Shown here: positions 1-64,000 of the stretch, piece by piece
Position numbering within the stretch: position 1 is the stretch's first letter
How the letters are laid out: each line of letters opens with the position of its first letter
DNA from: Flavobacteriales bacterium
GTDB taxonomy: Bacteria > Bacteroidota > Bacteroidia > Flavobacteriales_D > Sanyastnellaceae
Direction: 5' to 3'
DNA length: 64,000 nt
Assembly (NCBI GenBank): GCA_018402085.1
Contig: JAGYJM010000002.1
Location: 1,302,001-1,366,000 of the forward strand
Translations under genes and position numbers: made by a program
Notes under the pieces: model-generated
The model's database searches: none
Told to the model about the DNA's origin: nothing
What the model saw: the letters and a program-made list of their open reading frames with translations, nothing else

Positions 1-1
1 A

Positions 2-1186
2 TGGAACAACAACAATGGTGGCCTACTGCGCGATGTTAATCTTAATCCCGGCGATGCCGGACTTGGCGCTGCAGGCGGACAAGGTGGTGCAGGTGGTATC
101 GGAGGCGACGGTGGTCCCGGAGGTACAGGTCTCGATGAAGGCGGCGACGGTGGCCCCGGTGGAACCGGCGGTACAGGCGGAGCTGGTGGCCAGGGCGGTG
201 CAGGCAGCAATGGTGATGTACACCAGCTCTTCGAAAATGGCACACCTGTCTCGGTTCAAACCACAGGCTGGCCTTTCAACGAAACTTACACTGCCAATAC
301 CTTCTACGGCTGTACCAATAGTGCCATCACCCTTACCAAGAGCACAGGTAACTGGGATTTCGACGCAATGGGCACGGCGGTCATCAATGATCTACTGCCA
401 AATGCCTCCAGCTACAGCGCAGTAGATAATACGGTAGAGGTCTCGTACACGCTCCTCGGCGAGAAAGACCTCGTGACTGAGCTCAGCACCCTCTCGAACT
501 TCTTCGAGATTCGTGAAAACAGACCACTCCCAACGATCGAGGCCATTCCGGATACCCTCTGCGCGGAAGAGTTGCTCAACCTGACCACCAATGAAGTAGG
601 GGTGGCTTATGACTGGACCATCCTCAGCGAAGCCGGTGATGAAATCGCCTCGCGAACAGGAGCAAGTCCGGCACCCGTAGAACTGACCAACTCTGGAAAA
701 TACTATGTGAAACTTCAGGTGCGCGATGCCTGCTGCGGCTGGTCAGTACCGGTGTACGACTCAACCGTTGTTCGCTTGCCGATTGAAACACTCAACGCCA
801 TTCAGATCTGCGAAACGGATTCTGTATTCCTCGAAGGAGCATGGCAAAACGAAGAAGGCATCTACGTGGATGTTCTGACCACGGTCAATGGCTGTGACAG
901 CATCGCAACCAATGTACTCTTCATAGGCCAGTGCGTTGACTTTGGATGTACAGATCCTGCAGCAATCAACTACAACCCACTCGCTCTTGAAGACGATGGC
1001 TCTTGCATCTTCGTGAACCAGGAAAACTTCTGCGGGCCGGGCACCATATTCGATCCGGAGCTCGGTCAATGCGTTGTCGCCTGCCCGGGTGATCTCGATA
1101 ATAATGGCGTTATACAAACAGGAGATCTTTTGGTATTCTTATCTGTTTTCTCACTAACTTGCGAAGAGGCTTACGGAAACGATTAA
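2..1186 (+). CDS. Secreted glycine-rich repeat protein, 5' end outside window
   Basis: The open frame runs in from the left edge, so the true start is not visible. The first ~65 residues are collagen-like, rich in GG-plus-one-residue repeats (GGxGGxGG). A region resembling PKD/Ig-like modules of Bacteroidota surface proteins follows, with cysteines and 'ICETDSVFLEGAWQNEEGIY'. Then comes a calcium-type repeat, GCTDPAAINYNPLALEDDGSC, well known in T9SS-exported proteins. The C-terminus (CPGDLDNNGVIQTGDLLVFL...) resembles a dockerin/EF-hand loop with Asp/Asn at the calcium positions. I see no classical T9SS sorting domain after it, so the loop itself closes the protein. Export and an extracellular location are inferred. 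Function is unknown; adhesion or matrix structure is plausible. Confidence 0.75.
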   Translation, partial: WNNNNGGLLRDVNLNPGDAGLGAAGGQGGAGGIGGDGGPGGTGLDEGGDGGPGGTGGTGGAGGQGGAGSNGDVHQLFENGTPVSVQTTGWPFNETYTANTFYGCTNSAITLTKSTGNWDFDAMGTAVINDLLPNASSYSAVDNTVEVSYTLLGEKDLVTELSTLSNFFEIRENRPLPTIEAIPDTLCAEELLNLTTNEVGVAYDWTILSEAGDEIASRTGASPAPVELTNSGKYYVKLQVRDACCGWSVPVYDSTVVRLPIETLNAIQICETDSVFLEGAWQNEEGIYVDVLTTVNGCDSIATNVLFIGQCVDFGCTDPAAINYNPLALEDDGSCIFVNQENFCGPGTIFDPELGQCVVACPGDLDNNGVIQTGDLLVFLSVFSLTCEEAYGND

Positions 1187-1218
1187 TAAGCTCCTTGACC
1201 TTACCCAAAATACGACCG

Positions 1219-1253
1219 GCCCTCTTGCCTCAAGCAAGAGGGCTTCTCGTTTT
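1219..1253 (+). terminator. Intrinsic terminator of the glycine-rich protein gene
   Basis: A perfect 10-bp stem (GCCCTCTTGC / GCAAGAGGGC) with a CTCAA loop lies 32 bp after the stop codon. It is followed by a T-rich but imperfect tail (TTCTCGTTTT). Confidence 0.75.
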
Positions 1254-1273
1254 CAGTACCAGACCATTTTCAA

Positions 1274-1858
1274 ATGCCGCGCTACTTCGCCTTTTATAAA
1301 CCGTACGGAATCTTGTCGCAGTTCAGCGACGAAGGACAAAAGAAGGGGTGGGGCTCGGTCATTGATCTGCCGCCTAATGTCTACGGAGTCGGCAGACTTG
1401 ACGCTGATAGTGAAGGACTCTTGCTGATGACCGATGATAAATCGATCAACGAACGCCTGCTACATCCTTCTAATCGTCATTGGCGAACCTATCTCGTTCA
1501 GGTAGAAGGCGAGATCAGCGCAAAAGCGCTGGATGCGTTGAGAAGACCTATGTCGCTAAGATTTAAAAAGAAGAACCACCAAACCCTTCCCGCGAAAGTA
1601 GAATGGCTAACCGAAGAACCTGAACTTCCCGAGCGCAACCCGCCCGTCAGGTTCCGAAAATCTGTGCCAACATCCTGGATTCGCCTCTCCTTGCAGGAAG
1701 GCAAGAACCGTCAGGTTCGTAAAATGACGGCAGTAGTGGGTTTCCCCACGCTTCGACTGGTGCGGGAGTCCATCGAAGACCTGCAGATCGGTGAGCTCCA
1801 GCCCGGCGAGGTCAGAGAGTACGAGCAACAGAACTTTCTTCGGCTCTTAGATCTTTGA
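1274..1858 (+). CDS. 23S rRNA pseudouridine synthase, RluE/RsuA family
   Basis: This 194-residue protein should isomerise a uridine in rRNA to pseudouridine. The catalytic motif GRLDADSEG places the nucleophilic Asp at residue 43. The C-terminal motif EGKNRQVRKMTAVVGFPTLRL is typical of the RsuA/RluB/E/F group. There is no N-terminal S4 domain, and the length fits RluE (U2457 of E. coli 23S rRNA), so that is the best guess for the target; the site itself cannot be read from sequence. Residues 81-88 (ISAKALDA) are encoded by a copy of the dispersed AAAA-loop hairpin described below. The gene stands alone between a terminator and plsC. Confidence 0.88.
   Translation: MPRYFAFYKPYGILSQFSDEGQKKGWGSVIDLPPNVYGVGRLDADSEGLLLMTDDKSINERLLHPSNRHWRTYLVQVEGEISAKALDALRRPMSLRFKKKNHQTLPAKVEWLTEEPELPERNPPVRFRKSVPTSWIRLSLQEGKNRQVRKMTAVVGFPTLRLVRESIEDLQIGELQPGEVREYEQQNFLRLLDL
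1515..1535 (+). repeat. Dispersed AAAA-loop hairpin, copy in pseudouridine synthase gene
   Basis: Stem CAGCGC/GCGCTG, loop AAAA, followed by GATG. It lies inside the coding region and is read as SAKALDA, forward relative to the gene. Confidence 0.7.
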
Positions 1859-1882
1859 TAGCCACGCTTCAGCCGCTTTCAG

Positions 1883-1890
1883 TAGCTTTG
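1883..1890 (+). promoter_or_regulatory. -7 promoter box of Bacteroidota type (plsC)
   Basis: TAGCTTTG matches the Bacteroidota consensus TAnnTTTG exactly. Only five bases separate it from the ATG, so the transcript would be leaderless or nearly so. No clear -33 element is seen. Confidence 0.5.
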
Positions 1891-1895
1891 CGCCA

Positions 1896-2618
1896 ATGCG
1901 TTTGATCATTTTACTCATCGGCTATCCACTGTTTTTAGTGTGGACCATCATCTCGGGCTTCACCGGGATGTTCATCGCTGCGGTGCTGCGGTCTCCACAA
2001 CTTACCCTCTCGTTCGTTCCCGGAAAAATGTGGGCACCCGTGACCTTATTTTTACTGGGCATCCGCACACGCATTACAGGGCAAGAGCATGCCGATCCGG
2101 AGGTTCCTTCCATCTATGTGGTAAACCACAGCAGTTTTCTCGACATTCCTGTGTGTGTCATGGGCATTCCGGTAAAGCTCAATTTCATCGCGAAGAAAGA
2201 ACTCAAAAACGCCCCGATCATTGGCTGGTACGTGTCTGCCACGCGACAGATCTTTATAGACCGCCAGAACCGTGAGAAAGCCATGCAAAGCATGCGCAAG
2301 GCGGCAGAGCGCATCGATGAAGGCAAAAGCGTGTTGAGCTATGCTGAAGGCACACGTTCGAAAGATGGCGAAATCAAGATGTTCCGCCGTGGGGCATTCA
2401 CCATCGCGAACGAAAAGAACATCCGCATCGTACCGGTGGCCGTAACCGGAGCCTTCGAGTGCCTGCCGCCGGGAGCCTTCCTGGTGCGTCCGGGCACCAT
2501 CCACCTCACCATCGGCGAAGGCTTTCGTCCGTCTGATTACCCCGATGCCAGCACCGAAGAGCTCGCCGAAATCGCACGCCAGAAAGTCATCAGCCTCAGA
2601 CAGGAGGTTTTGAAATGA
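1896..2618 (+). CDS. plsC: 1-acyl-sn-glycerol-3-phosphate acyltransferase (PlsC family)
   Basis: This 240-residue inner-membrane enzyme adds the second acyl chain to lysophosphatidic acid in phospholipid synthesis. The catalytic HX4D motif is NHSSFLD (His78, Asp83). The substrate motif FIDRQ is near residue 120 and EGTR is at 151-154. Hydrophobic segments at residues 1-30 and 45-57 anchor it. The start is supported by a TAGCTTTG box just upstream. The stop overlaps the start of the next gene (ATGA), so the barrel protein is probably translated from the same message. The acyltransferase family is broad, and a lyso-ornithine lipid acyltransferase would look similar. Confidence 0.85.
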   Translation: MRLIILLIGYPLFLVWTIISGFTGMFIAAVLRSPQLTLSFVPGKMWAPVTLFLLGIRTRITGQEHADPEVPSIYVVNHSSFLDIPVCVMGIPVKLNFIAKKELKNAPIIGWYVSATRQIFIDRQNREKAMQSMRKAAERIDEGKSVLSYAEGTRSKDGEIKMFRRGAFTIANEKNIRIVPVAVTGAFECLPPGAFLVRPGTIHLTIGEGFRPSDYPDASTEELAEIARQKVISLRQEVLK

Positions 2619-3700
2619 TACGAGTTATACTGCTGCTTCAGGCAGTGCTGCTTTTTTCTTTCTGCGCGAGATCTGTCCCGATTTATCTGGAAGCGCAGGA
2701 TGCAGATACGACCCGTAAAAACACCTTTTTTCCTGTACCCGTCGGATTCTACACCCCCGAAACACGCTTCGGGATAGGCGCTGCAGCGGTCTACAACTTC
2801 TACATCAATAAAGCAGACACCATCAGTCCGCCGTCGCAGCTTCAGGGCGGATTCGCCTTCACACAAGAGCGACAATTCCTCGCTTACCTGCCTTTTCAGC
2901 TCTTCTGGGATGAGCGCAAATGGTTCAGCTTCGGGGAAGTTGGATATTACCGCTACAACTACTTTTTCTACGGCGTGGGCAACAGTCCGGAGAATAGGGA
3001 AGAGCGGTATGGAGTCAACTTTCCGCGCATCCGCCTCAACCTGTTCAGGCAGGTCTGCAAGCGCTGGTATGTAGGTGCGCGCCTGTGGATAGAGGAGTGG
3101 CGGTTTACGGAGTTTGAAGAAGGGGCGGCACTGGCATCGGGCACGGTAGCGGGCAATGAAGGCGGAAGAACCTATGATCCCGGGGTGATGATCTTGCATG
3201 ACGGACGCGACAACGTGCTGTACCCGACCAAAGGCTGGTTCCTGGAGGCGGTGACGCAGCATGCCACCGGTGCTTTCGGATGGTCGCGCTACCGGGCAGA
3301 CCTTCGTCACTACCTGCCGCTGCACGATCAGCTCACGTGGGCCAACCAGGCCTTTGTCGACATCACCACCGGCTCCACACCGTTTTACATGATGGCCATG
3401 TTGGGCGGCACCAAGCGCATGCGCGGCTATTACGAAGGACGTTTCCGCGACAAGACAGGTGTACTCTACCAGACCGAGCTTCGGGCCCGCATCTGGCGCC
3501 GATGGGGAGCCACCGCCTTCTGGAGTGCGGGCGTCGTAGATGAAACAGCCGCGCAGTGGTCGCTCGCCCACTTCCGCAACGCCGGCGGACTCGGAATCCG
3601 CTTTGAACTGGACCCAGAAAAAGACCTCAACATCCGCTTCGACGTCGCCACCGGTCCCGGCTCCACGCAATTCTACCTCACTTTCGGCGAGGCGTTTTAA
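2615..3700 (+). CDS. BamA/TamA (Omp85) family outer-membrane barrel protein
   Basis: This 361-residue protein has an N-terminal signal-like hydrophobic stretch (residues 1-20) and then alternating aromatic beta-strand patterns of an outer-membrane barrel. GGTKRMRGYYEGRFRDK is the VRGF/Y-type motif of the surface antigen (D15) domain, and the protein ends in an aromatic residue (GEAF). POTRA domains are absent, so it is a barrel-only member like those found in many Bacteroidota, which may move lipids or small proteins. It overlaps plsC by four bases; co-expression with a phospholipid enzyme suggests an envelope role. Substrate unknown. Confidence 0.8.
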   Translation: MIRVILLLQAVLLFSFCARSVPIYLEAQDADTTRKNTFFPVPVGFYTPETRFGIGAAAVYNFYINKADTISPPSQLQGGFAFTQERQFLAYLPFQLFWDERKWFSFGEVGYYRYNYFFYGVGNSPENREERYGVNFPRIRLNLFRQVCKRWYVGARLWIEEWRFTEFEEGAALASGTVAGNEGGRTYDPGVMILHDGRDNVLYPTKGWFLEAVTQHATGAFGWSRYRADLRHYLPLHDQLTWANQAFVDITTGSTPFYMMAMLGGTKRMRGYYEGRFRDKTGVLYQTELRARIWRRWGATAFWSAGVVDETAAQWSLAHFRNAGGLGIRFELDPEKDLNIRFDVATGPGSTQFYLTFGEAF

Positions 3701-3713
3701 CCGTTGGTGGTTG

Positions 3714-4850
3714 CAGCGCAACCTTGCGCTGCTGTATCATCCACCCGCAAAATTGAGGAGACGGCTTATAGCCGTCCGTGAATTGTGGTTCAACGAAAGG
3801 ACGCGCGAAGCGCGTCCCTACATGGTGCAACATTCACACAGAGGCGCCGCAACAATGCGGCGCACCGTAAGCCCGTTCTCGGGCTTTTTCATTGATCCAA
3901 TGGCGTTTTGTAGGGACGCGCTTAGCGCGTCCTAAATGCAGGTCAGCGCAACCTTGCGCTGCTGTACCATTCACCCGCAAAATTGAGGGAACGGCTTACA
4001 GCCGTCCGTGAATTGTGGTTCAACGAAAGGACGCGCGAAGCGCGTCCCTACATGGTGCAACATTCACACAGAGGCGCCGCAAGAATGCGGCGCACAGTAA
4101 GCCCGTTCTCGGGCTTTTTCATTGATCCAATGGCGTTTTGTAGGGACGCGCTTAGCGCGTCCTAAATGCAGGTCAGCGCAACCTTGCGCTGCTGTATCAT
4201 CCACCCGCAAAATTGAAGGAACGGCTTACAGCCGTCCATGAATTGTGGTTCAACGAAAGGACGCGCGAAGCGCGTCCCTACATGGTGCAACATTCACACG
4301 GAGGCGCCGCAAGAATGCGGCGCACAGTAAGCCCGTTCTCGGGCTTTTTCATTGATCCAATGGCGTTTTGTAGGGACGCGCTTAGCGCGTCCTGAATGCA
4401 GGTCAGCGCATCCTTGCGCTGCTGTATCATCCCCCGCAAAATTGAGGAGACGGCTTATAGCCGTCCGAGAATTGTGGTTCAACGAAAAGGATGCGCGAGG
4501 CGCGTCCTTACATGGTGCAACATTCACACAGAGGCGCCGCAATAATGCGGCGCACAGTAAGCCCGTTCTCGGGCTTTTTCATTGATCCAATGGCGTTTTG
4601 TAGGGACGCGCTTAGCGCGTCCTAAATGCAGGTCAGCGCAACCTTGCGCTGCTGTATCATCCCCCGCAAAATTGAGGAGACGGCTTACAGCCGTCCGTGA
4701 ATCGTGGTTCAACGAAAGGACGCGCGAAGCGCGTCCCTACATGGTGCAACATTCACACAGAGGCGCCGCAACAATGCGGCGCACCGTAAGCCCGTTCTCG
4801 GGCTTTTTCATTGATCCAATGGCGTTTTGTAGGGACGCGCTTAGCGCGCC
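3714..4850. repeat. Five tandem 230-bp units of REP-like hairpins (BIME-like array)
   Basis: Units start at 3714, 3944, 4174, 4404 and 4634, and the register is kept at exactly 230 bp. Each unit contains six hairpins, here in unit 1: AGCGCAA/TTGCGCT (3715-3730); GACGGCT/AGCCGTC (3760-3776); GGACGCGC/GCGCGTCC followed by CTAC (3799-3821); GCGCCGC/GCGGCGC (3844-3863); AGCCCG/CGGGCT plus a T run (3870-3889), which reads as a terminator; and GTAG then GGACGCGC/GCGCGTCC (3910-3932). The third and sixth are inverted copies of one REP-type hairpin with a GTAG foot. Several differences between units fall in loops (TATA/TACA, AACAAT/AAGAAT). The array fills the space between the convergent barrel and DUF547 genes. 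The ~60-residue frames inside it look like by-products. Confidence 0.9.
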
Positions 4851-4864
4851 ATGAATACTGCCAT

Positions 4865-4948
4865 CCCCGATCCCCGATCCCCAATCCGCGCCCCGCGATC
4901 CCCGATCCCCGATCCCCGATCCCCGATCTAAGATCCCCGATCCCCGAT
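4865..4948. repeat. Heptanucleotide array, unit CCCCGAT, 12 units
   Basis: Twelve 7-bp units in unbroken register, mostly CCCCGAT with variants such as CCCCAAT, CCGCGAT and CTAAGAT. It ends exactly at the stop codon of the DUF547 gene on the other strand (4949-4951). Confidence 0.85.
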
Positions 4949-5710
4949 CTAATCCACCATCCGGTTCAACCCCCAATCGTACTCCTTGTAGGTAATCTCC
5001 GCGTCTTCGTTTAGCGGAGTGTTGCTGTACCGATTGATGTAGCCGATGATGTCGGTTTCTTGAGTGAAGTCTCCCGAAAACCACTTGAAAATGCGGCTGA
5101 GCTCCGCTGATTCGGGTGTGATCGAATTGAATTTCGGGTCGTTGATGAACGCCTTTGCGCATTGGTCCAGTTCCGCATCCAGCGCTTTTGCGCTGAAAGC
5201 AAATCGCTGAAGCTTCGGACAAGATATACTGGCGCAATTCACCGCGAAATGAATCCGCGGATCATCCCAGCGTTTGCGCAGGATATCGTGCTCGATGTTG
5301 TTCAGGTCGTAGTCAGCGCCCTCGATGATGATGAAACGGATATCCCACGGCGTATTGATCTTGTACAGGTTACCCGCGATGTCTTTAATGCTCTCAAGCG
5401 GGTAATTGCGAATGATCAGCTGCACCGTAAAAGCGTTGTAGGCATTGATCCAGTAAGCCTTCCGCTCATTGCTGGTCCACCCGCCATTCGGATGGTGCTC
5501 CGAAAGATCCTTCAGGTAAATATTGAGGTCAGTAGAGTCGGCAATGAACCCTTCATAATTGACGAGTCCTTCATCATTGACATGCTTCTTAAGCAGCGCA
5601 TCCCACTGCTGATGGCTCACCGGAGGCACCGTTGACTGCACATCGGGCAGGGCACAAGAGGAGAGGATGAGGATACTGACAATGAAGAAAAATGCGGGAA
5701 GCCTTGACAT
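4949..5710 (-). CDS. DUF547 domain lipoprotein
   Basis: The protein starts with a lipoprotein signal peptide ending in LILSSC. The DUF547 domain follows, with its hallmark YWINAYNAFTVQLII block, the PWDIRF segment, and NCASISCPKL, in which the cysteines are thought to belong to a papain/transglutaminase-like site. I chose ATG 5710 over the longer frame to 5767. Reasons: the signal peptide begins there, a -7 box lies four bases upstream, and the longer form would run into the divergent gene. A dispersed hairpin copy encodes FSAKALDA near the middle. The family's biochemical role is not established. Likely anchored in the periplasm or outer membrane. Confidence 0.82.
   Translation of the reverse strand: MSRLPAFFFIVSILILSSCALPDVQSTVPPVSHQQWDALLKKHVNDEGLVNYEGFIADSTDLNIYLKDLSEHHPNGGWTSNERKAYWINAYNAFTVQLIIRNYPLESIKDIAGNLYKINTPWDIRFIIIEGADYDLNNIEHDILRKRWDDPRIHFAVNCASISCPKLQRFAFSAKALDAELDQCAKAFINDPKFNSITPESAELSRIFKWFSGDFTQETDIIGYINRYSNTPLNEDAEITYKEYDWGLNRMVD
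5175..5196 (-). repeat. Dispersed AAAA-loop hairpin, copy in DUF547 gene
   Basis: On the minus strand: stem CAGCGC/GCGCTG, loop AAAA, then GATGC. It is forward relative to the gene and read as SAKALDA, the same frame as in the pseudouridine synthase gene. Confidence 0.7.
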
Positions 5711-5714
5711 AGTG

Positions 5715-5722
5715 CAAAGATG
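5715..5722 (-). promoter_or_regulatory. -7-like box of the DUF547 gene
   Basis: CATCTTTG on the minus strand, one mismatch from TAnnTTTG, four bases before the ATG at 5710. The position supports that start and predicts a near-leaderless transcript. Confidence 0.4.
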
Positions 5723-5769
5723 CTGATTCTCACAGTTCAATGATCGCAAAAAAATCACAGCTTGCATCC

Positions 5770-6498
5770 ATGAAGCCAGCCATCAGCATTGTGATCCCGG
5801 CCTTGAATGAAGAAGGGGAGGTGGGCGAGTTGCTTACCTTGCTCAAGGCGCACGGCGGCGATCAGGTGGCTGAGGTGATCGTCGTTGACGGGGGCAGCAA
5901 AGACCAGACCCGCGAAGAAGCGTTGGATGCCGGCGCAGTGGTGCTATCGCCTGACCTTCCTGAAGGTGCCTGCAGGGCGCATCAGATGAATGCCGGCGCA
6001 ACGCTCTGCTCCGGTGACCTGCTCTGGTTCGTGCACGCAGACACACGTCCGCCCGTCACCTTCTGCAACGACCTCACCCGGGCCTGGCAAGAGCAGCGAG
6101 ATTTCGGCAGCTATGCGTTTCAGTTCGCATCCGACCGCTGGATTCTGCGAGTTACTTCATGGTTTACCCGCTTTCGTTCGCTGATGGTGCGCGGCGGTGA
6201 TCAGACGCTCTTCGTGAGGAGGGAGGTATGGCAGGAAGTGGGTGCTTTTGATCCCGACTTTGTGGTTATGGAAGAATATGAGTGGATGCTGCGCGCTGAA
6301 AAGCGCGGATATCGGTTTCATCGCCTTACCGGAACGATTGCGGTCAGCGCCAGGAAGCACCGTAACCGCAATTACTTTAAGGTACAGTACGCCAACTGGA
6401 AGGCTTTCAGGATGTTCAGAAAGGGTGCACCGCCCGATGAGATCCGGCAGTTTTACGCGCAAGGTCTTGAACGTGCCAGACGAAGAAAAAGCGGATGA
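5770..6498 (+). CDS. Family 2 glycosyltransferase, TIGR04283-like
   Basis: From ATG 5770 the protein is 242 residues and begins directly with the GT-A fold: ISIVIPALNEE, then VIVVDGGSKDQT (nucleotide-binding Asp) and WFVHADTRPP, the DXD-equivalent region. This pattern fits the TIGR04283 transferase family, some members of which sit in arsenosugar loci. No such genes are near here, so the acceptor is unknown. An in-frame ATG at 5740 would add ten residues but overlaps the divergent promoter region. No membrane segment is evident. Probably cytoplasmic. Confidence 0.78.
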   Translation: MKPAISIVIPALNEEGEVGELLTLLKAHGGDQVAEVIVVDGGSKDQTREEALDAGAVVLSPDLPEGACRAHQMNAGATLCSGDLLWFVHADTRPPVTFCNDLTRAWQEQRDFGSYAFQFASDRWILRVTSWFTRFRSLMVRGGDQTLFVRREVWQEVGAFDPDFVVMEEYEWMLRAEKRGYRFHRLTGTIAVSARKHRNRNYFKVQYANWKAFRMFRKGAPPDEIRQFYAQGLERARRRKSG

Positions 6499-6573
6499 AC
6501 GCGTTGTAGAAATGATAAAAGGCAAAGGGAAAGTCTTTAACTCTCTTACCTTGCACAATGTAATTAGCACCTT

Positions 6574-6930
6574 ATGGATATGGAATCGTTAGACCAGCTC
6601 AGTGACAAACCCACTTCAGATGAGAAGAACATTGCCTTGCTGTCACACCTCGGAACGCTCATTGGAGGGTTCATCGTGCCGCTGGTGATTTACCTCGTGA
6701 AGAAAGATGAATCCGCCTACGTGGCAGAGCACGCGAAAGAGTCGCTGAATTTTCAGATCAGCCTGTTGATTTACTTCATCGTTTCAGGATTTTTGGCAAT
6801 CATCATCATTGGATTCTTTCTCATGATGGCACTCGGACTGTTTAGTCTAATTGTGCTCATTCTGGCCAGTATAGCCACGTCGGAGGGCAAGCTCTACCGC
6901 TACCCGCTGTGCATCCGCTTTATCCAGTAA
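6574..6930 (+). CDS. DUF4870 small membrane protein
   Basis: This 118-residue protein has the DUF4870 pattern. A short polar N-terminus is followed by LLSHLGTLIGGFIVPLVIYL, a charged loop AEHAKESLNFQ, and two further hydrophobic helices (about residues 65-105). It should be an inner-membrane protein with three or four helices. The family has no assigned activity. It follows the glycosyltransferase on the same strand, 75 bp away, and could share its transcript. Confidence 0.8.
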   Translation: MDMESLDQLSDKPTSDEKNIALLSHLGTLIGGFIVPLVIYLVKKDESAYVAEHAKESLNFQISLLIYFIVSGFLAIIIIGFFLMMALGLFSLIVLILASIATSEGKLYRYPLCIRFIQ

Positions 6931-6933
6931 ACG

Positions 6934-7413
6934 CTACCGTTTCGCGCCAAACTGCATCTGTCGCTCCATCACCTGAAGCGACTCCTCACAGGTCATTTCA
7001 AGCTGCTGCATCTCTTCTTCAAAAGAGAGGTTGCGGTGAAACGCTTCTTGTTTTCTGAGATAGGCCTCCACTTTCGGAAGCCGGTTGGGTGAAATGCTGT
7101 ACACCCGATAGCCCGGGCTCCAGCTGAAGCCGACGGTGCCAGTAGCCTTCGCATGGGTATTGAACCGCTTCGTAAATCCCGCCTTGAATTTGCGCACCCA
7201 CGATTGTGGTGGCTCTTCTGACGGAAACAGCATCAGAAGATGAATGTGATCGAAAAGGATCGCCGAGGCAATCAGCGCGACTTCCGTATGTTCGCAGGTT
7301 TCAGTAATTAACCGAGCTGCCTCGGCGCAAAGCAAATGCCCTGCCACAGCCGATTCTTTGGACGGGCGCAGTACAATGTGGAGATAGAGTCTGTTGTATT
7401 CGCGAACTGCCAT
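6934..7413 (-). CDS. REP-associated tyrosine transposase (IS200/Y1 family, RAYT-like)
   Basis: This 159-residue protein shows the Y1 single-strand transposase signature. The HUH motif is HIH at residues 56-58 in FDHIHLLM, and the catalytic helix is YLRKQEAFHR with Tyr118 and Gln122. The segment WSPGYRVYSISPNRL between them is also typical of the family. No IS ends or accessory gene (tnpB) flank it, as expected for a stationary RAYT. RAYTs are known to act on REP hairpins with a GTAG-type foot; such hairpins lie in tandem 2.1 kb away (3714-4850). The catalytic residues look intact, so it may be active. It converges on the DUF4870 gene with three bases between. Confidence 0.82.
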   Translation of the reverse strand: MAVREYNRLYLHIVLRPSKESAVAGHLLCAEAARLITETCEHTEVALIASAILFDHIHLLMLFPSEEPPQSWVRKFKAGFTKRFNTHAKATGTVGFSWSPGYRVYSISPNRLPKVEAYLRKQEAFHRNLSFEEEMQQLEMTCEESLQVMERQMQFGAKR

Positions 7414-7570
7414 AACGACGGCAACTTCGGGAATGTGTCTATTGCTTCGACAAGCGTTTTACGAATGGCGCAATTGGTTTTGTCAATGACGGATTGCTCA
7501 AGTCAATAGGTGGCTTCTGATAAATGCACACTTCATAATGCATAATGGAGAAACAACATTAAGCGCTCAT

Positions 7571-7605
7571 CAATCCGCGATCGGCAATCCGCCATCCGTA
7601 ATCTG
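7571..7605. repeat. Heptanucleotide array, unit CAATCCG, 5 degenerate units
   Basis: Units CAATCCG, CGATCGG, CAATCCG, CCATCCG, TAATCTG in unbroken 7-bp register. It lies 11 bp beyond the stop of the small membrane protein gene. The remaining ~150 bp up to the RAYT start show nothing I can name. Confidence 0.65.
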
Positions 7606-7616
7606 TGCGCGCGCCA

Positions 7617-7778
7617 TCAACAGCCGAGCATCTCAAGTCCGAAATACCCAATCACCAGCCACGCAATACCTTTCAGCAAGAAGAACATGAAGGCGGCAAA
7701 GCCCATCTTCTTGAACCACGCTGCGAGTGACTTTTTACCGCCTTGTTCGGCAGGTTGGTTTTCCTGAGGTTGCTCCAT
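7617..7778 (-). CDS. Small membrane protein, 53 residues
   Basis: ATG at 7778 opens a 53-residue frame: a polar head (MEQPQENQPAEQGGKK), an amphipathic basic stretch (SLAAWFKKMG), then one hydrophobic helix (FAAFMFFLLKGIAWLVIGYF). It begins 28 bp after the stop of the TolB-like gene on the same strand, so co-transcription is likely. Composition and a clean N-in single-helix topology argue that it is real. Similar short KKWFKKxGFxxFLFFLxKG proteins occur in Flavobacteriia from memory. Function unknown. Confidence 0.6.
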   Translation of the reverse strand: MEQPQENQPAEQGGKKSLAAWFKKMGFAAFMFFLLKGIAWLVIGYFGLEMLGC

Positions 7779-7805
7779 TCGCTCTGCGTTAACAGAATGC
7801 AGCCA

Positions 7806-8966
7806 TTAATCTACCCATTCTGCGATGAAGAGGTTTGTGTTTCGTGTACGACCGTTGTTGCGGTTGCTTGAGAACACAAGGTACTTACCGTTGTAAGAAA
7901 ACATCGGAAAGCTGTCAAAAGTTTTGTCGAAGGTTACTTGTTCGAGTCCTGTACCGTCAAGATTGATCATGAACAGGTTGAACGGAAATCCGATTTCGCT
8001 GGCGTGATTTGAGCTGAACAGAATCTTTTCACCGCTCGGGTGAAAGAAAGGCGCCCAGTTGGCATTTCCGAGGTTCGTGATCTGGCGAGCATCGCTGCCA
8101 TCTGCGTTTGCCACGAAAAGCTCCATGTCGGTTGGTTCAACCAGACCTTCAGCAAGCAACCCGCGGTATTTCTCGACCTCTTCAGGTGTAGTCGGACGGC
8201 TGGCGCGCCAAACGATCTTGCTGCCGTCAGGGGAGAAGAAGGCACCACCGTCGTAACCGAGGGTGTTGGTGATCTGCTTCACGTTGCTTCCGTCGATATC
8301 CATGGTGTACAGGTCGAGGTCGCCGCTGCGCATACTGGTGAAGATGATCTTATCGCCGTTCGGTGAAAGGGTCGCTTCGGCATCGTAGCCTTCGTAATCG
8401 GTCAGTTGACGGACGATGTTGCCTTCGAGGTCACCTTCGAAGATGTCATAAGTCTCGTAAATCGGCCACACATAGGCACCGTCGCGTTTCTCCGGTACGG
8501 GCGGACATTCTTTGTTGCCGAGGTGTGTTGAACCATAGAGCACGGTGGTATCACCGGGCATAAAGTATGCACAAGTAGTACGTCCGTCTCCCGTTGAAAC
8601 CATGTACGGCGGAATGGTATCAGGCGTGGCGTTTTCGAGCTCCATGATGAAGATCTGGTCACAGCTCATTCCCCATGCGGGGTTATTGCTTTGAAAAACG
8701 AGTTTATCGTCGGCAAAGCTCCAGTAGGCCTCGGCGTTATCACCTCCATAAGTGAGTTGACGCAGGTTTCGCAGGTGAACCTCCTCGTCGTAGCGCAGTG
8801 AGTCTGCTTCGCGGTCGTAGGTAGATTCGTCAAAGGTGCTGACGTACTCTTTAGCGTTCGCGGTCGTGTCCGCATCCGCCGCTTTTGCGGCGTTATCATT
8901 ATTTGAAGGAGAAGAACACGCCGCGATCATCACTGAACCGGCGAGGGCCATTAAAAGCTTTTTCAT
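7806..8966 (-). CDS. TolB-like beta-propeller lipoprotein (PD40 repeats)
   Basis: This 386-residue protein starts with a lipoprotein signal peptide (MKKLLMALAGSVMIAACSS). It carries repeated PD40/WD40-like blades, visible as 'SPNGDKIIFTSMRSGDLDLY', 'SPDGSKIVWRASR', 'HPSGEKILFSSN' and 'SYNGKYLVFSSNR'. Such TolB-like propellers act in the periplasm or on the outer membrane as binding scaffolds, often beside peptidases. An M28 peptidase is divergently transcribed next door. Residues about 25-32 (NAAKAADAD), in the linker after the lipobox, are encoded by a dispersed hairpin copy. Confidence 0.82.
   Translation of the reverse strand: MKKLLMALAGSVMIAACSSPSNNDNAAKAADADTTANAKEYVSTFDESTYDREADSLRYDEEVHLRNLRQLTYGGDNAEAYWSFADDKLVFQSNNPAWGMSCDQIFIMELENATPDTIPPYMVSTGDGRTTCAYFMPGDTTVLYGSTHLGNKECPPVPEKRDGAYVWPIYETYDIFEGDLEGNIVRQLTDYEGYDAEATLSPNGDKIIFTSMRSGDLDLYTMDIDGSNVKQITNTLGYDGGAFFSPDGSKIVWRASRPTTPEEVEKYRGLLAEGLVEPTDMELFVANADGSDARQITNLGNANWAPFFHPSGEKILFSSNHASEIGFPFNLFMINLDGTGLEQVTFDKTFDSFPMFSYNGKYLVFSSNRNNGRTRNTNLFIAEWVD
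8872..8892 (-). repeat. Dispersed AAAA-loop hairpin, copy in TolB-like gene
   Basis: Minus strand: stem GCCGC/GCGGC, loop AAAA, then GGATGC. It encodes AAKAADA in the linker just after the lipoprotein signal peptide, forward relative to the gene. Confidence 0.75.
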
Positions 8967-8994
8967 ATCGTGCTTCCTGCTTAGTTTCGCGGCG

Positions 8995-9020
8995 CGAAGG
9001 TACTAAAAAGGGTACCTTTA
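8995..9020. promoter_or_regulatory. Face-to-face divergent -7 boxes (TolB-like / M28 genes)
   Basis: TACCTTCG on the minus strand (9002-8995) and TACCTTTA on the plus strand (9013-9020) each match TAnnTTTG with one mismatch. They are ten bases apart between two divergent genes. Confidence 0.4.
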
Positions 9021-9031
9021 CGACCGAATAG

Positions 9032-10324
9032 ATGTTCAGAATGACCACGAAAAACACCCCATTGGCATACGCAGCTTCCCTGCTGGCGTCCATTAGCCTC
9101 ATTGCTTGCGCAACTCCCGGAGACAACGGTGATGCCGCGATGATCAAGCAGCTCAACGCTGATATCAGTTACCTGGCGAGCGATTCACTTGAAGGACGCG
9201 AGACCGGAACCGAAGGCGAAGCAAAGGCTGCAGCGTTCATTGCGCAGCGTTTTGAAGAACTCGGACTGCAGAAGGCAGGGGAAAACGACTCTTATTTTCA
9301 GCAGTTCTCGTTCAAGCCGCATCCACCGATTACCAAGCACACACAGGGCGATAGCACCACGCTGGGTACCGGCTTTGTGAAAGAGCGTGTCGGACAAAAT
9401 GTGGTGGGCATGCTTGATAAAGGTGCATCGAAGACGATTGTGATTGGCGCACACTACGACCACCTCGGTTACGGCGATGAAAACTCGCTGTTTACCGGAG
9501 GTAAAGAAATTCACAACGGCGCAGATGACAATGCCAGCGGCGTAGCTGCCATGCTTGAGCTGGCAGACCGTTTTCAGGAAACTGCGCTCGAGTCGAACAT
9601 CCTGTTTATTGCGTTCTCGGGTGAAGAGAAAGGCCTCTACGGAAGCAATTACTTCGTTGACAACCCGACGCTTTCACTCGAAGAGGTCAACTATATGATC
9701 AACATGGACATGGTTGGCCGTATGAAAGAAGACAGCACGCTGGCCGTGTACGGCACCGGAACATCACCGAGCTGGCCGGATGCCGTGAACATGACCAACA
9801 CTGATAGCCTCGACCTCGTGTTTCACGAGTCAGGCGTAGGTCCGTCTGACCATACCTCCTTCTACCTGGCCGATCTGCCGGTGCTGCACTTCTTCACCGG
9901 GCAGCATGAAGACTACCACAAGCCGACCGATGATGCCGATAAGATCAACTACGAAGGCATGCAGCTGGTGATTGACTTTATTGAGCGCATCATCCTTGAG
10001 TTGGATGATGACGGCAAGCTGGCGTTTACGAAAACGAAAGATCAGGATAAAGACAGCACTCCGCGTTTTAACGTGACCCTCGGTGTTGTTCCGGATTATA
10101 TGTACAGCGAGAAAGGCATGCGCATCGATGGCGTCTCAGAAGAGCGTCCGGCCCACACCGCAGGAATCATCGCCGGAGATGTGGTAATCCGTATGGGTGA
10201 TCATCCGGTAAACGATATGCAGGGCTACATGGAAGGCCTGAGCATGTTCAATGAGGGAGACACCACGGTGGTGACGGTACTTCGCAACGGAGAAGAAAAA
10301 GCATTTGGTGTGGTCTGGGATTGA
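9032..10324 (+). CDS. M28 family zinc aminopeptidase lipoprotein with PDZ domain
   Basis: This 430-residue secreted protein has a lipobox at LIAC (Cys26). The M28 zinc site is complete: AHYDH (His141), NGADDNASG (Asp165), SGEEKGLYGS (Glu198/199), NMDMVGR (Asp226), and the distal His in FFTGQHEDYHKPTD. Residues about 340-430 form a PDZ domain (EERPAHTAGIIAGDVVIRMG). It should cleave N-terminal residues from peptides at the cell surface or in the periplasm. ATG 9032 and ATG 9041 both fit. Its TGA stop shares bases with the ATG of the aldehyde dehydrogenase (TGATG), so translation is coupled. Confidence 0.88.
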   Translation: MFRMTTKNTPLAYAASLLASISLIACATPGDNGDAAMIKQLNADISYLASDSLEGRETGTEGEAKAAAFIAQRFEELGLQKAGENDSYFQQFSFKPHPPITKHTQGDSTTLGTGFVKERVGQNVVGMLDKGASKTIVIGAHYDHLGYGDENSLFTGGKEIHNGADDNASGVAAMLELADRFQETALESNILFIAFSGEEKGLYGSNYFVDNPTLSLEEVNYMINMDMVGRMKEDSTLAVYGTGTSPSWPDAVNMTNTDSLDLVFHESGVGPSDHTSFYLADLPVLHFFTGQHEDYHKPTDDADKINYEGMQLVIDFIERIILELDDDGKLAFTKTKDQDKDSTPRFNVTLGVVPDYMYSEKGMRIDGVSEERPAHTAGIIAGDVVIRMGDHPVNDMQGYMEGLSMFNEGDTTVVTVLRNGEEKAFGVVWD

Positions 10325-11679
10325 TGCTTCAGTCAAAGGATCCATACCGCAATGAACTGATCCGGGAGTATCCTGAAGACAGCAGCACTCAGGTGCAGGA
10401 AAAGCTTTCTGCGGCTTCTTCAGCGCAAAAGCGCTGGATGTCAACACCGCTGACCGAACGCGCTGCATTGGCGCGTGCTATTGCTGCTACGCTTGACAGC
10501 CGAAAAGAGTCCCTCGCTACGATGATGGCCCGTGAAATGGGCAAGCCGATCACGCAGGGCAGGGCAGAGGTTGAGAAATGCGCCTGGCTGTGCAGGCATT
10601 ATGCTGAATCTGCTGCAGAATACCTCGAGCCGGAGCGCATCGCGATAGACGGGCAAGACACCTCTGTGTACAACCAACCGCTGGGAACGGTGCTCGGCAT
10701 CATGCCGTGGAATTACCCATTCTGGCAGGTGTTTCGGTTCATCATCCCGACGATGCTGGCCGGCAACACGACGCTGCTCAAGCATGCCTCCAACGTCACC
10801 GGATGCGCCATGCTCATCAAAGACATCTGTGCTGACGCAGGCGTGCCCGAAGGAGTGTTTCAGGTACTGGTTGTGCCGGGCAAGCAGATGAACACGATTC
10901 TCGGACATGACGCTATCAGCGCTGTGACCCTGACCGGCAGTGAACCGGCGGGTTCAGCCGCCGCAGAGGCAGCAGGCAGGCATATTCGTCCGTCACTCCT
11001 CGAACTCGGCGGCAGCAACGCCTTCATCGTGTGCGCTGACGCCGATGTAGACCGCGCGGTAGAAGCCTTTGTGCAGGGACGTTACCAGAACACCGGACAG
11101 AGCTGCATCGCAGCAAAAAGACTGATACTCGAAGACCGCATAGCGGATCATTTCACCCACGAGCTGCTGAAGCAGGTAGGGGAGATGACCTACGGCGACC
11201 CGCTGGAAGAAAGCTCGAAGATGGGGCCGCTGGCAAGAATCGACCTCGCTGAAGAGTTGGAGTCGCAGATGGAGCGATCCATTGCGAAAGGGGCGAGACT
11301 GCTTCACGGCGGACAACGCGACGGTGCTTGTTTTGAGGCTACGGTGATCGAAAATGTAGCGCCGGGGCAACCTGCTTTTGACGACGAAACCTTTGGTCCG
11401 CTGGCAGCCATCACCCGCTGCGGTGGCTTCGACGAGGCCGTCGAGCTTTGCGGACAGTCACGTTTCGGCCTTGGGGTGAGCATCTTCACTACCGATCACG
11501 AGCGCGTTATGCAACGTCTGGGAGCCTTCAATGAGGGAGCAGTGTTTGTCAACGACTTTGTCAAGAGCGACCCGCGGGTACCCTTCGGAGGCGTAAAAGC
11601 CAGCGGTTACGGCCGGGAGTTAGGTCGTGACGGAATTCTGTCTTTTGTCAATCGCCAGACGGTGGTGGTGAGGGGTTAG
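10324..11679 (+). CDS. NAD(P)-dependent aldehyde dehydrogenase, succinate-semialdehyde type
   Basis: The 451-residue enzyme oxidises an aldehyde to an acid. The general base is Glu227 (LLELGGSNAF) and the nucleophile Cys261 (NTGQSCIAAKR). Cofactor and substrate segments include MPWNYPFWQVFR and TFGPLAAITR. Size and motifs are closest to succinate-semialdehyde dehydrogenases (GabD/Sad). The true substrate is not readable from sequence. The start is ATG 10324, overlapping the previous stop. Residues 33-39 (SAQKRWM) come from a dispersed hairpin copy in a different frame from most others. The last 15 codons have a near-identical partner fragment at 12308-12349, beyond the toxin-antitoxin genes. 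Confidence 0.88.
   Translation: MLQSKDPYRNELIREYPEDSSTQVQEKLSAASSAQKRWMSTPLTERAALARAIAATLDSRKESLATMMAREMGKPITQGRAEVEKCAWLCRHYAESAAEYLEPERIAIDGQDTSVYNQPLGTVLGIMPWNYPFWQVFRFIIPTMLAGNTTLLKHASNVTGCAMLIKDICADAGVPEGVFQVLVVPGKQMNTILGHDAISAVTLTGSEPAGSAAAEAAGRHIRPSLLELGGSNAFIVCADADVDRAVEAFVQGRYQNTGQSCIAAKRLILEDRIADHFTHELLKQVGEMTYGDPLEESSKMGPLARIDLAEELESQMERSIAKGARLLHGGQRDGACFEATVIENVAPGQPAFDDETFGPLAAITRCGGFDEAVELCGQSRFGLGVSIFTTDHERVMQRLGAFNEGAVFVNDFVKSDPRVPFGGVKASGYGRELGRDGILSFVNRQTVVVRG
10421..10440 (+). repeat. Dispersed AAAA-loop hairpin, copy in aldehyde dehydrogenase gene
   Basis: Stem CAGCGC/GCGCTG, loop AAAA, then GATG. It is read in another frame (GCG CAA AAG CGC) as AQKRWM, so the DNA rather than the peptide is what recurs. 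Confidence 0.7.
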
Positions 11680-11706
11680 GTGATAGGTGGTTGGTGGATG
11701 GTGTAG
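11672..11706. repeat. Heptanucleotide array, unit GGTGGAT-like, 5 units
   Basis: Units GGGGTTA, GGTGATA, GGTGGTT, GGTGGAT, GGTGTAG in 7-bp register. The array spans the stop codon of the aldehyde dehydrogenase (TAG 11677-11679). The same unit makes the long array at 12349. Confidence 0.65.
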
Positions 11707-11711
11707 CACTT

Positions 11712-12026
11712 TCACTCCTTTTCTTTTAGAATCTGCAGTAATTTTTCTGGGTCTTGTCGATTGTCCCAAAAGGCTGTGACAACTATTCGTTGGTCAAGTG
11801 CCTGATAATAAATGCTGAAATGACCAAGTGATGCTACACGTGTATCCTTGAAATCCGTAGCCGGGTAAAGGAAAGGTTCTTTGGCTATTTGCGTCGTGCG
11901 ACTGGTTACAAGTTTTATCAACTTCTTTGAGTATGAAGTAGACCCGTTCCTTTCCACCCAGTATTGAAGAACACCTGCGAATTGGATATCCGCAGTTCTG
12001 GTCCAGACTACCTTCCGTTTAGCCAT
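11712..12026 (-). CDS. Type II toxin of the RelE/ParE family
   Basis: This basic 104-residue protein shows the ParE/RelE fold pattern: an N-terminal strand (KRKVVWTRTADIQF), two helices, then strands with LGHFSIYYQALDQRIVVTAFWDNRQDP, where the DNRQDP ending is common in Bacteroidota ParE-like toxins. Targets in the family are gyrase or ribosome-bound mRNA; which applies here is not readable. It overlaps its antitoxin by 19 bp, the usual arrangement with the antitoxin first. Base composition is more A+T-rich than the neighbouring aldehyde dehydrogenase, consistent with acquisition. Confidence 0.82.
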   Translation of the reverse strand: MAKRKVVWTRTADIQFAGVLQYWVERNGSTSYSKKLIKLVTSRTTQIAKEPFLYPATDFKDTRVASLGHFSIYYQALDQRIVVTAFWDNRQDPEKLLQILKEKE

Positions 12027-12250
12027 TCAAGGTTTCGTCGGTTCATGGCCTCCTGAGAAATGAGACGATCATTTTCTATGTCTTCCTGGCTCATTTGAAG
12101 CATCTCCTTTTGCTCTGAGGCCAGTTCTACTAAGTCAGAAGAAGAACTGCTCGACGCTACCAGCTTGTCAAGTGCTTCTAGAAACTCTTTGTTCTTAATT
12201 GCCAGGATTTTGTCGATCAATTGACTTCTTATTTTATCAACTGTTGGCAT
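12008..12250 (-). CDS. Type II antitoxin paired with the ParE-like toxin
   Basis: This 80-residue, acidic and largely helical protein lies directly upstream of and overlaps the toxin gene. The N-terminus (MPTVDKIRSQLIDKILAIKN) and the C-terminal SQEDIENDRLISQEAMNRRNLEWLNGR match the addiction-module antitoxins that accompany RelE/ParE toxins in Bacteroidota. There is no obvious DNA-binding fold, so autoregulation is uncertain. Confidence 0.78.
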   Translation of the reverse strand: MPTVDKIRSQLIDKILAIKNKEFLEALDKLVASSSSSSDLVELASEQKEMLQMSQEDIENDRLISQEAMNRRNLEWLNGR

Positions 12251-12307
12251 CTCGTCTTTCTTTAGCTCCCTATATTACGGAAATCCCGCGATTTCTTAAG
12301 GTAGCAA

Positions 12308-12349
12308 GGCAATGATTGTATTCTCTCTTTTGTGAATCGCCAGACGGGG
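12308..12349 (+). pseudogene. Remnant of an aldehyde dehydrogenase C-terminus
   Basis: Translated in frame, this 42-bp piece reads [14 protein letters not shown], against [14 protein letters not shown] at the end of the intact gene (codons from 11623). Within the ILSFVNRQT block the only two base differences are synonymous (CTG/CTC and GTC/GTG). It runs straight into a GGTGGAT heptamer array, as the intact gene also does. The toxin-antitoxin genes lie between the two copies. Confidence 0.7.
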
Positions 12350-12425
12350 GTGGATGGTGGATGGTGGATGGTGGATGGTGGATGGTGGATGGTGGATGGT
12401 GGATGGTGGATGGTGGATGGTGTTG
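12349..12425. repeat. Heptanucleotide array, unit GGTGGAT, 10 perfect units plus one variant
   Basis: Ten perfect GGTGGAT units from 12349 to 12418, then GGTGTTG. It follows the aldehyde dehydrogenase remnant. The apparent small minus-strand frame with PSTIHH repeats is a by-product. Confidence 0.9.
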
Positions 12426-12449
12426 GGGCCAACTTTTTACACCAGAGAC

Positions 12450-13725
12450 GGTTGTGTTCAGTTAAGTGTGTCATTTGAGTCTAAGCCTATCCCTGTGGGT
12501 TATCATAAGTGATGCAATAACCCTTGACCAGGATTGTGGTCGACTCCATTTCTTCTGCACCTTCTGGGTAACAAGGTACAGCAGTTTCAACAGAGCTCGT
12601 TCAGAGGTGAGCGCCCCTTTGGCCTTGGTGCCTTTGCGAACTTGACGATTGAAGCCCTCAATGGAGTTGGTGGTATACATTACTCGTTTCACATGTTCAT
12701 CGTATCCGAAGAAGGTGGTGAGATGCTCCCAGTTACGCTTCCATGATTGGATCATTGCAGGATATTTCTTGCCCCACTTCTCTTCGAAGTTCTCTAGTTC
12801 AGTCTCTGCTTGGTCGATGCTATTCGCCCTGTAAATCAGCCTCATGTCTCGGACCACAGCTCTTTTGTCTTGCCAGTTCACATAGCGTGTTGAGTTGCGG
12901 ATCTGATGAACTATGCAAAGCTGCACGTCTGTCCTAGGAAAGACTGTTGTTATGACCTCCTTGAAGCCTTTCAAGTTGTCGATACTGGCGATAATTATGT
13001 CTTCTACACCTCTTGCCTCAAGGTCATTCAGTACTCCCAACCAGAAGCCTGAACTTTCTGTTTCTGATAGATAGATGCCCAAAAGATCCTTCTCTCCTTC
13101 AACGTTCATTCCAAGTGCCATGTAAGCAGCCATTTGTTTAACCCGTCCGTCTTGCTTGACCTTGAAGAACATAGCGTCCATCCACAAGAACACATACACC
13201 GAGTCGAGCGGCCGGCTTCGCCACTCTTCGATTTCTGGCCATACTCTATCTGTGATGGCACTTAGTTGTGCCTTACTCAAGTTCATGTCATACATCTCAT
13301 CGATATGATCGGAGATGTCTTGATAGCTCATACCTGAACTGTAAAGCCCTATGATTTTCTTTTCAAGACTATCGCCTAACGCCCGTTGTCGTTTCGGTAT
13401 AAGACTCGGTTCGTAAGTGCCGTCGCGGTCGCGCGGAGTCTCGATTTCTATCTCTCCAGAACTCGTCTTCACACGCTTCTTACCCTTGCCATTACGACGG
13501 TTCGGACGAGCTGATTCAACGTGTGCATCCATCTCGCCCTCAAGACTCGCTTCTAGAACGTGCTTGATCATAGGCGTCAGTGCGCCATCCTTACCCGTTA
13601 AAGGCTTGCCTGACTGAAGTGCCGATAAGACCGCTTCCAGTAACTTGTCTGCTTCTGATTTCTCTTTCATTGTATCAAGGTATTTGTTATTTCATTTGCC
13701 TTGACACACTTTTCTGAACAGTCTC
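12450..13725 (-). mobile_element. Complete IS256-family insertion sequence with 8-bp target duplication
   Basis: The ends share TGTTCAGNNAAGTGTGTCA as inverted repeats (12455-12473 and 13702-13720), set five bases inside each tip. The direct repeat CCAGAGAC flanks both ends (12442-12449 and 13726-13733), matching the 8-9 bp duplication of this family. Joining the flanks restores an uninterrupted intergenic sequence, so the insertion is fairly recent and broke no gene. One transposase gene fills it. Confidence 0.88.
12471..13670 (-). CDS. IS256 family transposase (Mutator type)
   Basis: This 399-residue DDE transposase looks intact. The catalytic acids lie in [15 protein letters not shown], in ASIDNLKGF and in [20 protein letters not shown]. 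The linker with the [13 protein letters not shown] signature is diagnostic of the family. The N-terminal part contains the DNA-binding region ([14 protein letters not shown]). The stop codon lies within the left inverted repeat. Confidence 0.93.
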
Positions 13726-13769
13726 CCAGAGACGCTAGGCGCGGCGGATTATTGGTTGGATCGTAGTTA

Positions 13770-15239
13770 TTATCTTCCTTTTTTCTGTTCCAAGGTTCTT
13801 CTTCCAACGGTGTAAGCGTATGCTGAAGCAGGAATAAATTGAAATGACTTGTCTCCGTAATTGACAATACCTTCCTTATTGATCGAGGTCACTATGGGGC
13901 TATCTAAGTTGTTCTCTGCGCAGAACTTGTACAGACTCTTCAATTCGGAGGGTTTTTCAAAATATCTGTTTGACCACTTGATTTCCAAAGCCCAGATGGG
14001 TTTTAAAGTGGAGTCACTCAATCCGACCATGTCAACTTCTCCCTGAGACCATCGTGAATACCAGGGGGTGAACCAATCACGGTGCATCCATTGTGCAAAT
14101 ACGGCTGTCTCAACCATGTTTCCAATCATATCATCAGTTGAAGTAATGGGTGAGAAAAGAGCACTTCTCAGTGACGGATTTGTGAGGTATATCTTGAAGA
14201 AATTGTCTCTTTTAAATTTCTTCCCACTCTGATCAATTCTGCGAACTCTCTTAATCAGGTAAGCAGCTTCGAGATACTGGATGTACTTTTTGAGTGTGTT
14301 CTTCGGGACCTGTGACTGCTTACTCAATGATTCAAGTGAGAACTCTCCTCCGCTATTGTATGCGATGGTGGTAAAAAGTGAATTCAACTCCCGAGTGTCG
14401 CTGATACCATACAGACTCGGTAAATCTCTCAAAAGAACCTTGTCAACAATGTCTTGACGAATATACCTTCCGGGGTTGGCTTGCATTTTCGGGGAGAAGA
14501 TAACCTCAGGGTAACCTCCAAAGTTGATGTAGTCAATGAAATGCCTGTTGAGTTCATCGAGATGACCGGAAGTGTAAAAATCCGTCTGTTGACCTTTCCA
14601 AGTGACCTCTACAGGTTTAATGATTCGATCTAAGCCTTTTAGTGAGATATACTCGTTGAATGTCAAGGGAGGTAGTAAGAAATCTGTGAATCGACCAGCC
14701 CCACTTTCGTTGCTTGCAAATTTCAAAGCAGCGGCAGCAGATCCTGAGACAATGAACTTATCTTTTCGATAGCTATCCACCAGGGTTTTTAAGTGAACCT
14801 CCCAATCTCTGCAGTACTGGATTTCATCGAATAACACGTGCCACCCGCTCTTATCCTCAAGGCCGGATGCTTCTTTTGCAAATTCAAAAAGCTGTTCAAG
14901 TCCAATGTTGTTGTAGATCGGGTTCTCAATTGTGATGAAGATAATCTTCTTTGGGTCAACTGAGCTATCGATAAGATCCTTGATCAGGTGATGCAGCATC
15001 ACTGTTTTTCCAACGCGTCTCGGTCCCATCAAAACAACGGCTCGTCGAATCTCTTTCTCATAAACCAGTGGCTTGAAAAGCTCGAAATAGAGTCGCCGGG
15101 GCATAGAATCAAAGTCATCTTCGATTTGACCATCGACCCACCATGGATTTTCAAATCGTATCCGGTCTAAAACTTGTTTCTTAGAGATATCTCGTATCAA
15201 AAGTGCCTTATTCGACACAAAAATACAATTTAAGGTCAA
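13770..15239 (-). CDS. AAA-type ATPase with DUF4143 C-terminal domain
   Basis: This 489-residue protein has a Walker A motif (GPRRVGKT, about residues 72-79), a Walker B motif (WHVLFDEIQ), a sensor-like IVSGSAAAALK and a DUF4143 C-terminal region with the EIKWSNR nuclease-like or specificity motif. This family is common in accessory regions of Bacteroidota and archaea; its role is unsettled. The start is uncertain: the frame to ATG 15239 contains a TATTTTTG promoter-like box near 15218, so translation may begin further in (for example at the TTG before IRDIS). Low G+C content compared with neighbours suggests transfer. Confidence 0.8.
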   Translation of the reverse strand: MTLNCIFVSNKALLIRDISKKQVLDRIRFENPWWVDGQIEDDFDSMPRRLYFELFKPLVYEKEIRRAVVLMGPRRVGKTVMLHHLIKDLIDSSVDPKKIIFITIENPIYNNIGLEQLFEFAKEASGLEDKSGWHVLFDEIQYCRDWEVHLKTLVDSYRKDKFIVSGSAAAALKFASNESGAGRFTDFLLPPLTFNEYISLKGLDRIIKPVEVTWKGQQTDFYTSGHLDELNRHFIDYINFGGYPEVIFSPKMQANPGRYIRQDIVDKVLLRDLPSLYGISDTRELNSLFTTIAYNSGGEFSLESLSKQSQVPKNTLKKYIQYLEAAYLIKRVRRIDQSGKKFKRDNFFKIYLTNPSLRSALFSPITSTDDMIGNMVETAVFAQWMHRDWFTPWYSRWSQGEVDMVGLSDSTLKPIWALEIKWSNRYFEKPSELKSLYKFCAENNLDSPIVTSINKEGIVNYGDKSFQFIPASAYAYTVGRRTLEQKKGR

Positions 15240-15430
15240 ATAGATGATCTTAAAACTGCAATCAATAGCAGATATGGCTCGGTCGTGAACTGTAAAAAGG
15301 TGTTGTTAATAGTCTCGTGTGCGAAGTACAGTGCGTTTCGGAGCAGCGTATGTCCGCCGGGATCAAGCGTGCAAATAACAGTGAACATGCGGAAAACGCT
15401 GTATGCCCCATGTGGCGACGACTACCCTGC

Positions 15431-16351
15431 TCAATAACACGAGTACAACAGCTCCATCAGTTGCTTTTGCTCTTTCTTCTTGAGCAGCGGCTGAGTGTCA
15501 AGCCGGGTGGCTTCTGTTTCGCTTGCACGCGCGCTCACGACTTTGGCCGACTGAGGCTCGCTGCTAAAGGCCTCATCTTGAAAGACCCTGACTTCTTCCT
15601 GTAGCGGCACACTGGTAGTTTCGCTGTAGGTAATGCTGTTCGCAGATGATGCTGCAGGGTAGGAGCCCGCTGCCGACTGATCGGTCTCCTCGTCAGTTTC
15701 AACGGCATCGAGCTCAGCGATGAATTCGTCGGCGACTTCGTCAGCAACCGGGCTGTCGGCCTGTCGCTTCTCTGCGAGCAATGACTCCCGGGGTTCTTCA
15801 AGAACCTGTTCTTGTGGGGCAGGCGCTTCGGATTCAGCTTCTTCAGCTTGAGTAGCATTGGTCGTTTCAGGCTCACTTTCGTCAGAAGGTTCATCAACCG
15901 GCTGACGCTCCTGTGGCTCTTTCTCATCCTGCTCTTCGGCAGGCTGCACCTGTTCAGCGAGCAGATCAGACTGGTTAGAATCTCGGGGTTGCCAGAACAG
16001 CACGCCGCCACCGATCAGGCAGACGAGCGCGAGGGCGAAGGCCGGACGTCTCCACAGGCTTACATCCTGTGGCCAAAGCATCGCCAGCCACTGGTTGAGC
16101 GAAAAAGCAGGGTAGCGTCGTTCGCTGCGGTAACCTGCGAGCACATCTTTCTTGAGCGACTCGTGCGGCGGAACTGCATCTGCCGGTTGTTCTTCAAGTA
16201 CCTGGAGCAACTCACGCATTGATCGGTATTCATCTTCGCCATCGATGTGCTTCATTACGAATTCATGCTCTTCAGGGTATAGGTCGCCGAAGTCTTTGCT
16301 TCTGAGCAGCGACTCCAGGTCTTCAGGGTCGTATTTCTGACGTTCGTTCAT
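15431..16351 (-). CDS. Putative anti-sigma factor, single-pass membrane protein with acidic tail
   Basis: Residues 1-100 form a polar cytoplasmic part (YDPEDLESLLRSKDFGDLYPEE). One transmembrane helix follows (about 104-120, ALALVCLIGGGVLFW), then a long, low-complexity Glu/Ala/Gln-rich periplasmic region (residues 125-290). It ends with a lysine-rich piece. It follows an ECF sigma gene with an ATGA overlap, the usual place for an anti-sigma factor. No zinc-binding HxxxCxxC motif is seen, so the assignment rests mainly on context. Confidence 0.6.
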   Translation of the reverse strand: MNERQKYDPEDLESLLRSKDFGDLYPEEHEFVMKHIDGEDEYRSMRELLQVLEEQPADAVPPHESLKKDVLAGYRSERRYPAFSLNQWLAMLWPQDVSLWRRPAFALALVCLIGGGVLFWQPRDSNQSDLLAEQVQPAEEQDEKEPQERQPVDEPSDESEPETTNATQAEEAESEAPAPQEQVLEEPRESLLAEKRQADSPVADEVADEFIAELDAVETDEETDQSAAGSYPAASSANSITYSETTSVPLQEEVRVFQDEAFSSEPQSAKVVSARASETEATRLDTQPLLKKKEQKQLMELLYSCY

Positions 16352-16944
16352 TGTTCTTTGTCTTTAATCAGGTGCGCATAGCCCTGCAGTCTTGTATTCA
16401 GGTGCTTCAGGGTGTAAAAAATGCGCGATTTCACTGTACCCTCGGAGCATTCGAGGGCTTCGCTGATTTCTTTGATGGATTGCTCTTCATCAAAGCGCAG
16501 TAAAAAGGTGCTTCTTTTTGCTTCATCGAGCTCGTTCAGTGCTTGATCAAGAGCGGCGCGGAAATCAGCGTGATCAATGCGTGCACTGGTATTCATGGTT
16601 TCTGCCGTAACCGTCTCGGTTTTGAGGTGTTCTGCGGCACGCGATTTTACCTCGTGGTGACGGTAAGCGTTTTTACACATGTTGTGGGCGACGCTGAACA
16701 GCCACGTTTTGAAGGTTCTTGAACCGTCGAAGCCACTTCCTTTGGCGACCACCTTCACGAAGAGCTCTTGTGTGAAGTCTTCAGCCATTTCACGGTCTTT
16801 CCAGAGCATCTTGAAGAAATATCCGTGAATACGGGTGGCGTAGCGGTCGTAAAGCTCCTCAAACGCCCGTTCGTCGCCGCGCACGGCATACTTCATCAGA
16901 CGTTCATCGTCGGTCTCACGGTATGATCTCCGAAAAATCGCCAT
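16348..16944 (-). CDS. ECF-type RNA polymerase sigma factor
   Basis: The 198-residue protein has sigma region 2 (FEELYDRYATRIHGYFFKML ... DFTQELFVKVVAKG, TFKTWLFSVAHNMCKNAYR) and region 4 with its helix-turn-helix (SIKEISEALECSEGTVKSRI). It should direct RNA polymerase to a small regulon. ATG 16944 shares bases with the stop of the preceding gene (TGATG), so I prefer it to the GTG one codon earlier. The partner downstream is the likely anti-sigma protein. Confidence 0.9.
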   Translation of the reverse strand: MAIFRRSYRETDDERLMKYAVRGDERAFEELYDRYATRIHGYFFKMLWKDREMAEDFTQELFVKVVAKGSGFDGSRTFKTWLFSVAHNMCKNAYRHHEVKSRAAEHLKTETVTAETMNTSARIDHADFRAALDQALNELDEAKRSTFLLRFDEEQSIKEISEALECSEGTVKSRIFYTLKHLNTRLQGYAHLIKDKEQ

Positions 16945-17984
16945 CACTTACCGATCATTTTCAGCACGCTGTTCGCATCCGCCGTTTTATCGGCGATGAG
17001 CCTCACTGTTGAAGCAATCTTATCGGCTTGTTCTGAATGACCGAGCATCACACTTGCATTATACCAGGCGATCAGCACAGGCAGGTAATTTACCGTGATC
17101 GGATGGTTCTGATCAATGCGCTTCAGATCGACAGACGCGATGGCCTGTGCATAGAGAAGCTGCGGATTCTCGCTGAACTGCGAGCGGTTTGACAGCGAAA
17201 ACCCTTCAGCGTAGAGGTCTTTGTGCGATGAAAGGAAGGAGGGAGGCAAGGTCAATGCGAAATGCACGGCCACACTGCCGACCGCCGATAACCGGTCAAG
17301 TGCCTCCATGCGATCGGGCCTTTCGCCAAGGCTCCTGAAAAAAGCGGCTGCCGGATCAGTGGCAAGCTTTTCGGCAACCTGCACTTTGAACGCTTCAGAA
17401 TGGAGGTAGTCGAGTGGGAGTATAAAAAGGTCATCGCGATTACGCATGTATTTGGCGAGTAACAATGCGTACGTGTCTTGCTGTCCGTTGGTCACGACAA
17501 TGGCATCGCGCGGCAGCCACTGCACCATATTCAGGTGATAATCGAGCATCGCCGGCTGTATCACACCTTTACGGGAAAGCCTCTCGAGTGATTGCTGCAG
17601 CTCATCATGTGCCTGCTGAATGAACATGTGCGGAACCAGTAATTCATCGTAATCGCCGGGTTGCTCTCCTATTGCGCGTTTTAGATCTGTTCCGTACTCG
17701 GTTTGGTATCCATAGTGCACATACCGCACATGCAGTGCTTCGATGCTCTGTGGCGCTGTTTTACTCAGCGACTGAACCACTTGTTTTAGTTGCGCTACTT
17801 CGTTGTCATTAAGTTCTTTCTCCGGACCTTCCCAGAATGAGCTACGCATTTCAAAATACGCATTGTAGTACACAGCGAGAAGGTCTTCACCTTCTGAATC
17901 GGGTGTGGTTTGACCCATTGTGGACGAAGCGATAAGGGCTACGAACAGGAGGGAAATAAGGGCTTTCATGGCTGTGTTTTTCAT
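16944..17984 (-). CDS. Secreted protein of unknown function, first gene of the sigma operon
   Basis: The protein has a signal peptide (MKNTAMKALISLLFVALIASSTMGQ) and about 320 further residues. There are no recognisable domains. A stretch PRDAIVVTNGQQDTYALLLA resembles the 'DALLFTNGDNDTFPLWYLQ' segment seen in some Bacteroidota membrane glycosyltransferase-like proteins, but the similarity is short. The start at 17984 is favoured by the signal peptide and by a CATCTTTG box at 18020-18013. Leading an operon with an ECF sigma factor suggests envelope sensing or a product under its control. A variant hairpin copy near the C-terminus encodes DKTADAN. Confidence 0.6.
   Translation of the reverse strand: MKNTAMKALISLLFVALIASSTMGQTTPDSEGEDLLAVYYNAYFEMRSSFWEGPEKELNDNEVAQLKQVVQSLSKTAPQSIEALHVRYVHYGYQTEYGTDLKRAIGEQPGDYDELLVPHMFIQQAHDELQQSLERLSRKGVIQPAMLDYHLNMVQWLPRDAIVVTNGQQDTYALLLAKYMRNRDDLFILPLDYLHSEAFKVQVAEKLATDPAAAFFRSLGERPDRMEALDRLSAVGSVAVHFALTLPPSFLSSHKDLYAEGFSLSNRSQFSENPQLLYAQAIASVDLKRIDQNHPITVNYLPVLIAWYNASVMLGHSEQADKIASTVRLIADKTADANSVLKMIGK
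16975..16995 (-). repeat. Dispersed hairpin, variant copy near 3' end of secreted protein gene
   Basis: Minus strand: stem CGCCG/CGGCG, a six-base loop ATAAAA, then GATGC. The loop is longer than in other copies, but the stem and GATGC foot agree. Confidence 0.5.
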
Positions 17985-18012
17985 GCTGTACACGCAAGAA
18001 CCTGTCAGGTTC

Positions 18013-18020
18013 AAAGATGC
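18013..18020 (-). promoter_or_regulatory. -7-like box of the sigma-factor operon
   Basis: CATCTTTG on the minus strand, one mismatch from TAnnTTTG, 28 bases before ATG 17984. Confidence 0.35.
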
Positions 18021-18079
18021 ATGGATTTTTTCTGTGGTGCGATTCATGCCCTATATAAAGTACGCATCAAGAACTCCTT

Positions 18080-18087
18080 TATCTTTG
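18080..18087 (+). promoter_or_regulatory. -7 box of the DUF493 gene
   Basis: TATCTTTG, an exact TAnnTTTG match, four bases before ATG 18092. It predicts a leaderless or near-leaderless transcript. Confidence 0.5.
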
Positions 18088-18091
18088 CGGT

Positions 18092-18370
18092 ATGGAGAAC
18101 AGTGATGAACGTCGCGATCGGCTCAAGGATATGCTTAATGATATCCACACATGGCCCTCGATGTATCGGTTTAAATTCGTTTTACCCAACGATCCTGAGA
18201 AAATCGGCAGGTTAAAGTCTATATTCGGTGACAAGGCGCAATTTACTGAACGTAAGAGTGGTAAGGGGAACTACGTAAGCTACACGGTATCAATGGTAAT
18301 GCTCAGTGCTGAACATATCTTTGAGTACTACGAGGCCGCGGCTGAAATTGAAGGCATAATCTCGCTTTAA
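18092..18370 (+). CDS. DUF493 (YbeD-like) small cytoplasmic protein
   Basis: This 92-residue protein has the YbeD/DUF493 ferredoxin-like fold pattern: YRFKFVLPND, KIGRLKSIF, YVSYTVSMVMLSAEHIFEYYEA. The E. coli relative sits beside lipoic-acid synthesis genes and is thought to be regulatory. No such genes are near here. The next gene starts with no gap after the stop, so they are probably one operon. Confidence 0.8.
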   Translation: MENSDERRDRLKDMLNDIHTWPSMYRFKFVLPNDPEKIGRLKSIFGDKAQFTERKSGKGNYVSYTVSMVMLSAEHIFEYYEAAAEIEGIISL

Positions 18371-18745
18371 ATGGATTTTTCACTTGATACCCTGCGCAAT
18401 GCGCTGTTGCTGACCTTGATAATTTTATTGGTGATTGTGCTCTATAAGCGTCTTTTGCGTTTTCTCGGCAAGAAAGATCAGGCGCCCTATGCGCATTTGA
18501 GTGATGAACTGGTTCAGGTTCGAGACGGACAAATTGCCGTTCGGTTTAACCTTCCCGAACAAGGCGCCATGCGTCTTGAGGTACGCGACCAAGGCAACAG
18601 AATCGTGCAGGTGGTGATTGACCAGAGCGATTATCCGCAGCAAGATCATGAGGTACACATTGATGTGTCTTCTTTTGCGCCGGGTCGTTACTCCTATCAT
18701 TTGATCACACACAACCAGGAAAGTCAGCGTTTTTTTACGGTTTGA
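18371..18745 (+). CDS. Single-pass membrane protein with beta-sandwich tail
   Basis: A hydrophobic helix at residues 10-27 (ALLLTLIILLVIVLYKRLL) is followed by about 85 residues of beta-strand pattern. It resembles the FlgD/T9SS-tail fold: MRLEVRDQGNRIVQVV, then SSFAPGRYSYHLITHNQESQRFFTV. That ending mimics a T9SS sorting domain, yet the protein has a membrane anchor and no signal peptide, so export is unlikely. Function unknown. A heptamer array begins at the base after its stop. Confidence 0.6.
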   Translation: MDFSLDTLRNALLLTLIILLVIVLYKRLLRFLGKKDQAPYAHLSDELVQVRDGQIAVRFNLPEQGAMRLEVRDQGNRIVQVVIDQSDYPQQDHEVHIDVSSFAPGRYSYHLITHNQESQRFFTV

Positions 18746-18780
18746 GACCGTCGGCCGTCAGCGGTCAGCTGTCAGCTGTC
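18746..18780. repeat. Heptanucleotide array, unit AGCTGTC-like, 5 units
   Basis: Units GACCGTC, GGCCGTC, AGCGGTC, AGCTGTC, AGCTGTC, in register, starting immediately after the TGA stop at 18743-18745. Confidence 0.7.
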
Positions 18781-18883
18781 TTTCTTTTGGTAAGCGACTG
18801 CTATTCCTTAACGCCTGTAAAGTAATTACCAGCGACAGTAAAATGCTTGTTAATTGTATTACGAATTAGAGCAGTTTTGTGCT

Positions 18884-19252
18884 ATGGCCAAGCGACTCGA
18901 TAAACTTCATAGCTACAAACAAGCGATTGAACTCGCCCGAAACTATTTGCGCATTTCAGAGCAGTTGAAGCAACGCCATCACTTCGGACTTGCTGATCAA
19001 ATTGAACGTGTTGCGGTCTCGATAGCGTCAAACATAGCTGAAGGTGCCAATTCAGGTAGTGACAAAGTTTTCAAACGCTATCTGAATATAGCCATTGGAT
19101 CTAGCTATGAGCTTATTGCACAATCTGAGATTATCGATGGCATGGTTGAAAAAGAAGAACTAAACAAATGTGTGGATGATCTAAACCGACTTATCGCAGG
19201 TCTCTATAAATTGAGAACATATCTCAACAAAGCGATTGAGAGCAGTAGTTGA
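18884..19252 (+). CDS. Four-helix-bundle protein (S23 / rRNA intervening-sequence family)
   Basis: From ATG 18884 the protein is 122 residues and nearly all helical. It carries the family marks HSYKQAIELARNYL, FGLADQIERVAVSIASNIAEGA and GSSYELIAQSEI. Members are found inside 23S rRNA intervening sequences and also as free-standing genes, often scattered and mobile-looking, as here. Known structures are pentamers, with a role in nucleic-acid binding suggested. The longer frame from 18854 adds ten residues without support. Heptamer arrays lie on both sides (18746-18780 and 19288-19308). Confidence 0.85.
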   Translation: MAKRLDKLHSYKQAIELARNYLRISEQLKQRHHFGLADQIERVAVSIASNIAEGANSGSDKVFKRYLNIAIGSSYELIAQSEIIDGMVEKEELNKCVDDLNRLIAGLYKLRTYLNKAIESSS

Positions 19253-19287
19253 CATTCTGCGAAGTACAGCCAAGCGCAAAGTTGCCC

Positions 19288-19308
19288 GCAGACGGCAGAC
19301 GGCAGACG
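19288..19308. repeat. Heptanucleotide array, unit GCAGACG, 3 units
   Basis: Three perfect units of GCAGACG, 35 bp after the stop of the four-helix-bundle gene and 26 bp beyond the stop of argS on the other strand. Confidence 0.6.
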
Positions 19309-19333
19309 GTTTGTCAAGGACCAAAACAGGTTG

Positions 19334-21124
19334 TCACATGCGCTCGGGCATTTCAACTCCCAGCAGGTTCATTGCGCGTTTTACAACATTACCTGTTTGT
19401 TCGGTAATGGTGAGACGCAACGAGCGTTTTGATTCATCTTCTTCTTTCAATACCGGCACCGCCTGGTAGAACGAGCTGTACATCTTCACCAGATCGTAGG
19501 CGTAGTTTGCGATGTGTGAAGGATCGTAACTTGCAGCGGCTTCCTGAATGACCGCAGGGAAATCGTGCAGCAGCTTGACGAGTTCTCTTTCTTCAGGTGA
19601 CAGTTCTACGCCGTCGTGAACCTCCGCGCTGAATCCTTTCTCAGCAGCGTTGCGCAGGAGGGCACGGGTGCGCACGTAGTTGAACTGGATGAACGGTCCA
19701 GTATTACCAAAGAAGTCAATCGACTCTTTCGGGTTGAACATCATTGTTTTCTTCGGCTGCACCTTCAGGAGGTAGTACTTCAAAGCACCGTAGCCGATCT
19801 TCTTATGCAAAGCTTCTTTCTCCGCATCAGATAATCCGTCGAGCTTTCCTTGTTCTTCGGCAATGCTGCCGGCCGTGGCCGCCATCTCGGCCATGATGTC
19901 GTCTGCATCTACGACTGTTCCTTCGCGTGATTTCATCTTACCTTCCGGAAGTTCAACCATGCCGTAGCTCAGGTGGAAGTTGTTCTTCGCCTTCTCGAAG
20001 CCCAGTTTTTCCAGGATCATGAAAAGCACCTTAAAGTGGTACTCCTGTTCATTCCCGACCGTGTAGATCTGCCCCAGCAGCTCAGGATGCTCACGGAAGC
20101 GCAGAATAGCAGTACCGATGTCTTGTGTCATGTACACTGCCGTGCCGTCTTTTCTGAGCAGCAGCTTCTGATCGAGTCCGTCATTCGTAAGGTCAACCCA
20201 GACAGAGCCGTCTTCTCGTTGCTCGAAAACGCCTTTTTCAACACCGCGCAGCACTTCTTCTTTGCCGATCAGGTAGGTGTCTGACTCGTAATAGAGTTTG
20301 TCAAACCAAACTCCCATTTCATGGTAGGTATAGTCAAATCCTTCGTAGACCCAGCCGTTCATGTTCTTCCAGAGGTCAACGACTTCAGGGTCGCGCTGTT
20401 CCCATTTGCGAAGCATCTCCTGTGCTTCGAGCAGGATAGGGGCTTCTTTCGCCGCGGCTTCTTCGCTCTTGCCGCCTGCTACAAGTGCTTTTATCTCCTC
20501 TTTGTAGGCCTTGTCAAAAGCAACGTAATACTTACCCACTAGCTTGTCACCTTTGAGTCCGGCGCTTTCCGGAGTTTCACCGTTTCCGAAACGTTGCCAC
20601 GCCAGCATAGACTTGCAGATATGGATTCCGCGGTCGTTGATGATTTGCACCCGCAGCACATCATGTCCGGCAGCTTCCAGGATGTTCGCCACCGAATGTC
20701 CGAGAAAGATATTCCGAAGGTGTCCGAGATGGAGTGGCTTATTGGTATTCGGCGAGCTGTACTCTACCATCATTTGTCCCGCGCTTTGGCGCGGAGAAAA
20801 GCCAAAATCAGCCTCAGAGGCGGCATAGCGAATGAAATCGATCCAGTAGGAAGCTGCAATGCTAAGGTTGAGAAACCCTTTCACCGTGTTAAAGCCTATC
20901 ACTTCCGGTAGATGAGTCTGAAGGTACTCTCCAATGGTTTTACCTGTTTCTTCGGGCGATTTTTTCGCTATTCGCACCAGTGGAAAGACGACCACAGTGA
21001 AATCACCTTCGAACTCTTTGCGCGTTTTCTGCAGTTGCACCGATGGCGCATCTATATCGGCGTCGAATAAGGCTTTTGCAGCTTCTGTCACTCCTTTCTG
21101 CAGAATGCTTTCGATGGTCTTCAT
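19334..21124 (-). CDS. argS: Arginyl-tRNA synthetase
   Basis: The 596-residue class I synthetase charges tRNA-Arg. It has an N-terminal Add1 region, HLGH (HIGH motif) at residues 132-135, the KMSK-equivalent GKMKSREG near residue 400, and a C-terminal DALR anticodon-binding domain ending in NLLGVEMPERM. It is the last gene of a three-gene operon with CtlX and arginase (gap of 3 bp), an unusual link between arginine breakdown and arginine charging. Residues about 109-117 (FSPRQSAGQ), just ahead of the active site, overlap a hairpin copy read in the third frame. Confidence 0.96.
   Translation of the reverse strand: MKTIESILQKGVTEAAKALFDADIDAPSVQLQKTRKEFEGDFTVVVFPLVRIAKKSPEETGKTIGEYLQTHLPEVIGFNTVKGFLNLSIAASYWIDFIRYAASEADFGFSPRQSAGQMMVEYSSPNTNKPLHLGHLRNIFLGHSVANILEAAGHDVLRVQIINDRGIHICKSMLAWQRFGNGETPESAGLKGDKLVGKYYVAFDKAYKEEIKALVAGGKSEEAAAKEAPILLEAQEMLRKWEQRDPEVVDLWKNMNGWVYEGFDYTYHEMGVWFDKLYYESDTYLIGKEEVLRGVEKGVFEQREDGSVWVDLTNDGLDQKLLLRKDGTAVYMTQDIGTAILRFREHPELLGQIYTVGNEQEYHFKVLFMILEKLGFEKAKNNFHLSYGMVELPEGKMKSREGTVVDADDIMAEMAATAGSIAEEQGKLDGLSDAEKEALHKKIGYGALKYYLLKVQPKKTMMFNPKESIDFFGNTGPFIQFNYVRTRALLRNAAEKGFSAEVHDGVELSPEERELVKLLHDFPAVIQEAAASYDPSHIANYAYDLVKMYSSFYQAVPVLKEEDESKRSLRLTITEQTGNVVKRAMNLLGVEMPERM
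20775..20796 (-). repeat. Dispersed hairpin, copy in argS
   Basis: Minus strand: stem CCGCGC/GCGCGG, loop CAAA, followed by GACA instead of GATG. It is read as SPRQSAG, a third frame relative to the other copies. The foot is imperfect, so this is a weaker member. Confidence 0.5.
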
Positions 21125-21127
21125 GGT

Positions 21128-22069
21128 TTAGAGTTTAGGCAGGAAAACCTCGCACAGCATGCATCTTGCACTTCCGCCGCCCAGGTTTTCGATGGTTGTC
21201 AATGGAGTACTGAGTAGCACGGCATGCTTCTCAATGCGATGTATTTGATCGTTCGTGAGCGCCGCTTTCGCCCGTTCGCTCAGCACGAGGTACCGGTTGC
21301 CTTCATTATTAAGCACCTCAAGGGCATTGCCCGCAAATTCAGCCATTTGATACTCGTCAATTTCAATGAGCTCTAATCCGTTCTCGATGATGCTTTGGCG
21401 CACCATCTTTCGTTCTTCCTTGTCTTGGATGGCTGCAGCGCAAAGCAGTGCGAAAGATGTACCAATGCTCATGACCACATTGGTATGATACACCGGAGCA
21501 TGTTCACCCTGATCAGTTTCGTGGGATGCTCTGAACAGAATCCCTTCATACCCGGTAGCTTCACAAAAACGTTCTACCGCTTGCCGGTCTGTTCGTTCGC
21601 TAAGGCAAGCATAGGCTTTGTTATTCACGCGATCAAGCACGAGGCTGCCGGTGCCTTCCAGAAATTTATGGTGTGACTCAAACTCAGTAAAGTCAACGAT
21701 TTCTTTCAGATGCAATCCAAGTTCATTGCATACGAGATGTACGATTTCTTCACGTCGTTCACGCCGTCTGTTTTCGGCTTTCATGGGGTAAATAGCCGCT
21801 CTTCCGTCTGCGTGAAAGCTCAGCCAGTTGTTCGGAAAAATGGCGTCAGGCGTGTCTGCATTTGGGTCAGCGGCGACCACTACCACTTCGATGCCTTTGG
21901 CGGCGAGTGCCTCTGTAAAATGATCAAATTCAGTCAAGGCCTCTTCTGTGGCATCCTTTGCTAATTGGTTGCCGGAGGGTTGAAAGGCATTGTCGGCAGC
22001 CGTTTGTTCATTGCGGCGGAAAACCGCCGGACGAATCATGAGGAGCTGGTTCGTAGATTGTCTGAGCAT
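21128..22069 (-). CDS. CtlX-type amidinohydrolase (arginine deiminase-related)
   Basis: This 313-residue protein has the amidinotransferase fold. The block DAIFPNNWLSFHADGRAAIYPM and the C-terminal catalytic-Cys region GGGSARCMLCEVF match the CtlX / arginine deiminase-related family, which hydrolyses guanidino- or ureido-type substrates such as citrulline. It lies five bases after an arginase gene and three bases before argS, so arginine or citrulline is a sensible substrate. The precise reaction is inferred. Confidence 0.82.
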   Translation of the reverse strand: MLRQSTNQLLMIRPAVFRRNEQTAADNAFQPSGNQLAKDATEEALTEFDHFTEALAAKGIEVVVVAADPNADTPDAIFPNNWLSFHADGRAAIYPMKAENRRRERREEIVHLVCNELGLHLKEIVDFTEFESHHKFLEGTGSLVLDRVNNKAYACLSERTDRQAVERFCEATGYEGILFRASHETDQGEHAPVYHTNVVMSIGTSFALLCAAAIQDKEERKMVRQSIIENGLELIEIDEYQMAEFAGNALEVLNNEGNRYLVLSERAKAALTNDQIHRIEKHAVLLSTPLTTIENLGGGSARCMLCEVFLPKL

Positions 22070-22074
22070 GATCG

Positions 22075-23037
22075 CTATGCCTTGGCGTTTTGACGGATGA
22101 AGGTGACGACCTGTCTTAGAATATCGAAGGCCGTTTCAGCCATCTTGTTCTTTTTTTCGTCGAGGGTAGGATTGATCTCCACCATCTCGAAGCAGGCTAC
22201 AGGGAGCTTTTCAAAGAGAAGTTTGATGAGGGTTACACATTCTTGCGGCGTGAAACCTTGAGGAACCGGTGTACCCGTGCCATGTGAAACGATTTCAGGA
22301 TCCATGCTGTCGACATCAAAACTGATGTAGACTTTATCGCATTGTGATAAGCGCTGAACCGTTTCATTGACGCATTGGCTTACAGAGTTTGAACGTACTT
22401 CATCGACCCTGAAATTACGGATGCCCTTGCGGGCGATCAGTGCATCTTCTTGCGATTCTGTATCTCTCACGCCGAAAAAGATCAGGTCTTCATGCACGAT
22501 CTTTGGTGTGATTCCCCAAAGGTTTTTAATGGCATTCCATTCTTCAACCGTTTCAGGTTTCGGGTCGTTGACCTTTTCCTGAAGGTTGTCTTCTCCGAGA
22601 GCGGTGGAAAGCGGCATGCCGTGAACATTTCCGGAAGGGGAGGTGTACGGGGTATGAAGGTCTGCATGAGCGTCGATCCAGATGACACCGATACGGCTTT
22701 GCGGCCAGGCTTTTTTAAGCGCGGCAAGGGTGCCGCCGGCAACAGAATGGTCTGCGCCGATCATCAACGGGAAAGCTCCTGATTCGATGATGGGAAGCAT
22801 TTTTGCCGCAGTATGCTCGTATACTTCGCGTATCTGGGTGAGATAATGGGCATTGGGGTTTGGATCTTCTTCGTACAATACCTCATTGTGCACCGGAATG
22901 GTATCTGGTTTCAGATCTTTCAATAGCAAGTTGCCTTTGTTCCAGCCTGCAACTTTAAGTGCATCGAGTCCGAGACTGGCTCCGCGTGTTCCGGCGCCGA
23001 TTTCAGATGGATTGAAAAGAATACGTATATCGCTCAT
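22075..23037 (-). CDS. Arginase/agmatinase family ureohydrolase, probably arginase
   Basis: From ATG 23037 this is a 320-residue binuclear manganese enzyme. Metal ligands are in GADHSVAGG, WIDAHADLHT and SFDVDSMDPE. The segment SEIGAGTRGASLG near the N-terminus and the loop TGTPVPQGFT favour arginase (arginine to ornithine and urea) over agmatinase. The frame extends to 23061, but MSDIRILF is the normal family start and a TACCTTTG promoter box lies 22 bases upstream. First gene of the operon with ctlX and argS. Confidence 0.86.
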   Translation of the reverse strand: MSDIRILFNPSEIGAGTRGASLGLDALKVAGWNKGNLLLKDLKPDTIPVHNEVLYEEDPNPNAHYLTQIREVYEHTAAKMLPIIESGAFPLMIGADHSVAGGTLAALKKAWPQSRIGVIWIDAHADLHTPYTSPSGNVHGMPLSTALGEDNLQEKVNDPKPETVEEWNAIKNLWGITPKIVHEDLIFFGVRDTESQEDALIARKGIRNFRVDEVRSNSVSQCVNETVQRLSQCDKVYISFDVDSMDPEIVSHGTGTPVPQGFTPQECVTLIKLLFEKLPVACFEMVEINPTLDEKKNKMAETAFDILRQVVTFIRQNAKA

Positions 23038-23058
23038 GGGAGGGCTCAAAGTTCGCGG

Positions 23059-23066
23059 CAAAGGTA
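23059..23066 (-). promoter_or_regulatory. -7 box of the arginase-ctlX-argS operon
   Basis: TACCTTTG on the minus strand, an exact TAnnTTTG match, 21 bases before ATG 23037. Confidence 0.5.
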
Positions 23067-23173
23067 GCTAACTGCAATTTTTCCATAGGTGCTATCCTAA
23101 TAACTTTAACGCGAAAGTTGTCCACTTCTAAGAAAAGAATGCATCTTGCCGTCGCAAGACTGAAAATGCCTTG

Positions 23174-23860
23174 ATGCGACTACTCCACTATCTGATAATC
23201 ATCTTTGTGCTGGCTATGGCGGGTTGCTCTATGCCCGGCAAGCCCGATGAGGGCATCATCGTTTACGATGTAAGCTTTCCATTTCTTGAAGACAACATCC
23301 TGAAGAATGTCTTTCCCGAAGAAATGAAGCTTTATTACAAGCAAGATATGGTGCGGGCAGAACTGCGTTCACTCGGAGGGATCGTCACAACCGGTTTTGT
23401 GGCGAATGAAGACCAGCGCGTGTTGAAGCAGCTTCTCAAAAACTATCAGGATTACCTCATGGTGGTGCTGAACGAGGAGGAAACCAACGCACTCATTGAT
23501 ATGCAACCCGGGTTGAAACTGGTGGCGACCGATGAGAAGGTAGAAGTGGCCGGTTACCTATGTGATGTTACAATCGCAGAATTCACCAATGATTCTATGC
23601 CTCCGGTGAGGCTTTTGCATACCACAGAGCTAGGAATCGAAAACCCGAACTGGTTCAATCAATACCACGAAATTGAAGGCGTGCTGCTTGGCTATGAATT
23701 CGAACAGTTCGGAATGCGCATGAAGCTTCACGCACGCAACATCTTGCACCATGAGGTTGACTCCACCGTATTTGATGTTGATAGCGACTATCGGGAAGTG
23801 TCTACCTCAGAATTCCGTGAAACGATCGGCGGGCTTTTGTCAGAGTTCGATGACCTTTGA
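23174..23860 (+). CDS. Lipoprotein of unknown function (GLPGLI/DUF4412-like)
   Basis: The 228-residue protein has a lipoprotein signal (LLHYLIIIFVLAMAGCS). The rest is beta-rich, opening with GIIVYDVSFPF, and resembles the DUF4412/GLPGLI-type proteins of Bacteroidota, which begin 'G.i.Y.v.f' and discuss a 'metal/protein modification' pattern (KLVATDEKVEVAGYLCDV, LLHTTELGIENPNWFNQY). Function unknown. ATG 23174 is used; the preceding TTG is less likely. It converges on the next gene with six bases between. Confidence 0.6.
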   Translation: MRLLHYLIIIFVLAMAGCSMPGKPDEGIIVYDVSFPFLEDNILKNVFPEEMKLYYKQDMVRAELRSLGGIVTTGFVANEDQRVLKQLLKNYQDYLMVVLNEEETNALIDMQPGLKLVATDEKVEVAGYLCDVTIAEFTNDSMPPVRLLHTTELGIENPNWFNQYHEIEGVLLGYEFEQFGMRMKLHARNILHHEVDSTVFDVDSDYREVSTSEFRETIGGLLSEFDDL

Positions 23861-23866
23861 AAATAA

Positions 23867-24550
23867 CTAACGCACCTCATTTTCAAACTGTTTCAGTTCT
23901 TTGACTGTGCTGTATTTCAAGAGATTTGCAAGTTGAGGGCTTTGCGTATACTGCTCATTGAGAAAAGTAAAGTCAAGTTTACCCTCTTCCGTTAAGGCGT
24001 ACAGCTTGGTGATTCCTTCCACTTTATACTTTTTTTCATCCGGGATATAGCGGTACTGCCCCTTGCCATATTGTGAACGAATAATTGGCTCCAACCCTTC
24101 AGGGTTGTCTTTATACTGTTCACCCACGTAAACATCGTGATCAATTTCAACAATCAGCATGCACACCAGGTCAGTTGAATCTCTGACCAGCGGAGATGCA
24201 TGCTTGATTTTGAATGAGTTTGTGATGTTCACATAGCCTTGTTCTGCATAGTCTTGCATCATTTTGATGACGCTTTGACGTAACTCTTCAGAGTCAATTG
24301 CTTTGGGGTAGACGCGATCGAGGTAGTCATCAAAACGTAGTTCTGACATGCTCTTGAAGTAGTCATCGAGGTCTTCAGTGACTGCCTCAAGCGCTTCATC
24401 AGAAAGACGGATGTCAGATTCAACTTTCTCTTTTTTCGTTCGTTCACCCGGAGCAACAACACCGGTATCCTTAGAATCTCCACAGCCATCCTGGCAGGAA
24501 GTCAGCACTGCGGAGGCAAACATTATCAGCAGAAGTGATGTAACACGCAT
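23867..24550 (-). CDS. Lipoprotein of unknown function
   Basis: From ATG 24550 the protein is 227 residues, with a signal peptide and lipobox (LIMFASAVLTSC). The mature part has a helical segment with EALEAVTEDLDDYFKSMSELRFDDYLDRVYPK and a later mixed region. No domain was recognised; the pattern resembles small periplasmic binding or 'DUF4864-like' proteins, but I cannot assign it. The start at 24550 is chosen because the lipoprotein signal begins there. Confidence 0.55.
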   Translation of the reverse strand: MRVTSLLLIMFASAVLTSCQDGCGDSKDTGVVAPGERTKKEKVESDIRLSDEALEAVTEDLDDYFKSMSELRFDDYLDRVYPKAIDSEELRQSVIKMMQDYAEQGYVNITNSFKIKHASPLVRDSTDLVCMLIVEIDHDVYVGEQYKDNPEGLEPIIRSQYGKGQYRYIPDEKKYKVEGITKLYALTEEGKLDFTFLNEQYTQSPQLANLLKYSTVKELKQFENEVR

Positions 24551-24735
24551 GATCGATTGATTAGGTCGCAAATGTCGTACTCTGGACGTATTCTGGCAAG
24601 TGGGTGACTTGGAACCTTCTTCTATTCAGCGTAATGACTGACTTTCATCTAAAGGCTTTTATCGAAATAGCGATGAATTCAAAATAAAGATGAACGTATC
24701 CGAGCGAAGTGTGTACAGGTTTCAAAAATGACGTT

Positions 24736-27051
24736 ATGCACTACCGCAGCTACAACCTTATACTTCGCGACCCGCGGTGGTTTCAGATCGCATCTCTCGG
24801 ATCCTTCTTAATGTATGGAGGCTTTCAACTTCATTGGTTTGAAGCACCTGAGCGCATCCTGGTCATCCTCACTTTTGCTTTACTCACTCAGGCATTCTTT
24901 GTGGTAAGTCTCGGATTGCCGAAAGATGCCCTGAAATCAGGTGCGATTACCGGTCTTGGACTTTCCTTACTTTTCTACAGCAGCAATCCTCTAATGTGGG
25001 CACTCGCACCCATCTTGGGGATCTCGTCTAAGTTTCTGATCCGCGACCGAGGTAAGCACATCTTCAATCCTGCAAACCTGGGTGTGATCTTGCCGATTCT
25101 GCTGTTTAATGACGGCTGGGTTAGTCCAGGACAGTGGGGAAGTGGTGCCATGCTTGCTTTTTTCTTTTCTATATCAGCGCTGATGGTGCTCACACGGGTA
25201 GGAAGAATCGATACTTCGCTCACTTTTCTGGTGGTGTTTTTTGGATTAGAGGCACTACGCAGCGTGTTTTATCTGGGCTGGGATACGACCTGGCTGTTGC
25301 ATAAAATGAGCAATGGCAGCATTTTGCTCTTCGCCTTTTTCATGATAACGGACCCACGAACGACTCCAACAACGGCACTTTATCGCATTCTCTGGGCGGC
25401 CGGAATTGGTGTCGCCTCATTTATTATGACTTCGTGGTTTTATTTACACACGGCACCTTTATGGGCATTGTTCTTCTCTGCTCCTCTGCTCATGATCACT
25501 GACCGCCTTTCGAAAGCCGGTGCATTTCAATGGCAGTCTTCAAAAGATATTCAACCTCTTAAAAAATCAACACATATGAAATCAACATCCATTAAAGCTG
25601 TCGCGATGATCATCGTGATGCTGATCGCTCCTGCGGCGGATCTTATGGCGTTTTGTGGCTTCTACGTAGCAAAGGCCGATGCCAAACTGTTCAACAACCG
25701 ATCTGAGGTTATTCTGGTCAGACAAGGCGACAAAACCACGGTGACCATGTCAAATGACTTCAAAGGCAGTGTGAAAGACTTTGCAATGGTCGTGCCTGTT
25801 CCGGAAGTGCTTCAGGAAAACGATATCAAGGTTGTGAACCGCTCTGTATTTGACAAACTAAATGAATACTCTGCGCCTCGTCTCGTAGAATATTATGACG
25901 AACAGCCTTGCGCTCCGATGATAGAAGAGACTTTTGATAATGTCAGACTCTTCTCTTCTGCTGAGTCACAGGATATTCCTGCGATGGCAGGAAACCTGAA
26001 AAGAGATCATCAAGTGACCATTGAGGCCGAATATCAGATTGGTGAATATGACATTCTGATTTTATCAGCCAGGGAGTCTGAAGGGCTTCGCGACTGGCTG
26101 ATCGAAAATGAATACCGTATACCAGAAAGTGCAGACGAGGTGCTTGAGCCGTACATCAAGTCAGAGATGAAGTTTTTCGTGGTGAAGGTAAACCTTGACC
26201 AGTATCTTCAGTCTGCAAGCGACTACCTGTCACCTATTCAGGTCACTTATCAATCTGATCGCTTTATGCTGCCCATCCGACTCGGAATGGCGAATGCCGA
26301 TGGTCCACAAGACCTTATCGTATATGCGCTCACAGATCAGGGAAGGGTAGAGTGCACCAACTACAGAACCGTAGAGTTGCCTACTGCACGTAATGTCCCT
26401 ACTCTGGTTAAGCCAAAATTTGGTGAGTTCTATAAATCACTGTTTGAAAAGCAGTGGAAGCAGGAGGGCAAGAAGGCCGTCTTTCTTGAATACGCCTGGG
26501 ATGTGAGTCCGCAGGTGAGCGTGAAATGCGACCCTTGTATTGGTCCGCCACCCGTAGTGGTTGACTTACAAAATACCGGTGTAGACTGGCTCACCAACGG
26601 CGGATGGGGAGGCCAGGTATATTTCACAAGGCTACATGTCCGTTACCAGCTGGAGCAATTCCCGCAAGACCTACAGTTTCAGGTAACACCGAACAAAGAA
26701 CGCTTTCAGTGTCGCTACATTCTCACACATCCCGCGACTGGCGACATGAGTTGCGATGAAGGACAAAAATACCTCCGCGATCTGGCGAATCGGCGCCAGC
26801 GTGAAATCCAGGAGCTTGAAGCACTGAGTGGATGGACCATCAAACACAGCGATTCGTACATCAATGAGTTTGACAATCAGCTCGAACGTAAAAATGAGTT
26901 GATCCCGGTGATAGATGACTACACCGGTAGCGAGAAAGGGGGTGGGTCAACGTCGTTTCCCTGGGCCATACCGGTAACTTTTAGCGTATTGATGCTTATT
27001 ACCTCAGCCTACGGCATTCTGCGCAAACGCGGTTCAGTCGCATTGGCATAA
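24736..27051 (+). CDS. Fusion of an RnfD/NqrB-like membrane domain to a DUF2330 domain
   Basis: From ATG 24736 the protein is 771 residues. Residues about 15-270 form eight or more membrane helices with FNPANLGVILP and SGAITGLGLS, features of the RnfD/NqrB electron-transport family. Residues from about 281 carry a complete signal-peptide-like segment (MKSTSIKAVAMIIVMLIAP...) and then FCGFYVAKADAKLFNNRSEV, the standard opening of DUF2330 proteins, ending with a C-terminal helix (WAIPVTFSVLMLITSAYGIL). A separate start at internal ATG 25576 is therefore likely as well as, or instead of, a true fusion. DUF2330 and RnfD-like genes are often neighbours in other genomes. Function unknown. Confidence 0.72.
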   Translation: MHYRSYNLILRDPRWFQIASLGSFLMYGGFQLHWFEAPERILVILTFALLTQAFFVVSLGLPKDALKSGAITGLGLSLLFYSSNPLMWALAPILGISSKFLIRDRGKHIFNPANLGVILPILLFNDGWVSPGQWGSGAMLAFFFSISALMVLTRVGRIDTSLTFLVVFFGLEALRSVFYLGWDTTWLLHKMSNGSILLFAFFMITDPRTTPTTALYRILWAAGIGVASFIMTSWFYLHTAPLWALFFSAPLLMITDRLSKAGAFQWQSSKDIQPLKKSTHMKSTSIKAVAMIIVMLIAPAADLMAFCGFYVAKADAKLFNNRSEVILVRQGDKTTVTMSNDFKGSVKDFAMVVPVPEVLQENDIKVVNRSVFDKLNEYSAPRLVEYYDEQPCAPMIEETFDNVRLFSSAESQDIPAMAGNLKRDHQVTIEAEYQIGEYDILILSARESEGLRDWLIENEYRIPESADEVLEPYIKSEMKFFVVKVNLDQYLQSASDYLSPIQVTYQSDRFMLPIRLGMANADGPQDLIVYALTDQGRVECTNYRTVELPTARNVPTLVKPKFGEFYKSLFEKQWKQEGKKAVFLEYAWDVSPQVSVKCDPCIGPPPVVVDLQNTGVDWLTNGGWGGQVYFTRLHVRYQLEQFPQDLQFQVTPNKERFQCRYILTHPATGDMSCDEGQKYLRDLANRRQREIQELEALSGWTIKHSDSYINEFDNQLERKNELIPVIDDYTGSEKGGGSTSFPWAIPVTFSVLMLITSAYGILRKRGSVALA

Positions 27052-27052
27052 A

Positions 27053-27655
27053 TCAGTTTGGGAAATAACCGTCATCGACCTGCTGTTCTTGCTCGATGAT
27101 TAAGCGAGAGAAGCGGAGCATACCGGCCAGGTGTCGCTCTTGCTTCTCTTTGTCATTCAACTGAACAAACTGAAACTTTTGTTCATTCGACAGATTGAGC
27201 GATAGCAATATCTTTGGTACATAGCGAAACTCTTCGCTGCTCAAAACGGCAGCCTTCGGGCCAATAGTGTCGCGAAGCAGGTAGAGTTCATCAAGAATCT
27301 CGGTGCTTGCCGGCCATTGGTCATAATTGGAGAGCATTTCAACCTCTCCGCTAGGATAAGTCTTAACCGGGTCTTTGGGGTTGAACTGTCGAACACGAAA
27401 GATACCATTGCACTCCACAACAACATCGCTCTCACCCGAAGGATAGCGCTTCGAAACTTCAGCTACCGTGACCAGAGCCCCATACGTTGGTGCGGATTCA
27501 TTTTCAGCATAGGGTATACCGAAGGGCATTCGCAGTTTCTCGGAATCGTCAAGTAACTGGCGATACCGTGGCTCAAAAATGTGCAGAGCGGTTTGTTCAC
27601 CCGGAAGGAGCATGACCTTAAGTGGGAAAAAAGGGAGGTATCTGAAAGCGTCCAT
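27053..27655 (-). CDS. Lon substrate-binding-domain protein (no protease domain)
   Basis: This 200-residue protein corresponds to the N-terminal LON domain only: PFFPLKVMLLPGEQTALHIFEPRYRQLL, with GALVTVAEVSKRYPSGESDVVVECNGIFRV after it. Such stand-alone LON-domain proteins occur in many bacteria. They may bind unfolded or short-lived proteins, but no activity is established. It converges with the RnfD/DUF2330 gene, one base apart. Confidence 0.85.
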   Translation of the reverse strand: MDAFRYLPFFPLKVMLLPGEQTALHIFEPRYRQLLDDSEKLRMPFGIPYAENESAPTYGALVTVAEVSKRYPSGESDVVVECNGIFRVRQFNPKDPVKTYPSGEVEMLSNYDQWPASTEILDELYLLRDTIGPKAAVLSSEEFRYVPKILLSLNLSNEQKFQFVQLNDKEKQERHLAGMLRFSRLIIEQEQQVDDGYFPN

Positions 27656-27816
27656 ATTCTAATAACAGGAAAAAACCCCGTTTAGTTTCAAGAAAAGGTG
27701 GCCTCTTTCCAGGTCACCTTGCTTAACACAGCCTTATTTGCAGCTTCTTATATCCATAATTTGAATTAGACAAAGAAATCCTTAATTTGCAATGGACCAT
27801 TACTTAAGCTACTATT

Positions 27817-28299
27817 ATGTCAGGCGAAGCCCTTCACAGCCTAAAAAGAAAACGGGCAATGCTCTATTACCGGATTCCATACTTCAATGTGGCGTCAGTG
27901 GTCGCGGTACTTTTCATTCTCGGTCTTTATCTGATTCGCCCCCCTCAACAGGAAGTTTTAGACCTGGCTGGGCATTATTATCCGGCATTGAATGAGGAGG
28001 AACGAAACAAACACAGCTTTTACAATTGGCTCGCTACCCGATACGTGGATTTAACGCTACAAAGTGAAAAAGGAGGCATGGTAGTTCTTCGCGCTGCAAA
28101 CCGGGAAATTCTTTACCAGTCATTTCTTGAAAAGAACATAATTGAAGATCTGCGTCTTCGTATTCCTCAAGATTTAAAGCAAATCATGATAGAGTACGGA
28201 GAACGGGTCGAGTACATTGATCTTCAGAAAAGTACAGAAATCGCTGATTTACCCGATGAGCGCTCTGCGCCTTTTATTCAACTCATCAAAGTAAACTGA
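27817..28299 (+). CDS. Membrane-anchored protein of unknown function
   Basis: This 160-residue protein has one hydrophobic helix at residues 23-42 (FNVASVVAVLFILGLYLI) and a soluble C-terminal part of mixed helix and strand. No domain recognised. ATG 27817 is preferred to the ATG at 27792, which opens a different frame. A TTAATTTG box at 27782-27789 fits as promoter. The region after its stop (28300-28555) holds no gene or repeat that I can name. Confidence 0.6.
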   Translation: MSGEALHSLKRKRAMLYYRIPYFNVASVVAVLFILGLYLIRPPQQEVLDLAGHYYPALNEEERNKHSFYNWLATRYVDLTLQSEKGGMVVLRAANREILYQSFLEKNIIEDLRLRIPQDLKQIMIEYGERVEYIDLQKSTEIADLPDERSAPFIQLIKVN

Positions 28300-28555
28300 T
28301 TGACGAGCGTTAGCCACTGACAGAATACTGACAAAGGCAGGTAAAAGCCGATCATTGAGTTGATTCGCTGATTTCTTAACCACTTCCGCTTTCAGGAGAC
28401 CTCCTATATCTAAGCCAAAGCAGATCTTTCAATGTCCATTTCTCAATGGATTTTCAAGCAACTTGAAGATTTTCCACGCATACCTTGCTTGTGAAAATCA
28501 GCACCTTAAGACCACAGCCTAAGTGACTGTCGATTTTCATGATCAACAGAGGTGC

Positions 28556-30016
28556 TCAATAGTAAATATTACGACGAACCTTCGCGACATACTTCGCCAG
28601 GCGAATAACCTGTTTGGTGTATCCGTATTCATTGTCGTACCAGGTATAGAGCACTACATTCTTTCCGTCATTGCTGCAGATGGTGGCCGGACTATCAAAC
28701 ACACTGCAGCACTCATTTCCGATGATATCATTTGAAACCATCTCAGAATTGATCGAATAGAAAATCTGATTGACCAACTCACCTTGCAAGGCTGCCTGCC
28801 GAATGGCATTGTTAACCACTTCTATATCAGTATTCTTTTTCAGCGTAAGGTGCATGATAGCCAACGAACCATTTGGTGTTGGCACCCTCACCGCATTGGC
28901 GGTCAGTTTATTCTCCAATTGAGGAATGACCTTAGTGACAGCTTTTCCTGCGCCTGTTTCAGTGATAACCATGTTGATGGCAGCGCTTCGTCCGCGACGA
29001 GCTTTCTTATGGTAGTTATCGAGAAGATTTTGGTCGTTGGTGTATGCGTGAACGGTTTCAATGTGTCCGCGCTCAATACCGAAAGAATCTTCTATTACCT
29101 TCAGGATTGGACTGATGGCATTGGTTGTACATGACGCTGCGCTGTAGATGCGCTCTGTTTCGAGCTCGAGTTCACGATGGTTGATACCATAAACAATGTT
29201 GGGGATCTCTTTTCCCGGAGCAGTGAGAATCACCCGGCTGATACCTTTTGCCTGAAGGTGAATCGACAGGGCTTCGCGGTCTTTGAATACGCCCGTATTA
29301 TCGATCAGGAGGGCATTGTTGATGCCGTACTCAGTGTAGTCAATTGCTCCGGGATCTTTGCTACCGATCACCTTGATGCGTTGACCGTTGATTAATAAGG
29401 TCTGGTCCTCGAGATTGACACTGACCGTTCCGGCGAAGCGTCCGTGAACAGAATCGTTCTCAAGCAGAGCTGCGCGTTTGATGAGGCTTTTTTCATCTAC
29501 AGAGCGCAACACGATGGCGCGCAGGCGAAGCTGCTGACCTTTTCCGGCTTGTTTGATTAATTCGCGTGCAGCCAGGCGACCGATGCGGCCAAATCCAAAA
29601 AGCACGACATCACGAGGCTCCATTTCCGGAGCGTCACCGGCCATGAAGTTGCCCAGCTTGTTTTTCAGAAACTGGTCAAGGTTTTGCACTTCTTCGCGCT
29701 CGGCAAGCCATTCTGAGGTGAGCTTACCCACATCGATTTTGGCAGGACCCAGATCCATTTCGTAGAGCCTTGCTGCAATGTCAGCAGTATCAAAAATACT
29801 AATCGGTTTGCCCACGACCTCAGCTGCATAGCGATGCAGGCGAAGTAAGTCAGACACATTCGTGTCTACCAGATGATTGCGGAAGAGTACAAGCTCAACC
29901 GATTTATCAAACAGGAGTTTACCTATCGAGTTAAGCAGGCTTACTGCTGCCTTCTCCTGGTTTACATAAACCTCCAGCTCATTGCTGTAAAGGTCGTTCA
30001 AGGCTGTTCCGGCCAT
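28556..30016 (-). CDS. Glyceraldehyde-3-phosphate dehydrogenase, long Bacteroidota form
   Basis: From ATG 30016 the protein is 486 residues. Residues 1-130 are a helical extension of unknown role. The Rossmann motif VVLFGFGRIGRLAARELI and the catalytic Cys in SAASCTTNAISP identify GAPDH; the C-terminal domain has WYDNEYGYTKQ. The frame extends to 30064, but that start codon is a TTG embedded in a TACTTTTG promoter box, so the ATG is better. This form makes 1,3-bisphosphoglycerate in glycolysis, or works in the reverse direction. Cofactor preference is not readable. Confidence 0.9.
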   Translation of the reverse strand: MAGTALNDLYSNELEVYVNQEKAAVSLLNSIGKLLFDKSVELVLFRNHLVDTNVSDLLRLHRYAAEVVGKPISIFDTADIAARLYEMDLGPAKIDVGKLTSEWLAEREEVQNLDQFLKNKLGNFMAGDAPEMEPRDVVLFGFGRIGRLAARELIKQAGKGQQLRLRAIVLRSVDEKSLIKRAALLENDSVHGRFAGTVSVNLEDQTLLINGQRIKVIGSKDPGAIDYTEYGINNALLIDNTGVFKDREALSIHLQAKGISRVILTAPGKEIPNIVYGINHRELELETERIYSAASCTTNAISPILKVIEDSFGIERGHIETVHAYTNDQNLLDNYHKKARRGRSAAINMVITETGAGKAVTKVIPQLENKLTANAVRVPTPNGSLAIMHLTLKKNTDIEVVNNAIRQAALQGELVNQIFYSINSEMVSNDIIGNECCSVFDSPATICSNDGKNVVLYTWYDNEYGYTKQVIRLAKYVAKVRRNIYY

Positions 30017-30061
30017 AAATTGAAAGCTTGATGCGTGGATTAATGACGTTGGTTCGGAGTG

Positions 30062-30069
30062 CAAAAGTA
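30062..30069 (-). promoter_or_regulatory. -7 box of the GAPDH gene
   Basis: TACTTTTG on the minus strand, an exact TAnnTTTG match. It overlaps the TTG of the longer frame, which argues for ATG 30016. Confidence 0.5.
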
Positions 30070-30113
30070 GCTACTTCCACGGAATCAGCGATACATTCAT
30101 TCGACCGGAAATG

Positions 30114-30150
30114 AAAGGGCCGCTCCCCATTTGACTGGTAGCGGCCCTTT
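30114..30150 (-). terminator. Intrinsic terminator of the degP-like gene
   Basis: An 11-bp perfect stem AAAGGGCCGCT / AGCGGCCCTTT with a 15-base loop lies just after the protease gene's stop. In its reading direction the second arm ends in a run of T. Confidence 0.75.
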
Positions 30151-30173
30151 GGAAAAAAGGATTATGGATCCTC

Positions 30174-31619
30174 CTACATACCAAATCCGTAGTAAGCCCG
30201 CTGTCCGTTCGGGTAAACCCCTTCAATCAGCACACCGCCGTCTTTCTTTTGAAGTTTATCAACCAAATCATCCGGCGTTTTTACGCCGTTACCATCTACT
30301 TTGGTAATGATAAAACCTCGTTTCACGCCGCTCTGCAAGAGCTTACCTGAGCGCAATTCTTCTACCTGCACGCCATATTCAATTTCAAGCTGTTCGAGTA
30401 GCGCTTTGTCAGCGGCTTTCAAAGAGGCCCCTAAAATATTGTACACCTTTACTTCTGAAGCCTCTTGCAGGCGGGTATTACCTTCGCGATTACGGAGGGT
30501 GACCCCAATTCGCTCAAGCCGGTTGTTGCGCCAGACAGATACGTTGACCACGTCGCCCGGGCGATACCTGGAGATTTGCTCTTGCAATTCGGGTACCGAG
30601 CGAACTTTCACCCCTTCAACCTCCAGAATAACATCTCCGGCGATGATTCCGGCATCAGCGGCTGCTCCAGACTCCATGAGGTCAGACACGAGCACACCCT
30701 CCACATTTGCGAGCCCCGCTTCTTCAGCAACTTCCTGGTTTACTTCTGTAATTCGTACACCAATGAATGCACGCTGCACAATGCCAAACTCGCGCAAGTC
30801 AGCAGCTACTTTCTGCACGATCGAAGTAGGCACTGCGAAGGAGTAGCCGGAATAAGACCCGGTGCGAGAAGCGATTGCGGTATTGATGCCTACAAGCTCA
30901 CCGCGAATATTCACCAGGGCGCCACCGCTGTTACCGGGATTCACTGCAGCATCTGTCTGAATAAATGACTCAATCGGAAAGATTTCGCGGTTCATGTCAC
31001 CACGGAGAAGATTGATGTTTCTGGCTTTAGCGGATACGATACCAGCGGTTACGGTAGATGTCAGGTCAAAAGGGTTTCCGACGGCCACTACCCACTCACC
31101 AATGCGCAGGTTATCTGAATTGCCAAATTTCACAGAAGGCAGATCACTTTCTTCGATCTTCAGCAAGGCAATGTCGGTTGCAGGATCTGCCCCGATGATG
31201 GTGGCATCATAGTCTTTGTGGTTGTTCAAAGACACCCTGATTTTGTCTGCGCCTTCGATCACATGGTTATTGGTAACAATGTAACCATCTTCTGATATAA
31301 TGACTCCTGAACCGCTTCCGCGCTGAACCTGGTCTCCCTCTTCGTAGCCGAAGAAATCAAACCAGGGATTGTAGCCTGCGGAGACAGAAGACTCTGTTTT
31401 CACGTGCACCACTGCATTCACCGTTTTTTCAGCGGCGTAAGTGAAGTCAAAACTTTCACCATCAATGGGTGGCGCGCTGTACCTCACCGGCACGGGTGCT
31501 TCTACACGTTCAACAATAGTAACGGCCTCTTGAGGCTTTTCCGTCAGGCGTATTCCGGCAAAGACAGCTAGTCCGCCCAACACAGCAATCAAAAACGAGC
31601 TTGCAATTTTTTTCATCAT
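30174..31619 (-). CDS. Do-family periplasmic serine protease (DegP/DegQ type)
   Basis: The 481-residue protein has an N-terminal membrane-anchor or signal stretch (ASSFLIAVLGGLAVFAGIRL). The trypsin-like domain has the catalytic triad in TNNHVIEGADK (His), ATDIALLKIE (Asp) and NPGNSGGALVN (Ser). Two PDZ domains follow; the first holds GVLVSDLMESGAAADAGI. It should degrade or refold misfolded envelope proteins. An exact -7 box (TAAATTTG) lies 35 bases upstream and a terminator follows, so it is a single-gene unit. Confidence 0.93.
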   Translation of the reverse strand: MMKKIASSFLIAVLGGLAVFAGIRLTEKPQEAVTIVERVEAPVPVRYSAPPIDGESFDFTYAAEKTVNAVVHVKTESSVSAGYNPWFDFFGYEEGDQVQRGSGSGVIISEDGYIVTNNHVIEGADKIRVSLNNHKDYDATIIGADPATDIALLKIEESDLPSVKFGNSDNLRIGEWVVAVGNPFDLTSTVTAGIVSAKARNINLLRGDMNREIFPIESFIQTDAAVNPGNSGGALVNIRGELVGINTAIASRTGSYSGYSFAVPTSIVQKVAADLREFGIVQRAFIGVRITEVNQEVAEEAGLANVEGVLVSDLMESGAAADAGIIAGDVILEVEGVKVRSVPELQEQISRYRPGDVVNVSVWRNNRLERIGVTLRNREGNTRLQEASEVKVYNILGASLKAADKALLEQLEIEYGVQVEELRSGKLLQSGVKRGFIITKVDGNGVKTPDDLVDKLQKKDGGVLIEGVYPNGQRAYYGFGM

Positions 31620-31653
31620 GTGCTTAATGCTTTCAGTTACCTACTACCTAACT

Positions 31654-31661
31654 CAAATTTA
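31654..31661 (-). promoter_or_regulatory. -7 box of the DegP-like protease gene
   Basis: TAAATTTG on the minus strand, an exact match to TAnnTTTG, 35 bases before the start codon at 31619. Confidence 0.45.
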
Positions 31662-31822
31662 AGGCCACGGCGTGCCCGGAAAGGGGAGTAGTGCTCCAAA
31701 AAAGTGTTAAGTGCGCCCTGCAGCTGCAAAGCAATGTTGAACCCATATCAATAACACACAATTCGACGCTTGGGTTCTGCAATTTTGTCAGACTGACAGA
31801 ACGCATTCTGTACCTTTTGACC

Positions 31823-32359
31823 ATGAAAGAAATGTCATTGGTCCTCTTGCCGGTGCGTGAATCGGATATTGATTACCTCATTTCACTGAGTGAAAGGGTA
31901 AATCATCAAGCGCTAAATGATGCTTTGCTGCTCAATAAGGATCATCGCCTCCCACATCTGACGCTCACCATGCTACACGCAAATGCGACACATGAATTAC
32001 TTCATGAAAGCATGATCGGAAAGAGGGAAGAGGTAATGCTCAAGCCTGAAACGTACACATACACGCCTTCATTGAATCGGCATATTCAGTGGGCGGTACC
32101 AGTTGTTACTTCGAACATTCTGACGTTACATCAGAAAGCGATGACCGTGCGCAAGCGTCATCACGTAAATACAGAAATAAGCAACGAAAAATGCGGTTGG
32201 ATTGACCGGTTTAAAGAACATTCAGGGAGTCAATACCAACCGCATTTCACCTTGGGATACGGTGACTGCAATATCACGACCGACGGACGTACGATACCAT
32301 GTGAAGTTGCGCTTGCGCTCCTCGGTCAACACTGCACCGTGCAGCAAATAATCTCATAA
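31823..32359 (+). CDS. 2H phosphoesterase / 2'-5' RNA ligase-like protein
   Basis: From ATG 31823 the protein is 178 residues. Two HxT motifs mark the 2H superfamily: PHLTLTML near residue 40 and PHFTLGYG near residue 143. These proteins cleave cyclic phosphodiesters or 2'-5' bonds in RNA. The frame runs back to 31691, but the extra 44 residues have no family counterpart. The substrate cannot be told. Confidence 0.72.
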   Translation: MKEMSLVLLPVRESDIDYLISLSERVNHQALNDALLLNKDHRLPHLTLTMLHANATHELLHESMIGKREEVMLKPETYTYTPSLNRHIQWAVPVVTSNILTLHQKAMTVRKRHHVNTEISNEKCGWIDRFKEHSGSQYQPHFTLGYGDCNITTDGRTIPCEVALALLGQHCTVQQIIS

Positions 32360-32360
32360 A

Positions 32361-32774
32361 TCAATGTGGTAGCTTTCGTCCTACCAAACCGTAGACAAAC
32401 GTACCGATCAATGCTGCACCGATGGCTATAAGCACCATTCCGTAGCCGTTACCTACGAGGATAAAAAGCGGGCCGGGGCAGGCACCGGTCATGGCCCAGC
32501 CAAGTCCGAAGATTGTGCCTCCAATCAGATACCGTTTCCAGCCTTTGGGATAGGAAATCAATTGAAATGGTTGTCCGTTCAGCGCTTTCCATCCTTTCAT
32601 TTTTGAAAGTTGAATAAAGATCATTCCGAGCACCACAGCAGATCCTATGACGCCATACATGTGAAAGGAGTCAAAGCGAAACATCTCGTAAATTCGATAC
32701 CACGAGACGATTTGACCTTTCGTAAGGATGATTCCGAAGAATATTCCGAGAAGTAAATATCGAAGGAGTTTCAT
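32361..32774 (-). CDS. YeeE/YedE-family (DUF6691) sulfur-compound transporter subunit
   Basis: This 137-residue membrane protein has four helices and the motif GLGWAMTGACPGPLF, with the family's conserved Cys. It is the smaller half of the two-protein YeeE/YedE arrangement, which imports thiosulfate or related sulfur species. The larger half is the next gene upstream, five bases away. Confidence 0.85.
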   Translation of the reverse strand: MKLLRYLLLGIFFGIILTKGQIVSWYRIYEMFRFDSFHMYGVIGSAVVLGMIFIQLSKMKGWKALNGQPFQLISYPKGWKRYLIGGTIFGLGWAMTGACPGPLFILVGNGYGMVLIAIGAALIGTFVYGLVGRKLPH

Positions 32775-32779
32775 ATTGT

Positions 32780-33346
32780 TCAGTTATTGAAGAGTGCTGG
32801 TAAAATGATCCAAACCATCGTCAATCCGCCGATGAAGAAGCCAACAACGGTGATGAGGGATGGGAATTGAAGATTGCAGAGCCCAGAGATGGCATGGCCT
32901 GATGTACAACCGTCAGCATAGCGAGCGCCGAAGCCTACTAAGAAGCCTCCAACAATGAGTATGAGCATTGCACGCCAATCTGAGAAGGCCTTCATTGTAA
33001 AAATGCGAGCAGGTTCAAAGTCAGCGCCCGGAGATTCAAAGTTCATTTCTTTCAGTGCTTCTACAGTGCCCGCCGCAAGCTTCACACTAGGGTCAGGCAT
33101 CATAGCGTAATGAGCAATGAAGCCACCGATGATGGTGCCCAGGATGAAGACCAGGTTCCACTTATTGGCTTTCCAGTCGATGTTAAAGTAGTCACTTGCT
33201 TTACCTGCGCCCGCAATGGTGCAGATGGTAGTGAAATTACTTGAAACACCGAAGCGTCGGCCACTTAGCAGGAGAAGTGCCATGATCAGGGCGATGAGAG
33301 GCCCTGCCACGTACCAGGGCCATGGCTGTGTGATGTATTCCCACAT
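32780..33346 (-). CDS. YeeE/YedE-family thiosulfate/sulfur transporter subunit
   Basis: The 188-residue membrane protein carries the Cys motif DGCTSGHAISGLCNLQ and four to five helices. Split YeeE pairs like this are typical of Bacteroidota and are often encoded with the persulfide dioxygenase-rhodanese protein, as here (30 bp upstream). Confidence 0.87.
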   Translation of the reverse strand: MWEYITQPWPWYVAGPLIALIMALLLLSGRRFGVSSNFTTICTIAGAGKASDYFNIDWKANKWNLVFILGTIIGGFIAHYAMMPDPSVKLAAGTVEALKEMNFESPGADFEPARIFTMKAFSDWRAMLILIVGGFLVGFGARYADGCTSGHAISGLCNLQFPSLITVVGFFIGGLTMVWIILPALFNN

Positions 33347-33376
33347 ATTGTGTTCAGTTCTATAGATTTTGAGTTG

Positions 33377-34789
33377 TTACTTTCCGGAATTCGGACAGAC
33401 GTATTCAGTGGTCTTAATATTTTTTTCGACGAGCGCCTTGAACCCGCCGGCCATATCGATCAAGCGGTGGTAGCCGCGAGCTTTGAGGATCGATTGGAAG
33501 ATGACTGAGCGGTAGCCTCCTGCACAATGTACATAGTACTCATGATCAGGGTTGATTTCCCGGAAGTTTTCATTGATGTAGTCTAATGGCATATTTTGTG
33601 CACCTTCAATGTGTTCTGCTTCAAACTCCCCTTGCTTTCGAACGTCGAGCACTTTGATATTTCCCTTGTTCAGGAGCGCTTCGGCTTCTTCCACACTGAC
33701 CTGCTTAAGGCTATCTGTTTCTTTGTCGGCGTCAATCCATGCTTTCAGTCCTCCTTTGAGGAATCCGAGTGTATTATCATAGCCCACGCGAGACAGGCGT
33801 GTGACGACTTCTTCTTCGCGGCCTTCTTCTGCGATGAAGACAATAGGCTGCTCGAGGTCTGGAATCATTGCACCTACCCAGGGCGCGAAGTTGCCATCGA
33901 CCCCAATAAAGATGGAGTTCGGAATATGTGCTTTTACGAATTGATCTTCAGAGCGGGTATCAAGCACCAAAGCGCCTTCATGGTTGGCAATGGCCTCAAA
34001 TGTATCTGCATCAAGCGCCACGTTACCACGCTCAAGCACGGTGTCAATTGAATCGTACCCCTGTTTGTTTAGTTTCACGTTCGCGGCAAAATACTGAGGG
34101 GGAGGGAGGATGCCATCAGTGACTTCAGCGATAAATTCATCTTTTGTCATGTCGGCGCGCAGGGCGTAGTTAGTGGCTTTCTGGTTCCCGAGGGTATCCC
34201 ACGTTTGTGAACTCATATTTTTGCCACAGGCTGAACCTGCTCCGTGTGCCGGATAAACAAGCACATGATCGGGAAGGGTCATAATCTTCTCACGAAGACT
34301 GTCGAAGAGCATCGAAGCCATGTCTTCTTTAGTGATGCCTGTGGCTCCCTGGGCAAGATCCGGACGACCTACATCCCCAATGAACAAGGTGTCACCACTG
34401 AAAATGGCATGCTCTTTTTCGTTCTCATCGAGGAGAAGGTAGGTGGTTGACTCTTGCGTGTGACCAGGTGTGTGGAGCACTTTGATGGTGAGATCACCAA
34501 TTTTGAAGGTTTCACCATCTGTCGCTTCGTGCTTATCGTATCCGGTTTTGGCACCCGGTCCGTAAACGATGGTTGCTCCGGTCTTTTGTGCAAGATCTAC
34601 ATGACCTGAAACAAAGTCAGCGTGAAAATGGGTCTCGAAGATGTACTTGATCTTCGCCTTGTTGGCTTCAGCCTTTTCAATATATGGTTCCGTCTCACGC
34701 AACGGGTCAATGATCGCCGCTTCACCGTTCGACTCGATGTAATAAGCGCCTTGTGCAAGGCATCCGGTATAAATTTGTTCGATTTTCAT
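33377..34789 (-). CDS. Persulfide dioxygenase-like metallo-hydrolase fused to two rhodanese domains
   Basis: The 470-residue protein has a metallo-beta-lactamase domain (residues 1-250). Its iron-binding motif ETHFHADFVSGH, with GHTQESTTYLL and FSGDTLFIGDVGRPDL, marks ETHE1-like persulfide dioxygenases. Two rhodanese domains follow: the first (about 265-350) lacks an active-site Cys, while the second (about 370-465) has the loop YVHCAGGYRS with Cys. This protein would oxidise glutathione- or protein-bound persulfide to sulfite and move sulfane sulfur. It belongs to a four-gene sulfur operon with YeeE proteins and a TSUP permease. Confidence 0.9.
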   Translation of the reverse strand: MKIEQIYTGCLAQGAYYIESNGEAAIIDPLRETEPYIEKAEANKAKIKYIFETHFHADFVSGHVDLAQKTGATIVYGPGAKTGYDKHEATDGETFKIGDLTIKVLHTPGHTQESTTYLLLDENEKEHAIFSGDTLFIGDVGRPDLAQGATGITKEDMASMLFDSLREKIMTLPDHVLVYPAHGAGSACGKNMSSQTWDTLGNQKATNYALRADMTKDEFIAEVTDGILPPPQYFAANVKLNKQGYDSIDTVLERGNVALDADTFEAIANHEGALVLDTRSEDQFVKAHIPNSIFIGVDGNFAPWVGAMIPDLEQPIVFIAEEGREEEVVTRLSRVGYDNTLGFLKGGLKAWIDADKETDSLKQVSVEEAEALLNKGNIKVLDVRKQGEFEAEHIEGAQNMPLDYINENFREINPDHEYYVHCAGGYRSVIFQSILKARGYHRLIDMAGGFKALVEKNIKTTEYVCPNSGK

Positions 34790-34827
34790 ATCAAAATAGG
34801 TATAACTGTGTACGTAATTTTCTTCGA

Positions 34828-35628
34828 TTAACCGTTGATTTCACGGATCAGAATGACCACCCCCATAACCAGTACAAACCAACCGAAACCTTTTTTCAGT
34901 TTGTAGCCGGGGATGCTTCGTGACATGTAATTTCCTGCAAAAATCCCGCCAATCGCAAGGGCTGTCACTATGGCAAGAAGGTTCCAGTCAATATCAAGTC
35001 GGGTGGCATCACCCATAAATCCGAATAAGGATTTCGCAGCAATAATAAGGAGCGATGTGCCTACTGCCTTTTTCATAGGAAGCTTACTGAACTTTACAAG
35101 CGCAGGAATGATTAAAAAACCCCCACCGGCACCCACCAGTCCGGTTAAGATGCCCACTACAACTCCTTCTACAAGTATCAGGGGATAGTTGAATTTCTGT
35201 GGTCCTTCTTCTTCTTCAGCTTCTTTGCGTCCGCGAATCATCGAAACACTGGCAAGTACCATCAATACCGCGAAAAGTCCCATGACAAGCAGGCGTTTTG
35301 ACAGCATAAAGTCTCCAATTGGAATATCATCCGGGATGGCCGGAACCAGGCTGTGACGGGTCAGGTAAACGGTGATGATGGCCGGAATACCAAAGACCAA
35401 AAAGGTGCGAACATCCACGAGACCTTCGCGGTATTTCTGTGCACTGCCTACAAGACTCGTAGCTCCCACAATAAATAAGGAATAAGCAGGCGCATATTCC
35501 GATGCCTCCGTACCGAACAAGTACACGAGGATCGGAACAGTAAGAATTGAGCCGCCGCCGCCAATCAGTCCGAGCGATACGCCCACGGCCAGGGCACCTA
35601 CATATCCGATAATCTCTAGTATTTCCAT
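34828..35628 (-). CDS. Sulfite/sulfur exporter of the TauE/SafE (TSUP) family
   Basis: From ATG 35628 this is a 266-residue protein with seven to eight membrane helices and the family's repeated glycine-rich motifs (LGLIGGGGSILTVPIL, LTGLVGAGGGFLIIPALV). It probably exports sulfite made by the neighbouring persulfide dioxygenase, a common pairing. A TAATTTTG box lies upstream. It is the first gene of the operon. Confidence 0.85.
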   Translation of the reverse strand: MEILEIIGYVGALAVGVSLGLIGGGGSILTVPILVYLFGTEASEYAPAYSLFIVGATSLVGSAQKYREGLVDVRTFLVFGIPAIITVYLTRHSLVPAIPDDIPIGDFMLSKRLLVMGLFAVLMVLASVSMIRGRKEAEEEEGPQKFNYPLILVEGVVVGILTGLVGAGGGFLIIPALVKFSKLPMKKAVGTSLLIIAAKSLFGFMGDATRLDIDWNLLAIVTALAIGGIFAGNYMSRSIPGYKLKKGFGWFVLVMGVVILIREING

Positions 35629-35649
35629 CTTTTTCTTACGTTGACGATG

Positions 35650-35657
35650 CAAAATTA
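35650..35657 (-). promoter_or_regulatory. -7 box of the sulfur operon
   Basis: TAATTTTG on the minus strand, an exact TAnnTTTG match, 21 bases before ATG 35628. Confidence 0.5.
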
Positions 35658-35727
35658 GCAGCGCACTTGCATCTACACCGTGACCTTTATCACGTTTGAC
35701 TTTCTTTGCGAAGCGTTTCTTACCGAT

Positions 35728-36522
35728 ATGTTCTCCGAATCAACACTCTTATCGAACGAACCATGGCTTGTTCCTGCCTTTTTCGTCGTTGCTACGCTCT
35801 ACAGCGCGAGCGGATTTGGCGGCGGATCTTCTTACCTCGCGTTTCTTTCAATGGTCACTCCGCAGCAGGATGTGGTGCGCACCCTCGCTTATTTCTGTAA
35901 CATCACGGTTACATCCCTGTCTTCCGCGCGCTTTGCAAAAAGGGGGTTGCTACTTTTCAAAGATGCCTGGTCGTGGGTCGCCGGAGCTTTGCCCTTTGCT
36001 TATTTCGGAGGAAGTATTCGCCTGTCAAATGCGAGTTACCTGACAATGCTCGGGGTGGCTCTTATAGTCGCGTCTTTGCTGATGTTGTTGCAGCGTTCTG
36101 CTTCTTTCGCCGCAAAAGCGGCGGATGCCTACGCGCCCCGAACCATCGACAGATGGCATGTACGACTGCTCATTTCTGCTTCGATCGGACTATTATCAGG
36201 GCTTGTGGGGATTGGTGGAGGTGTTTTTCTATCGCCGATTCTTCACCTCACCCGCTGGCGTGCACCCATTCGGATAGCCGGCGTGAGCGCGGTATTTATT
36301 CTCGCAAATGCGTCAATCGGTGCTGTGGCTTATGTGATGACGAACGGACTTACGGTCGGCTACCCTGATTTGCTGGTGCTTACAGGCACCGTATTCACTG
36401 GTAGTTTTCTCGGAAGCAGTTTCAGCATGAGTCCAATAGGACGCAGATGGATTCGCATGCTGACGGCAATACTTATTTTGCTTGTAGGCATGCGAATGCT
36501 TATCAAGCAACTCTATCTGTAA
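35728..36522 (+). CDS. Second TauE/SafE (TSUP) family permease
   Basis: The 264-residue protein is divergent from the sulfur operon. It has TSUP motifs (SASGFGGGSSYLAFLSM, LLSGLVGIGGGVFLSPILHL) in two halves with about eight helices. From position and family I infer anion export, perhaps sulfite, or a link to the molybdenum cofactor genes that follow within 11 bp. The loop between the two halves (SFAAKAADAYAP) is encoded by a dispersed hairpin copy. I chose ATG 35728 because the longer GTG form (35680) has no supporting family N-terminus. Confidence 0.8.
   Translation: MFSESTLLSNEPWLVPAFFVVATLYSASGFGGGSSYLAFLSMVTPQQDVVRTLAYFCNITVTSLSSARFAKRGLLLFKDAWSWVAGALPFAYFGGSIRLSNASYLTMLGVALIVASLLMLLQRSASFAAKAADAYAPRTIDRWHVRLLISASIGLLSGLVGIGGGVFLSPILHLTRWRAPIRIAGVSAVFILANASIGAVAYVMTNGLTVGYPDLLVLTGTVFTGSFLGSSFSMSPIGRRWIRMLTAILILLVGMRMLIKQLYL
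36106..36128 (+). repeat. Dispersed AAAA-loop hairpin, copy in TSUP permease gene
   Basis: Stem CGCCGC/GCGGCG, loop AAAA, then GATGC. It is read as FAAKAADA in the central loop between membrane halves, forward to the gene. Confidence 0.75.
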
Positions 36523-36527
36523 CTTTG
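36520..36527 (+). promoter_or_regulatory. -7 box of moaD
   Basis: TAACTTTG, an exact TAnnTTTG match, overlapping the previous stop codon and five bases before ATG 36533. It predicts a near-leaderless moaDE transcript. Confidence 0.45.
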
Positions 36528-36532
36528 TGCCT

Positions 36533-36775
36533 ATGAAATTATTCATCACTTGTTTTGGCCCGGCACGTGAAATCACCGGTCAACGCCAACTTGAACTGGA
36601 TGTACCGGGCGTGACCACAGCCGGTGCGTTGCGAAGCTACCTGCTAAATACCTGGCCTGACTTTCGCTCGCTCGATGTTGTACGTGTCGCGGTGAATCAG
36701 GCGTATGCGGAAGACGACCTGACCATCAATGAAGGAGATGAACTTGCGATAATACCCCCGGTTAGCGGAGGATGA
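36533..36775 (+). CDS. moaD: Molybdopterin synthase small subunit (sulfur carrier)
   Basis: The 80-residue ubiquitin-like protein ends in VSGG, the double-glycine tail that is adenylated and thiocarboxylated. It carries the sulfur for conversion of cyclic pyranopterin monophosphate to molybdopterin. It is immediately followed by moaE with overlapping start and stop. ATG 36533 is used rather than the GTG two codons earlier. Confidence 0.9.
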   Translation: MKLFITCFGPAREITGQRQLELDVPGVTTAGALRSYLLNTWPDFRSLDVVRVAVNQAYAEDDLTINEGDELAIIPPVSGG

Positions 36776-37197
36776 TGAAAGCTAAAGACATACAAATCAA
36801 AGAAATACCACTTGATCCGGAGTGGTGCCGAACCTTCGTGTCAGATGTTTCGTGCGGCGGTCAGGTTACGTTCACGGGTACTGTGCGCAATCATACAGGA
36901 GATCGTAAAGTAGAGCGCCTCGAATACGAAGCATATGTACCGATGGCCATGAAGGTACTTGAACAAATCATAGATCGGGCAGGAGAGCGATATCCAATTA
37001 TCAGGTGCGCGGTTCATCATCGTCTTGGCAGCCTTGAACTCGGAACCTCAGCGGTGGTAGTGGCCGTTGCTGCGGCACATCGCAAGGAGGCTTTTGAAGC
37101 CTGCATGTTCATCATCGACGAGCTCAAGAAAGACGCGCCCATTTGGAAGAAGGAGATCTCACCGCAAGGTGACGAATGGGTTTCAAGCAGACCCTGA
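36772..37197 (+). CDS. moaE: Molybdopterin synthase catalytic subunit
   Basis: The 141-residue large subunit has the family blocks GGQVTFTGTVRNHTGDRKVERLEYEAY and, near the C-terminus, ELKKDAPIWKKE with the lysines that bind the thiocarboxylate of MoaD. It overlaps moaD by four bases and converges on the 3' end of the mobA gene (15-bp overlap). Confidence 0.93.
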   Translation: MMKAKDIQIKEIPLDPEWCRTFVSDVSCGGQVTFTGTVRNHTGDRKVERLEYEAYVPMAMKVLEQIIDRAGERYPIIRCAVHHRLGSLELGTSAVVVAVAAAHRKEAFEACMFIIDELKKDAPIWKKEISPQGDEWVSSRP

Positions 37198-38331
37198 TGA
37201 CTGTCTTGTCAAAAAGCGTTCTAAATCGTCAGGTGTATTGAGGTTGAAGAGTTTCTCTGCGTCTGACGGTTCTACAAGCTTCACATCACTGTTGATGAGC
37301 ATTTTTCTCGGACAACTCACACCGCGGCTCAGAAAGTGCAGTAAACGCGGGTATGCGCGAGGTTCGTAAAGGGTGCAAAGAGGATCTGCAAAACCTGTGG
37401 CCGGGTTCAGAAATGCCGTTGCCACTTTTGACGGGTCACGGGCTTCAAGGAGTTCTTCAAGCAGACGGGCGTCGACCATGGGCAAGTCGGAAGCCACCAC
37501 CAACCATGCAGCATTCGGGTCGGTCATGAAGGCTGAAAGTATGGCGCCAAAAGGCCCGAGTCCGACAAAGCGATCATTTATCGTTTCAATAGAACTGTCA
37601 AACCGCTGGCTGCTGCGCTTACTGACAAAAGCTTCTGAAACAATCCCTGCAACAAGGCTGTGCATGTGCAGGTATTGCGGTTGATCATGAAGCTTCAAAT
37701 GTGTTTTGTCTGTCCCCATGCGTGTACTCTGTCCACCGGCCAGCACCACCGATTTCACCACGGGAATAGGGCATAAGGTATTGATTAAATGTGTAATACT
37801 ATCAATTTCTGAAGGAGAACTATAAGCCACATTCTCCGGAAGAAGTTGAACGACTTCGTCAGGGATTTGTGCCTTGTTTTCAGCGAGAACGAGCAGACAA
37901 TTCGCACAGTGCGTACGACGCTTGAGCACAGATTTCAATTTTGCAGGATGCCAGAAGAGAATGGTATGCTGAGTGATAAAATGATTCGCGTTCACCAGGG
38001 CGAGGTCAAACTGATCACCGTTGTCAAACCACTGGATGCTTCTCGGATCCTCATTTAACAGAGGTGCCTTTCGATGCTGAACATTGAATCCTACCTGATG
38101 ATCGATCAATTCGGCATCAAACCCCGATGCACGTAAGTTGCTGTGAACGGGGTTATCGAAGGCCGCATGCTCGGCATCAACGTACAGAACACGCAGACTC
38201 AGCAGCTCTGTTGCTATTGTTGCGCAAAGTGCAGTAATATCTGCACATGGAGCACCAAATACCCCCAGATCTGCAGCGGCAAAGGTTGCAAAGGTGCGTT
38301 TTGACAGTTTGGGGTGTTTAAGGTGCTTCAC
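37183..38331 (-). CDS. mobA: MobA-like molybdenum cofactor nucleotidyltransferase with N-terminal extra domain
   Basis: The C-terminal half (residues ~190-382) is a MobA-type GTP:Mo-cofactor guanylyltransferase: VVLAGGQSTRMGTDKTHLKL and VVASDLPMVD. The N-terminal half resembles a MobB-like domain whose P-loop is not conserved (GAPCADITAL in place of GxxGxGKT), so it probably lacks GTPase activity. Such long forms are seen in Bacteroidota. It overlaps moaC by 14 bases and moaE by 15. Confidence 0.82.
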   Translation of the reverse strand: MKHLKHPKLSKRTFATFAAADLGVFGAPCADITALCATIATELLSLRVLYVDAEHAAFDNPVHSNLRASGFDAELIDHQVGFNVQHRKAPLLNEDPRSIQWFDNGDQFDLALVNANHFITQHTILFWHPAKLKSVLKRRTHCANCLLVLAENKAQIPDEVVQLLPENVAYSSPSEIDSITHLINTLCPIPVVKSVVLAGGQSTRMGTDKTHLKLHDQPQYLHMHSLVAGIVSEAFVSKRSSQRFDSSIETINDRFVGLGPFGAILSAFMTDPNAAWLVVASDLPMVDARLLEELLEARDPSKVATAFLNPATGFADPLCTLYEPRAYPRLLHFLSRGVSCPRKMLINSDVKLVEPSDAEKLFNLNTPDDLERFLTRQSSGSA

Positions 38332-38803
38332 GGTGAAAATCTCTTCTGCCTCCAGTCTTTGACATCAGGCAAGTTTCTATGATCTTGATGTCATGAGACA
38401 GTGCTTTACACATATCATACACAGTGAGTGCGGCGAGTGAAGCTCCGGTCAGTGCTTCCATTTCGACGCCGGTTTTCCCTTGTATACGAGCCTCACAAAA
38501 AATATGTAAGTCAGGGGCATGTTCTTCAAAGCGCACTGTGCAGCCATCAATCGGAATTGGATGGCATAACGGGATCAATTCACCGGTTCGTTTAGCCGCC
38601 ATAACGCCGGCAATATTGGCGGTGTGCAACAAGGCACCTTTCGAGGTCTCAAATCCTTCAGCCTCCAATGCCTTCCAGACCTCGGTTGGAAATGAAACAA
38701 TGCTGCGCGCCACAGCGATTCTGGTGCTTTCCTGTTTGCCGTCCACATTGACCATACGCGGCTCACTCTGATGTAAATGCGAAAATTGATGTTTCATTAC
38801 CAT
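38318..38803 (-). CDS. moaC: Cyclic pyranopterin monophosphate synthase
   Basis: The 161-residue protein carries the full MoaC pattern: RIAVARSIVSFP, KGALLHTANIAGVMAAKRTG, IPLCHPIPI, and KTGVEMEALTGASLAALTVYDM. With MoaA it converts GTP to cyclic pyranopterin monophosphate. It overlaps moeA (7 bp) and mobA. Confidence 0.96.
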   Translation of the reverse strand: MVMKHQFSHLHQSEPRMVNVDGKQESTRIAVARSIVSFPTEVWKALEAEGFETSKGALLHTANIAGVMAAKRTGELIPLCHPIPIDGCTVRFEEHAPDLHIFCEARIQGKTGVEMEALTGASLAALTVYDMCKALSHDIKIIETCLMSKTGGRRDFHREAP

Positions 38804-39984
38804 TCAATGTATTCATAAACGCTGCCCCGCTCAAACAATTCTTGCTCCGCCGGCATTTCGATAAGCCCGGTAGTGCCGTGTAAAGAGATAAAGTCTCCTG
38901 AATTGTTACCCCGAACGGGAGTGGCACGCAGTACACCTTTGTCATGTCGCACATGTACCGGCATCCAGCGCGTAAGCTTCGGCTTAAATGTAACTTCTTC
39001 GTCGAGCACCACTGATGCTTCTGCCTTATTGACGTAGTTGCAGGTAAGCCAATACCGAATGTGAACGGCTGTTGAAACAGCTGCACTCACCGGATTGCCG
39101 GGTAGGCCGAAGACAGTGGTACGTTCATTTTTCCCAAACCACAGTGGCTTTCCCGGACGTTGACTGACCTTATGAAATATGGCGTCAATACCTACTGAAG
39201 CGAGTGCCTCCGGTGTGTAGTCTTTCTTACCCATCGATACACCGCCTGAGAAAATCAGCAAATCGAATCTATTGAGGTGCCCACGAAGCCACTCGCAAAG
39301 CTGCTCTTTGGAGTCATGCAGGTGCACCCGTTCGGGCTGCAAGCCCAGTGGTGCCAATAAGCCTGCAATCACCAGGTCATTCGATCTTCTGATTTGATGA
39401 GGGAGGGGTAACTGCTCTACGTCAACGAGTTCATCTCCGGTACTTATGATCGCTGTGCGAGGCAACGAGAAGACCTCCGGCAAAGCCACACCGATGCTCG
39501 CCATGATTGCCATGGCATGCTGATCGATCATTTCACCTTTTTTCAAGATTCCACTACCGGCAAGGAGGTCACTCCCTTCCGCATGGATATTCATTCCGGG
39601 GTGTACCTCTGCTGTTTGAACAACACGAAAGGCATCGTCTTCTTTATCAAGCCATTCGTATGGAAGAATCGCATCGCACCCCAGGGGCAGTGCAGCTCCT
39701 GTGGCAACTTCTATGCAGGTATCAAGACGACCGCTGTGCCTGATTTGCTGGCTGCCTGCAAACTGTTTGTTTTCGCAGCGAAAGCTGCGGATGCCTTGCT
39801 GATAGGAGACCGCAGAAATCGCAATACCGTCCATGGTGACGCGGTCAAAAGGAGGGAGGTTTCGATCTGTGGCGTAATCATGCGCCAACGCCCGGCCAAA
39901 GCTGTCAGCCAAAGAGACGACTTCTGCAGACGGTTTCCAGGCATTTCGAATAAGGTGGTTTCTGAGCTCTTCTACGCTGATCAT
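38797..39984 (-). CDS. moeA: Molybdopterin molybdenumtransferase
   Basis: From ATG 39984 the protein is 395 residues. It has the MoeA substrate blocks DRVTMDGIAI, EVATGAALPLGCDAILPYEW, ISTGDELVD, FSGGVSMGKKDY and GLPGNPVSAAV. It inserts molybdate into molybdopterin-AMP. The longer frame upstream would overlap moaA and has no counterpart in the family; ATG 39984 is two bases after the moaA stop. A hairpin copy in reverse orientation encodes QGIRSFRCEN between domains. Confidence 0.94.
   Translation of the reverse strand: MISVEELRNHLIRNAWKPSAEVVSLADSFGRALAHDYATDRNLPPFDRVTMDGIAISAVSYQQGIRSFRCENKQFAGSQQIRHSGRLDTCIEVATGAALPLGCDAILPYEWLDKEDDAFRVVQTAEVHPGMNIHAEGSDLLAGSGILKKGEMIDQHAMAIMASIGVALPEVFSLPRTAIISTGDELVDVEQLPLPHQIRRSNDLVIAGLLAPLGLQPERVHLHDSKEQLCEWLRGHLNRFDLLIFSGGVSMGKKDYTPEALASVGIDAIFHKVSQRPGKPLWFGKNERTTVFGLPGNPVSAAVSTAVHIRYWLTCNYVNKAEASVVLDEEVTFKPKLTRWMPVHVRHDKGVLRATPVRGNNSGDFISLHGTTGLIEMPAEQELFERGSVYEYIEW
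39772..39794 (+). repeat. Dispersed hairpin, copy in moeA (reverse to the gene)
   Basis: Plus strand: stem CGCAGC/GCTGCG, loop GAAA, then GATGC. The moeA gene runs on the other strand, so the element is reversed and read as GIRSFRCE instead of an AAKA peptide. Confidence 0.7.
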
Positions 39985-39985
39985 C

Positions 39986-40969
39986 TTAACCTCCGATGCT
40001 TGCCATGCTTGTGTGTTGCTTGTTATCAGAAAGCATCTCGCGTTCTGCCGACTTTCCATTAGGGTGCCTGCGTGAAATAGCCTCTTGAACAGAAGCGAGC
40101 AAGACATTGTCTGAGGCTCCTTGCCGAATGATGCGACCCAGGTCTATTTCGTCTTTGCCGTACAAACAAGTTTTCACTTTACCCTTTGGGTCAATACGAA
40201 GTCGATTACAGGTACCGCAAAAGGTACGGCTGTAGGCCGGAATCACTCCAACACGTCCGGGTCTTCCCGGAATGCGATACCACATTGCTGTTCCGTTGGG
40301 TTCAGGGCGCTCAGGGATCAAGTCAAATGCTTCACTGAGGTGCAAAAGGATTTTGCGGTAATCCCAAACGCCTGCTTTCACTTCGCCTGTGCCATTAAAC
40401 GGCATTTCTTCGATAAACCGAACATCCACCGCTTTTGCGGTGCCAAAATCAACCAGCTCATGAAGGTCATTCAAATTATGGTCAGTCAGCACCACTGCAT
40501 TTATACGCACCTTCATACGGGTTTGGGTGAGCGCGTCTAAGGTTTCCATCACCCTGGGGAGTTCATCTCTGCCTGTAATTCGTTTGAAATTCTCGCGATC
40601 AAAGCTATCAACGCTCAGGTTGACCCCTTCAAAGCCAATACGCTCAAGGGTTTCAACATGCGGCAGGGTGAGCACGCCATTCGTGGTGATATGCATGCGC
40701 TTAAACCACTTCTGGCGGGCGATTTCCTGAAGCCAGAAAATCAGATCCCGGCGCACGAAAGGCTCGCCCCCTGTGATGCGCAGTTTTGATACTCCTTGCG
40801 CAGAGAACAACTCAAGCACACGGTTCAGTTCTTCATACGAAAGGATTTCGCTTTTGGGAAGAAAGCCTTTGTACCCCTCAGGTAAACAATACTGGCAGCG
40901 GAGGTTACAGCGATCAGTCACTGCAAGCCTTAAATAGTCAATGATGCGGCCTTGAGGGTCTTGAATCAT
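39986..40969 (-). CDS. moaA: GTP 3',8-cyclase (radical SAM)
   Basis: The 327-residue enzyme has the radical-SAM cysteines C21, C25 and C28 (TDRCNLRCQYC), the C-terminal cluster CGTCNRLRIDPKGKVKTC, and the required Gly-Gly end (SIGG). It forms the first intermediate in molybdenum cofactor synthesis. Its start overlaps the preceding gene (ATGA). A hairpin copy encodes FGTAKAVDV. Confidence 0.97.
   Translation of the reverse strand: MIQDPQGRIIDYLRLAVTDRCNLRCQYCLPEGYKGFLPKSEILSYEELNRVLELFSAQGVSKLRITGGEPFVRRDLIFWLQEIARQKWFKRMHITTNGVLTLPHVETLERIGFEGVNLSVDSFDRENFKRITGRDELPRVMETLDALTQTRMKVRINAVVLTDHNLNDLHELVDFGTAKAVDVRFIEEMPFNGTGEVKAGVWDYRKILLHLSEAFDLIPERPEPNGTAMWYRIPGRPGRVGVIPAYSRTFCGTCNRLRIDPKGKVKTCLYGKDEIDLGRIIRQGASDNVLLASVQEAISRRHPNGKSAEREMLSDNKQHTSMASIGG
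40422..40443 (-). repeat. Dispersed AAAA-loop hairpin, copy in moaA
   Basis: Minus strand: stem CACCGC/GCGGTG, loop AAAA, then GATG. Forward to the gene and read as TAKAVDV. Confidence 0.7.
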
Positions 40970-41349
40970 ACAGGCGACTGCTCAGCCAGGGGATTGGGGA
41001 AATGATCACTTTCGTCTTCCTCTTTTCGTACCTGCAGGCAGGTAAAATCTTTTTCGATCAAGATGCGAAGGGAGGCTTCATCATCAATGTCCTGGTACTG
41101 TTCCATTCCGACGTTATCAGACGCTGCCCATGCACGTGTCTGATCTTTGGGCACGTTCAAGGTGATGCCTTTCTGATCAAATTTGGCAACAATCTCTGAG
41201 ACGTCAGCACTCAAAATGCGGTAATAAAAAACAGGAGAGCCCGGTGCGAACTCTGTCCGCCCGGTGACCTCACCTTTTCCTGCGAGCTGATCTACCTCAC
41301 TCTTGGTCAGGCGATAGCGTATGCTGTTATCTTTAATTCTGATTTTCAT
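40966..41349 (-). CDS. Small conserved protein in the molybdenum cofactor operon
   Basis: This 127-residue protein begins MKIRIKDNSIRYRLTKSEVDQL and looks mostly beta-rich. It overlaps moaA by four bases and follows the 2OG oxygenase by 18 bp. I recall similar small proteins (DUF7009-like) beside Moco genes in Bacteroidota. No activity is known. A Moco-related role is inferred from position. Confidence 0.55.
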   Translation of the reverse strand: MKIRIKDNSIRYRLTKSEVDQLAGKGEVTGRTEFAPGSPVFYYRILSADVSEIVAKFDQKGITLNVPKDQTRAWAASDNVGMEQYQDIDDEASLRILIEKDFTCLQVRKEEDESDHFPNPLAEQSPV

Positions 41350-41367
41350 TCTGAAAAATCTGATTCA

Positions 41368-42327
41368 TCACTTTTTCAGTCCGATCTCCGCCAGGCGCTC
41401 ATCCAGGTATTCACCTGCACTGATTGGAGCGTACGCAGGTTTTTCGCCTGATTCTACGCAAGACTCGAGACAATCGAGGCGCATTTCAGAACGGGGGTGG
41501 AGGAAGAAAGGTATGGAGAAACGAGACTGGTTCCATTTTTCGCGTGGCGGATTGATAACGCGATGGGTTGTGCTTCGAAGGCGATTATTTGTCAATCGCT
41601 GCAGCATATCTCCTACATTGACCACAATATGATCGGGCAGTGCCGTCACATCTTTCCATTCACCTTGACGGTTCAATACCTGAAGGCCTTCTGCTGAAGC
41701 ACCTATGAGCAGGGTGATCAGATTAATGTCTTCATGCTGCCCGGCTCTTACCGCTGATTTAGGTTCAGAAGTGATCGGCGGGTAGTGTATTGGGCGGAGT
41801 ATGCTGTTTCCGTTATGAATCTTATCGTCGAAGTACGTCTCATCCAGATTCAGGAAGAGTGCGATAGCCCTCAGCATGTAGCGCCCGGTATTTTCAAGCT
41901 CATCGTAAGCCTTTAGTCCGATGCTGTTAAAATCCGGCAATTCATTCGTGAAGACATTATCAGGATACTCGTCTTTGATCGGGTCATCTCCTTCGACTTC
42001 CTGGCCGAAGTGCCAGAACTCTTTCAAATCACCGGCATTGCTGTCTTTTGCGTGTTCTTTACCAAATGAGGTATAACCTCTTTGCCCGGCAAGTCCGGGG
42101 ACTTCATACTTCAATTTAGTTTCCGTAGGAAGCTCAAAAAAAGCTTTCACTTGTTGGTAAAGCTCCTGAACCGTGGAGTCTTGAACCAGGTGGTTCTTCA
42201 CCGCCACAAATCCGATTTGCTCGTAGGCTTTGCCAAGTTGCTGAACAAACTGTGCTTTGCGGTTTTCATCACCGCTAGTGAAATCTGCAAGATCCACGCT
42301 AGGGATCCCCATTACATAATCTTTCAT
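41368..42327 (-). CDS. 2-oxoglutarate/Fe(II)-dependent oxygenase, isopenicillin-N-synthase-like
   Basis: The 319-residue protein has the double-stranded beta-helix iron site: HEDINLITLL (His, Asp) and STTHRVINP (distal His), and the 2OG-binding RFSIPFF segment. The N-terminal PSVDLADF and GFVAVKNH parts fit the DIOX_N region. It hydroxylates or oxidises an unknown small molecule. It starts the run toward the molybdenum cofactor genes and may be co-transcribed with them. Confidence 0.85.
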   Translation of the reverse strand: MKDYVMGIPSVDLADFTSGDENRKAQFVQQLGKAYEQIGFVAVKNHLVQDSTVQELYQQVKAFFELPTETKLKYEVPGLAGQRGYTSFGKEHAKDSNAGDLKEFWHFGQEVEGDDPIKDEYPDNVFTNELPDFNSIGLKAYDELENTGRYMLRAIALFLNLDETYFDDKIHNGNSILRPIHYPPITSEPKSAVRAGQHEDINLITLLIGASAEGLQVLNRQGEWKDVTALPDHIVVNVGDMLQRLTNNRLRSTTHRVINPPREKWNQSRFSIPFFLHPRSEMRLDCLESCVESGEKPAYAPISAGEYLDERLAEIGLKK

Positions 42328-42390
42328 AGTTGTTGATCTTAGTGCTAAAGTACGAATGAAATACCTATCAGCGCTATCTTACACTAGCTG

Positions 42391-43566
42391 TCATTGGTCA
42401 GTTTCTTTAAAGACATCTTCGAGAAGGCGTGAAGAGGCTTCCCAACTGAACCGTTCTACTACAAATTGTCTACCGGCTTCAGCGATTTTCAGCCTGCGGT
42501 GCTGATCATTGAGAAGGTGAACGATCGCTTCAGCTGTTTCATGTGCTCCATTAGCAACCATGAGGTGTTCATTGTGCGTTGCGCCGAGAGCGTTATTGGC
42601 GAGCCGGCTCGTGACACAGGGCACTTGCATGCTCATTGCCTCAAGCAGCTTATTTTGCAAACCGGTACCAATGCGCATAGGTGCGGCGAAGACTGTAGCC
42701 TGCCGGTAGGCATCCCTGATGTCGTCAAGCCATCCTGTTATGATAGTCAGTTCATTTGCAAGGTTCTTAACCCGGCTATGGGGTGATGCTCCAGCCAGCA
42801 GAAGGGTGGCCTTCGGATGTTCAGCCCTAACCAGCGGCATGACTTCACGCGCCAGAAACTCAGCGGTATCGACGTTTGGCGGGTAACTCATATTTCCTGT
42901 GAAGACCACATCATAGACCGCAGCATCCGAGCCTTTTGGCTCGAAAAAAGAAGTATCAACGCCATTCGGAACGACTTGTATAGCCTGCCGTCTTGGATGG
43001 TGAATGAGCTGTTGATCTTGTTTGCTGATGATCGTATGCCGGTCAAAGTAATCATAAATGAGGTTCTCATAGCGCACCAATCTGCGCGACTCAATGCGCC
43101 ATAGCGGCGAGATATACCAGGGAGACCGTCCGGCTAGTCGTTCCATACCCTTGTTCATGGCATCCATATAGTCAAGCGTCTTCGGAATGGTGTACAGGTG
43201 CTTCACATACTCACTGCAACGCACCAGCTGGCAGTAAATATGGTCAGGTGCAAAACGCTCAATCAAGGTATGCACGCTCTTGCGTGCAGCGCGTTGAAGA
43301 AAGTAGTGCACTTGAAACGGGCGGCTTGACATGCTTGCGAGCATCAACCTTGTGAGAATGCGCCAACGAATCAGCGGCACAAAGGCTACTTGCGAACATA
43401 TTTCTTGCAGTGCTTCATGCGCGCCATCAGGTATAGGCTCAGCGCTGAGACAACACAAAAAAACTTCATGACGCTTGTGAAGTTCTTTTACCTGATGGTA
43501 GGAGCGCAACTTATCGCCTTTTTCAAGCGGGAAGGGGATACGACTGACCAATACAAAGACCTTCAT
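42391..43566 (-). CDS. Group 1 glycosyltransferase (TIGR03087-like)
   Basis: The 391-residue GT-B protein starts VLVSRIPFPLEKGDKLRSYHQVKEL, typical of TIGR03087-type sugar transferases, and has a C-terminal nucleotide-binding region (GTGLQNKLLEAMSMQVPCVTS). It should build a cell-surface polysaccharide. It overlaps the next glycosyltransferase gene by four bases (ATGA). Confidence 0.82.
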   Translation of the reverse strand: MKVFVLVSRIPFPLEKGDKLRSYHQVKELHKRHEVFLCCLSAEPIPDGAHEALQEICSQVAFVPLIRWRILTRLMLASMSSRPFQVHYFLQRAARKSVHTLIERFAPDHIYCQLVRCSEYVKHLYTIPKTLDYMDAMNKGMERLAGRSPWYISPLWRIESRRLVRYENLIYDYFDRHTIISKQDQQLIHHPRRQAIQVVPNGVDTSFFEPKGSDAAVYDVVFTGNMSYPPNVDTAEFLAREVMPLVRAEHPKATLLLAGASPHSRVKNLANELTIITGWLDDIRDAYRQATVFAAPMRIGTGLQNKLLEAMSMQVPCVTSRLANNALGATHNEHLMVANGAHETAEAIVHLLNDQHRRLKIAEAGRQFVVERFSWEASSRLLEDVFKETDQ

Positions 43567-44774
43567 AGCTTCAGGGTGTCGCGATAAAACGCCAGAAGTT
43601 TATCGATGATCAGGCGGTTGTCAAAATGTTTCTCAGCCAAGGCACGGGCGGCCATACCGGTTGCTTCGAGCCTCGAACGATTGCGGTTCCACTCCTCGAC
43701 TATGGTTGACCATTCGTTCTCAGACCGGGCGATGCGTAAGTGTCTGCCGTCTTCATAGTCGATACCTTCGGCTCCCACTTGTGTGGTGATAATGGCTTTT
43801 CCCTTAGCCATGCCTTCAATAATCTTCACGCGTATTCCGCCAGCAGACAACAAGGGTACGATCATGATATGGTGGTCATCCATAAATGATTTCGCACATT
43901 CTACCTCGCCATGAATGTGCAAGCCGGCAATGCCCTCAGGAAACATTTCAGGATCAAGTCCACGACCGGCAAGGTGCAGTTCTGCATCTTCGGTGGCACT
44001 GCGAATATTCGGCCAGATGCGTTCAATAAACCAAAGCATTCCTTCGAGATTCGGTCGCCAATCCATGGCTCCAACATGAAACAGCCTGAGCGGAGTGTGG
44101 TCTGTTTGGGTTAAACTCACTTCATAATTATCGAGATCAATACCAAACGGGAGGGTGATGACCGGGCGCGGGCAGCCGAGGCTTGCGTACTTTTCTGCAT
44201 CTCCCGCAGAGATCGCCGCAATACCGTCAACCTCATTAAGCATTCCCAGTTCGTAGCTTTTAAGCTTCTTGCTGAGGTATTTCAGATAAGCACGCTTAGC
44301 CGGATTGCGGGTACCGGTGGCAATGCGATCCCAGATGATGTATTCAAGGTTATGCGAGCGCAAAATGATTTTAGCACGGCGTGCATATCGGCGTATGGTG
44401 CCGATATACGGTGTCATGAAGAGACTTTCAAGGTGAACGATGTCAAACCGCTCTTTTTGAAGCACTCGCTTTAAGCGAATGTCAAAATCAACTGAGAAGA
44501 ACCGGTTGATGTTATACGAATCACGCGTAATCATACTTGAGAACGCATCTACAAGGTTGACGCGGGTATCAACGTAAATGCCTTCGATGTCAGTATCGTG
44601 AATGTAATTTTCTGGCAGCCGGTCGAGCTCCAGGGGATGCTTGTGTGTGAAAATGGTCAGTAATTTCACTTCATGACCTGCATTCAGCAAGCCTTGTGTC
44701 ACGTTGTTCATCGCGATACATCCTCCGTCTTTGGCAGGCACCGGGGGCTTATGACACAGTTGAAGGATCCGCAT
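43563..44774 (-). CDS. Group 1 glycosyltransferase
   Basis: From ATG 44774 this 403-residue GT-B enzyme begins MRILQLCHKPPVPAKDGG and carries the donor-binding EGMAKGKAIITTQVGAEGI motif. The longer frame to 44822 would extend into the LptF/G gene and adds nothing recognisable. The acceptor is unknown. It is sandwiched between LptF/G and another transferase, suggesting an envelope glycan operon. Confidence 0.83.
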   Translation of the reverse strand: MRILQLCHKPPVPAKDGGCIAMNNVTQGLLNAGHEVKLLTIFTHKHPLELDRLPENYIHDTDIEGIYVDTRVNLVDAFSSMITRDSYNINRFFSVDFDIRLKRVLQKERFDIVHLESLFMTPYIGTIRRYARRAKIILRSHNLEYIIWDRIATGTRNPAKRAYLKYLSKKLKSYELGMLNEVDGIAAISAGDAEKYASLGCPRPVITLPFGIDLDNYEVSLTQTDHTPLRLFHVGAMDWRPNLEGMLWFIERIWPNIRSATEDAELHLAGRGLDPEMFPEGIAGLHIHGEVECAKSFMDDHHIMIVPLLSAGGIRVKIIEGMAKGKAIITTQVGAEGIDYEDGRHLRIARSENEWSTIVEEWNRNRSRLEATGMAARALAEKHFDNRLIIDKLLAFYRDTLKL

Positions 44775-46203
44775 TCTTACGTTTGACAAGTTTTTTGAAC
44801 CAGCCGGTGTAGGCTTCGACATTCATAATAGAAGAGTCAGTGGCGGCTTTGTAAGTGAGAAAAACACTCATCGGAAACAGCACTACAGAACTGATCCACA
44901 TGCCTACCATCGGCTCAAGTGAACCGCTTTTTACCATGCGTTCTCCGATGATGGTGACGATATAGTAAAGTAAGAACAAGATAATGGCCACAACCGTAGG
45001 AAGACCAAGTCCGCCTTTTCGGATAATTGCCCCAAGGGGTGCACCAATGAAAAACAAAACGATGCACGAGAATGCCAGAAAGTATTTTCGGTGCCATTCA
45101 ATGGCATATTTATCTGCCATGCGCTCTTTGCCTTCAATGTCTTCTTTAAGATTTTCAATGCTTCGCTGATAATTGCGAACGCTCTCCTGCGCCTGCTGCA
45201 GCGCCCTGAGCTGCTGAGCGTAAGACAAATCGCGGAGGATCATGCGGTTGACATCACCCTTCACCGGAAGTTCGGGCATCGAGGGCGCGATGGTGTCACG
45301 TCGCATCATCAATACCCGTTCACCATAGATCACAAGGTCATCTCGCTTTCGTTCTATGCGCAAGCGAATAGAGTCTGTGGCTTCTTCGAGTTGACGAATG
45401 GTCATCATTTCATAGGCGCTTTTGAAGAGGTCTTCATCTGCTTTATTAAAGCTGAGCGATGAAAGGTCGATGCGCATAACCTGGTGCTCAAACGTACTGG
45501 CTACGTGCGGATTAGAACGATCTTCCGGACGACGTGTATCTTCTTTTTGCTCTTCATAACTGTGGCCTTCATAAAGGTTCAAGAGTAAAAAACGTTTGTC
45601 CTCGGTCTGTTGCATTTTCCCGCGCTTTGCGCGGATCACCATACGGCTACCCTCCGACGGATCGCGATGGTCGTAAATCAGCACATCCGTTAACGCTCCG
45701 GTATCGTTGTCTTTCTGACCAACACGGATCGAAAAACCTTCGATACCGTTGTAAAAAGTACCATCAGAAAGATTGAGTGCCGGCTTCTGCTGGGTGACCG
45801 AAAATAACAACGTTCTGAACTTTAGATTGGCGATAGGCCAGCCGTTATTAGAAAAGTAAAACGCACCGACTCCGATAAGTACAATGAGAATCATTAACGG
45901 ACGTAGTATCCGGATGAGGGAGAGTCCGGCTGACTTCATGGCCGTCAACTCATAATGCTCAGCAAGCGCACCCATCGTCATGATCGATGACATCAGAATC
46001 GCCAGCGGAAGGGCCATATTCACAAATCGCGCTGAAGCGTAAATCATGAGCTCCAGGATCACAGAGGTCTCGAGACCTTTGCCCATCAAGTCATCTGCAT
46101 ATACCCACAGAAACTGCATGTCCAGAATGAACAAGGCAATGACGAAGGTCACGACAAGCGGACCAATAAACGTGCGGATCAGAAGAAGTGCAAGCTTATT
46201 CAA
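44749..46203 (-). CDS. LptF/LptG family lipopolysaccharide export permease
   Basis: The 484-residue protein has three N-terminal and three C-terminal membrane helices around a periplasmic beta-jellyroll region, as in LptF/LptG. These form the ABC permease that extracts LPS from the inner membrane. In Bacteroidota the single annotated gene of this type commonly serves one half of the pair. The start is TTG 46203: there is no ATG before residue 29, and a TATATTTG box lies 14 bases upstream. It leads the operon with the two glycosyltransferases. Confidence 0.87.
   Translation of the reverse strand: MNKLALLLIRTFIGPLVVTFVIALFILDMQFLWVYADDLMGKGLETSVILELMIYASARFVNMALPLAILMSSIMTMGALAEHYELTAMKSAGLSLIRILRPLMILIVLIGVGAFYFSNNGWPIANLKFRTLLFSVTQQKPALNLSDGTFYNGIEGFSIRVGQKDNDTGALTDVLIYDHRDPSEGSRMVIRAKRGKMQQTEDKRFLLLNLYEGHSYEEQKEDTRRPEDRSNPHVASTFEHQVMRIDLSSLSFNKADEDLFKSAYEMMTIRQLEEATDSIRLRIERKRDDLVIYGERVLMMRRDTIAPSMPELPVKGDVNRMILRDLSYAQQLRALQQAQESVRNYQRSIENLKEDIEGKERMADKYAIEWHRKYFLAFSCIVLFFIGAPLGAIIRKGGLGLPTVVAIILFLLYYIVTIIGERMVKSGSLEPMVGMWISSVVLFPMSVFLTYKAATDSSIMNVEAYTGWFKKLVKRKNADPSTVS
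45619..45635 (-). repeat. Weak candidate hairpin in LptF/G gene
   Basis: CCGCGC, then AAA, then GCGCGG on the minus strand, followed by GA. The GATG foot is missing and the loop is short, so it may be chance. Confidence 0.3.
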
Positions 46204-46217
46204 GGGGCAGATTTGCG

Positions 46218-46225
46218 CAAATATA
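46218..46225 (-). promoter_or_regulatory. -7 box of the LptF/G operon
   Basis: TATATTTG on the minus strand, an exact TAnnTTTG match, 14 bases before the TTG start. Confidence 0.5.
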
Positions 46226-46335
46226 CAGGTCTCTGTCTGCCGCTAATCAACAACTTCAACAGCGATATTCACAGTGTTCTGAGGGCAGACCGTGCAAAAT
46301 TTCTATTTTCGACTCCCTAAATGAACTCAGAACAG

Positions 46336-48414
46336 ATGAAAAAAGTGTATTTGCTCTTGACAGGCGTGCTATTCCTGGCGGCTTGCGGCGATAAAACGCC
46401 GGATGCGAACAATGCCGGCACAACCGCAAATGAAACTAGCAATGACTTCGGAAAAGCCGAAACGCATGAAGCTAAAACTGTGGTAGATGAAAACGGATTC
46501 ATCTGGCAGACGGAGCAGTTTGCGGATATTAAAATCTTGCGTTATGATATTCCCGGCTGGGACAAACTAACCGTTGATCAGCGCAAACTTGTGTATTTTC
46601 TGACACAAGCCGGACTTGCTGGTCGTGACATGATGTATGACCAGAATTACCGCCATAACCTGGCGATCCGAAAATCGCTTGAAGCTATCTATACCTCTTT
46701 TGATGGAGATAAAGACACCCGCGGCTGGCAGGCATTTGAGACCTACTTAAAAAGAATCTGGTTTTCAAACGGTATTCACCACCACTATGCAAGTACCAAG
46801 CTCAAACCGGAATTCAGTCGTCAATACATGGATACTCTCATGATCACAACGGGTGTTAGTATCGATGAAGAGCTCCTTACGGTGATCTTTGACCCCTCCG
46901 TTGACGGAAAGAAGGTGGAACAAGACAAGACCAAGGGGCTTGTTGAAAATTCTGCCGTGAACTTTTACGCACCCGGGATCACCACAGAAGAAGCCATCGC
47001 ATATTTCGATTCTATCGAAGTAGAAGGTGACCGTGCCCCCGTATCATACGGCCTCAACAGCCGCCTGATCAGAAATGAAGCTGGTGAGATCACCGAAGAA
47101 GTTTACCGTGTTGGTGGTAAATATGGCCCCGCCCTCGAACAAGTAGTGTTCTGGCTGCGTCAGGCGGTTGAAGTTGCAGAGAACGATAAACAGGCCGCTG
47201 CACTCCGAAACCTGATTGAGTACTATGAAACAGGTGATCTGCGCAAATGGGACATCTACAACATCAACTGGGTGCAGGCCACAGAAGGTGACATCGATTA
47301 CATCAATGGCTTTGTGGAGGTTTACAATGACCCACTCGGACATACCGGGTCGTATGAGACGATCGTGCAGATCAAAGATTTCAATGCCTCTGAGCGGATG
47401 AAGACGCTTATGGAGAATGCACAATACTTCGAACAGGAGAGTCCGATCATGGATGCCCATAAAAAAGAAGAGGTCGTTGGGATCACTTATAATGTCGTGA
47501 ATGTCGTGGGCGAAGCCGGTGACGCTTCACCATCAACCCCGATTGGAGTAAACCTCCCGAACGCCAACTGGATTCGCGTCAAACACGGATCCAAATCCGT
47601 AAGCCTCGGCAACATCGTCAATGCATACGATAAAGCCGGCGGTTCAGGAATTCTTGAAGAATTTTCACATGACCAGGAAGAAGTTGACCGGGCAATGGCA
47701 CATTCAGAATTGGCCGGTAAATTGCATACGGCCATGCACGAGGTGATCGGACATGCCTCCGGTCAACTCGAAGAGGGCGTGAAAACACCAAAGCAAACCC
47801 TCAAAGAACACGCATCAACCATTGAAGAAGGGCGCGCTGACCTTGTGGCGTTGTACTACCTTCTTGACCCGAAAATGGTGGATCTCGGACTCATGGAATC
47901 TCTTGAAGTGGGCAAGGCTGAGTATGACGGTTATATCCGTAACGGGATGCTGACGCAACTTCGCCGTCTCGAACCGGGTGCAGATATTGAAGAAGCTCAT
48001 ATGCGTAACCGAGCATGGGTGTCTAACTGGGTCTATGAAAAAGGAGAGGCCGATAGCGTCATCGTGAAAGTCGATCGCGAAGGCAAGACTTTTTATGACA
48101 TTCGTGACTATGACAAGTTGCGCATGCTCTTCGGGGAGTTGCTGCGCGAAGTTCAGCGTATCAAATCGCAGGGCGATTATGATGCCGCCGATCAACTTGT
48201 ATTGGGTTATGGCGTGAAAGTGAACCCCGAGGTGCATCAAGAAGTACTTGACCGTACTGAAAAACTTGGTATAGCTCCTTACGGCGGCTTCATTAACCCG
48301 GTGCTGCAACCCGTGAAAGATGAAAATGGAAGCATTATCGATGTAGAAGTCACCTATCCGAGCGACTTCATTGAGCAAATGCTTTATTACTCAGAAAATT
48401 ACAGTTTCCTCTAA
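46336..48414 (+). CDS. Dipeptidyl-peptidase III-type zinc peptidase (M49) lipoprotein
   Basis: From ATG 46336 the 692-residue protein has a lipobox (FLAACG, Cys17). The M49 zinc motif is HEVIGH at residues 468-473, and the downstream EEGRAD at 497-502 supplies the third ligand. It should release dipeptides from peptide N-termini. M49 enzymes are usually cytoplasmic, so this envelope-anchored form is notable but occurs in Bacteroidota. The ATG at 46321 would add five residues before the signal; 46336 is preferred. A terminator follows. Confidence 0.86.
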   Translation: MKKVYLLLTGVLFLAACGDKTPDANNAGTTANETSNDFGKAETHEAKTVVDENGFIWQTEQFADIKILRYDIPGWDKLTVDQRKLVYFLTQAGLAGRDMMYDQNYRHNLAIRKSLEAIYTSFDGDKDTRGWQAFETYLKRIWFSNGIHHHYASTKLKPEFSRQYMDTLMITTGVSIDEELLTVIFDPSVDGKKVEQDKTKGLVENSAVNFYAPGITTEEAIAYFDSIEVEGDRAPVSYGLNSRLIRNEAGEITEEVYRVGGKYGPALEQVVFWLRQAVEVAENDKQAAALRNLIEYYETGDLRKWDIYNINWVQATEGDIDYINGFVEVYNDPLGHTGSYETIVQIKDFNASERMKTLMENAQYFEQESPIMDAHKKEEVVGITYNVVNVVGEAGDASPSTPIGVNLPNANWIRVKHGSKSVSLGNIVNAYDKAGGSGILEEFSHDQEEVDRAMAHSELAGKLHTAMHEVIGHASGQLEEGVKTPKQTLKEHASTIEEGRADLVALYYLLDPKMVDLGLMESLEVGKAEYDGYIRNGMLTQLRRLEPGADIEEAHMRNRAWVSNWVYEKGEADSVIVKVDREGKTFYDIRDYDKLRMLFGELLREVQRIKSQGDYDAADQLVLGYGVKVNPEVHQEVLDRTEKLGIAPYGGFINPVLQPVKDENGSIIDVEVTYPSDFIEQMLYYSENYSFL

Positions 48415-48434
48415 GAGGTGGGTAACCTCAACAA

Positions 48435-48464
48435 GAAAGCCGTCCGTAAGGGCGGCTTTTTTTT
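48435..48464 (+). terminator. Intrinsic terminator of the M49 peptidase gene
   Basis: AAAGCCGTCC / GGGCGGCTTT with a GTAA loop and one mismatched pair, followed by a run of eight T. Confidence 0.8.
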
Positions 48465-48541
48465 CAAGTGGGGTAACATTGCCTGCACTTGTATAAGAAG
48501 GTGCTGAGAAACTGTATCTTCGAACCGACCTGAGAAGACCT

Positions 48542-48808
48542 ATGGAAGACCTGAATTTGCGGAAACTGCGACTTATCGAGTTCATTCTCGCTGAACACGA
48601 AGAAGAATCGATTCGGAAGCTCGAGAAAGCTGCTTATCGCATTGCATACGATGAAGACAGCAAAACCAAGATCATTGGCTTCAGACCAAACGGTGTCGCA
48701 GTCATTAAAAGTGACTTTCTGGATGGTATCACACAATCCTTGAAAGAAGTTACCACAGGAGAATACATCAGCCTCGAAGAGCTCGAAAAACGATCTGAGA
48801 ATTGGTAA
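48542..48808 (+). CDS. Antitoxin-like small protein without adjacent toxin
   Basis: The 88-residue acidic protein looks like the antitoxin partner of RelE-type toxins in Bacteroidota: NLRKLRLIEFILAEHEEESI at the N-terminus, IIGFRPNGVAVIKSDF in the middle and EYISLEELEKRSENW at the C-terminus. No toxin gene follows; the next gene is the choice-of-anchor B protein 20 bp away. It may be an orphan antitoxin that protects against mobile modules. Confidence 0.6.
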   Translation: MEDLNLRKLRLIEFILAEHEEESIRKLEKAAYRIAYDEDSKTKIIGFRPNGVAVIKSDFLDGITQSLKEVTTGEYISLEELEKRSENW

Positions 48809-48827
48809 GAGAGAACCTGCACCTTTT

Positions 48828-50798
48828 ATGAAACATCTACTCACCCTGCTGCTCCTCGCAGCCCTTGGGAACCTCTCGGTGGCCCAAACCCTCTGCGAAA
48901 ACGGCTTCGCAGGTGAATTCCCTTGCAACCGTGTCGATATCTGGAGCACACTGTCTCTTGGTGACCTGAACGAAGAGGTGAACACGAACGACATCTGGGG
49001 CTGGACGCATGCCGAAAGCGGTCGTGAATTTGCTATCGTAGGACTGCGAGGCGGTACGGCTTTTGTTGAGGTGACAGATCCTGGTGATCCCGTGGTGATC
49101 GGAAACCTGGCAACGCACACCACCGGCTCGCTCTGGCGCGATATTAAAGTCTACAACGATTACGCCTTCATCGTTTCCGAAGCTTCTGATCATGGCATGC
49201 AGGTCTTTGACCTTAACCAGCTCCTTGACAGCGCAGTGCCATCGAACTTCGAGGCGCAAGCACATTACGGAGGTTTCGGTAATGCCCATAACATTGTTAT
49301 CAATGAAGAAACGGGGTTCGCATACGCTGTAGGCACGCAAACCTTTGAGGGCGGTTTGCACATTGTTGATATCACAGACCCTATAAATCCAGTCATCGCT
49401 GGAGGGTTCGCTGAAGACGGATATACCCATGACGCCCAGGCAGTGATCTATCGCGGTCCTGATGTTAGTTATTGCGGACGAGAAATCGTGTTTGCTTCAA
49501 ATGAAGATACCTTCACCATCATTGATGTAGAAGATAAAGACGACTGCCAGATGATCTCATCCGAGGGCTACCCAACCAATGCTTATGCGCACCAGGGATG
49601 GCTGTCTGAAGACCACCGATATTTCTTTCTCAATGACGAACTCGACGAACTTCAGCAACTCACCACGCAAACAACTACTTACGTTTGGGATATCCAGGAC
49701 CTTGAGAATCCTGAATTGATTTTCGTCTATGACGGTGTGGCAACAAGCATAGATCATAACTATTACAGCCGGTGGGAAATGCTTTTCCAAAGCAACTACC
49801 GAAGCGGACTTCGCATACTCGATATCTCGGCTACCGAAAATCAGAACATTACAGAAATCGGATTCGTTGACACACAACCGGCCGATGACATCACCCAATT
49901 CAGCGGGTCATGGAGTAACTATTGCTACTTCCCAAGCGGTACGGTGGTGTTGACCGATATGTACACCGGAATCTTTGTGGTTCGTCCGCGCGTCAGCACC
50001 GCTGATTTCAAAGTCACCGCTTTTTCAGCACAAGATCAGGTGTCATTGAACACTTACCTCTCATACACTCCTGCAGCGCATAATGTGACATTCAGTAACC
50101 TGCCCGCAGGGGTGACCGCAACGCCTGGAGCCGCTGATTTTCCCGGAGCACAGGAGATAATTCTCAATGGGTTGGGCGGGCTTTCAACCGGAGACTATGT
50201 ATTTACGCTTGAATTGACGCACGACGGTATTTCTGATGCGCATGAAGTCACGTTGACCGTGAGCGATGAAGAAGGGGAGAGCATTGCCGCAGTTTCACCC
50301 ACAGGCACTATTAACACGGTTGACCCGATTTTCGAGTGGAATGCATCACTTGCAAATGCGAATTACACGTTGCAAGTTGCAAGTGATAATGCTTTTACAA
50401 GTATTCTGTTTGAAGAGGAGACAACCGAAACTTCCCTGCAATTGCCGGTTTCGCTACCTGAAGGTGAGTACTTTTGGCGGGTCATCGCGCAGGGCGTCTG
50501 TGGCAATTCGTACACAAGCGACACGGGTAGCTTCGGTATTCTCATCGTTTCTGTATACGAGCAAGCAAAGAATGCCATGAAGGTTTATCCCTTCCCCGCT
50601 GCAGATCAGCTTTACCTTCTTCAACCGGGAATGACCGGAGACATGATAGAGCTTCTCAACGCCTCGGGCAGTCGTATCACAGAGTTACAAATCACCTCTT
50701 CTCAACTTATCCAAATTGATGTCTCTGCGTTGGCTCCGGGGATGTACTTCCTTCGTAACCAGCAAGGAGAGACTTGTCGTTTTTCGGTGATTCGTTAA
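48828..50798 (+). CDS. Choice-of-anchor B secreted protein with T9SS sorting domain
   Basis: The 656-residue protein has a signal peptide (HLLTLLLLAALGNLSVAQ) and the choice-of-anchor B domain (residues ~20-390), a beta-propeller-like LVIVD repeat region (WRDIKVYNDYAFIVSEASDHGMQVFDL). An Ig-like segment follows. The C-terminal ~75 residues are a T9SS type A sorting domain (MKVYPFPAADQLYL, ALAPGMYFLRNQQG). It is exported by the type IX system and attached to the surface or released. Ligand unknown. Confidence 0.9.
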   Translation: MKHLLTLLLLAALGNLSVAQTLCENGFAGEFPCNRVDIWSTLSLGDLNEEVNTNDIWGWTHAESGREFAIVGLRGGTAFVEVTDPGDPVVIGNLATHTTGSLWRDIKVYNDYAFIVSEASDHGMQVFDLNQLLDSAVPSNFEAQAHYGGFGNAHNIVINEETGFAYAVGTQTFEGGLHIVDITDPINPVIAGGFAEDGYTHDAQAVIYRGPDVSYCGREIVFASNEDTFTIIDVEDKDDCQMISSEGYPTNAYAHQGWLSEDHRYFFLNDELDELQQLTTQTTTYVWDIQDLENPELIFVYDGVATSIDHNYYSRWEMLFQSNYRSGLRILDISATENQNITEIGFVDTQPADDITQFSGSWSNYCYFPSGTVVLTDMYTGIFVVRPRVSTADFKVTAFSAQDQVSLNTYLSYTPAAHNVTFSNLPAGVTATPGAADFPGAQEIILNGLGGLSTGDYVFTLELTHDGISDAHEVTLTVSDEEGESIAAVSPTGTINTVDPIFEWNASLANANYTLQVASDNAFTSILFEEETTETSLQLPVSLPEGEYFWRVIAQGVCGNSYTSDTGSFGILIVSVYEQAKNAMKVYPFPAADQLYLLQPGMTGDMIELLNASGSRITELQITSSQLIQIDVSALAPGMYFLRNQQGETCRFSVIR

Positions 50799-50817
50799 GT
50801 AGAACGTCGGTTTTTTT

Positions 50818-50839
50818 TCGCTGCAAAAGCAGCGGATGC
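50818..50839 (+). repeat. Dispersed AAAA-loop hairpin, intergenic copy
   Basis: Stem CGCTGC/GCAGCG, loop AAAA, then GATGC, 21 bases beyond the stop of the choice-of-anchor B gene and preceded by a run of T. This is the only clear copy outside a gene. Confidence 0.75.
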
Positions 50840-50901
50840 GAGGGCTCCTGATCAAGATTCACTTGCCTTGTGCAAGTTTTTGTGAAAAACGTAATGAACA
50901 A

Positions 50902-50927
50902 AAAAGGCTGCCCCCGGGCAGCCTTTT
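50902..50927. terminator. Bidirectional terminator between choice-of-anchor B and clpC genes
   Basis: AAAAGGCTGCCC / GGGCAGCCTTTT, a perfect 12-bp stem with A runs on one side and T runs on the other, so it can serve both convergent genes. Confidence 0.85.
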
Positions 50928-50947
50928 CAATAGGATAAAAGAACGGA

Positions 50948-53581
50948 TCAGTCTTCGTCAGAAGATTTGGTTTTCTCTTCTTTCGGTTCTTCACTGTCGT
51001 CGTCGTCATCATTGGTTGCTTTGGCCGCTTTTGCTGCACCGCCTTTAATGACATTTACGACAATCTCTTCTTTCTTTTTATCGTAATCCGCTTCTATGAG
51101 GTCTCCCTCTTTCAACGTGGCATTGATGATTTCTTCCGCAAGGGGATCTTCCAGGTATTTCTGAATGGCACGCTTCAGTGGGCGTGCTCCGAATTTATCA
51201 TCATAGCCGCGGTTCGCCATAAAGTCTTTGGCATCATCAGTGAGCGAAATGCCATAACCGAGAGACTTCACACGGTCAAAAAGTTTATCAAGCTCAAGAT
51301 CGATAATCTGGTGGATGTGCTCGCGCGTTAACGATTTGAACATGATCACGTCATCAATCCGGTTGAGGAATTCAGGCGCAAAGGCACGTTTAAGAGCCCC
51401 TTCAACCACGCTTTTCCGATCATCGTCCTGGCGTTTCTCACGGGCGGTCGTTCCGAAACCGACACCGGTACCGAAATCTTGCAACTGGCGTGCACCGATA
51501 TTTGATGTCATAATAATCACCGTATTCCGAAAATCAATTTTACGACCGAGGCTATCAGTCATTTGACCATCATCTAGTGCCTGCAGCAGAAGGTTGAATA
51601 CATCAGGGTGCGCCTTTTCTATCTCATCGAGAAGCACAATAGAGTAGGGGCGACGTCGCACCTTTTCAGTGAGCTGTCCGCCCTCTTCGTACCCCACATA
51701 CCCCGGAGGTGCACCAATCAGTCTCGATACGGCGAATTTCTCCATGTATTCACTCATGTCGATACGGATCAGTGCATCGTCTGAGTCAAAAAGGAACTTC
51801 GCCAGCTCTTTGGCGAGCTGAGTTTTACCCACACCTGTAGGCCCAAGAAAGATGAACGATCCAATCGGCTTATTCGGATCTTTCAGTCCGGCACGATTCC
51901 GCTTGATGGCCTTAGTGATCATTTTGATAGCACCGTTTTGCCCGATCACCTTTCCGTCAAGGCTTTCTTCCATTCGCGCGAGCTTACCGCTTTCTTTTTC
52001 GGCGATGCGCTGCACGGGGATTCCGGTCATCATTGCGACCACTTCTTCTACATTGTCTTCAGTGACGGTCTCTCGGTGATGTTTTGATTCTTCTTCCCAT
52101 TTCTGCTTTGCGGCATCGAGTTTTTCGAGCAGCTGGCGTTCTTTATCGCGAAGTTTTGCGGCCTCTTCATATTTCTGGCTTCGAACTACGCGCGTCTTCT
52201 CCTCCTTTACATCTTCGATCTGCTTTTCAATTTCGATGATTTCTTTCGGAACATTGATATTCTTGAGATGTACCCTTGAGCCGACTTCATCAAGTGCATC
52301 AATGGCTTTATCCGGTAAGTGCCGGTCAGTGATGTAACGGCTGGTAAGTTTGACACACGCTTCGATGGCAGCATCGGTGTAATCTACACTGTGGTGCGCT
52401 TCATATTTATCTTTGATGTTATGAAGGATCTGAACCGTTTCATCCATCGTAGTAGGCTCTACCATTACCTTCTGGAAGCGACGTTCCAGAGCACCATCTT
52501 TTTCAATATGTTGACGGTATTCATCGAGGGTAGTGGCACCGATGCATTGAATCTCACCGCGCGCCAGTGCGGGCTTAAACATGTTAGAAGCATCGAGAGA
52601 TCCGCTGGCACCGCCTGCCCCTACGATGGTATGCAACTCATCAATGAAGAGAATCACATCGGGTGATTTCTCCAACTCATTCATGACCGCTTTCATACGC
52701 TCTTCGAATTGGCCGCGGTACTTGGTACCTGCCACCAGTGAAGCAATGTCGAGGGTCACAATGCGCTTACCAAAGAGCACACGGCTTACTTTCTTCTGTA
52801 TGATACGAAGAGCAAGCCCTTCAGCAATGGCCGATTTACCTACACCCGGTTCCCCGATCAATATGGGATTGTTTTTCTTGCGACGCGAGAGAATCTGTGA
52901 GACACGCTCAATTTCTTTTTCGCGTCCGACAATCGGGTCAAGCTTATCTTCCTCTGCCAATTTGGTGAGGTCTCGTCCGAAATTATCAAGTACCGGCGTT
53001 TTGCTTTTGCTGTCACCGGTTTTCCGAGCACCACCGGATCCGCCGGAATATCCGCGGTCATCGTCTTCTTCTGATGATCCGGGGAACTCTGCTTTTGGCA
53101 GGTCCGTGCCGGCGTCTTCCATAAGGATAGACTCAAATTCGTCGCGTGCAGCGTCGTAGTTTACATCCATTGATAAAAGTGATTTCGTAGCCACGTTGTC
53201 TTCGTCTTTGAGGATGGATAAGAGCAGGTGCTCCGTACCAATGACCGGACTTTTAAACACTTTGGCTTCGAGGTAGGTGATTTTAAGGATCTTCTCTGCC
53301 TGCTTGACCAGCGGAATGTTCCCCTGGCTGGCGGCCTTGGTATTTTGAGACGAGATTGAGCCTTCAACCAATTTCCTGAGTCGCCCGAGGTCGACATTCA
53401 GTCCTTCTAGAATCCGGATCGCGGTCCCTTCACCTTCACGTATGATACCGAGAAGAAGGTGTTCCACCCCGATGTAGTTGTGCCCTAACCGGATGGCCTC
53501 TTCGCGGCTATACGTGATTACATCCCTTACCCGGGGCGAAAATTTTGCATCCATAGAATGAGGATCTCTGCTGTTTTCCAT
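50948..53581 (-). CDS. clpC: ClpC-type ATP-dependent protease ATPase subunit
   Basis: The 877-residue AAA+ unfoldase has an N-terminal Clp_N repeat, Walker A motifs [13 protein letters not shown] and [14 protein letters not shown], the UVR motif region ([18 protein letters not shown]), and the C-terminal D2 small domain. It feeds proteins into ClpP. A flexible linker around residues 165-200 ([14 protein letters not shown]) and an acidic C-terminal tail ([17 protein letters not shown]) are lineage features. A clpP gene is not in view. Confidence 0.95.
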
Positions 53582-53788
53582 TCAGTTCTTTAAAAATACG
53601 TTGAATTGCTTCCTTGTTCAAATTTATCTTCATCCGGGCGTGCAGACCTGCACCTTCTCCGTTTTTATCCACATAAACCTGTTTGATTTTGTGAAAAAAC
53701 CGACATCCTGTGCGGCTTGCAGCCCTTTTATTATGCGTACTTTCGCTAGAAGCATCAAAATCTGTGCTAAACTTTTTTTGAAGACGAT

Positions 53789-56332
53789 ATGGCAGAAGGC
53801 GAAAAGATCATAGCGATCAACATTGAAGATGAAATGAAATCGGCCTACATCGACTACTCGATGTCGGTAATTGTAGCTCGGGCTTTGCCTGACGTGAGAG
53901 ACGGACTAAAGCCGGTGCACCGCCGCGTACTCTACGGTATGCTTGATCTGGGCGTACTTTCAAACCGCTCGTACAAAAAGTCAGCGCGTATTGTCGGGGA
54001 GGTGCTTGGTAAGTACCACCCGCACGGTGACAGTTCAGTGTATGACACCATGGTAAGAATGGCACAGGAATGGTCATTGCGGTATCCGATGGTTGACGGA
54101 CAAGGGAACTTCGGCTCGATTGATGGCGACAACCCCGCAGCAATGCGTTACACAGAGGCTCGATTGCGCAAGGTGGCCGAAGAAATGCTCGATGAAATCG
54201 ACAAAGAAACCGTTGACTTTGCACCCAACTTTGATGAGTCGCTAAAAGAACCGGTTGTTCTTCCTGCTAGAATACCCAGTTTGCTTGTTAATGGTGCAAG
54301 CGGTATTGCCGTAGGTATGGCGACCAATATGCCGCCGCACAACTTGTCAGAAGTTGTTGACGGAACGGTAGCCTTCATAGATAATCCTGACATCACCATC
54401 GATGAATTGATGGAGCATATCAAAGCACCTGACTTTCCGACAGGTGGTATCATATTTGGTATGGAAGGTGTGCGCGAAGCTTTCGAGACAGGGCGAGGCC
54501 GCGTCGTGATTCGCGGCAAAGCTACCATTGAAGAAAATAAAGCAGGCAAAGAAGTCATTATCGTTAACGAGATCCCATACCAGGTCAATAAGGCCGATAT
54601 GATCAAGAAAACGGCTGACCTCGTGAATGACGGCAAGATTGAAGGTATCTCCGAAATACGCGATGAATCTGACCGTAAAGGACTCCGGGTGGTTTATGAG
54701 TTGAAGCGGGATGCCATTCCGAATGTTGTACTGAACAAACTGTACAAGTACACTGCGCTACAGACTTCATTCTCAGTGAATAACATTGCCTTGGTGGCTG
54801 GTCGCCCGCAAGGACTAAACCTTCGAGACCTGATCTTCCATTACGTCGAGCACCGCCATGAAGTGGTAGTTCGTCGAACGCAATATGAGCTGCGTAAGGC
54901 AGAAGAACGCGCGCACGTGCTGGAGGGGTTGATCATTGCGATTGATAACCTAGACGAGGTGATTCAGTTGATTCGGGCGAGCAAAACACCTGAAGAGGCT
55001 CGCAACGGCTTGATGGAGCGCTTTGAACTGTCAGAGATTCAGGCACGTGCTATCCTTGATATGCGCCTTCAGAAACTCACCGGCCTCGAAAGAGATAAAC
55101 TCCGCGAAGAGTACGAAGAACTCAAAGCGCTGATCGAACGCCTGAAAGAAATCCTGGCGAACAAAGAATTGCGAATGCAGATCATCAAAGATGAACTGAT
55201 CTCCATGAAGGAGAAATACGGCGATGACCGTCGTTCGCAGATCGAATACAGCAGCGCTGATCTTAGTATTGAAGACATGATTCCCGATGAACGGGTCGTG
55301 GTGACCATCAGTCACCTCGGTTATATCAAGCGAACTAAGCTGGCTGAGTACAAGACTCAAAGCAGAGGCGGCGTAGGCTCTCGAGGCACAACCACCCGAG
55401 ATGAAGACTTCCTGGTGCATGTGTTCTCTGCCACCAACCACAACTGGCTGCTCATCTTTACGGAGAAGGGAAAATGCTTCTGGATGCGCATCTTTGAGAT
55501 ACCGGAAGGTTCGAAAGCTTCTAAAGGAAGAGCGATTCAGAATCTGATCAATATCGAGCAAGATGACCGGATAATGGCATACATCCCGGTGATCGACCTA
55601 AAAGATGAAGATTACGTGAATCAATACAACGTAATTCTTGCTACTAAGAAAGGACTGATCAAAAAGACCACCCTGGAAGCATACTCCCGTCCCAGATCAA
55701 ATGGAATCAACGCTGTAACCATTCGCGAAGGAGATCAGCTACTCGAAGCCCGACTTACCAATGGTAACAATGAAATTATTCTCGGGCTGCGCAGCGGAAA
55801 AGCCATTCGGTTCCATGAAAAAAACGTGCGTGCAGTCGGACGCACCGCTATGGGCGTCAAAGGGGTTACCCTCGGTAGTAAAAAAGACGAAGTGATCGGT
55901 ATGGTATGCATAACCGATGAAAATTCTGAAATGTTGGTGGTCTCCGAAAAAGGATACGGAAAGCGCTCTGCACTTGAAGATTACCGCATCACCAATAGAG
56001 GCGGTAAGGGTGTGACTACCCTGAAGGCCACCGAAAAAACAGGTGATTTGATTGCGATCCTGAACGTCACCGATGATTATGACCTCATGATAATCAATAA
56101 GAGCGGCATCGTTATACGAATGAGCGTCAGTGACCTTCGTGTCATGGGGCGAAACACGCAAGGTGTGCGCCTGATCAGCTTGCGCAACAATGATGAAATC
56201 GCCAGTGTTGCAAAAGTGCTGCCTGAAGATGATGAAGAGGTTCCTGATAACATCGCCGAAGAACAGGCAGATGCTAAAGATCAAGCGCAGGATACCGATT
56301 CGGAAGGAGAGGGGCCAGCTACTGAAGAGTAG
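53789..56332 (+). CDS. gyrA: DNA gyrase subunit A
   Basis: The 847-residue protein has the catalytic Tyr121 in MRYTEARL and the C-terminal beta-pinwheel repeats with [10 protein letters not shown]-like boxes. It introduces negative supercoils with GyrB. The quinolone-resistance region reads [17 protein letters not shown], with Ser82 and Asp86 in the positions of E. coli Ser83 and Asp87, the susceptible-type residues. An acidic tail ([21 protein letters not shown]) follows. A perfect terminator lies after it. Confidence 0.97.
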
Positions 56333-56352
56333 ACAAGAACAAATCTGTCATT

Positions 56353-56380
56353 AAAAACCGCCGGAATTCCGGCGGTTTTT
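56353..56380. terminator. Intrinsic terminator after gyrA
   Basis: AAAAACCGCCGGAA / TTCCGGCGGTTTTT, a perfect 14-bp palindrome; hairpin with T run. Confidence 0.9.
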
Positions 56381-56473
56381 TTAGTTGTAAATAAACGCCT
56401 GAAGTTTTGGCACTGATTTTGTACTCTCCCTCACAGAATTGATATTTTAGCAACCGAAAACGCAAACGATACC

Positions 56474-57766
56474 ATGAAAAAGACGATTACGGCCCTTATG
56501 CTTGTCATGCTCGCCGGAACCAGCTTCGCTCAGAAAAATGTGGTCTCCGCCTACAATCTGATGAAAGACGGTGAGTTTCTCAATGCCTCAGAGTTTATTG
56601 AGAAAGCTCTTGACAACCCCAAAGCAACCGAGAAAGAAAAGACCTGGCGCTACCGCGGGCAAATTTACCTGAGCATTGCGCTTGATAGCGCTCTGTTTGC
56701 TCAAAAGCCCAATGCTTTGGCACTTGCAAAAGAATCTTACCTGAAAGCCCGAGAGCTGGATGGCAAAGGAAGCTATGAACGCGAAATCACACTCGGACTG
56801 AATAATGTGCGCGATCACTCCCTGAATACCGGTGTGGTAGAGTACAATGCCGGCAATTATGAGAAAGCGGCCAGTCGGTTTGCCTTGAGTAACGAAGTGG
56901 CTCAGGAAGCCTTTGACTCTACATTCACACTTGCGATCTATAATGCTGCGCTCGCTTACGAGAAAGCCGGTAACATCGATCAGGCCATCAATTTTTATGA
57001 AAAGTGTGCCGAGGTCAATTACCAGGTACCCGGTGTGTACATCCTGATTGCGAATCTGCTCAAAAATGCAGGGAGGGAAGAAGATGCACTAACCGCTCTG
57101 CGCGATGCTCGTGAGAAATTCCCGAGAGATCGCGGCTTGATTCTAGAAGAACTCAATATTTATCTGGTCAATAAAGAGTATGACCGTGCAAAAGATAACC
57201 TTGAGCTTGCCGTCGAGGCCGATCCTAACAATGAAGTGCTGCATTTTAGCCGAGGTGCAGTGCTCGATGAACTGGGCGACGATGAAGGAGCAGAAAAAAG
57301 CTACCTGAGGGCTATCGAATTGAAACCGGATTATGTGGATGCACTCTACAACCTCGGTGCCTTGTATTTCAATACCGGCGCAGAAAAAGTGAATGAAGCC
57401 AATGAGATTCCTCCTAATAAGACAAAAGAATATGAAGCGGCTATGGCAAAAGCGAAAGACTATTTCGCTAAAGCGCAACCGTATTTTGAATCAGCGCTCG
57501 AGCTGAGTCCGGATGATCAAGCTATTGCGCAATCACTTAAAAACATTTATGCCAGAACAGGGCAGGATGAAAAGGTGCTTTTGATGTCTCGGATACTTAA
57601 AGGTGAATTCCTAATCCAAGAGTGTGAATCGCTAGTAGAAGCTGCCAAAACAGACTGCTATTGTGAGAAGGCCGACAAGGCTAAAGATGTGTATTTAGAG
57701 ACTGGTAATGCGACTGACTTAAAGCATCATCAGCGCTTACTGGAGAAGTGTATGGAAGGGAAGTGA
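56474..57766 (+). CDS. TPR-repeat secreted protein
   Basis: The 430-residue protein has a signal peptide (ITALMLVMLAGTSFAQ) and tetratricopeptide repeats across residues ~85-380 (YNAALAYEKAGNIDQAINFYEKC, VDALYNLGALYFNTG). A short Cys-containing end (CESLVEAAKTDCYCEKADKA) follows. TPR domains bind protein partners; the partner is unknown. It is a single gene bracketed by terminators. Confidence 0.85.
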   Translation: MKKTITALMLVMLAGTSFAQKNVVSAYNLMKDGEFLNASEFIEKALDNPKATEKEKTWRYRGQIYLSIALDSALFAQKPNALALAKESYLKARELDGKGSYEREITLGLNNVRDHSLNTGVVEYNAGNYEKAASRFALSNEVAQEAFDSTFTLAIYNAALAYEKAGNIDQAINFYEKCAEVNYQVPGVYILIANLLKNAGREEDALTALRDAREKFPRDRGLILEELNIYLVNKEYDRAKDNLELAVEADPNNEVLHFSRGAVLDELGDDEGAEKSYLRAIELKPDYVDALYNLGALYFNTGAEKVNEANEIPPNKTKEYEAAMAKAKDYFAKAQPYFESALELSPDDQAIAQSLKNIYARTGQDEKVLLMSRILKGEFLIQECESLVEAAKTDCYCEKADKAKDVYLETGNATDLKHHQRLLEKCMEGK

Positions 57767-57782
57767 AATATTGAGAACACAC

Positions 57783-57808
57783 AAGAAGCCCGGAAAACCC
57801 GGGTTTCT
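57783..57808 (+). terminator. Intrinsic terminator after the TPR gene
   Basis: AGAAGCCCGG / CCGGGTTTCT with an AAAAC loop (one G-T pair), then TTTT. Confidence 0.7.
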
Positions 57809-57921
57809 TTTCAAACTACATACTTTACATAATATTAATTATCATTCAAAAGAGCAGAACACAGACTCCGTAACGATTCCTTAACGCTTTTGCCGTAAAT
57901 TCGCCCGCAAACCAAACAACT

Positions 57922-58587
57922 ATGCAACGTACAGTAATTCTGTTTATCGCCATTATCCTCATGGCCTGTCAAAATGAGTCAGCGGATTCGACTTCGTCTC
58001 AAAACGATACGGATTCCACAAAGACACAAAACGAACAACCTAAAGAAATTGAATTCATCAATGAGTTCACCGATCAGCGCACAGATCGCACATACGACCT
58101 GCATACCCAACATGTAGACGCGTATTGGTTCTTACAAGATCTCGTTAGTGATAAAGACGCTGATATCGTTGTGAACGATGACCTCGGCATGACCCAACTG
58201 TACACTTGGGATGAAGCAAAAAAAGCCTGCCCCGATGGTTGGATCATACCAAGCGACGAAGACTTTCGCTCTATCATGTCTGATTTCGCCGATGGTGCAG
58301 ATGAAGGTTCTGACAATACACATGAAGCTTTCGAAGGACTTCAGAATGTTTACCAAATGAATCTTCTGCCCAGAGGATTTTATGTAAAGCGAGCTGACAG
58401 TAATTCAGATGAACCAGAAGCTGTTGGCGAAGGCGAATTTGCTTACTACTGGACATCTACTGAAGATCAAGACAATCCATCAAAGGCTTTCGCACTTCGT
58501 GTTGACTTCAAAGGAAAACGCACATACCTGCAGTCATACAACAAAAGCGGAAAAGGTTCTTGCCGTTGCATTCAGTACATCAAGTAG
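57922..58587 (+). CDS. Lipoprotein with FISUMP domain
   Basis: The 221-residue protein has a lipobox (IILMACQN) and a low-complexity Ser/Asp/Gln linker. The Fibrobacter succinogenes major paralogous (FISUMP) domain follows: YTWDEAKKACPDGWIIPSDEDF, YYWTSTEDQDNPSKAFALRV, GSCRCIQY. These are surface proteins of unknown role. A near-consensus box (TAAATTCG) lies upstream. Confidence 0.83.
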   Translation: MQRTVILFIAIILMACQNESADSTSSQNDTDSTKTQNEQPKEIEFINEFTDQRTDRTYDLHTQHVDAYWFLQDLVSDKDADIVVNDDLGMTQLYTWDEAKKACPDGWIIPSDEDFRSIMSDFADGADEGSDNTHEAFEGLQNVYQMNLLPRGFYVKRADSNSDEPEAVGEGEFAYYWTSTEDQDNPSKAFALRVDFKGKRTYLQSYNKSGKGSCRCIQYIK

Positions 58588-58614
58588 AATTTTTAACTTT
58601 TGTCCGTAGACCCT

Positions 58615-59694
58615 ATGGACAATCGAATCCACTATTTTGACTGGGCTGCCAACGGCCTGATGACGCCAGAGGTGCATCAGGCCGTTGTGCGTTCACACGC
58701 AGCACTCGCTCAAACCGGCAGCATTGCGGCAGCCGAACATCGTGATATGCTGACGAAGAATGTGCGCAAGGCTTGTGCGCGTTTACTTCATACGGATGGC
58801 GACACGATCGTTCTTGCGCCCAATACCTCCACTTTAATCATCAGCCTTGCTGCGACGCTTCAACCGCACTTGAGTACCGTTGGCGCATTGGCCGGAGAAT
58901 ACCCCTCTCTCCTGCTGCCTTTCGAGCGCCAGGGTTTTCGCCTCAAACGCTTTGAAACACCTCCTGACGGCAGCCTTGATCTTGATGCTTACCTCGATTT
59001 CCTCATTGACGAAAAAGTGAGACTTGCCATTTTGAGCCATGTACAATGGGACACGGGCGTGCGTGCTGACATCCGGCGCTTTTGCGCCGTTTGTAAAAGT
59101 GAAGGCATTCGCACCCTCATCGATGCGACACAAAGCATGGGCATTATTGAAATGAATCTGAGAGCGCTCGGTGCAGATATTGTTGTGGCAAGCACTTACA
59201 AATGGCTGCAAGCAGGATTTGGTCTGGCAGTTGCGAGCCTCTCACACGACTTCAGAACGGATTTTCATGCGCGAATTGGCGGGTTCGGCTCTATGCGGCA
59301 CGATGGCTCACTTCCTGAGGCCAGTTCAACGGCATTCTACGAACCAGGTCACCTCTCCTCTCCTACCATGGCCGCCCTTCTGTGCAGCATCGAACAGAAA
59401 CTTGCGGCTGGTATGCCCGAGCTCGAAATGAAAGCAAGCAAGAAAGCAGAACAACTTCTGGAGATAATTCAATATAATGGTTTTAAAATCAAGGGTTTAA
59501 TCTCCGCGCAGAAGCGCGGGATGATCATTTGCTACTCCGCTTCTAAGGCTGCACATGACGCTTTGCTTGCAGCCGGCTTTCAATGTTCATATCGATCAGA
59601 GGGCATCCGTTTATCAGTGCACTATTCTACTCCTGAAGAAACGATTGGAGCACTGGAAGAATACTATCGGAAACAGCAGGCAGTCATTCTTTGA
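58615..59694 (+). CDS. Class V aminotransferase (cysteine desulfurase/lyase-like)
   Basis: The 359-residue PLP enzyme has the PLP-lysine in VVASTYKWLQAGFG and the preceding IDATQSMGII, which binds the cofactor. The N-terminal LAPNTSTLIISLAATLQP matches the SufS/selenocysteine-lyase branch, although a cysteine desulfurase role is not shown. ATG 58615 fits the family; the earlier TTG at 58600 does not. Two hairpin copies lie in it, one reversed. Confidence 0.82.
   Translation: MDNRIHYFDWAANGLMTPEVHQAVVRSHAALAQTGSIAAAEHRDMLTKNVRKACARLLHTDGDTIVLAPNTSTLIISLAATLQPHLSTVGALAGEYPSLLLPFERQGFRLKRFETPPDGSLDLDAYLDFLIDEKVRLAILSHVQWDTGVRADIRRFCAVCKSEGIRTLIDATQSMGIIEMNLRALGADIVVASTYKWLQAGFGLAVASLSHDFRTDFHARIGGFGSMRHDGSLPEASSTAFYEPGHLSSPTMAALLCSIEQKLAAGMPELEMKASKKAEQLLEIIQYNGFKIKGLISAQKRGMIICYSASKAAHDALLAAGFQCSYRSEGIRLSVHYSTPEETIGALEEYYRKQQAVIL
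59070..59092 (-). repeat. Dispersed AAAA-loop hairpin, reversed copy in aminotransferase gene
   Basis: Minus strand: stem CGGCGC/GCGCCG, loop AAAA, then GATG. The gene is on the plus strand, so it is read in reverse as DIRRFCAVCK. Confidence 0.7.
59502..59523 (+). repeat. Dispersed hairpin, second copy in aminotransferase gene
   Basis: Stem CCGCGC/GCGCGG, loop AGAA, then GATG. Read as SAQKRGM, the same frame as in the aldehyde dehydrogenase. Confidence 0.65.
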
Positions 59695-60841
59695 CAAAAA
59701 GGCGTCGATGCTCACCTGAATGCAGCACATAGGTGCCTTTGGCTAGGTCTGTCACATCCAATCCGCCTAAAGCATCCGCCGCTTTTGCGGCGAAAACAGT
59801 ATTACCTGCCAAGTCGTAAATGATCACTTCTTCTCCGGCAATGTGTGTACCGTATAAACGGTCAGTTACGGGATTCGGGTAAAGCTTAGGAACGAGCGCC
59901 GTGGAAGGATCATTGGCTGAAGTCGGACTGTCTACATAAATCGTATTTGTGTGCTCCCAGGTTTTATTCAGCATTTCGTAGTATTCTACCTGGATATCGT
60001 CATATGCGCCGGCATCAGGAGAGAGAATGACTGAGAATCTTTCTCCCGGATAAATTTCGAGTGTATCCGGATAGAATGGCTCGGGCAATTCTCTGCCATC
60101 AGACATCAGCACCTCAGGATTGAGTCCTTCGGGAAAAATCACCCTTGTTACGGAGTAAGCCATATTGCCCAGTCGTAAGGCTATGTTTTCACCGGCTTCA
60201 TAGATCACGTGCTGGTCGGTATCTTCTTCGAGTTGCGTACCTGATTTACCGTTGATCATGAAATAATCCGGCCTTATCTCATGAAAAGGAAACGCCTCGG
60301 TAGGCGCAAGATTGGTCATGATTTCAAGGTCAGAAAAGAGAAATGGATATTCACGTTGGTAGACCGGGCTTCCTTCAAAAAGTTGATCTTCAGCATAATC
60401 GACAAGTAAGAGGCCATACATGCCCATGGTAAGGTGCAGAGTGGTCGTTACATGGCAGTGGTACAGGTAGGTACCGGGGTGCAGCGCATTGAATTCGTAG
60501 GTACCGGTCTCATTTGGAAAAACGTAAAAGCTTGTTTGAGGCACACCATCATTGACCTGATCAACGTCTAAACCGTGCAAATGAATGGTATGCGCCTCAG
60601 GAGACGGATTGAACATACTGATACTGACATCCTGGCCTTGATCAAAGCGTAAAAGTGGCGCGGGCAAAGACATTTCGTCTCCGGGATAATATCCATAACC
60701 CCAGAAAGGAAGGTTTCCGCCGGATTCAATCTGGAAGGTGCCGTTCATGCCTGAAAACAGGCTTACTTCGACTACATCCTGGGCCTTTAGCACCGTCTGA
60801 AAAATGAGTGCAAAGAGGAAAAATGCAACTTCCTTTTTCAT
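59684..60841 (-). CDS. Multicopper oxidase-type secreted protein with T9SS sorting domain
   Basis: The 385-residue protein has a signal peptide, then cupredoxin parts with EAHTIHLHGLDVDQ and a complete type-1/type-3 copper motif YHCHVTTTLHLTMGMYG (Cys, two His and Met). The last ~75 residues form a T9SS sorting domain (LYPNPVTDRLYGTHI, LAKGTYVLHSGEHRRLFVKE), which contains a hairpin copy. It is the downstream member of a pair of overlapping cupredoxin genes (ATGA with the next one). Oxidase activity is likely but unproven; the substrate is unknown. Confidence 0.82.
   Translation of the reverse strand: MKKEVAFFLFALIFQTVLKAQDVVEVSLFSGMNGTFQIESGGNLPFWGYGYYPGDEMSLPAPLLRFDQGQDVSISMFNPSPEAHTIHLHGLDVDQVNDGVPQTSFYVFPNETGTYEFNALHPGTYLYHCHVTTTLHLTMGMYGLLLVDYAEDQLFEGSPVYQREYPFLFSDLEIMTNLAPTEAFPFHEIRPDYFMINGKSGTQLEEDTDQHVIYEAGENIALRLGNMAYSVTRVIFPEGLNPEVLMSDGRELPEPFYPDTLEIYPGERFSVILSPDAGAYDDIQVEYYEMLNKTWEHTNTIYVDSPTSANDPSTALVPKLYPNPVTDRLYGTHIAGEEVIIYDLAGNTVFAAKAADALGGLDVTDLAKGTYVLHSGEHRRLFVKE
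59772..59792 (-). repeat. Dispersed AAAA-loop hairpin, copy in multicopper oxidase gene
   Basis: Minus strand: stem CGCCGC/GCGGCG, loop AAAA, then GATGC. It encodes FAAKAADA within the T9SS sorting domain, forward to the gene. Confidence 0.75.
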
Positions 60842-61707
60842 TGTCCGACGTGAATTTGGGTGATCATGCCTCCGGGGTAAAACCCGGTATTGGTGACGGC
60901 TATGAGGTTGTGGTCATGCACGGGGTAGACCCCTTCAATATTGGCGAACAGTCGGAAGGTCATTGCATCTCCGCTTTTGACAGGAATGGTGTCTTTGCTC
61001 CATCCTATGCGCTCAGGCTGGTGCTGAGACGAAATGATCTCGACATGGAATCCGTGAAAGTGCATCACATGATCCATGAAACCTGAATTTACGACCGTTA
61101 TGTAGGCTTCTTCATTGAGGTCAAGAGTGACGAGTGCATCTGCATCATCTAACGTTTCCGGGAAAAAACGTCCGTTGATTAGAAAGAGCTCCGGCTGGTA
61201 TTCATCTGGCATGGCAGTAGCGCTGGCACTTGCAAGGTCGAAGGTGTGATCCTTGTTGAGGTCAAAAAGGTTCCAGCTAAAAACAGGCAAGGCACCCAGT
61301 CCGACGTGTATCACTCCTGAAGCGCCGATCAGCTCGCCGTAAGCACGATCGGAATAGTAGCGATACGTACCTGCTTCATCAAAGCTGAGGGTGAAAGAAA
61401 CCTCTCCTAATGCAGGTAATACATTGTCACTCTCCAGGTATCCGTCTACAGTGAAGGTATGCTCGAGCGTATCCGTATTGATCACGACTAGGTTCAGTTC
61501 TTCGTCTATCTCAAGCGAAATGATCACATTCTTTGAATTGATCATTTCTGAAGTGTTAAAGGCTGCCACGCTGATCACTTCATCTTGCAGAGTGACCTCA
61601 CCTTTGTTGAGGTAAAGTGTGAGGTCGAGTCCGACTGCTGTCGATGTCACTAACAAAAGACAGGCAAGCAACAAGGCTGCTGCTTTATTCTTTGATTTCA
61701 ACTCCAT
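60838..61707 (-). CDS. Cupredoxin/multicopper oxidase-like protein, incomplete copper site
   Basis: The 289-residue exported protein has a signal peptide and two cupredoxin-like domains. The second has the T2/T3-type HVMHFHGFHVEII, and where oxidases have HCHxxxH it shows VHDHNLIAVTNTGFYPGGM: the Cys is Asp and the type-1 ligands are absent. It overlaps the complete multicopper gene downstream and the DUF427 gene upstream, so the two cupredoxin proteins may form one complex. Confidence 0.75.
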   Translation of the reverse strand: MELKSKNKAAALLLACLLLVTSTAVGLDLTLYLNKGEVTLQDEVISVAAFNTSEMINSKNVIISLEIDEELNLVVINTDTLEHTFTVDGYLESDNVLPALGEVSFTLSFDEAGTYRYYSDRAYGELIGASGVIHVGLGALPVFSWNLFDLNKDHTFDLASASATAMPDEYQPELFLINGRFFPETLDDADALVTLDLNEEAYITVVNSGFMDHVMHFHGFHVEIISSQHQPERIGWSKDTIPVKSGDAMTFRLFANIEGVYPVHDHNLIAVTNTGFYPGGMITQIHVGQ

Positions 61708-61966
61708 TCCAGAAAGCTACATAATTTTCAATCTCTTTTGCTGCGTCTTTCGGTTCGGGATAATACCATGCAGCATCTTTATTGGCATCACCATCTACTT
61801 CAATATTGAGATAAGCAGCGGTTCCCTTCCACGGGCAGTAAGAGGTAGTATCGCTTTTGATCAGTAATTCATCGTTTACTGAATCTGGCGGAAAGTAGTG
61901 GTTGTTTTCAACAACAATGGTATCGTCGCTATCGGCGATCACTTTACCCTTCCAAATAGCTCTCAT
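61685..61966 (-). CDS. DUF427 domain protein
   Basis: The 93-residue protein matches the short DUF427 domain: AIWKGKVIADSDDTIVVENNHYFPPDSV and YCPWKGTAAYLNIEVDGDANKDAAWYYPEP. Function unsettled. It overlaps the cupredoxin gene by 23 bases and egtD by four. Confidence 0.85.
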   Translation of the reverse strand: MRAIWKGKVIADSDDTIVVENNHYFPPDSVNDELLIKSDTTSYCPWKGTAAYLNIEVDGDANKDAAWYYPEPKDAAKEIENYVAFWNGVEIKE

Positions 61967-62910
61967 GGTGTTTGTGTTTTGCGGAGTATTACGTCACTGA
62001 AATAGCAACGCTCGTCTTGAATTTGTTCAATGTACTCCAGACCGTATTCAGCGGTGATGCGTTTTACGGATTCGATGTCATACTTCTTTGAGGTCTCTGT
62101 GTGGATCTTTTCTCCTTCATCGAAATGTACAATGCGATCGATAGCTTCAATGTAGACTTCTTGAGCTTTCAAGCTAACGAGGTAACTTCTGGCCTCCCCT
62201 TTCACAGGATCGTAGAGCGGCGCATGCTCAAAAGCTTCGAGATCAAAATTGGCGCCCAGCTCGCGGTTGATGCGTCTTAAGAGATTGAGGTTGAACTCAC
62301 TGGTAACACCTGCACTGTCATCGTATGCAGGTAAGATAATGTCAGGGTTCTTTTTAAGATCGACCCCGAGTAAGAGTCTGTCATCCTGCTGCATTGCAGC
62401 AGACAGGCGTTTGAGAAAATTTCGGGCATCCGCATCTGACATGTTGCCAAGGTTGCTCCCCAGAAACAGCATAACTCGGGGAGTGTTGTTCTTCTCAAGT
62501 TTATCAAGCGCCGCAAAGTAATCGCCTTGAATGGGGAACACCTCAATATTTTCAATTTCTCCCTCTACAAAAGCCTTCAACTCATCAAGTGCATGCTGAG
62601 AAATATCAATGGGGCAATACCGGAAAGAATGGCTGGCATGCAGTGCCTTCAGCAGATGGATGGTTTTTGTTCCGTCGCCGGCACCGAGCTCGATTAATTC
62701 AAAGGGCTGATCAAAGGCGAGTAAGCGAATCAGGTCATCGGTGCGCTGTTTAAAAATCTGCATCTCACAGTCTGTCAAATAGTACTCCGGAGCGTTCATG
62801 ATTTCGACAAAGAGCTCATCGCCTTTGGCATCATAGAAGTACTTGCTCGGCAGCTTCTTAGGTTCAGCCGAGAGTCCGGCATCTACTTCTTTTGCAAACA
62901 TCTGTTTCAT
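61963..62910 (-). CDS. egtD: L-histidine N-alpha-methyltransferase, ergothioneine pathway
   Basis: The 315-residue SAM methyltransferase has the motif ELGAGDGTKT (residues ~74-83) and the family opening KYFYDAKGDELFVEI. It trimethylates histidine to hercynine, the first step of ergothioneine synthesis. It overlaps egtB by four bases (ATGA), forming an egtB-egtD unit with DUF427 and the copper proteins downstream. Confidence 0.9.
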   Translation of the reverse strand: MKQMFAKEVDAGLSAEPKKLPSKYFYDAKGDELFVEIMNAPEYYLTDCEMQIFKQRTDDLIRLLAFDQPFELIELGAGDGTKTIHLLKALHASHSFRYCPIDISQHALDELKAFVEGEIENIEVFPIQGDYFAALDKLEKNNTPRVMLFLGSNLGNMSDADARNFLKRLSAAMQQDDRLLLGVDLKKNPDIILPAYDDSAGVTSEFNLNLLRRINRELGANFDLEAFEHAPLYDPVKGEARSYLVSLKAQEVYIEAIDRIVHFDEGEKIHTETSKKYDIESVKRITAEYGLEYIEQIQDERCYFSDVILRKTQTP

Positions 62911-64000
62911 TGGTCTTTGGCGAGGCGAATGCCGCTAAACTGCCACCTCATTTCCGGGTGAAAAAAGTTTCTGTATGTGATGCGGGAGTGTCTTTGAGCT
63001 GTGGCTGGTGAAGCGCCTCTGAGCACCATTTGGTTGACCATGAATTTGCCGTTGTATTCACTGGTCGGTCCGGATGGCAGACGAAATCCAGGGTATGGTC
63101 GATAAGCACTTCCTGTCCATTCCCATCGCTTTCCCCATTCAAGTTCAGCGGCCATCGCTTCCCACTCTGCTTCAATCGGCAGGCGGTATCCGGCCCAGTG
63201 TGCAAAAGCATCCGCTTCATAGTAGCTCACATGACAGAGCAATTCATTGCCGTCAACCGGTTGAAGTCCTGATAAACTATATCGGAACCAGTCATCTTCT
63301 TGCTTCATCCAATACATTGGATGGCTGACTTGATGATCGTTCTTCCAGGACCACCCATCGTCAAGCCACAACTCAGGCCTTTCGTAGCCTCCATCTTCCA
63401 TGAATGCGAGGTACTCTGCATTTCGCACCAGCGATTTGCGTAGTGCCGCCGGGTACAAATAGACCCTGTGTGCCGGTTGCTCATTGTCAAATGCCTCTTT
63501 CATCTCTGCTGCTGCACCAATGGTATAGACCCCTTCATTGATCGTTTTCCAGCCGTCATCCTGACTGTCGTACCCGCCGGCGTAATCAACATCAGTTGCG
63601 TACACAGGGTGCGACGGATTGCATGACAGCGCCACTTTGAGGTCTGTAATCAGCAATTCCTGGTGTTGTTCTTCATGTCGGATTCCCAGGCTTAGCAAAT
63701 CAAGTACATCGTCGCTGAGAGGGTGTTCACAAAGCTTCTCAATACCGTTGTCTACATGAATCCGATAGTCATACACTTCATTGACACCAGGTCGTGTAAT
63801 ACTTCCTCTTTCTTCGCGCTTCGTTCGTTTGCCAATGCTGTTGTAATAGCTATTGAAGTAATAGCTGAACCGGGAATCAAATTCACGGTAATCGTGAGCA
63901 TATGGCTTCAGGATCATCTCTTCGAAGAACCAGGTGGTATGTGCGAGGTGCCATTTGGGTGGACTGGCGTAGAACACGACTTGAGGAAGATGGTCTTCGG
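62907..64000 (-). CDS. egtB: Hercynine oxygenase, 5' end cut by window
   Basis: The frame runs off the right edge; the codons before 63977 also read sensibly (EDHLPQVV), so no start is visible. The DinB-like iron motif is LGIRHEEQHQELLITDL, and the C-terminal FGE-sulfatase domain has the GNELLCHVSYYEADAFAHWAGYR and RKDFFHPEMRWQFSGIRLA-type ending. With EgtD it makes the hercynine-sulfur adduct of ergothioneine. Whether EgtE or a lyase follows the window is not known; the class V aminotransferase at 58615 could serve that step. Confidence 0.88.
   Translation of the reverse strand, partial: EDHLPQVVFYASPPKWHLAHTTWFFEEMILKPYAHDYREFDSRFSYYFNSYYNSIGKRTKREERGSITRPGVNEVYDYRIHVDNGIEKLCEHPLSDDVLDLLSLGIRHEEQHQELLITDLKVALSCNPSHPVYATDVDYAGGYDSQDDGWKTINEGVYTIGAAAEMKEAFDNEQPAHRVYLYPAALRKSLVRNAEYLAFMEDGGYERPELWLDDGWSWKNDHQVSHPMYWMKQEDDWFRYSLSGLQPVDGNELLCHVSYYEADAFAHWAGYRLPIEAEWEAMAAELEWGKRWEWTGSAYRPYPGFRLPSGPTSEYNGKFMVNQMVLRGASPATAQRHSRITYRNFFHPEMRWQFSGIRLAKDQ

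Follow-up and report, generated by a model that had tools for sequence, protein, structure and literature searches.

The window analysed here, a stretch of 64,000 nucleotides from the genome of a Flavobacteriales bacterium, contains a tandem array whose 230-bp unit appears from its sequence to be a composite of two REP families, consisting of a gene-less family-1 element and one end of a family-2 element. We consider it likely, with a probability of roughly four in five, that these pieces were moved by RAYT proteins, that the composite then multiplied by ordinary tandem growth and that no dedicated host role lies behind the array. A preliminary description had recognised the layout of tandem BIMEs, with additional hairpins filling each unit. 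The BIME-like arrangement of GTAG-footed inverted REPs held up, but the additional hairpins are not random filler; two of the four correspond to subterminal hairpins of family-1 RAYT elements, one to a family-2 REP and one to a family-2 subterminal hairpin.

Layout and anatomy of the array

Using TRF, the array was located at 3714-4848 (period 230, 4.9 copies, 95% matches). In a BLASTN search with unit 2 as query, units started at 3714, 3944, 4174, 4404 and 4634, spaced exactly 230 bp apart as had been described, with the last one incomplete; a gap-free repeat search gave spacings of 230, 230, 230 and 229. The first four units (230 bp each) span 3714-3943, 3944-4173, 4174-4403 and 4404-4633, and the fifth covers 4634-4856, with TRF placing the end of the array at 4848. 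Pairwise identity among the units is 94-98% (alignment columns 1-218). The array is intergenic and lies between two convergent genes, both directed into it, whose stop codons are separated by 1248 bp: a gene for an Omp85-domain outer membrane protein on the left (2615-3700, plus strand) and a DUF547 gene on the right (4949-5767, minus strand). The remainder of the gap is occupied by an imperfect ATCCCCG tandem of period 7 (4863-4949, 12.4 copies by TRF). As the unit length is not divisible by 3, the open frames that run across the array encode no repeated protein, and a protein-coding repeat was rejected on this ground. A CRISPR was likewise rejected, since the array has no spacers of differing sequence. 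When the whole window was searched against the Rfam families, no match reached the gathering score.

Each unit harbors six hairpins, all of which were confirmed, in agreement with the REP/inverted-REP pair and four further hairpins reported before: CAGCGCA-ACCT-TGCGCTG; ACGGCT-TAC-AGCCGT; GGACGCGC-GAA-GCGCGTCC followed by CTAC; GCGCCGCA-AGAA-TGCGGCGC; AAGCCCG-TTCT-CGGGCTT followed by TTT; and GTAG followed by GGACGCGC-TTA-GCGCGTCC. The 25-nt inverted arms of the array enclose 86 nt, and along the array the REPs are regularly spaced in alternating orientation, with 86 and 94 nt between inverted arms. The family-1 REPs fit the definition of a GTAG REP, a palindrome of 20-40 bp with GTAG at one end. 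This foot, which had been ascribed to every unit, is intact in nine of ten; one REP of unit 4 has a GTAA foot together with a G-T pair, and the last REP of the array is truncated.

Folding of a single unit was far more stable than expected from shuffled sequences, both as RNA of the plus strand (z -8.8) and as DNA of the minus strand (z -10.4), and none of 200 shuffles was as stable in either case. Differences between units were scored over alignment columns 1-218 and were found in 1 of 85 stem columns, 4 of 21 loop columns and 12 of 110 spacer columns, in addition to 2 insertion columns. Changes between units thus avoid stems (Fisher p 0.003 for stem versus loop plus spacer). It had been noticed that several differences fall into loops, but most of them are located in spacers.

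The family-1 part of the unit is read on the minus strand and comprises an inverted REP with an inward CTAC foot, two subterminal hairpins, and an inward GTAG foot with its REP. It measures 134 bp and occupies 3799-3932 in unit 1, 4029-4162 in unit 2 (the reference for the comparison with RAYT ends below), 4259-4392 in unit 3, 4489-4622 in unit 4 and, shortened by the truncated REP, 4718-4848 in unit 5. The family-2 part lies on the plus strand at 3714-3777, 3944-4007, 4174-4237, 4404-4466 and 4634-4696. It is a piece of about 64 bp in which the hairpin CAGCGCA..TGCGCTG is followed by TTGAGG, containing the foot GAGG, and by the ACGGCT REP, (A)GACGGCT..AGCCGTC(C), and it represents a single right end.

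RAYT-like genes and the probable origin of the two pieces

The genome that holds the window (3.775 Mb in two contigs, C1 and C2) encodes six RAYT-like proteins, which were found with a protein of genome G002 from the same genus and confirmed by a 12-row profile. All six carry the motifs DHxH, WQ and Y[IV]xxNP, with a HuH motif and a single catalytic tyrosine followed by NP. Among solved structures the profile matched E. coli TnpArep (4er8) best, with an E value of 3e-5 in the HuH region. The six proteins score 35-64 bits against NCBIfam NF047646 (REP_Tyr_transpos, cut-off 80) and 13-22 against Pfam Y1_Tnp (cut-off 23 bits), and are therefore named RAYT-like and placed outside the NF047646 equivalog. 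The Pfam Y1_Tnp search found only a gene in the window (6934-7413), and a reading in which this is the sole Y1 transposase of the genome was wrong, as that search misses the six RAYT-like genes. Inverted REPs belonging to the gene's own stem class stand on both sides of five of the six genes, and in most cases a further hairpin separates REP and gene. For the sixth, at C2:1643157, no inverted REP pair was found in the locus; downstream of this gene lies a long GTAG-containing palindrome of the double-foot type, GTAGGTGTGGACTGCAGTCCACACCTAC.

Seven RAYT loci were used to compare their ends with the 134-bp element, and the shuffles behind the z scores of this comparison preserve base content only. 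The RAYT at C1:84938 gave the best match at either end (left z 9.5, next best 8.2; right z 15.3, next best 10.1), so that the element resembles this locus without its gene. With the REP omitted, the left-end match to C1:84938 was weak (z 3.5, against 3.3 for a RAYT of G001, a genome of the same genus), and the right end gave z 8.3, with two other RAYTs at 7.1 and 7.0. For the family-2 piece the right ends at C2:2518908 (z 12.7) and C2:3455589 (z 11.1) stood apart from the other five (0.8-4.7). By these similarities, the RAYT at C1:84938 would be the nearest gene-bearing relative of the family-1 element, and those at C2:2518908 and C2:3455589 the gene-bearing relatives of the family-2 end.

Elements of four hairpins in the same order were also found in two further arrays, L111 (134 bp) and L011 (136 bp). 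In an alignment of the three elements all 31 of 31 base pairs are kept in each of them, with two-sided changes at 4 pairs distributed over three of the four hairpins; 9 of 500 shuffles showed as many. The sister element in L111 (C2:2836207) has its first 26 bases in common with the left end at the C1:84938 RAYT. The similarity to C1:84938 and the recurrence in three arrays show the features of a REPIN or MITE, namely the two ends of an autonomous element that lack the gene between them, and the family-1 piece would thus be a MITE- or REPIN-like gene-less derivative of a RAYT element. As both subterminal hairpins accompany the REPs in the gene-less element, the mobile unit of this lineage is suggested to possess two hairpins per end. 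However, all three gene-less copies that were found are located inside tandem arrays and none is a clean single insertion; for this reason the gene-less element may instead be a fragment left by recombination.

When 114 genomes of the family were surveyed, RAYTs and REPs were also found to be associated: a RAYT was detected in 8 of 9 genomes with at least two REPs and in 15 of 105 others (Fisher p 7e-6). The nine REP-carrying genomes come from no more than three genera, two of which account for most of the association. G016 was found to carry six REPs and no RAYT in this survey. The backwards control pattern itself matched 36 times in G007 and 25 times in G069, both of genus g6, so that a different palindrome family may exist there, consisting of a CCTGC hairpin with a CATC tag.

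Feet of the REPs and comparison with known systems

The feet of REPs were counted by hand with exact patterns allowing [AG][AGT][AG]G, and 100 of 105 places were listed. Among the places listed, GGACGGCT stems with the loop TAT had the foot GAGG or GGGG in 22 of 22 cases and those with the loop CCC had AGAG in 17 of 17, while GGACGCCT stems had ATAG in 41 (one with unlike arms), AGAG in 13, GTAG in 6 and GGAG in 1. The RAYT genes next to such REPs show matching feet at their two ends, namely GTAG at C2:2965263 and C1:84938, ATAG at C2:2496541, AGAG at C2:2518908 and GGGG/GAGG at C2:3455589. The REPs are not CGTC-tagged, their feet being GTAG, GAGG, AGAG and ATAG. In the available part of Di Nocera et al. 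(PMC3733652) the foot variants listed are GYAG, GYRG, GTRG, GTMG and GTGG, and a foot GT[AG]G is given in the corresponding part of PMC6006769. A first base other than G, as in AGAG and ATAG here, is absent from the former list.

In an alignment of 16 hand-picked REPs (15 distinct) pairing was complete, which is partly due to selection because most of them had been found with palindromic patterns; two-sided changes occurred in 4 of 8 pairs. Covariation was 0.460 compared with 0.156 in shuffles and was reached by none of 500, whereas 28 of 500 shuffles attained the count of two-sided pairs and 485 of 500 the number of pair types.

The residue following WQxxY[HF/D][DE], corresponding to position 101 in E. 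coli numbering by our own alignment, is Arg in 4 of 4 RAYTs of the genus with GTAG feet and Gln in 4 of 4 with other feet. Both RAYTs with AGAG feet, from two species, carry Asp in place of His at the second position preceding it. Residues of the guide recognition region are given as E100 and H101 in the available part of PMC6006769 and as D100, Q95 and R104 in that of PMC8266576. Twenty GTAG loci of other organisms, labelled by eye and often from one end, contained no Gln but His in 15, Arg in 4 and Leu in 1, and at least three more such loci exist (L143 Arg, L154 Arg, L203 His). Gln in 4 of 4 non-GTAG RAYTs versus 0 of 24 with GTAG corresponds to p 4.9e-5 if kinship is ignored. On the tree the non-GTAG feet require two changes, and the sample of independent foot switches is therefore tiny. 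A simple residue code is contradicted by the RAYTs L213 and L219 of genus g9, with Ser and feet GTAA or ATAA, by L217, with Arg and a non-GTAG foot, and by L190, with Gln and no REP seen. The wider data agree in part, and we regard the relation of the Arg/Gln residue to the foot, seen at sequence level, as a lead only. It is possible, though we hold it rather doubtful, that RAYT paralogues of this genus switched their guide tetranucleotide, with each foot served by its own RAYT and the Arg/Gln residue helping in the choice, in which case the array would fuse ends of two orthogonal systems. For the E. coli RAYT, the guide tetranucleotide is described in the available part of PMC8266576 as tolerating no substitution. 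Six RAYT-like genes and at least four feet in one genome thus offer natural variation for studying how the guide tetranucleotide is read.

The array is of a known kind, a BIME or REPIN with RAYT, in richer form. Among the closest known systems are enterobacterial BIMEs and the TT type of GTAG-tagged REP dimers; the array differs from both in that the spacer holds two hairpins matching subterminal hairpins of RAYT elements and that the unit additionally carries a second-family REP end. The two-hairpin spacer has a precedent, since CGTC-3 dimers of A. tumefaciens have spacers with two stem-loops according to the available text of PMC3733652. As in REPtrons and REPINs, the RAYT gene is situated between inverted REPs of its own family and gene-less pairs occur elsewhere. 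Repeat-specific REPtrons are described in the same source for species with several GTAG families, whereas the single genome studied here combines six RAYT-like genes and a minimum of four feet (GTAG, GAGG, AGAG, ATAG). In P. putida and P. fluorescens, double inverted repeats consisting of a REP unit and an unrelated stem-loop are located at each end of a tyrosine transposase gene and exist in hundreds of copies, as stated in that text. The joining of a REP to a further stem-loop at gene ends is shared with the present elements, but the Pseudomonas REP unit is degenerate and the one found here is perfect and GTAG-footed. With IS200/IS605 the system has in common a HuH-tyrosine transposase, hairpin ends and a tetranucleotide 5' of the hairpin, which acts as guide (PMC8266576, available part); it differs in that NP, not Q, follows the tyrosine and that dispersed REPs are found in place of whole elements. 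A less usual trait is that non-GTAG feet (AGAG, ATAG, GAGG) occur as well, every one of them at a separate RAYT.

Copies across the genome and probable growth of the array

Two absences that would speak against BIMEs had been named in advance, that of further GTAG-footed hairpins and that of arrays in close relatives, and neither was found. A genome-wide search detected 110 exact GTAGGGACG..CGTCC hairpins (53 + 57, including those of the array) compared with 1 match of the backwards pattern, and G001 and G002, with 13 REPs each, carry hairpin-bearing arrays of 84 bp x 2.2 and 177 bp x 2.9, respectively. With up to 3 mismatches, GGACGCGCnnnGCGCGTCC (GGACGCGC palindromes) matched 83 times versus 22 for the control. 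A pattern for related stems gave 105 further places, of which 6 of the 100 listed are common to the set of 110. The REP is thus dispersed over the genome in high copy number. One unit used as BLASTN query yielded 76 matches, and those outside the array are partial, covering for example 1-65, 86-149, 86-222 or 179-222 of the unit, which fits a mosaic. Relative to mechanical open reading frames, which run through repeats, 13 of 25 REP clusters overlap frames, 5 lie between divergent, 4 between convergent and 3 between codirectional ones.

The preliminary description had judged tandem BIMEs of this complexity unusual, a view that does not hold for this genome. At least 17 hairpin-bearing tandem arrays, the present one included, were identified by TRF in the loci read of this genome, and complex tandem BIMEs are routine in it. 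The 16 others have periods of 45-247 bp, and 12 of them contain three or more copies. With 230 bp the present unit ranks among the longest, and in none of the other 16 was a combination of two REP families seen.

The setting of the array was compared in relatives. In G003, a member of another genus of the same family, the stop codons of the Omp85 and DUF547 genes abut with 0 bp between them, so that the gap was either filled in the present lineage or emptied in G003. The comparison rests on this one genome, since the neighbour genes are in different order in G001 and G002.

We infer that REP elements reached the Omp85-DUF547 gap with the help of RAYTs, whose action in trans on single-stranded hairpins would have moved the ends in the manner suggested for REPINs and for elements of the IS200/IS605 type. 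The composite would then have grown in tandem by slippage or unequal recombination and not by the transposase. Such ordinary growth is favoured because short tandem arrays unrelated to REPs are also common in this genome. Alternatively, the RAYT itself may build arrays by repeated cutting and joining at REPs, for which the 16 other hairpin-bearing arrays and the right end of the C1:84938 RAYT, repeated as 45 bp x 9.5, could be taken as evidence. This appears unlikely, as arrays without REPs are also common in the genome (44 bp x 12.2, 21 bp x 12.1 and many of period 7 and 8), and as many loci were chosen because patterns suggested arrays, their counts are no measure of enrichment.

Under RAYT movement followed by ordinary growth, no dedicated host role would be needed beyond effects of the hairpins on transcripts between the convergent genes. 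The array might, however, be maintained for its effect on transcription, acting as a terminator in both directions and stabilising 3' ends, with selection for the tandem copies. The region 3600-5000 contains 11 terminator-like sites versus 2.2 ± 1.5 in shuffles, five per strand within the array and one outside; the neighbouring genes are convergent, and the avoidance of stems by changes between units points in the same direction. Yet the same hairpins belong to RAYT elements elsewhere, some adjoining RAYT genes, and the relative G003 manages with no gap at all. The hairpin with the T run, likened to a terminator before, is terminator-like in the array, but its copy in L111 has a weaker T run. 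Selection as a transcription device therefore seems improbable to us; the hairpins may end transcripts from both sides, which need not explain why the array is present.

That the Y1 transposase gene of the window serves the array is highly improbable, for despite its proximity (2.1 kb) and a Pfam Y1_Tnp score of 55.6 bits its motif is of the Q and not the NP type, no GTAG hairpin was found in its 3.3-kb locus when perfect arms of 7-9 bp were required, and six other RAYT-like genes exist, five of them carrying REPs. This gene (6934-7413, minus strand) encodes a Q-type protein (DHIH, YLRKQEAFHRN) near subclass 1.2 (Y---Q--HH), which is generally without terminal structures according to the available part of Quentin et al. 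2018 (PMC6006769).

Intergenic DNA in the window, at 4863-4949, 12349-12422, 18757-18780 and 19288-19309, and at many other loci of the genome is filled by short tandem repeats, among which periods of 7 and 8 are strongly preferred. In 175 kb comprising the window and REP loci (with some overlap) 50 rows of period 8 and 23 of period 7 were counted, compared with 2 and 8 in 264 kb of RAYT loci from other organisms. The tract at 12349-12422 is a perfect GGTGGAT x 10.6 and adjoins a Mutator-family (IS256-like) transposase gene (12471-13670, minus strand). Both contigs carry clusters of REPs and octamers at their ends (C1:293-296.6 kb and C2:3471-3478 kb; L035-L037 and L039), and for this reason the assembly may break at such repeats.
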